Origin: Candidatus Zixiibacteriota bacterium
GTDB taxonomy: Bacteria; Zixibacteria; MSB-5A5; GN15; PGXB01
NCBI GenBank assembly: GCA_040753495.1
Contig: JBFMEF010000134.1
Location: 1-34,627 of the forward strand
DNA: 34,627 nt
Direction: 5' to 3'
A model generated the notes under the pieces. It worked only from the letters and a program-made list of their open reading frames with translations, did no database searches and was not told where the DNA came from. Positions 1-34,627 of the stretch are shown here, one piece after another (the first letter of the stretch is position 1; the number at the start of each line of letters is the position of its first letter). The position numbers and the translations under genes were made by a program.

Positions 1-446
1 ACCCCTCCGCCTGCCGTCGCCTTCATCTCGTCTTTTTCCGTGCCTCTTTCTTCTTCAACCGCATTTGAGGGCGACGTAACTGGGCTATCTTTCTTGTACC
101 ATCCTTCATAGTATGAAATGAACGCCACCAGCACTATGGATGCCGCGACCGCCGCGAACCGTACCCAGCTCTCGGAGCGTCTCTTGCTCCGTACGTCGAC
201 AATATCCGCCGGAGGACCATCCGGTATCCCGGCAAGTATCTTCTCTTTGCTCCCTTCCCAGTACTCGGCGTTTCCCTCAAACTGAAAGTCTTCCGCCATG
301 CTTTCCAACTTTTTCATCTGCTCGAACTGCCGACGGCACTCCGGACAGCCGATAAGATGATTCTCCACTTCTCCCATCTTTCCGCGGGTGAGACGACCGT
401 CAAGATACTTGCCCAGCAAGGCTCGTATTTTGTCGCATTCTTTCAT
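1..446 (-). CDS. Zinc-finger anti-sigma factor (partial, C-terminus cut by window edge)
   Basis: This reading frame is open to the left edge, so the stop is not seen. The N-terminus carries the zinc-binding anti-sigma signature HxxxCxxC (H30, C34, C37), preceded by C4. A basic stretch (KRR near 88-90) is followed by one predicted membrane helix at about 94-112, and the visible remainder is charged and would be periplasmic. By family knowledge such proteins bind an ECF sigma factor at the inner membrane and release it on a signal. The gene starts 3 bases after the stop of the ECF sigma gene, which makes it the natural partner. ATG at 446 begins the zf-HC2 domain directly. The signal it senses cannot be read from the sequence. 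Confidence 0.88.
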   Translation of the reverse strand, partial: MKECDKIRALLGKYLDGRLTRGKMGEVENHLIGCPECRRQFEQMKKLESMAEDFQFEGNAEYWEGSKEKILAGIPDGPPADIVDVRSKRRSESWVRFAAVAASIVLVAFISYYEGWYKKDSPVTSPSNAVEEERGTEKDEMKATAGGG

Positions 447-449
447 ATT

Positions 450-1049
450 TTACAGAAGGTCCTTAAGTGATTCTATCAACTTTTGCCGCGCCCGGTTAAG
501 ACGCGAATCGACCGTCCCGACAGTTATCCCCAGTTCCCGGGCAATCTCCTCATAACTCAGTTTCTCAAAACTCCTTAATATAAATACGGCGCGGAAGGGC
601 GCCGGAAGCCCTTTCACCGCCGCTATGAATCTTTTCTCGTTTTCCTTATCCAGAAGTTCTTCGAGCGGGTTCATCGCCGGCGACGCCTTCTCCAGCAGGA
701 AATCATCATCTTCCCCGACCGGCATCTCCCGCAGCTCCCGCTTTAACTGGTTGATAGCCAGATTTCGAGCGATGGCAGAAATCCAGGGGTAAAAGGGACG
801 GTCTTTCTCAAAGCGCGCCAGCGATTGATAAGCTTTCACAAACGCTTCTTGAACAATATCTTCGGCGCTGTCGAACCTTCCTACCATCAAGTAAACCATT
901 CGAAAAACCTTCCTTTGATATTTGACTATCAACCTGCCGTAGGCATCACGGTCCCCGCCGCAGGCAGATTCCACCAGGCGGCGGTCATCAACCTCATCAC
1001 CTCTATTATTTACCCGGCTCGGCTCGTTTTCTTCCCGGAAAATTTTCAT
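450..1049 (-). CDS. ECF-type RNA polymerase sigma factor
   Basis: A 199-residue sigma-70 family protein of the extracytoplasmic-function type. Region 2 lies at about 38-105 (core includes SAEDIVQEAFVKAY) and region 4 at about 145-197, with the helix-turn-helix YEEIARELGITVGTVDSRLN. The linker contains an acidic, proline-bearing stretch (GEDDDFLLEK). It would direct RNA polymerase to a small regulon and be held inactive by the adjacent anti-sigma factor. The frame can open at TTG 1052, but ATG 1049 is preferred: AGGA overlaps the holA stop just upstream. Placement directly behind holA suggests co-transcription with a replication gene. The subgroup and target promoters are not recognised. Confidence 0.92.
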   Translation of the reverse strand: MKIFREENEPSRVNNRGDEVDDRRLVESACGGDRDAYGRLIVKYQRKVFRMVYLMVGRFDSAEDIVQEAFVKAYQSLARFEKDRPFYPWISAIARNLAINQLKRELREMPVGEDDDFLLEKASPAMNPLEELLDKENEKRFIAAVKGLPAPFRAVFILRSFEKLSYEEIARELGITVGTVDSRLNRARQKLIESLKDLL

Positions 1050-1054
1050 CAATC

Positions 1055-2038
1055 CTACGCTTTTTTGCCGGACATGCGGCAGATATTCAAAATCAGTCTC
1101 TCCAACACCAGTTTCTCCGGCTTAATATTTCCGCGCAAGTCGCGGTCGGCTTCGGACAGCAGAAGTATAATATCTTCTACCTGGGCGTTGTCGAATCGTG
1201 CCGCCTGTTGACGATACTTGCCGGTCATCCATTTCCGAAATGGCGGCAGCGGCTTCTCATTCTTGACAAAATATAGCTCCTGAAAATGATTACTCAACCA
1301 GAAAAAAACGCCCGATTCTTTCTCGCCGCTGTTGAGCATATTTTCCAGCATTGCCAGAGCCTGGTCAAAATCGCCCGCGGCCACATAGTCGCCCAGTTCA
1401 AAGACTTTGAACGCCTGGTAATCGGCGCTGAGACAAGCCACATCTTCACGGCTGATCTTTCCCCCTTCACCGGCATAATTGATAAGTTTATTTATTTCCT
1501 CGGTCAGCCCCCCCATATCACCGGCGCTCAGCTCCAGCAGAAGTCTTACCGCCTCTCTATCAATCTCAATCTTATGCTCCGCCAGAGTTGAAACTATCTT
1601 ACGCTCCGCGACATCGCTGCGGACTTTTCCGAATTCCACTTCCGCCGTCTTCTTAATCAGAAGTTTTATTGCCGCCGCATCTTTCTTGTACTTGGCAGCC
1701 GGTGTCACCAAAATTACAACCCGGTTGGGGTCGGGCGGGCTCAGAAGCGACAATATCTTCTCGACTTCCGAAGGCACCAGCGATTGAATATCATTTATGG
1801 TAAAAACCTGACGTTCCCCCAGCATCGGCACTACCGCCAGTTCATTGAGAATATCCTGCAGCTTACCTTTGGCGGCAGTCAGGGTGATATGATTGACAGA
1901 GACCAGCGACTTCGGAAGAAAACAGGAAACCAGTTTTTTCTCGGCTTCCTTCATCCGATAATCTTCCGAGCCGTAGAAATAGTAAACCGGCTTAAACTTG
2001 CCGGATTCAATTTCGCGATTGAGTTCCGCCGGTGTCAC
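1055..2038 (-). CDS. holA: DNA polymerase III delta subunit (clamp-loader)
   Basis: A 327-residue protein with the HolA layout. It opens with ELNREIESGKFKPVYYFYGSE, the usual N-terminus of the family. An AAA+-like region with EVEKILSLLSPPDPNRVVIL follows, and the C-terminal collar domain is helical. HolA is the clamp-loader subunit that opens the beta sliding clamp. The family lacks a working Walker A, and none is seen here. The start is GTG at 2038 with no clear Shine-Dalgarno, but it gives the expected N-terminus. It lies 32 bases after an RNase H-like gene and 5 bases ahead of the sigma factor ATG, so one operon is likely. Confidence 0.92.
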   Translation of the reverse strand: MTPAELNREIESGKFKPVYYFYGSEDYRMKEAEKKLVSCFLPKSLVSVNHITLTAAKGKLQDILNELAVVPMLGERQVFTINDIQSLVPSEVEKILSLLSPPDPNRVVILVTPAAKYKKDAAAIKLLIKKTAEVEFGKVRSDVAERKIVSTLAEHKIEIDREAVRLLLELSAGDMGGLTEEINKLINYAGEGGKISREDVACLSADYQAFKVFELGDYVAAGDFDQALAMLENMLNSGEKESGVFFWLSNHFQELYFVKNEKPLPPFRKWMTGKYRQQAARFDNAQVEDIILLLSEADRDLRGNIKPEKLVLERLILNICRMSGKKA

Positions 2039-2070
2039 AGACGGAATTTAACGGGGGGAGCGCGCTGCTG

Positions 2071-2466
2071 TCAATCAAAAAGGGAATCTAAAGCGGGGTT
2101 GTTTTCTTTCGGTATCCAGCCGAGACTGAATTCATACTTCTCTTTGTATTCAAGGGTCTTCTTGAGCAGCTCCGTGAATTCGTACTGACAAACCGCCTTC
2201 ATATTTACCTGGTTTATCAGGTCGAGGTTGGTACCATAAATATACAGCTCTTTTCCCTGAAAGAGTTTTTGATTCAGTTCGATGAACTCCAGAAGAGTCA
2301 AAAGCGAGGCATATTCGGTATGAAGCTCCTCCCCGGCAAACGGGGCTTTGAAACTGATACCGGCGTCAGGTATCGAAAAACAGACCAGCATCTTATGATT
2401 CTCGGCAGAGCTAAAACAGAGTGCCGCTTTCTCTGAGGGACGATATGCGCCAAAATAACATTCCAT
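2071..2466 (-). CDS. Degenerate RNase H-like protein
   Basis: A small 131-residue protein with no firm family name. Its order of segments resembles the RNase HI / reverse-transcriptase-like fold. An N-terminal strand pair (CYFGAYRPSEKAALCF) comes first. A helix with TEYASLLTLLEF matches the usual AEY.AL..L helix. A strand ELYIYGTNLDLINQVN corresponds to the usual GDS.LVI.Q motif, and a final WIPKENNPALDSLFD corresponds to the IPREEN..AD.LA end. The first catalytic Asp is missing and the GDS Asp is replaced by Thr, so nuclease activity is doubtful. It is the first gene of the holA operon. An in-frame TAG just upstream fixes the start at ATG 2466 or later. A role in nucleic-acid binding is inference only. 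Confidence 0.6.
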   Translation of the reverse strand: MECYFGAYRPSEKAALCFSSAENHKMLVCFSIPDAGISFKAPFAGEELHTEYASLLTLLEFIELNQKLFQGKELYIYGTNLDLINQVNMKAVCQYEFTELLKKTLEYKEKYEFSLGWIPKENNPALDSLFD

Positions 2467-2775
2467 GCCCTACTTCAGGGCAAATTCTATGCCTTCCATC
2501 GGTCGCTTTTAGAACAGATTTAATCTATTGTAACACTAAGAGATAGGACTGCACCGACAACAGTGTCGAGCCATGGTATGAATCAATCTTCACTCTTCTG
2601 CACCGCCGGAAACAGCAAATGCGTGACTTTCCGGTCATCTGGATGGCCCCATAAATCAGTTTATTGGCTCAATTCACGACATCAGGTTCAACCGATATTT
2701 TATGCACTTTCCATCGAACTTGCCTGCCGGAGGTTCGTCTATATTGTACTATAAATCCTTGTGGTCGGAGGGAAA
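2467..2775. other. Divergent intergenic region
   Basis: A 309-base gap between the minus-strand holA operon and the plus-strand secreted protein. It should hold both promoters. On the minus strand there is a weak TTACAA/TAAAAG pair and, downstream, a nine-codon open frame (MEGIEFALK) that ends 6 bases before the RNase H-like start. On the plus strand a TTGCCT-16-TATTGT pair precedes the secreted gene. No RNA gene or repeat was seen. Confidence 0.4.
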
Positions 2776-5700
2776 GTGCAAACCGTTAAATTGGCTATCA
2801 TTTTCACTGCAATCTCGATTTGTCTGCCGGTATTATCACCATCTCGCTCATTATATCCTGGAGAATTACAGAGACCATCCAAATCGCCATCCACAGCGAG
2901 CATAAAACTCACGGAAGATACTGAAAGCGACCCGGACATCAATTGGCCTGTTTATGCAGCCCTGCAGCAAACTGCGGAAGTCTCCGCATCTTTTGATTGT
3001 TTCGGCATGTTTGGCGCAGGTGGCGGAAACGGGCACTATCTGACCGCCGCCGGTTGGCCCCGGGCTTCATTTATGTCCCCGCCCGGAAGCAACAAGGAGT
3101 ATCTCTTTGCCGGCGCAATCTGGGTAGGTGGCATCCTCAACGGCGATACTCTGGTTTCGGTTGGCTACGACGGCTGGCAGATTATCCGTGAAATGAACCC
3201 GCCCGGGAGACCACCACAACCGAGCATATCAAGAATAGACTATCTCTCTGATTTCACGATGAGAGCTCTTTTCACCGATACGATAGCGCCTTCCGACAGT
3301 CCCTATGGTCCTTTCCCCTTCCAGCCTTATGACCCGATGTATCTCAGAATCTCGAGCCGAAGTCATGTAATTCGAAATGAATTATATGAGATGATAATCC
3401 TGTATGATATTGTCATCACCAATGTCGGGCGCGATACCATTAAAGATGCCTGTGTTGGATTCTATTTCGACAGTGATGTCGGCATCTACCCCAATGCTGA
3501 AATCCATTCGGACGATATTGCCGGCTCCATACCGGAACTTAAAATCGGATACATTATCGACAATGACGGTGACCCGGAGAATGGAATTTACACCGATAAC
3601 AGTGTCATCAGAGCCTTCGCGGCGAAGATTCTAAGAACATCTTTTGCGCCCTCCAGCAATAATTTCAACTGGTGGGTTTCTAACTTGGAACCTCTCCGGG
3701 ATTACGGTCCCCGTCAATGCGGCACTATTGAATACCCTTTCAGAGATTTCGGTGGATTTCTCGGCACCCCGGAAGGCGACCGGAATAAATATTATATCAT
3801 GACCCATCCCGAGTGGGATTTTGACCAGATTCGCCTGGCGGCTCCGGAGACGCTCGATTCCTGTTGGATTTTGCCTATCGACGGCGGCACCGACATAGCC
3901 AATGGATTTGATGCCAGATTTCTTCTTTCCGCGGGAGCTCAAACTCTCCCTCCTGATTCCAGCCTACGCGTCATCTTGACGACTTTCACCACTACCTGGG
4001 TTCATTGGGACCCCAACAATTTCGGCCGCAACCTGAATAAACCAGATTCCTTCTTGAGCAACCTTAGGCTGTACGGTCTCATCGAGAACTCCTGGTGGGC
4101 TGATTTTATGGTCGATTCTCTTATCGACCCCTTCTTTCCTGTCATTGGATTGTCGGTTTTATATCATAACGGAGACTCCGCCATTCTTGAATGGGACCCC
4201 TGGGTCTTTGACGATATCAACTCCTATCGCCTCAATCTCTATGAACTTCCGCTCGACTCCCTGCCTCACCCTGGCGCCATCCCACCCTGGTTAAAACCGA
4301 CCACTCCGGCCGAATTCTATGAACTGCCATCGTTCCATCATACACTCTCCGGACTGACGCCAAATTATCCTTACCTGGCAGCGGTGGCGCATATGGTCGG
4401 AGACCGGGTCGGCGCTGAAAGCGCGCCGGTACTGCTTTTTGAGCGCCACGAGCCGCCAACTCCGAAGAGCGAGTATATCTTTGTGTCTGATGGTGAACCG
4501 GCCGTCCTGGAATGGCTGCCTCCGTCCGGTATTGATATCGACCATTATAATATCTACCGATTTGCCGACAGCGCCGCCGCCAACACCCGCTATCATCGTT
4601 TCTATGATAAAGGGGATGCCCTTGGCAGATTAACTCCCGTTGATACCGTCGTTATTGACGATACCTTGTACTTCTATTACGCTATGGAAATCTATGCCCG
4701 GGTTGACTCCGGCGTTCATTTCTTCACCGAAAATGATATCGCGGAAGGCGCCATTTATATACTGACCGCGGTTGACAAGTACGGCTTTGAGTCCGAATTT
4801 TCACGACCTGTCACCACTCATTTCAGAACTTTGCGAACTCGCGATATTCTGGTTCTCACTAATCGCTCCAAACTGCCGGCGCTGGTGAATTACGACACGG
4901 TCAAGAATTTCTATCAATCGCTGCTGACTGGTTATGATTATCAGATTTACAATCTCTATGATTCCCTCTTCCGACCTCCCTGCGATTCCACCGTCTGCTT
5001 CCACTGGCGCGAGATGATGCCCTTTCGACTGGTCATTGCTGACGACCTGCTTTTGAATTTTCTGGTCCGGGATACCGACGTTGATTCCACGCTGCATAAA
5101 CTCTGTCTGTCCGGTGGGCATCTTGCCCTCTTTGGCGGACTGCAGTCGCCATTCTGGAGCGTCGAGGAAGACTTCTACGGATATTGTGCCTTTGATAATC
5201 CGCTCCTGACGCCTTTCTTCGATGTTGATTCCTCTTTTGTTACCGGAGGGTATTATTTTTATAATTCCCCCAATCCGGATTATGATTCTATCAGCGCCTT
5301 TCTCTACGCCGAATCTACCGACCCGGATATCCCCTCCATCGCCTTCGATACTACCCGCAATCCTTTCCTTTCCCTGTTAAAATTATTTTGGCCCCCCGGA
5401 ACTGCGCCGTATGCTTCTTCCTTCAAAATCAAGGAGGGCGCCCAGGTAACGCACCTCTTCCGCTCCCGCGACCCCGGGACATCGCTTCAGGAAGGCAATC
5501 CGGTCGGCGTTATCACCCGCGGTCCGGCGGCGACTACCTATCTTTTCGGCTTCCATCTCTGGTATATGAAACCTGACCAGGCGCGCGCCTTGATTGACTA
5601 TATAATGAACGACATCCCTCTGAATGTTGCGGACACCCCTGATAATCTTCTGCCGAACAACTTCACTGTCTCCCAGAATTTTCCCAACCCTTTTAATCCG

Positions 5701-5934
5701 AGTACTGTCATTCAATTCGAGCTCCCCCGCGCCGCCGATATCACTCTGGATATCTACAATATTCTGGGACAGAAAGTTATTACCTTGCTCAAAGAGCGCA
5801 AGCCGGCGGGAAAGTATCGGGTGGAATGGGATGGCAATAACTCCGACAGATTGCCTTGCGCCTCGGGTATTTATCTATATCGTCTCCGCGCTGGTGACCA
5901 GGCGGTGACACGAAAGATGGTTCTTCTAAAATGA
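2776..5934 (+). CDS. Large secreted protein with FnIII-like domains, amidotransferase-like domain and T9SS-type sorting domain
   Basis: About 1052 residues. A signal peptide (MQTVKLAIIFTAISICLPVL) opens the protein. A beta-rich region of unknown fold covers roughly 60-440, typical of surface proteins in this lineage. Two fibronectin-III-like modules follow, at about 450-560 and 565-690. A segment at about 690-940 begins RDILVLTNRSKLPALVNYDT and includes SGGHLALFGG, which looks like a class-I glutamine amidotransferase or ThuA-type flavodoxin fold without an obvious catalytic Cys. The last 85 residues (QNFPNPFNPSTVIQFELP through SGIYLYRL) form a T9SS type A/FlgD-like sorting domain. The longest frame opens at GTG 2761. 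GTG 2776 is preferred because GGAGGG lies just upstream. Export to the surface is well supported; the biological role is unknown. Confidence 0.85.
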   Translation: MQTVKLAIIFTAISICLPVLSPSRSLYPGELQRPSKSPSTASIKLTEDTESDPDINWPVYAALQQTAEVSASFDCFGMFGAGGGNGHYLTAAGWPRASFMSPPGSNKEYLFAGAIWVGGILNGDTLVSVGYDGWQIIREMNPPGRPPQPSISRIDYLSDFTMRALFTDTIAPSDSPYGPFPFQPYDPMYLRISSRSHVIRNELYEMIILYDIVITNVGRDTIKDACVGFYFDSDVGIYPNAEIHSDDIAGSIPELKIGYIIDNDGDPENGIYTDNSVIRAFAAKILRTSFAPSSNNFNWWVSNLEPLRDYGPRQCGTIEYPFRDFGGFLGTPEGDRNKYYIMTHPEWDFDQIRLAAPETLDSCWILPIDGGTDIANGFDARFLLSAGAQTLPPDSSLRVILTTFTTTWVHWDPNNFGRNLNKPDSFLSNLRLYGLIENSWWADFMVDSLIDPFFPVIGLSVLYHNGDSAILEWDPWVFDDINSYRLNLYELPLDSLPHPGAIPPWLKPTTPAEFYELPSFHHTLSGLTPNYPYLAAVAHMVGDRVGAESAPVLLFERHEPPTPKSEYIFVSDGEPAVLEWLPPSGIDIDHYNIYRFADSAAANTRYHRFYDKGDALGRLTPVDTVVIDDTLYFYYAMEIYARVDSGVHFFTENDIAEGAIYILTAVDKYGFESEFSRPVTTHFRTLRTRDILVLTNRSKLPALVNYDTVKNFYQSLLTGYDYQIYNLYDSLFRPPCDSTVCFHWREMMPFRLVIADDLLLNFLVRDTDVDSTLHKLCLSGGHLALFGGLQSPFWSVEEDFYGYCAFDNPLLTPFFDVDSSFVTGGYYFYNSPNPDYDSISAFLYAESTDPDIPSIAFDTTRNPFLSLLKLFWPPGTAPYASSFKIKEGAQVTHLFRSRDPGTSLQEGNPVGVITRGPAATTYLFGFHLWYMKPDQARALIDYIMNDIPLNVADTPDNLLPNNFTVSQNFPNPFNPSTVIQFELPRAADITLDIYNILGQKVITLLKERKPAGKYRVEWDGNNSDRLPCASGIYLYRLRAGDQAVTRKMVLLK

Positions 5935-6304
5935 CGCGATAAATAGAGTGACCAATCAGATCATTCGCACAGGTTAGCGGTTCCTTTCAGCAATTAGATT
6001 TACTCAATCCTCAGTAAGACTAGGAATGTATGGTGGTGCTCTGGGGTGTCACTGCCGTGACTGAGGTCTATAGATAAATCTGGAGCTCTTGCTTCAATGA
6101 CTGACAGTTCAAGGCATTTTAGCATTCCCATATAATGAAAACAATTCCCACCCACACCCAAGATTCAACCGCAACTTAGATTATTCTAACTCGTAGACTG
6201 CGATTTTTTCAGCCGTTTAGCTCGTAGTCTGCGAGGTGAACCCTCGAGAGAGGCTTGAAATAATCATGATATAACCGATACCGCGCCCCTTCGCCCTTCG
6301 AACC
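5935..6304. other. Convergent intergenic region without genes
   Basis: A 370-base gap between the 3' ends of the secreted-protein gene and the dgt operon. No convincing ORF, tRNA or classic U-tract terminator was found. It contains a pair of 17-base direct repeats (6187-6234) and a weak hairpin at 6230-6244 (CGAGG/CCTCG). Confidence 0.5.
6187..6234. repeat. Short imperfect direct repeat pair
   Basis: Two 17-base copies, TAACTCGTAGACTGCGA at 6187-6203 and TAGCTCGTAGTCTGCGA at 6218-6234, differ at two positions and are offset by 31 bases. They lie downstream of both flanking genes. No open frame spans them. The function is unknown; they may be remnants of a dispersed repeat. Confidence 0.6.
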
Positions 6305-7450
6305 TTACTTCAGCTCCTCATACATCTTCAGCGCATACCGGTCAGTCATTCCGGCGATAAAATCGGCTATTATCAACTCCCGCGGCTCTTTCCCCAGACG
6401 GAGCTTGAATTTGCCGTGAAGCCGTGATGGCTCCTCTTTATATCGTTGAAAGAGGGTAGCAATTACCTTCCGGGCGTCGTCCGACATCGCCTGCAGTCGC
6501 GGATGCCGATACATTTTCTCCGAAAGATACCGCTTCAATTCCTCCACTCGCGCGGCAACCGAAGAAGAAAAGGATATTATCGGTTGACGGCAACGCCGGA
6601 CGGCGTCAAGGGAGTCAATTTCATACCGGTCGATATTATTCGAGGTTTCAGTGATCAAATCGGTTACCTGCCAGTCCACCAGAAGACGTACCAGGGAATG
6701 CCGTCGCAATTTCGGGTCAAGTTCGCGCCACAGTTTTTCCGATTCGCGCACGGCATCCTTAAAAATCGGCACCTGCTCCATATCCGTCCGGTCCAGAATT
6801 CCCGACGAAAGCCCGTCATCAACATCATGGCTGTTATAAGCAATAGAATCGGCAATATCGACCAGCGCCGCTTCCAGGGTCGGTTTTTCATCCGGCGGAA
6901 ACTCGTCAGTCAAGATTTGCGGCGACCAGGTTTCATGCTTGATAATTCCTTCGCGCACTTCATAGGTGAGATTCAGTCCCGGAAAATCGGGATAACGGCG
7001 CTCCAGAAAATCGACCACCCGCAACGATTGCCGGTTATGATTAAAACCCCCGAATGCAGCCATCAACTCGTCTAAAGCATCTTCGCCGGAATGCCCGAAA
7101 GGAGTATGCCCCAAATCGTGCACCAGCGCGATCGCCTCAGCCAGATCTTCATTCAAGCCCAACGCCCGCGCGATTGTCCGGCTGATTTGCGCGACTTCTA
7201 TGGTATGAGTCAGCCGTGTCCGATAATGGTCGCCTTCGTGATTAACAAAGACCTGAGTCTTGTATTCCATCCGACGGAACGCCGCGGAATGAATGACCCG
7301 GTCGCGGTCCCGTTGATAGGCAGTGCGCAACGGATGCTCCCGCTGGGGATATTTGCGTCCTTTAGTCCTCGATGAGCAAGCGGCGTACGGCGCCAGAATC
7401 CGGCTTTCATAGTCCCTGACCCTTTCGGCCGGTTTGCGAGAATCGCTCAT
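6305..7450 (-). CDS. dgt: Deoxyguanosinetriphosphate triphosphohydrolase-like protein (HD domain)
   Basis: A 381-residue HD-superfamily enzyme of the dGTPase type, which splits dNTPs into deoxynucleoside and triphosphate. The N-terminal motif RDRDRVIHSAAFRRMEYKTQV is typical of the bacterial family. The metal-binding set is visible: H82 in THT, HD at 111-112, H115, and a later Asp in VDIADSIAYNSHDVDDG. The length matches the shorter, single-domain family members often annotated as deoxyguanosinetriphosphate triphosphohydrolase-like. The start overlaps the preceding stop (ATGA), so translation is coupled. It is the last gene of the six-gene operon. Substrate preference among dNTPs cannot be read from the sequence. 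Confidence 0.93.
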   Translation of the reverse strand: MSDSRKPAERVRDYESRILAPYAACSSRTKGRKYPQREHPLRTAYQRDRDRVIHSAAFRRMEYKTQVFVNHEGDHYRTRLTHTIEVAQISRTIARALGLNEDLAEAIALVHDLGHTPFGHSGEDALDELMAAFGGFNHNRQSLRVVDFLERRYPDFPGLNLTYEVREGIIKHETWSPQILTDEFPPDEKPTLEAALVDIADSIAYNSHDVDDGLSSGILDRTDMEQVPIFKDAVRESEKLWRELDPKLRRHSLVRLLVDWQVTDLITETSNNIDRYEIDSLDAVRRCRQPIISFSSSVAARVEELKRYLSEKMYRHPRLQAMSDDARKVIATLFQRYKEEPSRLHGKFKLRLGKEPRELIIADFIAGMTDRYALKMYEELK

Positions 7451-8277
7451 CGCTCCGTTCCTTTTTTCGCTGGAGAAAAGCTATACCTCAGCGCCGCATT
7501 GTGGCTGAACCCGAGAGCCGGATGATACGAGGCAGCATAACTTATGGCAAATCCGCTGTAATATATCTCTACCCCGCCGCCGTAAGTCAGAGGATTGCCG
7601 GTGATATTCCAGATAAGCGCATGAGCATCCATCAGTCGGATATATTGCGCCATTGCCAGACGTGGTTTCTCCGACTTTTCCAGTACCGCCTTTCCCAGAA
7701 GAGAAACCCTCGGACCGCCGGTCATTTCAGCCAGAAATGATGTAATGACATTCTCGCGGGGCGCGTTCTTGTCCAACCGCGGCTGATTGATATTATCGAA
7801 CGAAACCGCCAGTCGCAAAATGTCATATTTGAAACCGCCGCCGAGACCAAAAGCCACCTCGCTGAAATTTCCGTACCCTTCGCCTATTTCTATCGACTTC
7901 GCCGAAACGGAGGCTCCCATCGAGATTAAGCCTGCATAATACGATACCGAGCCGCGATTGACCCGCTCCAGATAGTAATCATCCTTACCTCTTTGTGAAA
8001 CGCCGGCGGCGAGGGAAAAATCACCCAGCCGATATCCGGCGGAAAGATAGATACGATCCAGGTCGGAAAGTTCGAATCGCCTTTCAAATCCCGATTCTAT
8101 GGCAAAGGAGTTTTGGCCAAGATAGACCGCGGGGTAGTCGACGATATCGCCGGCGACCGGAGCAGATAGAAGTACTGCGCCTCCGGCGGCGACGCGGCGG
8201 GAGGAGCCGATTTCAAATCCGTCGGCGGAAATAAACAGCGACAAAACCAGTATACCTGTCAGAAGAAATCTTCTCAT
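7447..8277 (-). CDS. PorV/PorQ-like outer-membrane beta-barrel protein
   Basis: A 276-residue protein with a signal peptide (MRRFLLTGILVLSLFISADG). The mature part is rich in alternating amphipathic beta strands with Gly and aromatic residues, and it ends in a strand (HNAALRYSFSP). The mature N-terminus (SSRRVAAGGAVLLSAPVAGD) fits the start of the PorV/PorQ/UPF0164 family, where a conserved Gly/Ala loop precedes the barrel. In T9SS bacteria PorV binds the cargo C-terminal domain and carries it to the cell-surface attachment machinery. The gene directly follows a T9SS-type cargo gene with a 4-base overlap, which supports a dedicated shuttle or partner role (inference). It is shorter than Porphyromonas PorV. 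Confidence 0.7.
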   Translation of the reverse strand: MRRFLLTGILVLSLFISADGFEIGSSRRVAAGGAVLLSAPVAGDIVDYPAVYLGQNSFAIESGFERRFELSDLDRIYLSAGYRLGDFSLAAGVSQRGKDDYYLERVNRGSVSYYAGLISMGASVSAKSIEIGEGYGNFSEVAFGLGGGFKYDILRLAVSFDNINQPRLDKNAPRENVITSFLAEMTGGPRVSLLGKAVLEKSEKPRLAMAQYIRLMDAHALIWNITGNPLTYGGGVEIYYSGFAISYAASYHPALGFSHNAALRYSFSPAKKGTER

Positions 8278-9920
8278 GGCGCTATCACCACGGTCTGCTT
8301 GAATTGCGCCCGGTTATGTACTTCGGCATAGATAATATATATCCCGACCCGGAGCCGAAGATTGTCGTCCGATTTGCCGTCCCAATAAACGACCCCATCA
8401 AGCGCCGGCATATTATCGAGAATGGTCTTGACCAAACGGCCTTCGGTATCATAGATGCGGATGGTCATATTCTCGCCGGGTGGCATCGAAAAAGTTATGG
8501 CGGTCTGCCGGTCTCTTGACGGTGAGAATGGATTCGGTTCAACTTTGAGACTTATAGCGGAAGCTGACGCCTGATAATAGACTTGGTTCATCTTTCCCGG
8601 CGTTCCGCCGGGTTCAATGGAACGTCCCCACTGCTCTGTTTTCCCCGCCTCTTCGCCCCGCGACCAGCTGTAATTGTCGGGATAAACTGAGCCGTAACGA
8701 AAACTGTCCGCGGGGAAATTGCTCGAATCATAGAGGCGAACCTGGTCAACACCATTATTCAGTTCCGCCCAACTCGATGGCTGCACCACGGGAATGGCAT
8801 TATCGCCATAGAAGGCGCGAAAGGCGGCACTGTCCTGCGCCAGTATCAGATACTCCCCCGCTTCCAAGGTACGGGCTCCCGACAGGATAAGATTCAGACG
8901 CAACGAATCGCCGACTTTCCATCCGGCAAGGTCAATGGTCGAATCGGTGCGGTTCTTTATTTCGACCCACTCAGAAGAAAGCGGAGGTCTGGGATACGGC
9001 ATAAATTCGTTTATTATAAGCGGCGGAAATTCCTCTCCGGTGGCTCGCGCCGATTTTATATTATTTTCGGGTCGTTCATCGTCAGGCAATTGCGCCAGTA
9101 CTGTCGGATAGATGCCTTCAAGCGTCAGGACATCGGAAAATTCAATCGTGTCATAAGGAGAAAGATTGAAAAGAGAGTATGTCGTTATAAGGTCTCCTTC
9201 ATTGACCACAGAATCCCTATCCAGGTCATAGTAAAATTTCAGATCAGAAGAAGCGATTTCATCCGTGCCGCTATTGGCGACTGTAAAGCGAAGAGTTGTG
9301 CTGCCGGCGCCGGCCGGATAGGCGCTTAAAGATACAAGCGATAAATCATTTCTTCGCGGCGTAATGGAATTCATCTCGCCCGGCGTGCCGCCGCGCGGGT
9401 CGGTGGAATTGCTAATGGTCGCCGAGGTCGGGGAGAATCGCTCCCAGGAAACACCGTCGGCGCCATTCTGATTCCAGACAAAGGACGACTTGGTGGAGCC
9501 GCCAAACCTGAGTATTATCTGCCCGGTATCGTTGGTCAACGACATGGCGGTCAATTGATTAATCGGATAAAATTCCTTAGATAAGTCGTCACCCCAGACG
9601 CCGGTATTATTCCCCCAGATTTCTTCAAATCCCGGAACCGTTCCCGATGTCGCGAATCTTCGGCAGAGAATATAATACTGTCCACCGGTGATGACGTCAT
9701 CAGGAAGCAGAAGCAAGGTTCCGTTGATTTCGAGAGTGTAGTTGGAGAGGCTTTTGACGCTGTCGGAATTATTGAAAATTTCTATCCATTCCAGAGTCAC
9801 CTGCGAACCCGGTTCATTGGCCATGACTTCGTTAATTATCAGGTCGGCGTTTACCGAGCGTCCTAAACCACAGACCAGGAAAAAAACAGCAAAACCGATG
9901 ATGACCCTTGCTTTCACCAT
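8274..9920 (-). CDS. Secreted lamin-tail-domain protein with T9SS-type sorting domain
   Basis: A 548-residue protein with an N-terminal signal peptide (residues 1-25). Two lamin-tail (LTD) Ig-fold domains are visible. One is at about 26-140, beginning LIINEVMANEPGSQ and containing WIEIFNNSD. The other is at about 300-420, beginning LIINEFMPYP and containing WVEIKNRTDSTIDLAGWKVG. A CARDB-like beta sandwich sits between them at about 190-300. The last 90 residues (KVEPNPFSPSRDRQTAITF through VGIYIIYAEV) form a FlgD-like T9SS sorting domain. Bacterial LTDs are often found in surface proteins and near nucleases, so nucleic-acid or polysaccharide binding is possible but not shown. It overlaps the barrel gene upstream by 7 bases and the PorV-like gene downstream by 4. 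Confidence 0.85.
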   Translation of the reverse strand: MVKARVIIGFAVFFLVCGLGRSVNADLIINEVMANEPGSQVTLEWIEIFNNSDSVKSLSNYTLEINGTLLLLPDDVITGGQYYILCRRFATSGTVPGFEEIWGNNTGVWGDDLSKEFYPINQLTAMSLTNDTGQIILRFGGSTKSSFVWNQNGADGVSWERFSPTSATISNSTDPRGGTPGEMNSITPRRNDLSLVSLSAYPAGAGSTTLRFTVANSGTDEIASSDLKFYYDLDRDSVVNEGDLITTYSLFNLSPYDTIEFSDVLTLEGIYPTVLAQLPDDERPENNIKSARATGEEFPPLIINEFMPYPRPPLSSEWVEIKNRTDSTIDLAGWKVGDSLRLNLILSGARTLEAGEYLILAQDSAAFRAFYGDNAIPVVQPSSWAELNNGVDQVRLYDSSNFPADSFRYGSVYPDNYSWSRGEEAGKTEQWGRSIEPGGTPGKMNQVYYQASASAISLKVEPNPFSPSRDRQTAITFSMPPGENMTIRIYDTEGRLVKTILDNMPALDGVVYWDGKSDDNLRLRVGIYIIYAEVHNRAQFKQTVVIAP

Positions 9921-11527
9921 CTCATTTGCCCTTCCAGAAAGGCGGAATGACGATTCTTATCATCGGCGCCGCGGCTGTAGCGATAGGTATATTTGGCGCT
10001 CATATCAAAATTGGGGTTCAGCGATACTGTCTCCATAATATATCCGTACAGGTAGTCGGTCTGCCCGGTATTCAGATTAAACCTGTCAAGGTTCAGCCAT
10101 ACCTCAACCTGTCCAAACTGCGCCAGATTCTTTCGCGCTTTGATAAAATAGGAGAGAAACTCCTTCTCGGTTTTATCCCGACTGTAGCCGAAATAGGTCC
10201 GCAGGAAAACGTCATCCAATTTGTATTGAAATTCCATCCTGGTTTCACTGGAGCTCGGCGCACCGATTATCTCATCATAACTGTTGTGGAAAAAATACAG
10301 ACGAATAGAGGTCGCCGCGGACAATTCTCTTTCGAGATAGCTCGATAACCGTCCCTGGCTGGAAAAACGGTCGGCGCCGAACCGCTGGAGAGAGATATTA
10401 TGACGCCAGCGGCGGCCGAATCTGGTGTCGCCCCGAAGAAGAAATCCGGCTTGATTGTTGCGCCGGTCGGAGAATGAAAAAGCGATTTCGTCAATCTCGA
10501 CGGACCGGCTGGTCGAACCGGCCCGTGCACCACCCATTATATTGATAAAATCATCATCATATTTCCACACAGCCAATCGCAGCGCTGTCGGTGCGACTTT
10601 AAATTTCGATTCCAGTACAACTGCCGGAACTACCGTCTTCGACTCTTTCTGTGACGCCGCTTCCAGCGAAATTTCGTTTGTCCGATACTTATAATTGAAA
10701 TAGAATCCATACTGGTAGTGATAATAGTTTTCATCCAGAGTTCTGTTTTTCAGCACGGCGCCAAGGGCAATCGCCTCAAAGCGGAAGCGCTTCAGATTGC
10801 GCTCAAGAGATATGGCGGTTGCGCTCAGGCGATGACGGGCGTCGCGGTCGTAGTGAAAAAGCCATCGCGCTGTTTCGTTCCGGCGACCGCCTTCAAGATA
10901 GATTCCGTTAAAGCCGCGGAATTCTGGAACCAATATTGATTCCTCCGTCGAGTTATCAGTACGGGAGAACAGGCCGCCGCGATACCCCACAGTCAGCCCC
11001 AGACCAAATCGCGCGGTGAAGTTACCAATGGTCATTCTGTGGATGGGTCCATTGTCGCTTTTCATTACAAGCGACCGCTCATTGAGAACCGGCTCTGAGG
11101 TATAATCGTCTTCCCCGCGCACAAGCACTTTCCAATCCGGGTGAAATGACGATCGGAGATAAAAGCGGTTCTCGGCATCGCCCTCCTCCGCAAGTTCCTG
11201 GTAACGTCGCAGTCTCAGAAAATGCATTGCCTCGGGTCGTCGCGCTGCCTCGATCTGTTCCGTTTCCATCGGGGTAAACATGGTCGGGTCGTCTGTCAGA
11301 AAATAACCGAAATCGGTGAGTTCCTCCAGCAGAAACTGATTGGTGCTGTCTATGCCGGTCTCCAGAATTTCCAGCAGATTCTGATAAGTTTGATAATCGA
11401 TATCTCCTTTGAGGTACGCCTCAAAAAGCTCGTCTCTGGATGAATAAAGATTCCCTCCCAGATTCTGCGCGGAAAGGGAAATAGCCGCGCCCAGCAGCAG
11501 GACCGCTATGATGGTGCCTGTTTTCAA
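9914..11527 (-). CDS. Outer-membrane beta-barrel protein related to ComEA/HHH-associated barrels
   Basis: A 537-residue protein. A signal peptide covers residues 1-20 (cleavage after LSAQ). A helical N-terminal segment (SSRDELFEAYLKGDIDYQTY, then LLEILETGIDS) follows, and then about 400 residues of amphipathic strands rich in Arg, Tyr and Asp pairs. The chain ends in Trp (EGQMRW), as expected for a BAM-inserted barrel. The stretch IGNFTARFGLGLTVGYRGGL resembles the DYQLQFGQGL-type strand of Bacteroidetes helix-hairpin-helix barrel proteins, but no intact HHH motif is seen. It is coupled to the sigma-54 activator upstream (4-base overlap) and the LTD protein downstream. A pore or surface scaffold is the likely role. 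Confidence 0.72.
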   Translation of the reverse strand: MKTGTIIAVLLLGAAISLSAQNLGGNLYSSRDELFEAYLKGDIDYQTYQNLLEILETGIDSTNQFLLEELTDFGYFLTDDPTMFTPMETEQIEAARRPEAMHFLRLRRYQELAEEGDAENRFYLRSSFHPDWKVLVRGEDDYTSEPVLNERSLVMKSDNGPIHRMTIGNFTARFGLGLTVGYRGGLFSRTDNSTEESILVPEFRGFNGIYLEGGRRNETARWLFHYDRDARHRLSATAISLERNLKRFRFEAIALGAVLKNRTLDENYYHYQYGFYFNYKYRTNEISLEAASQKESKTVVPAVVLESKFKVAPTALRLAVWKYDDDFINIMGGARAGSTSRSVEIDEIAFSFSDRRNNQAGFLLRGDTRFGRRWRHNISLQRFGADRFSSQGRLSSYLERELSAATSIRLYFFHNSYDEIIGAPSSSETRMEFQYKLDDVFLRTYFGYSRDKTEKEFLSYFIKARKNLAQFGQVEVWLNLDRFNLNTGQTDYLYGYIMETVSLNPNFDMSAKYTYRYSRGADDKNRHSAFLEGQMRW

Positions 11528-12963
11528 TTCAGATGGTATTGTTTTATTTTTCTGTAAAGAGTTCTCTCGCCGATTCCCAGTTTTTGGGCGGCCGCTTTTC
11601 TGTTGCCGCCGGTTTCCCGCAGCACCTCGGCAATAAGCTGCCGCTCCATATCCTGCATTGAGCCACCCGTCTTCCCCGAAAAGGAGGTCCCGCGCTCGAA
11701 CTCGCCATTGATTCCGTTTTGTGACGGCAGGTTAGCGGTAATCAGGTCGCGAAGCATTCTAATCTCGTTTCCCAGGGAAAGAAGCGCCCGATATATCAGC
11801 TCATGCCCCGCTTCCTCCGGTGTATGGCCCGTCGCTACCGGCAGATTCTTTTGCGAAATTCCCTGCTCCCGGACAAACTGCTCCACTTCCCGCTCCGTTA
11901 TTTCATCGCGCCGATGAAGCGCTCCCATACGAGTAACGAAGTTGCGCAGTTGCCGCACATTGCCGGGCCAGTCGTAGCGAAGAAGCGTCTCGACCGCCCC
12001 ATCGGTGAATCCTTTCAGATTCTCCCGAGAAGCAAAATGAAAAAGCAGCGGTAGAATATCTTCTCGTCTCTCATATAGCGCCGGAAGCATAATCTTAACC
12101 ACACCCAGACGAAAATAAAGATCTTCTCGAAATTGCCCCTCTTTTATCGCCTCGGTCAGGTCGCGATTGGTGGCGGCAATTACCCGCGCATCGGAACGGG
12201 CCGGTTTATCGCCGCCGACCGGATAGAATATCCCGTCTTCCAGCACTCGCAGAAGTTTCACCTGCATATCCGGTCTGGTTTCGCCGATTTCGTCAAGGAA
12301 AATGGTTCCACCATTAGCTTGAACAAAAAGCCCCTCCCGTTTGCCGACCGAACCGGTGAAAGCGCCTTTCTCGTGCCCGAATAACTCAGATTCCAGCACG
12401 CCTTCCGCCAGCGCCCCGCAATTCACCGCGACAAACGATCCCGAAGAACGCGATGAATTCTCATGTATCGCCCGCGCCACCAGTTCCTTGCCGCTTCCCG
12501 AGGGTCCGATAATCAATATCGAAATATCGGTCGGAGCAATCTTCTCTATTGTTTCCGCCACCAGTTTCATCTGCTCCGAGCGCCCCACAATTTGGAATTT
12601 TCTCAGAAGCGCTTTCTGATGATATATCTGCTTTATCTTCTCTTCCAATCTTTCCATTCCGGCGTCGAGGGAAATGGAGCCGTCGTAGAATCCATCATCA
12701 GCCGCAACCGGCGACGGCTGAAACCGTCGCAAAAGCCAGATATCAGTCAGAGGGGAGCGCAGTCGCAGTTTCCGGATGAGACCGGCATTGATACCGGGAA
12801 AATCGGCTTCAATCAGAATCAGTTCCACGGCCCGCTCTTTCAGCGCATTGTATAGGGGGGAGATATCATGATGCAATTCTCCCAGTTCGGCCAGCCGGTT
12901 TTCGAGGGACGGTTCCCGGAGCAGAGTCTCACGCCGGATAAGTGTCGCCAGCGAAGCGCTCAT
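11524..12963 (-). CDS. Sigma-54-dependent transcriptional activator with degenerate receiver domain
   Basis: A 479-residue NtrC-family protein. Residues 1-118 look like a reduced receiver (VELILIEADFPGINAGLIRK). The position where the phospho-Asp would sit reads EADFPG, and the usual acidic triad and Lys are not evident. The AAA+ domain begins near 126. Walker A is GPSGSGKE (153-160), the sigma-54 contact loop reads GAFTGS (200-205) instead of GAFTGA, and Walker B is IFLDE (221-225). The C-terminal 40 residues form a Fis-type helix-turn-helix (GNRKAAAQKLGIGERTLYRK). It sits between RNase R and the surface-protein genes with 4-base overlaps on both sides. It probably controls envelope genes, perhaps its own operon, but no clear -24/-12 element was found nearby. 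Confidence 0.9.
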   Translation of the reverse strand: MSASLATLIRRETLLREPSLENRLAELGELHHDISPLYNALKERAVELILIEADFPGINAGLIRKLRLRSPLTDIWLLRRFQPSPVAADDGFYDGSISLDAGMERLEEKIKQIYHQKALLRKFQIVGRSEQMKLVAETIEKIAPTDISILIIGPSGSGKELVARAIHENSSRSSGSFVAVNCGALAEGVLESELFGHEKGAFTGSVGKREGLFVQANGGTIFLDEIGETRPDMQVKLLRVLEDGIFYPVGGDKPARSDARVIAATNRDLTEAIKEGQFREDLYFRLGVVKIMLPALYERREDILPLLFHFASRENLKGFTDGAVETLLRYDWPGNVRQLRNFVTRMGALHRRDEITEREVEQFVREQGISQKNLPVATGHTPEEAGHELIYRALLSLGNEIRMLRDLITANLPSQNGINGEFERGTSFSGKTGGSMQDMERQLIAEVLRETGGNRKAAAQKLGIGERTLYRKIKQYHLN

Positions 12964-15107
12964 CGGCGGTATCTTCTCCCTTTGCGACTTTTTTTCTTGC
13001 TCCCTTCCGGCTGAATCAGATACAGATTAATTTCATTCCGCGACTTATCCACCGACATTACCCCGACACGAACGGTATCGCCTAAACGGAAAATTCTGCC
13101 GGTGGCGTTACCCACCAGCCGAAAATGCTTGGGGTCGAATTTGTAGTAATCATCTTCCAGGGTCGATAGACGAACCATTCCTTCGGCGCCGATATCGGCC
13201 AACCGCACAAAGAAACCGAAGTTCAGAATGCCGGAAATTACGCCGTTATATTCCTGGCCTATCTTTTCCGCCATATAGGCGACCTGCTTCACTTTAATCG
13301 CCTCGCGCTCGGCCGCTTCGGCGTTTCGTTCAGTTTCAGAGCAGTGTCGCCCGACATTGGTCAGAATGGCATCAATTCTCTTATACAGCTTCTCCGGGTA
13401 ACGACCTGTTTTCAGCTTCTTGAGAAGACGGTGCACAATCAGGTCGGGGTAGCGGCGAATCGGCGATGTAAAATGAGTATAATGCGAAAACGCCAGCCCG
13501 AAATGGCCTATATTCTGCGGCTGATAAACCGCCTTTTTCATCGAGCGAAGCATCAGCTCATTCAAAAGCTCCTCTTCCGGTTTCCCCTTTATCTTATCGA
13601 GAAAGCGGGCGAACTGAAGCGGCTTCATATGGTCGCTGACCGGAAAATTGTACCCCAGGGTGGAGACAAGATAAGAGAACGCTTCCAGTTTTTCCAGGTC
13701 CGGTTTATCATGCACCCGGTAGAGGAACTTTTGCCCGAGGCGGAAAACATGCAGCGCCACCACACGATTGGCGGCAAGCATGAATTCCTCAATGAGACGA
13801 TGCGATTCCAGTCTCACGCGGTTACCGATTTCGACTATCTCACCGCGCGAGTTAAGAATTATCTTCGCCTCCGGCAGGTCGAAATCGAGAGACCCTTCCA
13901 ACATCCGCTTTCTGGTCAGAACAGCCGCGAGCTGCCGCGCCAGAGAAAGGTTTTCGGCAACCTTACCCATTCCGTCTGATGACTGCCCCTTATCAAAATA
14001 TTCCTGGACCTCTTCGTATGACAGTTTGGCGCGGGAATTTATTACCCCCTCAGTGATTTCGTAGCCGAGGACTTTCCCATTATCGTCAAACTCGATAATA
14101 GTGGCATAGACCAGCCGTTTCCGGTTCGGCTTCAAAGAGCAGAGGTCATTTGACAACTTTTCCGGCAGCATCGGGATAACCGAGCCGGGAAGATAAACCG
14201 AGTTGCCGCGACGGAAGGCTTCCTTATCCAGTTCGCTTCCTTCCGGCACAAAGTGGGACACATCGGCGATAAAAACCCCCAAACGATAACCGCGCGCGGT
14301 CTTCTGCACCGAGATGGCATCATCATGGTCTTTGGCATCTTCCGGGTCGATGGTATAGATTGTCTCACCGGTAAAATCGCGACGTCGCCCTATTTCGTCC
14401 TGGCTAAAAAGCTTCTCAGCCATCTCCACCTCGGCCATTACTTCCGGGCGAAATTTATCGGCAAGTTGATAATTACGAATCACCGTCAAAAGGTCAACCC
14501 CCGGCTCATACGGCATCCCCAGACGCTCCGTTACCTCCCCTTCCGGATTAGTCAGATAATCTTCCCATTCGCTGACGCGAACCACCACCTTTTCGCCGTC
14601 ACGCGCCTTACGAGAATACTGGTTGGGGATATAGATATCCCGATGAATCTTGCGGTCGTCAGGAACGACATAATTGAAATTCTTCTTGGCGCGGAAGGTG
14701 CCGACTATATCGCGCCCCGAGCGCTCAATCACTTTAATCACCTTTCCCGAGAGTTCATCCTCAGGACCGGTCCCGACCCGCACCATAACTTTGTCGCCGT
14801 CAAGCGCCGTAAGAGTGTCATCCGGAAGAATCACGACCGGTTCGCCAGCCTCAGTCGTAATCGTGCCGTACCCGCCTTTGGAAATGGAGATGTTTCCTAT
14901 TACAAGGTTGAGCGCCGCCGGTACGCCGAGGCGATTGCTCTTAAGGAGCACCAACCGCCCCGACTCGGTAAGCTTGCGCACCATGGTTCGAAATGCGGAG
15001 TAATCGCGCTCAGCAATGTTAAGGGCTTTGGCAAGATCTCGAACCTTCAGCGGCCGTCCCGCCTTATAGGCGAGAAAATCAATAATGAATTGTTCATTTG
15101 GTATCAT
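12960..15107 (-). CDS. rnr: Ribonuclease R
   Basis: A 715-residue 3'-to-5' exoribonuclease of the RNR/RNase II family. A winged-helix-like N-terminus covers residues 1-60. Two cold-shock domains lie at about 65-200 and the RNB catalytic domain at about 240-570. The active-site motif IDPEDAKDHDDAI supplies D254, D260, D262 and D263. An S1 domain occupies about 620-705, and the tail is basic (KKKSRKGRRYRR). It degrades structured RNA. It heads the six-gene operon. No Shine-Dalgarno precedes ATG 15107, and a promoter lies directly upstream, so the mRNA may be leaderless. The ATG choice fits the family N-terminus (NEQFIIDFLAYKAGRPLKV). Confidence 0.96.
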   Translation of the reverse strand: MIPNEQFIIDFLAYKAGRPLKVRDLAKALNIAERDYSAFRTMVRKLTESGRLVLLKSNRLGVPAALNLVIGNISISKGGYGTITTEAGEPVVILPDDTLTALDGDKVMVRVGTGPEDELSGKVIKVIERSGRDIVGTFRAKKNFNYVVPDDRKIHRDIYIPNQYSRKARDGEKVVVRVSEWEDYLTNPEGEVTERLGMPYEPGVDLLTVIRNYQLADKFRPEVMAEVEMAEKLFSQDEIGRRRDFTGETIYTIDPEDAKDHDDAISVQKTARGYRLGVFIADVSHFVPEGSELDKEAFRRGNSVYLPGSVIPMLPEKLSNDLCSLKPNRKRLVYATIIEFDDNGKVLGYEITEGVINSRAKLSYEEVQEYFDKGQSSDGMGKVAENLSLARQLAAVLTRKRMLEGSLDFDLPEAKIILNSRGEIVEIGNRVRLESHRLIEEFMLAANRVVALHVFRLGQKFLYRVHDKPDLEKLEAFSYLVSTLGYNFPVSDHMKPLQFARFLDKIKGKPEEELLNELMLRSMKKAVYQPQNIGHFGLAFSHYTHFTSPIRRYPDLIVHRLLKKLKTGRYPEKLYKRIDAILTNVGRHCSETERNAEAAEREAIKVKQVAYMAEKIGQEYNGVISGILNFGFFVRLADIGAEGMVRLSTLEDDYYKFDPKHFRLVGNATGRIFRLGDTVRVGVMSVDKSRNEINLYLIQPEGSKKKSRKGRRYRR

Positions 15108-15112
15108 GATTA

Positions 15113-15142
15113 TATATATCGAATTATACGATTGGAAGTCAA
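15113..15142 (-). promoter_or_regulatory. Putative sigma-70 promoter of rnr operon
   Basis: On the minus strand TTGACT (15142-15137), an 18-base spacer and TATATA (15118-15113) are followed by TAATC and the rnr ATG. A perfect TATAAT also lies at 15128-15123, but without a properly spaced -35. Either way the leader would be at most a few bases. Confidence 0.5.
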
Positions 15143-15229
15143 GTCGAATCTGTCAGAAAATATGCCATAATGGCAGTATTCGCATAAGATATTTAACAGT
15201 AATTGGTTAGGCTTATCAACTGTCTTTCA

Positions 15230-15259
15230 AAATGAAAAGGCAGGCTAATAGCCTGCCTT
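15230..15259 (-). terminator. Rho-independent terminator of the sigma/Spy operon
   Basis: A 10-base perfect stem (AAGGCAGGCT at 15237-15246 with AGCCTGCCTT at 15250-15259) has a 3-base loop. Read on the minus strand it is followed by TTTTCATTTTG. It lies 25 bases after the stop of the last Spy-like gene and insulates it from rnr. Confidence 0.9.
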
Positions 15260-15283
15260 CTCTTTATGAGGAAGGGGATAAAC

Positions 15284-15862
15284 TTACATCCGACGGCACG
15301 GGAAGTCGCAGTTCATTCTGTGGCCATGCGGCCCGCTTCCATCGCAGCTTCCCCAGCCTCTGCCGTCTTTTTGACCGGCTCGGCCCGGACCGTCACCGCG
15401 CCCCATACCGGGTCTCAATTCCTGAAGTTTCTTCAGTTGCTCAGCATTCAGGACTGCGGAAACTCTCTGGCGATGCTGATACTGCATCTTGCGCATCTCG
15501 GTTTTTAAGGCTCCTACCTTATCGATGGCGGCAAGGACTTCCTTTTCCGGAGCGTTGGAGATTCTCAGATGACGAAGCTTGACCTGGGCTTTCTCCAATT
15601 CAGCCTCCTTGTCGATGCGGAGGATGGCATGCTCCTCATTCATCTTCAGAATCTGCGCTTTCTGGCTCTCGTCCAGACCGATTTCATCAGCCAGGCGAAG
15701 CAGCATCCCCGGACGGCCCATATCATCATCATCAAAACATCCTGCGGGACCTCCGCCCGGATGGCCGAGACCTCGTCCTCCTCCCCGTTGACCCGGGTCG
15801 GCGGCGACATAGACTGCGCTCAGCAGGAAGGCGATGGCAGTCAGGGTGATCAGGCGTTTCAT
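15284..15862 (-). CDS. Spy/CpxP-like periplasmic protein with Cys/His-rich tail
   Basis: A 192-residue protein with a signal peptide (MKRLITLTAIAFLLSAVYVAA). The mature N-terminus is Gly-rich (RGGGRGLGHPGGG), followed by CFDDDD. The helical core carries two LTxxQ-type motifs (LDESQ and LNAEQ), the mark of the Spy/CpxP/ZraP family of periplasmic chaperones and metal sensors. The C-terminus is rich in Gly, His and Cys (SGPHGHRMNCDFPCRRM), suggesting metal binding or disulfides (inference). It is the last gene of the ECF sigma operon, 37 bases after a second Spy-like gene, and just before the terminator. A role in sensing or buffering envelope metal or folding stress is likely. Confidence 0.82.
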   Translation of the reverse strand: MKRLITLTAIAFLLSAVYVAADPGQRGGGRGLGHPGGGPAGCFDDDDMGRPGMLLRLADEIGLDESQKAQILKMNEEHAILRIDKEAELEKAQVKLRHLRISNAPEKEVLAAIDKVGALKTEMRKMQYQHRQRVSAVLNAEQLKKLQELRPGMGRGDGPGRAGQKDGRGWGSCDGSGPHGHRMNCDFPCRRM

Positions 15863-15899
15863 AGCATTTCTCCTTTCAAATAATGTTAAATCATTTCGC

Positions 15900-16412
15900 T
15901 TAAGGCTCCAGCGGCGGCATATGCTTCATGCGGAAGCCGCGCACGCTCGAAATCAATTCTCTTTCAAAGCGCTCCTCGAAAACGGTGGCTCTGCCCAGTT
16001 GCACTGCGGTTAGGATTCCGGCAATATCCTTATGGAACCGGTTTATGCTCTGGTGGCGTTTCTCCCGCAGGTCGTCAATCAGCGCCACCAACTTGCGAAT
16101 TTCGTTTTCGGACGGGTTCTCGCTCTTAAGTATTTCCGCCAGTTTATCCACTTCCTTCTGGATAGATTCCGCGATCTCCCGGTCCTCTTTGCGGAAAGAG
16201 ACAAAGCGAGAGATAAACCGGCTGCTCTGCTCCTCGGAGAGCTCGAGAAATTCCATCATTTTCAGCAGCCGCAGATTCTCCAGGTTGCGCGCTCGCTGTT
16301 CCGGGTCGCCGCGGCCGGCCCATTCCGGAGGTTGGGCAAAGGAGAGCGACGGCATCATTATCAGAAGGAGCGTCAGCAGAGCGCCGATATGAATGAAAGA
16401 GATTCTTTTCAT
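15900..16412 (-). CDS. Spy/CpxP/CnrX-like periplasmic protein
   Basis: A 170-residue protein with a signal peptide (cleavage after SLSFA, about residue 26). It is mostly helical, with the two LTxxQ-type motifs LSEEQ and LTAVQ about 75 residues apart, as in Spy, CpxP and the metal sensor CnrX. Its start overlaps the anti-sigma stop by 4 bases, so synthesis is coupled to the anti-sigma factor. In CnrYXH a periplasmic protein of this fold controls release of the sigma factor by the anti-sigma factor, and the gene order here fits that role (inference). It lacks the Cys/His-rich tail of its neighbour, so the two Spy-like proteins probably divide labour. Confidence 0.8.
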   Translation of the reverse strand: MKRISFIHIGALLTLLLIMMPSLSFAQPPEWAGRGDPEQRARNLENLRLLKMMEFLELSEEQSSRFISRFVSFRKEDREIAESIQKEVDKLAEILKSENPSENEIRKLVALIDDLREKRHQSINRFHKDIAGILTAVQLGRATVFEERFERELISSVRGFRMKHMPPLEP

Positions 16413-16990
16413 AGTATATCCCCTATCTTGAAATTTTTCCTGATATATTCGAGTTCTTCTGATGATAATTCTCCCAGCAGAATATCGCCGGTATTATATC
16501 CGTAACTGCGGGCATAATCGGAAACTACTACCCGCAGGTAAGACTCATCTATGACCGGGTCGTCATCCGTCAACAACGCCGCTTCCTCCGCCATCAGAGA
16601 TTCAATTGCGGAATCAATATTAGACGCCACTTGCGCCTCCGGTCCGAAACTAAAACCGGGGAACTGCAGACGATTGGCAAAAACAAGAAAAAGCAACAGC
16701 GCCATTGCTGCCGCCAGCGCGCTGTAGCGGAGGGCAAGATTATGACCGTTTTGAAGACGCTCCCGGTATTTTGAAATTTTCTCATCAAGCGCCGCCTGAA
16801 AGCCAACCGACTCCGAGGGAGTCAGGGAATGAATTTTCGATTTGCGCAGAGTGCTATCAAGCGATTGCAACTGGTCAAGAATACCGGCACAATCGCGGCA
16901 ATCACCCAGGTGTCTTTTCTCCTCCGGGGTCAGAGCGCTCGCATTCATCGCAAGGAGCAGCTTTTCCTGTATGGGACGACACTCCTTCAT
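16409..16990 (-). CDS. Zinc-finger anti-sigma factor, membrane anchored
   Basis: A 193-residue protein. The cytoplasmic N-terminus has the zinc anti-sigma motif HxxxCxxC (H27, C31, C34) after C4. A single membrane helix lies at about 87-105 (ALAAAMALLLFLVFA). The periplasmic part is acidic (EEAALLTDDDPVIDES). It begins 1 base after the sigma stop and ends inside the start of the Spy-like gene. It would hold the sigma factor at the membrane until a periplasmic signal arrives. The N-terminus resembles the anti-sigma factor at 1-446, consistent with a common origin. Confidence 0.88.
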   Translation of the reverse strand: MKECRPIQEKLLLAMNASALTPEEKRHLGDCRDCAGILDQLQSLDSTLRKSKIHSLTPSESVGFQAALDEKISKYRERLQNGHNLALRYSALAAAMALLLFLVFANRLQFPGFSFGPEAQVASNIDSAIESLMAEEAALLTDDDPVIDESYLRVVVSDYARSYGYNTGDILLGELSSEELEYIRKNFKIGDIL

Positions 16991-16991
16991 C

Positions 16992-17531
16992 TCAACGCAA
17001 CTCCTTTAAACTCAGGCGCAATTTCTCAATTGCCTTCTGGTAGTTGGTCTTGACAGTCGATTCGCTCTTTTTCAGAATCCTGGCTATCTCCACGAAAGAG
17101 AGTTCCTGATAATATCTAAGGTTGAAAATCAGCTTCTGCTTGGCGGGTAGTTCATCAACTCTCTTCAGGAGCGCGGCGCTGACTTCGGTATTCTCGATAC
17201 TACTCTCCATCTCCACGGTCGGCTCGGAGCCCTGCAATCGCGCCAGCGGTAAAAAGGAAAGAATCTTGCGCCGTTTGAGATAGTTGAGAGTCTTGTTTGA
17301 CGCCACCCGGTAAAGCCATGAAGAGAAATTAGCCTCCTGGCGGAAACGGCTCAGTTCTTTATATGCCGTGAAGAAAGTATCCTGCATCAAATCGAGTGCC
17401 GTTTCGCGGTCACCGGTCATCCTGTATATAAGGGCAAACATATTATCTCTATTATTCCTGACTAACTCGTCAAACGCCTTCCGGTCGCCGGCTTTCGCCT
17501 TTGAAACCAATTCCCTGTCATCTAATCCCAT
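16992..17531 (-). CDS. ECF-type RNA polymerase sigma factor
   Basis: A 179-residue sigma-70 family protein. Region 2 lies at about 22-90 (core TALDLMQDTFFTAYKELSRF, followed by WLYRVASNKTLNYLKRRK). Region 4 is at about 125-175 (QKLIFNLRYYQELSFVEIA, then KKSESTVKTNYQKAIEKL). It leads a four-gene operon with its anti-sigma factor and two Spy-like proteins, and the whole unit is closed by a terminator. Start ATG 17531 matches the family N-terminus although no strong ribosome site is visible. Autoregulation would be usual for the family, but no clear ECF promoter (GAAC plus a second box) was identified upstream. Confidence 0.92.
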   Translation of the reverse strand: MGLDDRELVSKAKAGDRKAFDELVRNNRDNMFALIYRMTGDRETALDLMQDTFFTAYKELSRFRQEANFSSWLYRVASNKTLNYLKRRKILSFLPLARLQGSEPTVEMESSIENTEVSAALLKRVDELPAKQKLIFNLRYYQELSFVEIARILKKSESTVKTNYQKAIEKLRLSLKELR

Positions 17532-17582
17532 CAGTTCTGTTTCTTTTAATAGTTAGACAGTCAATATCTAAAAAAGACTAAC

Positions 17583-17613
17583 AAAAAAGGCAAACTATTC
17601 CAAGTTTGCCTTT
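17583..17613 (-). terminator. Rho-independent terminator downstream of mreB
   Basis: An 11-base perfect stem (AAAGGCAAACT at 17586-17596 with AGTTTGCCTTT at 17603-17613) has a 6-base loop, and on the minus strand a T-run (TTTTTT) follows. It sits 32 bases after the mreB stop and separates mreB from the sigma operon. Confidence 0.93.
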
Positions 17614-17644
17614 AAGATTTTGATATGCAACGGCTTAGTATGGA

Positions 17645-18736
17645 CTAATCGCGACGACTCTTCATTAAGACTTTAGAAAACATCTGCATATTTTCAAGCA
17701 CTTTGCCAGTCCCACGAACGACACATGTAAGGGGGTCCTCGGCAACATTGACAGGAAGATTAGTCTCCTGGCGAAGTCTCTTATCCAAGCCTCGCAGAAG
17801 GGCGCCGCCGCCGGTCAGAATGATTCCACGCTCAAGAATATCGGAGGCCAGCTCCGGGGGGGTCCGCTCCAGCGACTGGCGAACCGCTTCCACTATTCGC
17901 TCTATAGGCTCCACCAGGGCTTCCCGCACCTGCACCGATGAGAGTTTGAGATTCTTGGGCACTCCGGCGACCAGGTCGCGCCCCTTGATTTCCATCGAGA
18001 GTTCTTTCTCCAGCGGAAAAGCGGAGCCGATTTTGATTTTGATCTCCTCAGCGGTCAGCTCACCAATAAGCAGATTGTAATTTTTCTTTAGATACATGAC
18101 GATAGAGTCATTCATCTCATCCCCGGCAATCCGGACTGAGATATTATTGACAATACCGTTCAAAGCGATGACGGCGATTTCAGAAGTGCCACCGCCGATA
18201 TCGATTATCATGATGCCGGAGGGCTGGTCTACTGGAAGTCCTACCCCGATCGCGGCTGCCATCGGTTCCTGCAGCAGGAATACTTCCCGGGCGCCGGCAT
18301 TTTCCGCCGAATCACGGACCGCCCGCTTCTCCACTTCGGTTATACCGGACGGGACCGAAATCACTATGCGGGGTTTCATCAGGTAACGATGTTTCACCAC
18401 GCGGCGGATGAAATCGGAAAGCAATTTTTCGGAAATTTCAAAGTCGGCAATGACGCCGTCTTTCAGCGGACGGATAGCGGCAATCTCACCGGGAGTTCGT
18501 CCCAGCATCTCTTTTGCCGCCGAGCCAACGGCAAGGACTTTGCCGCTGGTTTTTTCAACAGCAACCACCGACGGTTCATTGAGAACGATTCCCTGCCCCC
18601 GCACAAAAACCAGCGTATTGGCGGTTCCTAAGTCGATCCCGATGTCATTTGAAAAGAGGTCAAAAAAACCCAACGTTGATCCTTTTCCGTAAGGGGTGGC
18701 GGCGCTTTCTTTGTTTTTTAACTCGAACTGGGGCAT
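17645..18736 (-). CDS. mreB: Rod-shape-determining actin homologue MreB
   Basis: A protein of up to 363 residues with the actin/Hsp70 fold. The first phosphate loop is [20 protein letters not shown], phosphate 2 is [13 protein letters not shown], and the adenosine motif is [16 protein letters not shown]. MreB filaments guide lateral wall synthesis. Two starts are possible. ATG 18736 has GGTGA upstream and adds 21 residues not typical of the family. TTG 18673 gives [15 protein letters not shown] right after the start, the usual MreB N-terminus, with AAAGGA 6 bases upstream and a length of 342 residues. A promoter whose -10 touches ATG 18736 favours the TTG start. mreC and mreD are not adjacent. 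Confidence 0.95.
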
Positions 18737-18765
18737 AGTTTAACTCACCAACAAGGAAAAATCAA
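18737..18765 (-). promoter_or_regulatory. Putative mreB promoter
   Basis: On the minus strand TTGATT (18765-18760), a 17-base spacer and TAAACT (18742-18737) directly abut ATG 18736. Transcription would begin inside the long version of mreB, leaving a leader of about 55 bases ahead of TTG 18673. Confidence 0.45.
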
Positions 18766-18921
18766 TAAAAAAAAGGGACTGCATAAAGATATTAGGCTGC
18801 TTAATGTTAAGTTCTTCATCTCGCATATCATTATCGATATATGACAATATCGGCAATTTTTATAAAAATTGAATTGCGTCCGAAATTTATTCTCGGTCGT
18901 ACCGTCTGACGGGGAATCTCC

Positions 18922-18949
18922 TTGACTATTTCGATGCAAGTCCTATATA
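18922..18949 (+). promoter_or_regulatory. Putative promoter of the malic enzyme gene
   Basis: TTGACT (18922-18927), a 16-base spacer and TATATA (18944-18949) lie about 50 bases before the ATG at 19001. GGAG at 18987-18990 serves as ribosome site, so this gene has a normal leader. Confidence 0.55.
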
Positions 18950-19000
18950 TCACCCATGCGATATAGAGATTTCTTACAATAAGAATGGAGTTATTGGATA

Positions 19001-21265
19001 ATGATCACTAAACAACAGGCCCTGGATTACCATTCCAAAGGTAAACCGGGAAAAGTAGAAATCAACCCGACCAAGCCCTGCACCACGCAGCTCGACCTGT
19101 CACTGGCATATACGCCGGGAGTAGCGCAGCCCTGCTTGGAAATCCACAAGAATCCGGCGGATGTTTATAAGTATACCGCCAAAGGAAACCTTGTGGCGGT
19201 TGTATCCAATGGCACCGCTGTTCTGGGACTGGGGAATATCGGAGCCGCCGCCGGAAAGCCGGTGATGGAAGGTAAGGGAGTGCTCTTCAAGAGATTCGCC
19301 GATATCGATGTCTTTGATATCGAGTTGAGTACGGAAGATGCGGATGAAATAATCAAGTGTTGCCAGCTGCTGGAGCCGACTTTTGGCGGCATTAATCTGG
19401 AAGATATCAAAGCGCCGGAATGTTTCTATATTGAGGAAACACTCAAAGCGACCATGAAGATTCCGGTTTTTCACGACGACCAGCACGGGACAGCGATCAT
19501 TTCCGGCGCGGCGCTACTCAACGCACTGGAGATTGTGAAGAAGGATATTGACAAAATAAGAGTAGTTTTCTCAGGCGCCGGCGCCGCCGGCATTGCCTGC
19601 GCCAAATTGTACTGCACTCTTGGAGTCAATCCCGCCAATATGCTGATGGTCGATTCCAAGGGCGTTATGTATGAAGGGCGCGGCGACAAGTACAACAAAT
19701 ACAAACAGGAATTTGTCAGAAAGACCGATGCCCATACTCTCGCCGACGCCATGAAAGACGCCGATGTTTTTGTCGGGGTATCTATCGCCAATACCGTCAC
19801 GCAGGATATGGTTCGTTCTATGGGGCGTGACCCGATAATCTTTGCGATGGCAAATCCGGACCCGGAGATAACTTACCCGGAGGCGGTGGCGGCCCGCAAA
19901 GATATTATCATGGCGACCGGTCGTTCCGATTATCCCAACCAGGTCAACAACGTATTGGGCTTTCCTTTTATTTTCCGCGGAGCGCTTGATGTTCATGCCA
20001 CAGCGATAAATGAAGAGATGAAAATCGCCGCCGTCAGAGCGCTGGCAGCGCTGGCGAAAGAGGATGTGCCCGACGAAGTAGCGCGGGCATACGGCGTGGA
20101 TAGATTCAAATTCGGCCGCGACTATATAATTCCCAAACCTTTTGACCAGAGAGTACTGACGTGGGAAGCCTCGGCCGTGGCGCAAGCCGCCATGAAAAGC
20201 GGGGTTGCCCAGAGAATGGTCGATATCGAGGAATATAAACGTCAGTTGAGTCATCGTATCGGCAAGGGCCGGGTCATTATGGATGTCGTGACCAGCAAGG
20301 CAAAACGGGACCCTAAGAAAATTGTCTTCCCGGAAGGTCATTCCTCACGAATTCTCAGAGCCTGTCAGATGATTAGTTCGGAAAAGATCGCCAAGCCGAT
20401 TGTGCTGGGAAATCCGGAATCTATCAAGGCGATGGCGAAGGAACTGGAAATCAATCTGAATGATATTGAGATTGTTGACCCGGCGACATCATCGAGACGG
20501 GAAGCGTACGGAAAGCGCTTCTATGAGAAGCGGCAGCGTCGCGGCATTACTCTCGACAGCGCCGTCCGGACGATGACCGACCCGACCTATTTCGGCATCA
20601 TGATGCTGGAAATGGGGGATTGTGACGCCGTTCTTTCCGGGGTAACATCGGATTATCCTACCACGATGCGCCCGGCGCTTCAGATTATAGGGCTTCGTGA
20701 AGGGCTGACCCGGGTCTCGGGACTCTTTGCCATGCTTCAGAAAGATAAAGTCTATATGCTTGCCGATACCACGGTAAACATAGACCCGACGGCGGAAGAG
20801 CTGGCGGAGATTGCGATAAGTTCCGCCAATGTGGCGCGGGCATTTAATATCGAACCGCGCATCGCGATGCTCTCTTTCTCCAACTTCGGCTCAGCCCGGT
20901 ATCCTGAATCGGAGAAAGTGGCGAAGGCGACTGCCCTGGTGAAAACAAAACGACCCGACCTGATAGTTGATGGAGAAATGCAAGCCGATACGGCGCTGAT
21001 GCCGGACCTGATTGAAAAGTACTTCCCCTTCTCCAAACTGCAGACCGAGGCGAATGTCTTTGTTTTCCCGGACCTCAATTCCGGCAATATCGCCTACAAA
21101 CTGCTCCAATGCCTGGGCGGATTGATTCCGGTCGGCCCGATTCTGATGGGACTTTCCAAGGCGGTGCATGTACTGCATCGGACGCTGGATGTCAACCAGA
21201 TTGTCGATATGGCGGCGATTGCGGTTGTTGATGCTCAGGAAGGGGTCAATCGCGTCAAGAAGTAG
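19001..21265 (+). CDS. maeB: Malic enzyme fused to phosphotransacetylase-like domain (MaeB type)
   Basis: A 754-residue two-domain protein. Residues 1-425 form the malic enzyme: an N-terminal domain with [13 protein letters not shown], the metal/substrate segment [20 protein letters not shown], and the dinucleotide fold [17 protein letters not shown]. It converts malate to pyruvate and CO2, usually with NADP in this group. Residues from about 430 form a phosphate acetyl/butyryltransferase-like domain ([18 protein letters not shown]), which in MaeB proteins mainly has a regulatory role, for example in acetyl-CoA response. The length is normal for the fusion. The gene stands alone between its own promoter and terminator. 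Confidence 0.95.
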
Positions 21266-21291
21266 CCGATAGAAACCAGATTGATTGCGAG

Positions 21292-21323
21292 AAGCCGAAG
21301 CCTCCGCTTCGGCTTTTCCTTTG
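21292..21323 (+). terminator. Rho-independent terminator of maeB
   Basis: A 10-base perfect stem (AAGCCGAAGC at 21292-21301 with GCTTCGGCTT at 21306-21315) has a CTCC loop, followed on plus by TTCCTTT. It lies 27 bases after the maeB stop, in the convergent gap with the rhomboid gene. Confidence 0.88.
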
Positions 21324-21337
21324 ATAACAATCTTGTC

Positions 21338-22039
21338 TTACCACTGCATTCTGTATATCCGCTGACCCCCGCCCGGTTTGGAGGCAAATATTCGGAAGAG
21401 GAGCCAGCCGAAGGCAAATCCCCCCACATGAGCCAGCCAGGCGACCCCACCGCCTGCTCCCGACGACATAGCCGACATTAGAATCTGATAGAAAAACCAG
21501 AAACCGAGCACGACGGCGGCAGGGATTTTAACCACGCGAATAAAATATAAAAGAAATATCAAGGTATGAATTCTGGCACGGGGATAAAGCACCAGATAAG
21601 CGCCAAGAAGTCCGGCAATGGCTCCGGATGCCCCCACCAGGGGTATCTGAGAGTTCGGAGAAAAGAGAATGAAAAGACCGTCAGCGGCAAAACCGGCCGC
21701 AATATAAAAGAGCAGAAAGCGAAAATGCCCCAGATGGTCTTCGATATTATTCCCGAAGACCCAGAGAAAGAGCATATTCCCGGCAAGATGCATTATGCCA
21801 CCGTGCAGGAACATACTGGTCAAGAGTGTCAGGAATATCGGAGATGGCAGCCGGGGGGTTAGTTCTGTCATGTGAGTGATTTCATATGGAATCAGTCCGT
21901 ATTGCACAACAAATGCCTGAAATCCTTCTATTCCCCGGGTCATCGAGAGAATATAAACCAGAGTATTGACCACAATAATGGCAACGGTCAGAACCGGCTT
22001 GCGTTGAGTAGGATTGTCATCTTTCAGCGGAAAGAACAT
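21338..22039 (-). CDS. Rhomboid family intramembrane serine protease
   Basis: A 233-residue membrane protein with about six hydrophobic helices. Catalytic residues are visible: Ser138 in GASGAIAG and His204 in AHVGG. The HLAGNM motif (H84, N88) is in the second helix and would help form the oxyanion hole. The family cleaves membrane-spanning substrates within or near the bilayer. It follows the M23 peptidase gene by 18 bases, with AAAGGA about 9 bases ahead of ATG 22039, so the two are likely co-transcribed. The substrate is unknown; an envelope protein made in the same operon is possible but unproven. Confidence 0.93.
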   Translation of the reverse strand: MFFPLKDDNPTQRKPVLTVAIIVVNTLVYILSMTRGIEGFQAFVVQYGLIPYEITHMTELTPRLPSPIFLTLLTSMFLHGGIMHLAGNMLFLWVFGNNIEDHLGHFRFLLFYIAAGFAADGLFILFSPNSQIPLVGASGAIAGLLGAYLVLYPRARIHTLIFLLYFIRVVKIPAAVVLGFWFFYQILMSAMSSGAGGGVAWLAHVGGFAFGWLLFRIFASKPGGGQRIYRMQW

Positions 22040-22057
22040 TAAGCCATCCTTTTGCTC

Positions 22058-24304
22058 TCATTTGGTATAAAAGGACGATTTTACCGTCCGGCTGTTTCCT
22101 GCCATATCGGTCGCCCGGATTTCCAGAGTATGCCTTCCTGGCGACAACGGTCGCGCCGGCTCCGCTTTCACCAGCAACAATTCCGGGTCATATTCCGGAA
22201 TAACCCACTCGCCGTCGATAAGAATGGTCAGCTGCTGGTCGCTTCCGATTCCGGAAAGATTATCGCTCAAAGCAAATCTCACTTTAGGCCGAGCCCCAGG
22301 CACCGTCTTGCCGTCTCCCGGAGTTATCTGGGAAATCCGGGGCGCTTCATCATCTTTAAGCAACGTGAAGGCTCCTAAAGCGCTGGAACTGGCGCTGAAC
22401 CACCCCCCAACTGATTTGGGGGTTATCCAGGACCAGCCGTTATCTTTGTTCAGTTTTCCGATGCCGATTTTCTCAGGGGGCAATGAGTCAGTATAATGAA
22501 TTGATACAACGACTGCTTCTGCCAGAGGGACAATTGCCGGTTCCACAGCATAGACTGGACTCAAAATATCGCGCTTCTCCGGAAACCAGCCGGATTTCTC
22601 AAATCCTGTCGCAAAAAGTGGTTGATAAAAATTCGACCTCTTAGATACGATTCTGAATCCCTCAACCGGCTCCAGAATCTTCTCGCGGTCGCTGAAACCG
22701 AGGAGATGAATATCGACCGCGACACTGTCCAGGAGAATATCGCCCGAATAAAGTTTGAAGGCTGTGATTTTGCTCGCCACGGTATGGTTGCGATAGAACC
22801 CGGCAAAACGATTGTTTGCGGTAGGAGTCATCATCATATTTTCGATATAGCCGTCATCGTAAACGATGTTTATTGATGGAGTCGGTGGGGCTATATCGCG
22901 CGAAGCGGCTCGAAAAAGTATGCCTCCATCGGTCAGGGAATGGCTCCAGTCATATCGCTGGCTGACTTTGAGATTTAAAGGCAGAGATTGGTCATCTTTA
23001 CGCCAGGCGGAGCTTCCCACCACTTCGATTTTCAGGGCTTTCCAGCGCGATGATTCCGGCGGTAGAATGACCCGATAGTCGGAGCGACCCCTTTTCTCAA
23101 TATGGTTTGCGCGAACTCTTTTCCAGGCGGAGCCGGAGGCAAGGCTATATACCTGGATTCGGTCGATATCGAGGAACTGAACATTAGGCTGCGCCACCAG
23201 ATAGAAGATAGTATCATTGACCCACTCCGGTCGGAAGAGAGGTCCCTGGGGATGAAAAGTAAACTTAAACAGCAGTTCCGACTTATTGCCGGCGGCGTCA
23301 TAAATCTCGATTCGTCCGTTATGCAATCCGAAGGAGTTCTCATTGACGAAAGTAAAAACGCCGCCCTCTTTATAAAGTGACTGGCTGCCGCTAAAATCCT
23401 TACCGGGGGGATTATAAAGAAGATGCTGATAATCTTTGTCAGAAACAGCCGCTTCATAATCAAACAGGAGGTCAACCATTTTTGTCTCGGCGTAATCATA
23501 CCGGTCAAAACTGTTCTCGTAAGTGATATAATCGTCAATCAGCAGACGAACACGATATATATTCAGCCGCGGTCCCTGCGGGCGAATACGGTCAAACGTT
23601 TTGATTTTCAAGCCAAAGGGTCCCGAAAGCGCTATGGTGGAATCTACGACATATTTTTTCAGTTCTCTGTCATAAGACAGATTAACGGTCATAGAGCGTC
23701 CGCCGCTGGGAAAGACCGAAACATCGTCAACATAATTGAATCCAAGCGCCTCGACCACGGGTGGAGACTTGTCCTCTACCGGAAAGCCATTGGTCAATGG
23801 ATTGAGAGGTAGATTTGTCGGCGTGCGCTTTTCGAAATGAAGATGGGGCGGTCCCGCGCCGGTCTGACCGGAATATGCCAGAAGTTCTCCCCGCTTTACC
23901 ACAAGGGAGTCGTCGCCAAAATATTGGTCGATAGAATATCGTTTTTGACGGTACTGCTCATTTCTTATAACCTTTTCGAAGCGGTCCGCCAATCGCGATA
24001 AATGCCCAAAGACGTATATATACCCGGAGCTGTCTTTCAGATATATTGATTTGCCGTAGCCATAATAAGAATAGCGGATTCTCCAGATATAGCCGTCAAC
24101 CGGCGCAAAGACCTCGCGCCCTTCGGCGCCGCCGGTTCGGATATCGATGCCGCCGTGAAAATGGCCCGCTCGAAAATCGCAGAATGACGAAGACAGGTCA
24201 ACCGCCCCCCGGACAGGCCAGGACACATCTTGTCCGCGGGCTATATTCGCCCCGGTCAGGAGAAGCGCTAATATTCCAAATGTCGTGACCGATAAGTTAC
24301 GCAT
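22058..24304 (-). CDS. Secreted M23-family metallopeptidase with long C-terminal extension
   Basis: A 748-residue protein with a signal peptide (cleavage near residue 24). The N-terminal LytM/M23 domain spans about 40-165 and has the zinc motif HxxxD (H50, D54), H101 in FGHL, and HxH (H154, H156) in PPHLHFEKR, so it should be active. A beta-rich 450-residue region of unknown role follows. The C-terminal 100 residues (DEAPRISQITPGDGKTVPG to the end) look like an Ig-like sandwich. M23 enzymes cut peptide cross-links in peptidoglycan. The catalytic domain is at the front, unlike many divisome M23 proteins. The promoter is very close to the ATG and no Shine-Dalgarno is seen. Confidence 0.9.
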   Translation of the reverse strand: MRNLSVTTFGILALLLTGANIARGQDVSWPVRGAVDLSSSFCDFRAGHFHGGIDIRTGGAEGREVFAPVDGYIWRIRYSYYGYGKSIYLKDSSGYIYVFGHLSRLADRFEKVIRNEQYRQKRYSIDQYFGDDSLVVKRGELLAYSGQTGAGPPHLHFEKRTPTNLPLNPLTNGFPVEDKSPPVVEALGFNYVDDVSVFPSGGRSMTVNLSYDRELKKYVVDSTIALSGPFGLKIKTFDRIRPQGPRLNIYRVRLLIDDYITYENSFDRYDYAETKMVDLLFDYEAAVSDKDYQHLLYNPPGKDFSGSQSLYKEGGVFTFVNENSFGLHNGRIEIYDAAGNKSELLFKFTFHPQGPLFRPEWVNDTIFYLVAQPNVQFLDIDRIQVYSLASGSAWKRVRANHIEKRGRSDYRVILPPESSRWKALKIEVVGSSAWRKDDQSLPLNLKVSQRYDWSHSLTDGGILFRAASRDIAPPTPSINIVYDDGYIENMMMTPTANNRFAGFYRNHTVASKITAFKLYSGDILLDSVAVDIHLLGFSDREKILEPVEGFRIVSKRSNFYQPLFATGFEKSGWFPEKRDILSPVYAVEPAIVPLAEAVVVSIHYTDSLPPEKIGIGKLNKDNGWSWITPKSVGGWFSASSSALGAFTLLKDDEAPRISQITPGDGKTVPGARPKVRFALSDNLSGIGSDQQLTILIDGEWVIPEYDPELLLVKAEPARPLSPGRHTLEIRATDMAGNSRTVKSSFYTK

Positions 24305-24319
24305 AAGTAGTTTTTTAAC

Positions 24320-24348
24320 ATATTATCGGCGTTGGAGTTCAAAGTCAA
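24320..24348 (-). promoter_or_regulatory. Putative promoter of M23-rhomboid operon
   Basis: On the minus strand TTGACT (24348-24343), a 17-base spacer and TAATAT (24325-24320) end 15 bases before ATG 24304. The expected leader is about 8 bases, without a ribosome-binding sequence. Confidence 0.55.
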
Positions 24349-24391
24349 AACATTTCGCCGTCAATTATGTATAAACTTATGCAATACCGTC

Positions 24392-24419
24392 TTGCCAAAT
24401 GCAGAAATTGGCTTATATT
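24392..24419 (+). promoter_or_regulatory. Putative promoter of the ppiD-like gene
   Basis: TTGCCA (24392-24397), a 16-base spacer and TATATT (24414-24419) lie upstream of AAGGAG (24443-24448) and ATG 24457, giving a normal leader. Confidence 0.45.
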
Positions 24420-24456
24420 TAAGGCTCATTTTGACAAAAGATAAGGAGAAATATAG

Positions 24457-26289
24457 ATGTTTGCTTTCTTGAGAAAACTCATCGTCCCTATTATGGCGAC
24501 GGTGCTGGTATTCTTTCTGGCGACCATTGTGTTCGAATGGGGAATGAATATCTCTTCCTCCAGCCGTTTCAGCGACACTATCGGGATTATCAACGGCCAG
24601 GAGATTGGGATGCGTGATTTTGACCGTTATTACGGCGCTATGCTGCGGGAAGAGCAGGACAAAGTTGACTATGACCTTCCCCAGGAAAAAGTGAACGAAA
24701 TCAAAAACCAGGCCTGGAACCGTCTGGTGGGCGATTACCTTATTAATCAGCAAATAGAGAAACACAAGATACATGTCAGTGGTGAAGAAATCTATGGTTA
24801 CCTCAGGCTCTATCCCCCGCAGGAGCTTCAGACCACCCCGGCTTTCCTGACTGACGGGAAATTCGACTATCAGAAATATGTCAATGCGATGGCGAATCCG
24901 GAATATGCCCCTTTCTGGGCATCGGTAGAGAATTTCGTTCTGCCGGAATTGAAAAGATACAAACTGCAGGAAGAGATAATCAATACTATCCGGGTGACGC
25001 CGTCCGAAGTGATGGAAGCCTTTATGGAAGAGAAGGAGACGGTTCGCATCGGCTACCTGAATGTTCCGGTATCGCAGATGCTCGCCAATGTCGGGGTAAT
25101 CAGCAAGGAAGACCTTCAGAAGTACTATGATGAGCACAAAGAAGATTATCGGTTGGAACGGCGGGCAACGCTCGACCTGGTCATTTTCCAGAAAGAACCA
25201 TCGGAGAACGACTGGGAGCGGGTCGGTCGGGAGATTAAAGAGATTTATGATTCGGTAATTGCCGGTGGCGACTTTGGAGAACTGGCAAAGACTTTCTCGC
25301 AGGACAATTCCGCCGCCGGCGGCGGCGACCTCGGTTGGTTCGCGCGGGGACAGATGGTTCCCCAGTTTGACAGTGTTGCCTGGGCTTTGCAGATGAATCA
25401 GGTCAGCCCTCCTTTCCGGACCCGCTTTGGCTGGCATATTGTCAAGCTGTTGGGTCGGCGGACTGACAAAGAGACCCCGCCCGGGGCGACAGCGCCGGTA
25501 TCAACAGAAAAAATTAATGCCGCCCATATACTGCTCAAGGTGGGTCCATCGAGTGAAACGGTGGAGCAACTGGCGCTGAAGGGCCAGGAATTTATAGAGC
25601 TCGCCCGGCAGAAAGGATTTGAGAAGGCGGTGGAAGAGTTAGGTCTGGAAACGCGCTCCACCAAACCTTTTCAGAGAGGCGAATATATTCAGTATGTCGG
25701 CGAAGACAGGCAGCTTTCCGACTTCGCCTTTGATAGTAAACCGGGAACCATCTCGGACGTTTTAGAGAATTCCGCTATGCTCTTTGTGGCAAAGGTTGCG
25801 TCGCATCTACCCGAAGGGTACACTCCTTTCGAGGAAGTGGAAAAAGCGATAAATCAAAAACTGAGTCTGGAGCGCGCCAGGGAGCTGGCCGTCAAAGAGG
25901 CTGAAGAAGTATACGACCTCATAAAATCGGGGACACCTATCGAAAAGGTCGGAGAAAACAAAGGGTATCCCTATGCCACGACGGAGAATATCACGCGCAA
26001 ATCGTCTATTCCAGGTCTGGGACGAGTCCCCGAGATAATAGGAATGGCGTTTGCCATGCAGTCGTACGGGGACATTTCCCGTCCGATTCCCCATGACAAC
26101 GGCGCCGCCATTATAAGACTGCTGGAGAGGACATCGCCGAATCTTGAAGATTTCAACCGCGCTCAGGATTCAATAAGAGTCGCCGTGTTGCAGAAGAAAC
26201 AACAGGATTTGTATGGGCGCTGGTTTGAAAACCTGGTGCAGAATTCCAAAATCGAGAATTTCGTAGACAAATTCTACAGCGGAACCTGA
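24457..26289 (+). CDS. PpiD/SurA-like membrane-anchored peptidyl-prolyl isomerase
   Basis: A 610-residue protein. An N-terminal membrane anchor (about 8-28, LIVPIMATVLVFFLATIVF) is followed by a SurA-N-like chaperone region (about 40-200, RDFDRYYGAMLREEQDKVDY). A parvulin domain lies at about 225-340 (SQDNSAAGGGDLGWFARG, then FRTRFGWHIVKLL). A second parvulin-like segment starts at about 352 (INAAHILLKVG) but lacks the Gly-rich DLGWF part, so it is probably inactive or non-catalytic. The architecture matches PpiD, which helps newly exported proteins fold at the inner membrane. AAGGAG precedes the ATG by 8 bases. A terminator follows immediately. Confidence 0.9.
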   Translation: MFAFLRKLIVPIMATVLVFFLATIVFEWGMNISSSSRFSDTIGIINGQEIGMRDFDRYYGAMLREEQDKVDYDLPQEKVNEIKNQAWNRLVGDYLINQQIEKHKIHVSGEEIYGYLRLYPPQELQTTPAFLTDGKFDYQKYVNAMANPEYAPFWASVENFVLPELKRYKLQEEIINTIRVTPSEVMEAFMEEKETVRIGYLNVPVSQMLANVGVISKEDLQKYYDEHKEDYRLERRATLDLVIFQKEPSENDWERVGREIKEIYDSVIAGGDFGELAKTFSQDNSAAGGGDLGWFARGQMVPQFDSVAWALQMNQVSPPFRTRFGWHIVKLLGRRTDKETPPGATAPVSTEKINAAHILLKVGPSSETVEQLALKGQEFIELARQKGFEKAVEELGLETRSTKPFQRGEYIQYVGEDRQLSDFAFDSKPGTISDVLENSAMLFVAKVASHLPEGYTPFEEVEKAINQKLSLERARELAVKEAEEVYDLIKSGTPIEKVGENKGYPYATTENITRKSSIPGLGRVPEIIGMAFAMQSYGDISRPIPHDNGAAIIRLLERTSPNLEDFNRAQDSIRVAVLQKKQQDLYGRWFENLVQNSKIENFVDKFYSGT

Positions 26290-26311
26290 CCGCGCCGTAA
26301 TGATTTGAAAG

Positions 26312-26336
26312 ACCCCGCCTGATGCGGGGTTTTTTA
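26312..26336 (+). terminator. Rho-independent terminator of the ppiD-like gene
   Basis: A 7-base stem (ACCCCGC at 26312-26318 with GCGGGGT at 26324-26330) has a 5-base loop and is followed by a T-run (TTTTT). Its tract overlaps the stop codon of the convergent nitrilase gene. It may act weakly in the other direction as well. Confidence 0.88.
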
Positions 26337-27110
26337 TTGGAAGCGCAGGTCGGTGACAATCTTGCGCTTGGCGCGAAACTCCCGCAGTTCTTCAATATCA
26401 AGTATGGAAGTGAGGATGGCTGAGGTCGCTTCAGAATAGATATCGACTCTCTCCAGAATTCCCCATGGCGCCGCAATCAAGGAGCGTCCTTGAAGCGGTT
26501 TGCCGAATAAGGTTCCGACACCGCAGGTCTTGACCACAAATGCCCCGGCCAGCTCCGCCCCGCGCAGATATATCTCTCGGTCCCGATTGTGCTTCTCCGA
26601 CTTTGATTCCCCCGGCCGAAATGCCGAGGTGGTCGGAATAAAAATTATATCAGCCCCTTGCCCTCCAACCATCCGAAAGAGGTCAGGATTCAAGGCGTCG
26701 GCGCATATCATTACCGCTATCCGGATGCCGTCAATATCATCGATTAAGGTCCGGTCGCCGGGAAGAATCCCGCGAGCAATTTCACCGCTCACCGGATTTA
26801 ACTTGCGGTATTTACCGTAAAAAACTCCCCGGTTATAAATGTACGAACTATTGTAGAGCGAGTCCCCTTCTCCCTCGACCACCGAGCCGCCGACCAAAAA
26901 GGTGGAGAGTTCTTCGGAAAGGGAGCGAAGGTATTTCAGGTGCTCAATCGACATCAAAGCGGCGCGGGCGAAATCGGGAGTAGCCGGGTCTATAAGGCTG
27001 TATTCAGGCAAACAGATAAAGTCGGGGCGCTGACGAAAAATGAACAGCTTCTCCTCGATAGTAAGCTTCTTGCCCAAAAATGTCTGAACAGCGGCAACTT
27101 TTATAAGCAT
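26334..27110 (-). CDS. Carbon-nitrogen hydrolase (nitrilase superfamily)
   Basis: A 258-residue enzyme of the nitrilase/amidase fold. The catalytic triad is visible: Glu36 (CLPEYS), Lys103 (YRKLNP) and Cys136 (MICADAL). The family hydrolyses amides or nitriles through a Cys thioester. The stretch around 90-120 (YNRGVFYGKYRKLNPVSGE) is the usual substrate-pocket segment. The substrate cannot be assigned. It starts at ATG 27110, with TATAAC about 11 bases upstream and no Shine-Dalgarno, and lies 108 bases after the FAD-protein gene. It converges on the ppiD-like gene. Confidence 0.9.
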   Translation of the reverse strand: MLIKVAAVQTFLGKKLTIEEKLFIFRQRPDFICLPEYSLIDPATPDFARAALMSIEHLKYLRSLSEELSTFLVGGSVVEGEGDSLYNSSYIYNRGVFYGKYRKLNPVSGEIARGILPGDRTLIDDIDGIRIAVMICADALNPDLFRMVGGQGADIIFIPTTSAFRPGESKSEKHNRDREIYLRGAELAGAFVVKTCGVGTLFGKPLQGRSLIAAPWGILERVDIYSEATSAILTSILDIEELREFRAKRKIVTDLRFQ

Positions 27111-27218
27111 TCTATCAATCGGTTATAATGAAAGTACAGAATGTAATACGTCCTCGTCCCCTCAAAGTTCCTGTCCCATATGTCGACCAAGGATACTAAG
27201 GCAAAGTTAGATATCGGG

Positions 27219-27977
27219 TTACACAGCAATTAGCGGGAGAATATTTTTGGGGTCAAACTTTGATTTGATTCTGAGAGAGTATCGAGCGGAGATATTCTCC
27301 TCAGGCTCCTGGTACAACTGATAGAATTTGCGATAGTCGATAGCATTCTGCACCAGAGTATTATACTCATCTTTGATAGAAAAGGGGAGCACTCGCAAAG
27401 TCACCGTGACAATCATCCCCAGCATGCCCCAGGAAGAAAAATAGATTTTGACAATATCGAATCCGGAGACAGATTTGAAACAGGCCGAGCCCGGTTTTAT
27501 CAGATCGCCGGTGGGAGTGGCGATTTCGGCCATGATTAGATAACGGCTCAAGGGAAGCGGTTGCGTTCCGCGCTGAGCGGTAAGGCCGACAGCAATCGCG
27601 CCGGCGATAGAGCCGACATACGGCAGGTCGCTATGAGGTAGAAATAAGCCGTATTCCGAAAGTTCCTGGTTCAGTTCACGAAGAGGATATCCGGCGCCGA
27701 CTTCGATATAGAAATCATCCGCGGCGACTTTAAGCAGGGTATTTAGACGGTCGCTGCGCAGGGTCATCAGGTCAGCGAATTTCTCACCGAACGGGTCCAT
27801 CTGGTTGCCGAATCCGGTAATAAACAACTGCTGCCGGGCTTGATTTGCCATACGAAACAGCGCCGCAGCTTCGGCGCCGTTCTCCGGATGAAAAGTGGCA
27901 ATCCCCTTTTGATAGGTAAGCCGGTCATCCGGAAAACTCTGTTTAACATCGGCAATGAAGGCATCCAGTTTTGACAC
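27219..27977 (-). CDS. Short FAD-binding oxidoreductase (GlcE-like)
   Basis: A 252-residue protein covering the FAD-binding type-4 (PCMH/VAO) domain. It has the FAD segment GSIAGAIAVGLTAQRG and the later FKSVSGFDIVKIYFSSWGML, typical of glycolate oxidase GlcD/GlcE. It ends with KFDPKNILPLIAV, matching the FDP..I.NP tail of the family, so the small C-terminal domain of larger relatives is absent, as in GlcE. GlcE normally works with GlcD and GlcF, but neither is nearby. The start is GTG at 27977, placed 6 bases after a -10 box, suggesting a leaderless mRNA. The substrate is unknown. Confidence 0.85.
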   Translation of the reverse strand: MSKLDAFIADVKQSFPDDRLTYQKGIATFHPENGAEAAALFRMANQARQQLFITGFGNQMDPFGEKFADLMTLRSDRLNTLLKVAADDFYIEVGAGYPLRELNQELSEYGLFLPHSDLPYVGSIAGAIAVGLTAQRGTQPLPLSRYLIMAEIATPTGDLIKPGSACFKSVSGFDIVKIYFSSWGMLGMIVTVTLRVLPFSIKDEYNTLVQNAIDYRKFYQLYQEPEENISARYSLRIKSKFDPKNILPLIAV

Positions 27978-27983
27978 AGTCGC

Positions 27984-28012
27984 ATTCTAAAGAAATCTGC
28001 AACTCAAGTCAA
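27984..28012 (-). promoter_or_regulatory. Putative promoter of the GlcE-like gene
   Basis: On the minus strand TTGACT (28012-28007), a 17-base spacer and TAGAAT (27989-27984) are followed by GCGACT and then GTG 27977. Transcription would start at or next to the GTG, with no leader. Confidence 0.65.
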
Positions 28013-28026
28013 GAGCCGCCGCTGCT

Positions 28027-28059
28027 CATAAGAAAACCCCCGCCAATTGGCAGGGGTTT
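28027..28059 (-). terminator. Rho-independent terminator of groESL
   Basis: An 11-base stem (28034-28044 with 28049-28059) has an AATT loop and one G-U wobble in the RNA. On the minus strand it is followed by TTTCTTATG. It lies 28 bases after the groEL stop and overlaps the upstream region of the GlcE-like gene. Confidence 0.88.
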
Positions 28060-28087
28060 CTTTATTAGGAGATGCGTAAGGGGTCAA

Positions 28088-29737
<1,650 letters not shown>

Positions 29738-30028
29738 TTATTTGGAAACTATAGCGAGAATATCAGACTCACGCATAATCAGGAATTCTGAACCGTCCAG
29801 GGTAACTTCTGTCCCGGAATATTTGCCATAAAGAACGCGGTCCCCTTTCTTGACTTCCATCGGAACTTTCTTGCCGTCTTCCGTGGTCCGTCCCGGACCG
29901 ACTTCCATCACTTCACCCTCTTGCGGTTTCTCTTTGGCTGTATCCGGTATAATGATACCGCCCTTTTTCACTTCCGCCATCTCGACCGGCTTTACCACGA
30001 CACGGTCGGCCAATGGTTTCACCATCAT
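29738..30028 (-). CDS. groS: Co-chaperonin GroES (10 kDa)
   Basis: A 96-residue GroES with the N-terminus [16 protein letters not shown], the mobile loop [16 protein letters not shown] and the C-terminal [19 protein letters not shown]. It caps the GroEL ring. The open frame extends to 30049, but GGAGG lies within those extra codons, 7 bases ahead of ATG 30028, so 30028 is chosen. It is the first gene of the groESL operon, under a TTGACA/TATATT promoter and a CIRCE operator. Confidence 0.97.
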
Positions 30029-30081
30029 ATTGTATCCTCCAAACTGCAAAAAATTAAAAGTTGCTTCTTGTTAACCTGCTT

Positions 30082-30118
30082 GACTGTTAGCACTCAACCA
30101 TGGAGAGTGCTAACAGTC
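30082..30118 (-). promoter_or_regulatory. CIRCE operator (HrcA-binding), extended
   Basis: The consensus inverted repeat TTAGCACTC-N9-GAGTGCTAA is present without mismatch at 30087-30113. The arms extend to 14 bases each (GACTGTTAGCACTC and its complement, 30082-30095 and 30105-30118). By established knowledge HrcA represses groESL by binding it. hrcA is not in this window. Confidence 0.97.
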
Positions 30119-30122
30119 GGCA

Positions 30123-30150
30123 AATATATTCTTTTACGCCAAATTGTCAA
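30123..30150 (-). promoter_or_regulatory. groESL promoter
   Basis: On the minus strand TTGACA (30150-30145), a 16-base spacer and TATATT (30128-30123) lie immediately upstream of the CIRCE element, so the start of transcription falls at the operator edge. Confidence 0.8.
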
Positions 30151-30205
30151 GCGGTTTCAAGATTTTTTTGGTATCGGTGTAATCTATTGATTATTAAGCA
30201 GTTAT

Positions 30206-30973
30206 CTAAATGGCGGGATAGCCGGCAATTATCTTCAGGCCATCCAGAGTCAGGGTTGGATAAGTCGCTTCGATGAACTTCGATTCTGCTGCAAAGTCAG
30301 TGGCAAGTCCGCCGGTTGCAATCACCCGGGCCGGGGTCATCAGTTCCTCCATTATCAGCTGAATAATGAGGTCCACCTGTCCTACGGTGCCGTAGAAGAG
30401 TCCGGATTTGATTGACTCGGCGGTGGTTCGCCCGATAACACGTGCCGGTTTTTCGATTCTTACCTCAAAAAGACGTGCCGCTCGCCGCGCCAATTCCCCG
30501 CTGGAGGTCTCCGGTCCCGGAGCAATCACTCCGCCCAGGTAGACACCTTCGGCCGTGATGACATCAAAAGTGGTGGCGGTACCGTAGTCAACAATGATAA
30601 GCGGTCCACCAAAACGGACAAAACCGGCGACGGCATTGGCAATACGGTCGGCTCCGACCGCAGTCGGGTCATGGTATCCAATTTTTATAGGAAGATTTAA
30701 CTTTGATGAGACGACCAGAGGCTCCTGCTTAAAATATTTGCGCGACATTCCTTCATATACCGGGGTTAACCGGGGAACAACCGAGGCAATCACCACCTGG
30801 CTGACTTTTTCCGGGGCGAATTTGAGTCTTTCCAGCAGACCGGCGACAAAGAAACCGCATTCGTCAACGGTTAGGGAATGTACCGATGCGGCGCGGAAGT
30901 GGTCAATAAGCCGTTCGCCATCAAAGAGCCCGATGACAGTATTGGTATTGCCGATATCAATAGCAAGCAACAT
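30206..30973 (-). CDS. coaX: Type III pantothenate kinase
   Basis: A 255-residue enzyme of the ASKHA fold. Phosphate loop 1 is MLLAIDIGNTNTVIGLFDG. The later DPTAVGADRIANAVAG and IIVDYGTATTFDVI are signatures of CoaX. It phosphorylates pantothenate, the first step of CoA synthesis. The frame can open at TTG 30982, but ATG 30973 gives the family N-terminus and lies 7 bases after a TATATT box. No ribosome-binding sequence is seen, so a leaderless mRNA is likely. It is transcribed divergently from the DUF116 gene. Confidence 0.96.
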   Translation of the reverse strand: MLLAIDIGNTNTVIGLFDGERLIDHFRAASVHSLTVDECGFFVAGLLERLKFAPEKVSQVVIASVVPRLTPVYEGMSRKYFKQEPLVVSSKLNLPIKIGYHDPTAVGADRIANAVAGFVRFGGPLIIVDYGTATTFDVITAEGVYLGGVIAPGPETSSGELARRAARLFEVRIEKPARVIGRTTAESIKSGLFYGTVGQVDLIIQLIMEELMTPARVIATGGLATDFAAESKFIEATYPTLTLDGLKIIAGYPAI

Positions 30974-30980
30974 CGGTTGC

Positions 30981-31008
30981 AATATAGGGTGGAATCAAGG
31001 CAAGTCAA
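30981..31008 (-). promoter_or_regulatory. Putative coaX promoter, leaderless spacing
   Basis: On the minus strand TTGACT (31008-31003), a 16-base spacer and TATATT (30986-30981) are followed by GCAACCG and ATG 30973. The +1 would coincide with the start codon. Confidence 0.65.
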
Positions 31009-31047
31009 GTAGTTTGGAGAGGCTCGATTTCGGACTCTCTCCAGCTG

Positions 31048-31076
31048 TTGGCAAGAACCGGATATTTTCATATATT
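31048..31076 (+). promoter_or_regulatory. Putative promoter of the DUF116-GNAT pair, leaderless spacing
   Basis: TTGGCA (31048-31053), a 17-base spacer and TATATT (31071-31076) are followed by TGATT and ATG 31082. No Shine-Dalgarno is present. Confidence 0.6.
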
Positions 31077-31081
31077 TGATT

Positions 31082-31771
31082 ATGACCCGCAAGACGCCCC
31101 CGACCTTTCTGCTGAAGGATGACTTCTATAGCAAGCTGGAGCAGTTTACATCAGAGGTATTGGAAAAAGGGTTGGCGCTCTTTGAAGATGAATTCAAGAA
31201 TATCGACACTTTTTATGAAAGGGCCTGTTCCGACGGCACGGCTCGTGATGACCATCAGTTTCGCCGCACCCCCCGGCCGTTTTATCTGCTGGAGGCGCTC
31301 GCTTTTCAGCTTTACGACCGGTCCCGAAGAAAATCCTTTAATTCAGCGAAGAATACGGTCATAATCCTGCCGCAATGTCTCTCCTTGATGCAGGAGAAAT
31401 GCCAGCGAAAGAAGACTCGCTACGGCAAGGTCTGCGACCGCTGTGTTCCCAACTGCCAGATAAACAAAATCATGCAGCTGGCCGACCGTTATGGTGTTGC
31501 GGGGTATTTTTCGCAGAGGAAACTGGAGGAGCAGCTGCGGCGGCTGCAGAAAAAATACCGGTCTCTGTCGGTAATTGGCATCTCCTGTATTTTGACGCTG
31601 GCATCCGGTATGCGCACTGCCGGCGAGCTGGGCGTTCCGGCGCGTGGAGTTTTCCTCAATTTTACCGGCTGCCGTCACTGGAGCGACACTCCCTTCGCCA
31701 CCGAGACCGCCCTTGATAGAGTCGAAATGATTTTAAGGGAAAAATATGAATTATCTGATTCGTCCGCTTGA
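31082..31771 (+). CDS. DUF116 family cysteine-rich protein
   Basis: A 229-residue protein matching the DUF116 pattern. It carries ILPQCL, then conserved cysteines at about C99, C107, C118, C121 and C125 (VCDRCVPNCQI), then C169 in GISCILTL and C197 in TGCRHW. The Cys spacing suggests a metal or Fe-S cluster (inference). The function of DUF116 is not established; in some genomes it lies near tRNA or formyl-transfer genes. ATG 31082 is chosen over TTG 31076, which overlaps the -10 box. Its last 26 bases overlap the acetyltransferase gene, so the two are linked. Confidence 0.82.
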   Translation: MTRKTPPTFLLKDDFYSKLEQFTSEVLEKGLALFEDEFKNIDTFYERACSDGTARDDHQFRRTPRPFYLLEALAFQLYDRSRRKSFNSAKNTVIILPQCLSLMQEKCQRKKTRYGKVCDRCVPNCQINKIMQLADRYGVAGYFSQRKLEEQLRRLQKKYRSLSVIGISCILTLASGMRTAGELGVPARGVFLNFTGCRHWSDTPFATETALDRVEMILREKYELSDSSA

Positions 31772-32180
31772 TGCCTCCGATTATGACAATCTGATTGCGC
31801 TGTGGGACCGCTCGGGGCTGCCGTATCGTCCCCGGGGACGTGATTCCCGCGAAGCGATTGCGGCTGAGGTCAAGCGGATGGAAACCTGTTTTCTGGGAAT
31901 GTTTGATGGCGCCCGGATGATCGGGGCGATAATAGGCACATCGGACGGCCGTAAAGGGTGGATTAACCGGCTGGCAATCGACCCGGATTATCGCGGGAGA
32001 CGGCTTGCCGGAGTTTTAATTGAGGAGTGCGAGAAATCCTTGAGAGAGCAAGGGCTCAAGGTCATTGCGGCGCTGATTGAAGACGAGAATCTGCCGTCGA
32101 TTGCCGCCTTCAAAAGGGCCGGATATCACTACCACCCCGAGATATTTTACTTCTCCAAAAGAGAAACCGATGACGACTGA
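31746..32180 (+). CDS. GNAT family N-acetyltransferase
   Basis: A 144-residue GCN5-type acetyltransferase. The acetyl-CoA motif is in LAIDPDYRGRRLAGVLIEE (RGRRLA is the R/QxxGxA site), followed by the typical end segment LPSIAAFKRAGYHYHPEI. The size and layout suit a RimI-like or small-molecule acetyltransferase, but the substrate is unknown. AAGGGA lies 5 bases ahead of ATG 31746, inside the 3' end of the DUF116 gene. Overlap of 26 bases implies coupled expression and perhaps a joint function. Confidence 0.88.
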   Translation: MNYLIRPLDASDYDNLIALWDRSGLPYRPRGRDSREAIAAEVKRMETCFLGMFDGARMIGAIIGTSDGRKGWINRLAIDPDYRGRRLAGVLIEECEKSLREQGLKVIAALIEDENLPSIAAFKRAGYHYHPEIFYFSKRETDDD

Positions 32181-32216
32181 GACCTTCTTTTCCCCTCGAA
32201 GGTGCAATAAATAAAT

Positions 32217-32236
32217 GGCCCCGCACGGGCGGGGCC
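32217..32236. other. GC-rich perfect hairpin
   Basis: GGCCCCGC (32217-32224) and GCGGGGCC (32229-32236) form an 8-base stem with an ACGG loop, 37 bases after the GNAT stop. No T-run follows on plus; on minus the sequence ATTTATTTATT follows. It may end the DUF116-GNAT transcript by a non-classical route. Confidence 0.5.
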
Positions 32237-32392
32237 TGGATGCGAGAGCAAAGGAAGGGCTTTGCTATCACCAATGTGACAGATTATAATGCAGTTGCCA
32301 GGTTAAAATACTATTAGGGGACGATGAGAATTTTGCAAGAAGGCGTGAAGTAGAGCGTCAACCTGATCGCAGAGTATGCAATAAGTTCCGCA

Positions 32393-32420
32393 GAAGAGAA
32401 AAGGCGGCAGAGTTGCCGCC
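32393..32420 (-). terminator. Rho-independent terminator of the thioredoxin operon
   Basis: A 7-base stem (GGCGGCA at 32403-32409 with TGCCGCC at 32414-32420) is followed on the minus strand by TTTTCTCTTCT. It lies 25 bases after the TlpA-like stop. Confidence 0.85.
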
Positions 32421-32444
32421 TCATTTCATTTATCTTTTGAACAT

Positions 32445-32966
32445 CTAAATTATTTTGGCTATTTCCTTCTTAAAGTCCTCATAGACGCGGGCGCCGATAA
32501 GACGGGAGACCTCTTTTCCCTGCCGGTCTATAAATATAGTTACCGGAATCCCGGCTCCCAGTTGGAACGACTGGATAGCATCATCGTTTGCCATCAGCAT
32601 TACCCAGTCCATCCCGTTTTCGGCGGCGAACTGACGCACTTTGCCGGGGGAATCGTTTACCGCCATTCCAATCATCTCCAGCCCCTGCGGCCTGTATTCC
32701 GCGTAAATCTTCTTCAGGTCGGGAAGTTCCCGGCGGCAGGGGGGGCACCAGGTTCCCCAGAAGTTGACAACCAGCGGACCTTTACCTTTGAATTCTTCAT
32801 AGTTACGCGCTTTCCCGAATACGTCATAAACCGCAAAGGTCACCTCCGACTGCTTTCCAGATTGATTATATCCCGGATTGCCGGAGGTATCTTTGTTATC
32901 CGAAGAGCAGCTGCCAAGAGACAACAGCAATGCCAGCGAGAAGATTATACCTATATATCTAATCAT
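32445..32966 (-). CDS. TlpA/ResA-like thioredoxin lipoprotein
   Basis: A 173-residue lipoprotein. The signal peptide ends in LGSC with C20 as the lipidated residue. A thioredoxin fold of the TlpA/AhpC-TSA type follows, with active site WCPPC (C74, C77), the strand LVVNFWGTWCPPC and the cis-Pro segment GIPVTIFIDRQG. Such proteins reduce disulfides, for example in cytochrome c maturation or metal-protein assembly, outside the inner membrane. It comes 15 bases after a second thioredoxin-fold gene and is followed by a terminator. The partner is unknown; no cytochrome maturation genes are seen here. Confidence 0.92.
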   Translation of the reverse strand: MIRYIGIIFSLALLLSLGSCSSDNKDTSGNPGYNQSGKQSEVTFAVYDVFGKARNYEEFKGKGPLVVNFWGTWCPPCRRELPDLKKIYAEYRPQGLEMIGMAVNDSPGKVRQFAAENGMDWVMLMANDDAIQSFQLGAGIPVTIFIDRQGKEVSRLIGARVYEDFKKEIAKII

Positions 32967-32981
32967 ATCCGATTTTCACCT

Positions 32982-33530
32982 TCAGTTCTTCTTGTTTCGT
33001 CCGCCGTTCTTGATATAGTCGGCAAAGGACATTTTTTCATAGAGGTCGTCTTTGACAAAATAGAGAATGTCCAGAAACTGCTCGGTCGATTTATATCCCG
33101 GCGCCGGAGCGATACGGTCGGTATTTGGTTTCAGGAACCAGAAGGTGGGATACCCCCCGACACGATACTCCGCCTGCGAGAGTTTCTGCTCGGTAATTTT
33201 ATAGCCGTCGATATCGAGTTCTTTATTTGATTCGGCATCTATCCAGATACTGATAAAATGGCTATTCAAATATTTGATTACTTCCGGGTCAACAAAAGCC
33301 TCTTTCTGCATCTTCTTGCAGTAACCGCACCACTTGGTAGTGAAATAAGCCATGATATGCTTGCCGCTCGACTTGGCCAATTTAAGTCCCTGGTCATATG
33401 AGACCCAGCTTATTTTGGTGGTATCAATGGAGGAGGAAGTGTCTTTGGATTTCTTTTCCCCATTATCCTGAGCCGGCAGCGATGCCGCCAGCAGGACCAG
33501 CAAAGCCGGGATAAACATCTTTCTAAGCAT
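32982..33530 (-). CDS. Periplasmic thioredoxin-fold protein (DsbD-gamma/SoxW type)
   Basis: A 182-residue protein with a signal peptide (MLRKMFIPALLVLLAASLPA). The thioredoxin domain has the active site WCGYCKKM (C68, C71) and cis-Pro in GGYPTFWFLK. The strand KHIMAYFTTKWCGYC is typical of thioredoxin_7/DUF255-like domains. The frame opens at ATG 33542, but ATG 33530 has GAGG 6 bases upstream and gives a cleaner signal peptide. It lies after dnaE with a 70-base gap and before the TlpA-like gene with a 15-base gap, forming a two-gene redox unit. The pair may act as donor and acceptor for one another (inference). Confidence 0.88.
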   Translation of the reverse strand: MLRKMFIPALLVLLAASLPAQDNGEKKSKDTSSSIDTTKISWVSYDQGLKLAKSSGKHIMAYFTTKWCGYCKKMQKEAFVDPEVIKYLNSHFISIWIDAESNKELDIDGYKITEQKLSQAEYRVGGYPTFWFLKPNTDRIAPAPGYKSTEQFLDILYFVKDDLYEKMSFADYIKNGGRNKKN

Positions 33531-33600
33531 ACGGAGCCTCATTTCGCAAGTCTTTCAAAATATTATTACTAATTTAACATATTCGGATTAAAAAGGTTTC

Positions 33601-34627
33601 TTATTTATTGGGCGGCTGCAGATAAACCGATGAATCCCCCAGCAATTCTTTCAGCTTGAGAAGTAACTTTGTTTCGGGCGTTACCTTAAATCGTTTAGAC
33701 CTAATAAGATACTCCTCACCGTTGCGGCGCGCCGCAAAGACCACAGGGGTATTGCCGACACTTTTCTCCAGGGCTGCCTGAACGGCGCTGAGCTTGCGCT
33801 CCGAGGCATCTTCGTCGATTCTGACCACCATCTCGCAGTTGAAACGCTCCGAAAGAGAATCGAGCGGGAAAATTTCGCTCGCCACGATTTTCGGCATCTC
33901 CCCTTCACGCGTCGAAACCCGTCCTGAAACCATTACGATATTGTCTTCCGTAATGAAATTTTTCCCTTTCTCATAGCAATCAGAAAAAACTATAACCTCC
34001 GCTTTCCCCTTGAAATCTTCGACAGTGACAAAAGCCATCCGATTCCCCCGTTTATCATTCATGGTTTTGATAGCGGAGATAATCCCTCCAAAGCGAACCT
34101 CCCGCCCGTCGCTGACCTCCGCAATACGGCCGGTATCGGCGGTGCCAAAAGCGGACAGTTCGGCGCGATACCGGTCCAGAGGATGACCGGAGACATAGAA
34201 TCCCAACGTTTCTTTCTCGCTGGATAACTTATAAGAGATAGACCAGTCAGGAATATTTTCAAACTGCGGCTCGGCCCGTTTAACCGGGGCTCCTCCCACC
34301 GAGAAGAGGTCAACGGCGTTTCCGCTGACTGCCACCTTCTGTCCAAAATCGAGCATCGCTTCAATGGCGGCGAATTTTTGCGCCCGGTTTCCGGGAAGCG
34401 AATCGAGCGCCCCCGCTGAAATCAGCGATTCCAGAACCCGCTTATTCACCTGTTTCAGATTGACTCGCGTGACAAAATCAGCCATGGAACTAAAGTGTCC
34501 GCCGGAACGGCGCGATTCGATAATAGTCTCCACCGCCGCTTCGCCCACATTCTTTACCGCCAGTAACCCGAAACGGATTTTCTTGTCCCGGACGCTGAAT
34601 CCCCGCTCCGATTCATTGACATCCGGG
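33601..34627 (-). CDS. dnaE: DNA polymerase III alpha subunit, C-terminal part
   Basis: The frame is open to the right edge. Its first visible residues are PDVNESERGFSVRDKKIRFG, a DnaE motif, followed by GLLAVKNVGEAAVETIIESR and NKRVLESLISAGALDSLPG of the fingers/helix-hairpin-helix region. An OB-fold follows at about 195-275 of the visible part (EVRFGGIISAIKTMNDKRGN). The alpha subunit is the replicative polymerase. The C-terminus after the OB domain is short (about 90 residues, ending SVYLQPPNK). About 342 residues are visible, roughly the last third. No frame disruption is seen. Confidence 0.95.
   Translation of the reverse strand, partial: PDVNESERGFSVRDKKIRFGLLAVKNVGEAAVETIIESRRSGGHFSSMADFVTRVNLKQVNKRVLESLISAGALDSLPGNRAQKFAAIEAMLDFGQKVAVSGNAVDLFSVGGAPVKRAEPQFENIPDWSISYKLSSEKETLGFYVSGHPLDRYRAELSAFGTADTGRIAEVSDGREVRFGGIISAIKTMNDKRGNRMAFVTVEDFKGKAEVIVFSDCYEKGKNFITEDNIVMVSGRVSTREGEMPKIVASEIFPLDSLSERFNCEMVVRIDEDASERKLSAVQAALEKSVGNTPVVFAARRNGEEYLIRSKRFKVTPETKLLLKLKELLGDSSVYLQPPNK

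Follow-up and report, generated by a model that had tools for sequence, protein, structure and literature searches.

The DNA analysed here carries a four-gene operon encoding an ECF sigma factor, a membrane anti-sigma factor, and two different Spy-like proteins (Spy A and Spy B), and its function most likely lies in envelope stress. We give roughly even weight to the fuller reading that this operon of the Zixibacteria regulates itself, is inherited vertically, and responds to envelope stress, with Spy A acting as the gate on the anti-sigma factor and Spy B as an effector. The operon, its conservation, its promoter, the regulon candidates, and the protein folds were computed here. The window, i.e., the whole stretch of DNA that was analysed, comprises 34,627 nucleotides and derives from a 3.08-Mb metagenome-assembled genome. 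The operon and its surroundings contain the following features:

17645 to 18736, minus strand: mreB, the conserved upstream neighbour, identified by synteny
17586 to 17613, minus strand: terminator of mreB, directly upstream of the sigma promoter
17553 to 17581, minus strand: ECF-type promoter TTAGTC-N16-TGTCTAA, whose end lies 21 nt ahead of the start codon of sigma; an exact match in the window's own genome
16992 to 17531, minus strand: ECF sigma factor gene (179 aa), with Pfam Sigma70_r2/r4_2 and NCBIfam sigma70-ECF matches above cut-off
16409 to 16990, minus strand: membrane anti-sigma gene (193 aa), with a class-I-type zinc motif, one transmembrane segment, and a periplasmic C-terminal half
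16889 to 16912, minus strand: zinc motif H27-x3-C31-x2-C34 of the anti-sigma factor, read from the sequence
16667 to 16738, minus strand: predicted transmembrane segment of the anti-sigma factor (about residues 85-108), a hydrophobic stretch read from the sequence
16412 to 16480, minus strand: C-terminal periplasmic motif of the anti-sigma factor, LLGELSSEELEYIRKNFKIGDIL-COOH (residues 171-193), defined by conservation
15900 to 16412, minus strand: Spy A gene (Spy-like, 170 aa), with a signal peptide; fold from AlphaFold2 and Foldseek
15284 to 15862, minus strand: Spy B gene (Spy-like, 192 aa), with a signal peptide and a Cys/His-containing tail; fold from AlphaFold2 and Foldseek
15287 to 15403, minus strand: residues 154-192 of Spy B, a Gly-rich tail with Cys and His, defined by composition and conservation; low-confidence and probably disordered
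15237 to 15259, minus strand: intrinsic terminator of the operon, a 10-bp stem followed by a T-rich tail on the minus strand
12960 to 15107, minus strand: rnr (RNase R), the conserved downstream neighbour, identified by synteny

The sigma and anti-sigma genes are separated by 1 nt, the anti-sigma and Spy A genes overlap by 4 nt (ATGA), and 37 nt lie between Spy A and Spy B. The order given in an earlier note on this DNA, namely sigma factor, membrane zinc anti-sigma factor, and two Spy-like proteins closed by a terminator, was found to be correct in strand and coordinates. This four-gene arrangement lies far beyond chance, since the same order recurs across the phylum. Other ECF systems are present in the window's genome, in which seven anti-sigma profile matches were found in all; one further ECF sigma gene (450-1052) lies in the window itself, adjoined by a zinc anti-sigma-like frame (78-374), the two together spanning positions 78-1052 of the minus strand. 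Near the operon, genes encoding a rhomboid protease (21338-22039), an M23 peptidase (22058-24304), and a SurA/PpiD-like PPIase (24457-26289) are situated. The rhomboid protease could be named as a candidate for cleavage of the anti-sigma factor, which is purely speculative.

A single-sequence search identified anti-sigma orthologues in 56 of the 80 genomes of the order. Among loci chosen by their anti-sigma match, so that the counts describe the cohesion of the block and not its frequency, the four genes recurred in the same order in the 30 loci fetched, and the block was also present in 25 named loci, mostly as mreB-sigma-antisigma-SpyA-SpyB-rnr. A further 16 loci, drawn from other families within the order and class, all carried sigma, anti-sigma, and Spy A, and 15 of them Spy B, the exception being L223, where Spy B was not found. 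In L007, the contig edge was reached before Spy B. Locus L031 (genome G049) has an in-frame TAA early in Spy A (positions 1420-1490, minus strand), due to either a point nonsense mutation or an assembly error. Within the two nearest families (f1, the window's own family, and f2), an overlap of 1-4 nt between the anti-sigma and Spy A genes, corresponding to translational coupling, was near universal. Because the gene order is kept across the phylum, mostly between mreB and rnr, the operon is, judged by synteny, a core and vertically inherited element of Candidatus Zixiibacteriota and not a mobile metal cassette. The record of the genome nearest to the window's (L032, DYGG01000015.1) names Ignavibacterium, but at this locus it groups with relatives from the Zixibacteria, and it is probably a mislabelled metagenome-assembled genome.

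The sigma factor possesses regions 2 and 4 only, both matched above the family cut-offs (Sigma70_r2, 2.6e-16; r4_2, 6.9e-14), in agreement with its assignment to the ECF sigma factors. Its promoter is located immediately after the mreB terminator. The pattern TTARTC-N16/17-TGTCWWA, searched as TTARTC-N16/17-[TG]GTC[TA][TA]A, was found upstream of the sigma gene in nearly every f1/f2 locus, and the sigma promoters of L014 and L026 are variants that were recognised by eye. Across the order, the pattern gave 89 matches, of which about 40 were sigma promoters, against 36 for a reversed-pattern control (counted by hand); this total is not impressive by itself, and the evidence lies in the position and recurrence of the sites. 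Given this shared promoter, the sigma factor would itself read these sites, and the operon would be autoregulated.

For the candidate regulon, 40 sites were followed up, chosen by sequence with a preference for T-rich spacers and before their genes were seen; one of them (L132) is a sigma-operon promoter. The sites were mostly intergenic, with three of 40 falling within ORFs of at least 150 aa compared to 22 of 30 for the reversed-pattern control. The downstream ORFs formed recurring families, the sizes of which differed slightly between strict and loose rules for choosing the ORF, while control ORFs hardly clustered. The candidates comprised a Gly-tailed lipoprotein (9 loci), HlyD/MacA-type adaptors (5 loci; Pfam HlyD_D23 in the one tested), a second lipoprotein (4 loci), OmpR-type response regulators (3 loci), a small secreted CDGSGP-containing protein (3 loci), and murA (2 loci and the window's own genome). 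The Gly-tailed lipoprotein (L107, L111, L117, L120, L124, L128, L129, L136, and L137) has a Gly/Arg/Met-rich tail with the promoter motif repeatedly ahead of the gene; no Pfam match was obtained for the two members scanned, and a search with one query detected no homologue in the window's genome. The small secreted proteins of L121, L123, and L146 combine DGDG-type stretches resembling Ca-binding sites with CDGSGP motifs, and the CDGSGP string also occurs in the tail of the window's Spy B. In the window's own genome, convincing sites were restricted to the operon and murA, and the murA site is kept in f1 only in the closest genera. When two mismatches were allowed, the scan of this genome (G000) yielded six matches versus 11 for the reversed control; loose matches were left unused because of this lack of excess. 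One own-genome match (L075) was discarded as a promoter, being inside a reading frame. The candidate regulon and the neighbouring genes, including murA, lipoproteins, ABC-type adaptors, and mreB, look like an envelope-stress response.

The anti-sigma factor carries the Hx3Cx2C motif in its N-terminal cytoplasmic domain and its gene adjoins that of the sigma factor, placing it in class I (ASD-I); the assignment rests on motif and context, since no Pfam anti-sigma domain was matched. The zinc motif was kept in 29 of the 30 sequences of alignment A3 and in 22 of the 26 of alignment A6; it was lost in L036 (from the same genome as L026), L040, L044, and L049, where the C-terminal motif is still there. 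Such losses agree with the observation that many class I anti-sigma factors lack a zinc motif and that these motifs can have a structural role (PMC7406223). Within the two nearest families, conservation of the protein is highest at its extreme periplasmic C-terminus, where the last 23 residues average 2.97 bits per column; the zinc domain and the periplasmic part preceding residue 165 average 2.11 and 1.35 bits, respectively. The consensus there reads ...EEL.YL..N...GDIL-COOH, and the last two residues are [ILF]L in all 30 sequences of A3. In deep families the end differs (-MEI, -KNIS, -GSA, and others) and the exact -LL is not kept, while an acidic EEL-type helix remains. The simplest inference from this conservation is a dedicated periplasmic partner of the C-terminal segment, for which Spy A, with its gene coupled to that of the anti-sigma factor and present at all loci examined, is the leading candidate.

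Both Spy proteins belong to the Spy/CpxP/CnrX/ZraP superfamily, as indicated by a helical hairpin periplasmic fold, LTxxQ-type motifs, and a signal peptide in each. The window sequences matched Pfam Metal_resist (Spy A, 3.3e-5; Spy B, 5.4e-4), both singly below the curated cut-off; among the aligned orthologues, 13 of 29 for Spy A and 19 of 26 for Spy B matched this family, and 23 of the 26 Spy B orthologues matched LTXXQ. Spy A displays LSEEQ...LTAVQ motifs and weak profile matches to CpxP/Spy, and profile comparison indicated that the two proteins are homologous to each other (98.5%). The AlphaFold2 model of Spy A reached a pLDDT of 85.7, while that of Spy B has a core above 90 and a low-confidence or disordered linker and tail. 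In Foldseek searches, CpxP/CnrX ranked first for Spy A, with Spy and ZraP also matched (probability 0.85-1.00), and CnrX ranked first for Spy B, with NccX also present; no match for either protein had an E-value below 0.001, weak E-values being usual for short helical bundles. VIA-align Z-scores alone were not taken as proof because many unrelated helical bundles also scored 9-11. For these reasons, the fold assignment relies on motif, profile, and predicted fold pointing the same way. Compared with the known Spy/CpxP/ZraP (LTXXQ, Metal_resist) proteins, with which they share the fold, the motifs, the signal peptide, and, in Spy B, Gly/Met/His/Cys-rich segments, the operon encodes two coupled subfamilies with motifs of their own (for Spy A, LENLRLLK.ME and ERFERELI..VRGF). 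The presence of two different Spy/CnrX-fold proteins in one sigma/anti-sigma operon, as the earlier note had read it, is thereby backed by motifs, profiles, and predicted folds. The two-step division of labour that it suggested is plausible, given the deep, strongly conserved stretches and translational coupling of Spy A on the one hand and the variable Cys/His/Met-rich segments of Spy B on the other; the specific analogy to a CnrYXH metal sensor is not supported.

Activation by envelope stress, docking of Spy A on the anti-sigma tail, its titration, and the role of Spy B are inferred. In the proposed mechanism, the membrane anti-sigma factor would hold the ECF sigma factor until envelope damage, i.e., misfolded periplasmic protein or damage producing it, frees the latter, which would then transcribe its own operon through TTARTC-N16/17-TGTCWWA together with a small envelope regulon. 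Spy A may act as a periplasmic gate riding on the conserved C-terminal segment of the anti-sigma factor and protecting it while unoccupied, and unfolded protein would titrate Spy A away, as proposed for RseB/RseA, CpxP/CpxA, and CnrX/CnrY. Spy B would be an abundant effector chaperone, the Gly-rich Cys/His/Met segments of which may also bind metal; it might serve as a chaperone or as a metal buffer. In its strictest form, as a chaperone-titration switch in which Spy A directly caps a dedicated docking peptide at the C-terminus of the class I anti-sigma factor, occupancy of the chaperone by unfolded protein sets sigma activity, and Spy B provides feedback as effector, the proposal is tentative and leans towards the unlikely. 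In the RpoE-RseA-RseB and Cpx (CpxP/CpxA) systems, a periplasmic accessory protein is likewise thought to restrain a membrane regulator, a chaperone is part of a feedback loop, and the targets belong to the envelope; RseB is not Spy-fold, and CpxP differs from the proposed gate in acting on a histidine kinase, not on an anti-sigma factor.

No paper on an envelope-stress or sigma system of the Zixibacteria was found in the open-access library searched. The best precedent, by arrangement, is CirYZ-Spy of Phocaeicola vulgatus. There, spy is co-transcribed with the ECF sigma/anti-sigma pair CirY/CirZ, and the sigma factor strongly raises expression of its own gene, of spy, and of two genes with a possible action on peptidoglycan (PMC13114119, 2026); induction in colitis is stress-like and the autoregulated regulon is small (PMC13114119). 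In both cases sigma, anti-sigma, and spy are co-oriented in one operon, with autoregulation here suggested by the promoter. The Phocaeicola vulgatus genome has two separate operons with one Spy per sigma factor, in contrast to the two different Spy paralogues in one operon seen here, which also differs in its phylum, its mreB/rnr location, and its depth of conservation. The same precedent of autoregulated spy genes downstream of sigma/anti-sigma pairs (CirYZ-Spy, PMC13114119) lends itself to another explanation, possible though on balance rather doubtful, in which both Spy proteins are effectors only and the anti-sigma factor is under regulated proteolysis, with its C-terminal peptide being recognised, or shielded, by a periplasmic protease or a PDZ protein. 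A carboxylate-binding (PDZ-type) domain would be expected to read just such a fixed hydrophobic -[IL]L end as f1/f2 show, but this idea leaves the families with a different terminus unexplained, and a pure effector role fits poorly with a Spy A that overlaps the anti-sigma gene, is found at every locus examined, and has strongly conserved stretches.

A third explanation, which we consider improbable, is that of a CnrYXH-like metal sensor, in which transition-metal binding by one of the Spy proteins is signalled to the anti-sigma factor so that the sigma factor is released. In Cupriavidus, CnrYXH and NccYXH likewise encode a Spy-fold periplasmic protein with an ECF sigma factor and a membrane anti-sigma factor, and the structural matches to CnrX and NccX are in line with this resemblance. 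CnrX binds Co/Ni through ligands that include the essential Met123 and acts on CnrY (PMC7689651), a class II anti-sigma factor (PMC7406223), and an RND efflux pump is linked to these systems. In Spy B, the core His130 is near-invariant (24 of 26) and Met is frequent at positions 123/126; a match of these residues to the CnrX ligands is putative. The N-linker of Spy B consists of about 20% Cys, His, and Met compared to about 10% in the core, and that of L016 (minus strand) has tandem CGKHGGQGMM / GQGMM.CGKHGG-type repeats, possibly metal-binding. The tail, in which the earlier note saw apparent metal ligands, does contain three Cys and two His in 39 residues but as a metal site is lineage-specific, with some Cys in 11 of 12 f1 loci versus five of 14 aligned f2 loci, and the ligands shift between tail and linker among families. 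Metal binding by Spy B is plausible, but the gene context does not point to a role in metal sensing. In Spy A, which is the coupled protein, no core Cys/His/Met column was conserved in over half of alignment A1. No metal efflux pump genes adjoin the operon, the neighbours being mreB and rnr in most loci examined; the Hx3Cx2C motif sets the anti-sigma factor apart from class II; the sigma gene comes first in the operon; and the candidate regulon is of envelope type. The CnrYXH reading of the earlier note thus finds only partial support, its specific metal-sensor analogy not being borne out, and a metal-resistance cassette is unlikely given the vertical synteny with mreB/rnr, the lack of a pump, and the lack of a conserved Spy A site.

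Regarding which Spy protein tracks the anti-sigma factor, partial tree-distance correlations within f1/f2 linked its periplasmic half to Spy A (0.43) above Spy B (0.27), and its cytoplasmic half to the sigma factor (0.51) and hardly to Spy A (0.06). When all 54 loci including the deep families were considered, Spy B was the closer correlate of the periplasmic half (0.44, against 0.31 for Spy A), so that tree distances give weak and mixed, suggestive only, support for a Spy A link. The resulting possibility that Spy B is the gate on the anti-sigma factor and Spy A a general chaperone seems highly improbable, as f1/f2 taken alone give the opposite ranking (Spy A ahead of Spy B in 96% of resamples) and Spy B was not found in L223 despite the presence of sigma, anti-sigma, and Spy A.

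If true, the chaperone-titration switch would be a main system for envelope stress throughout an uncultured phylum. The operon, its conserved promoter, and the short list of predicted targets lend themselves to tests in a laboratory host, and the well-defined candidate interface between the 23 C-terminal residues of the anti-sigma factor and Spy A bears on the problem of how Spy/CpxP-type proteins hold their regulators in check.
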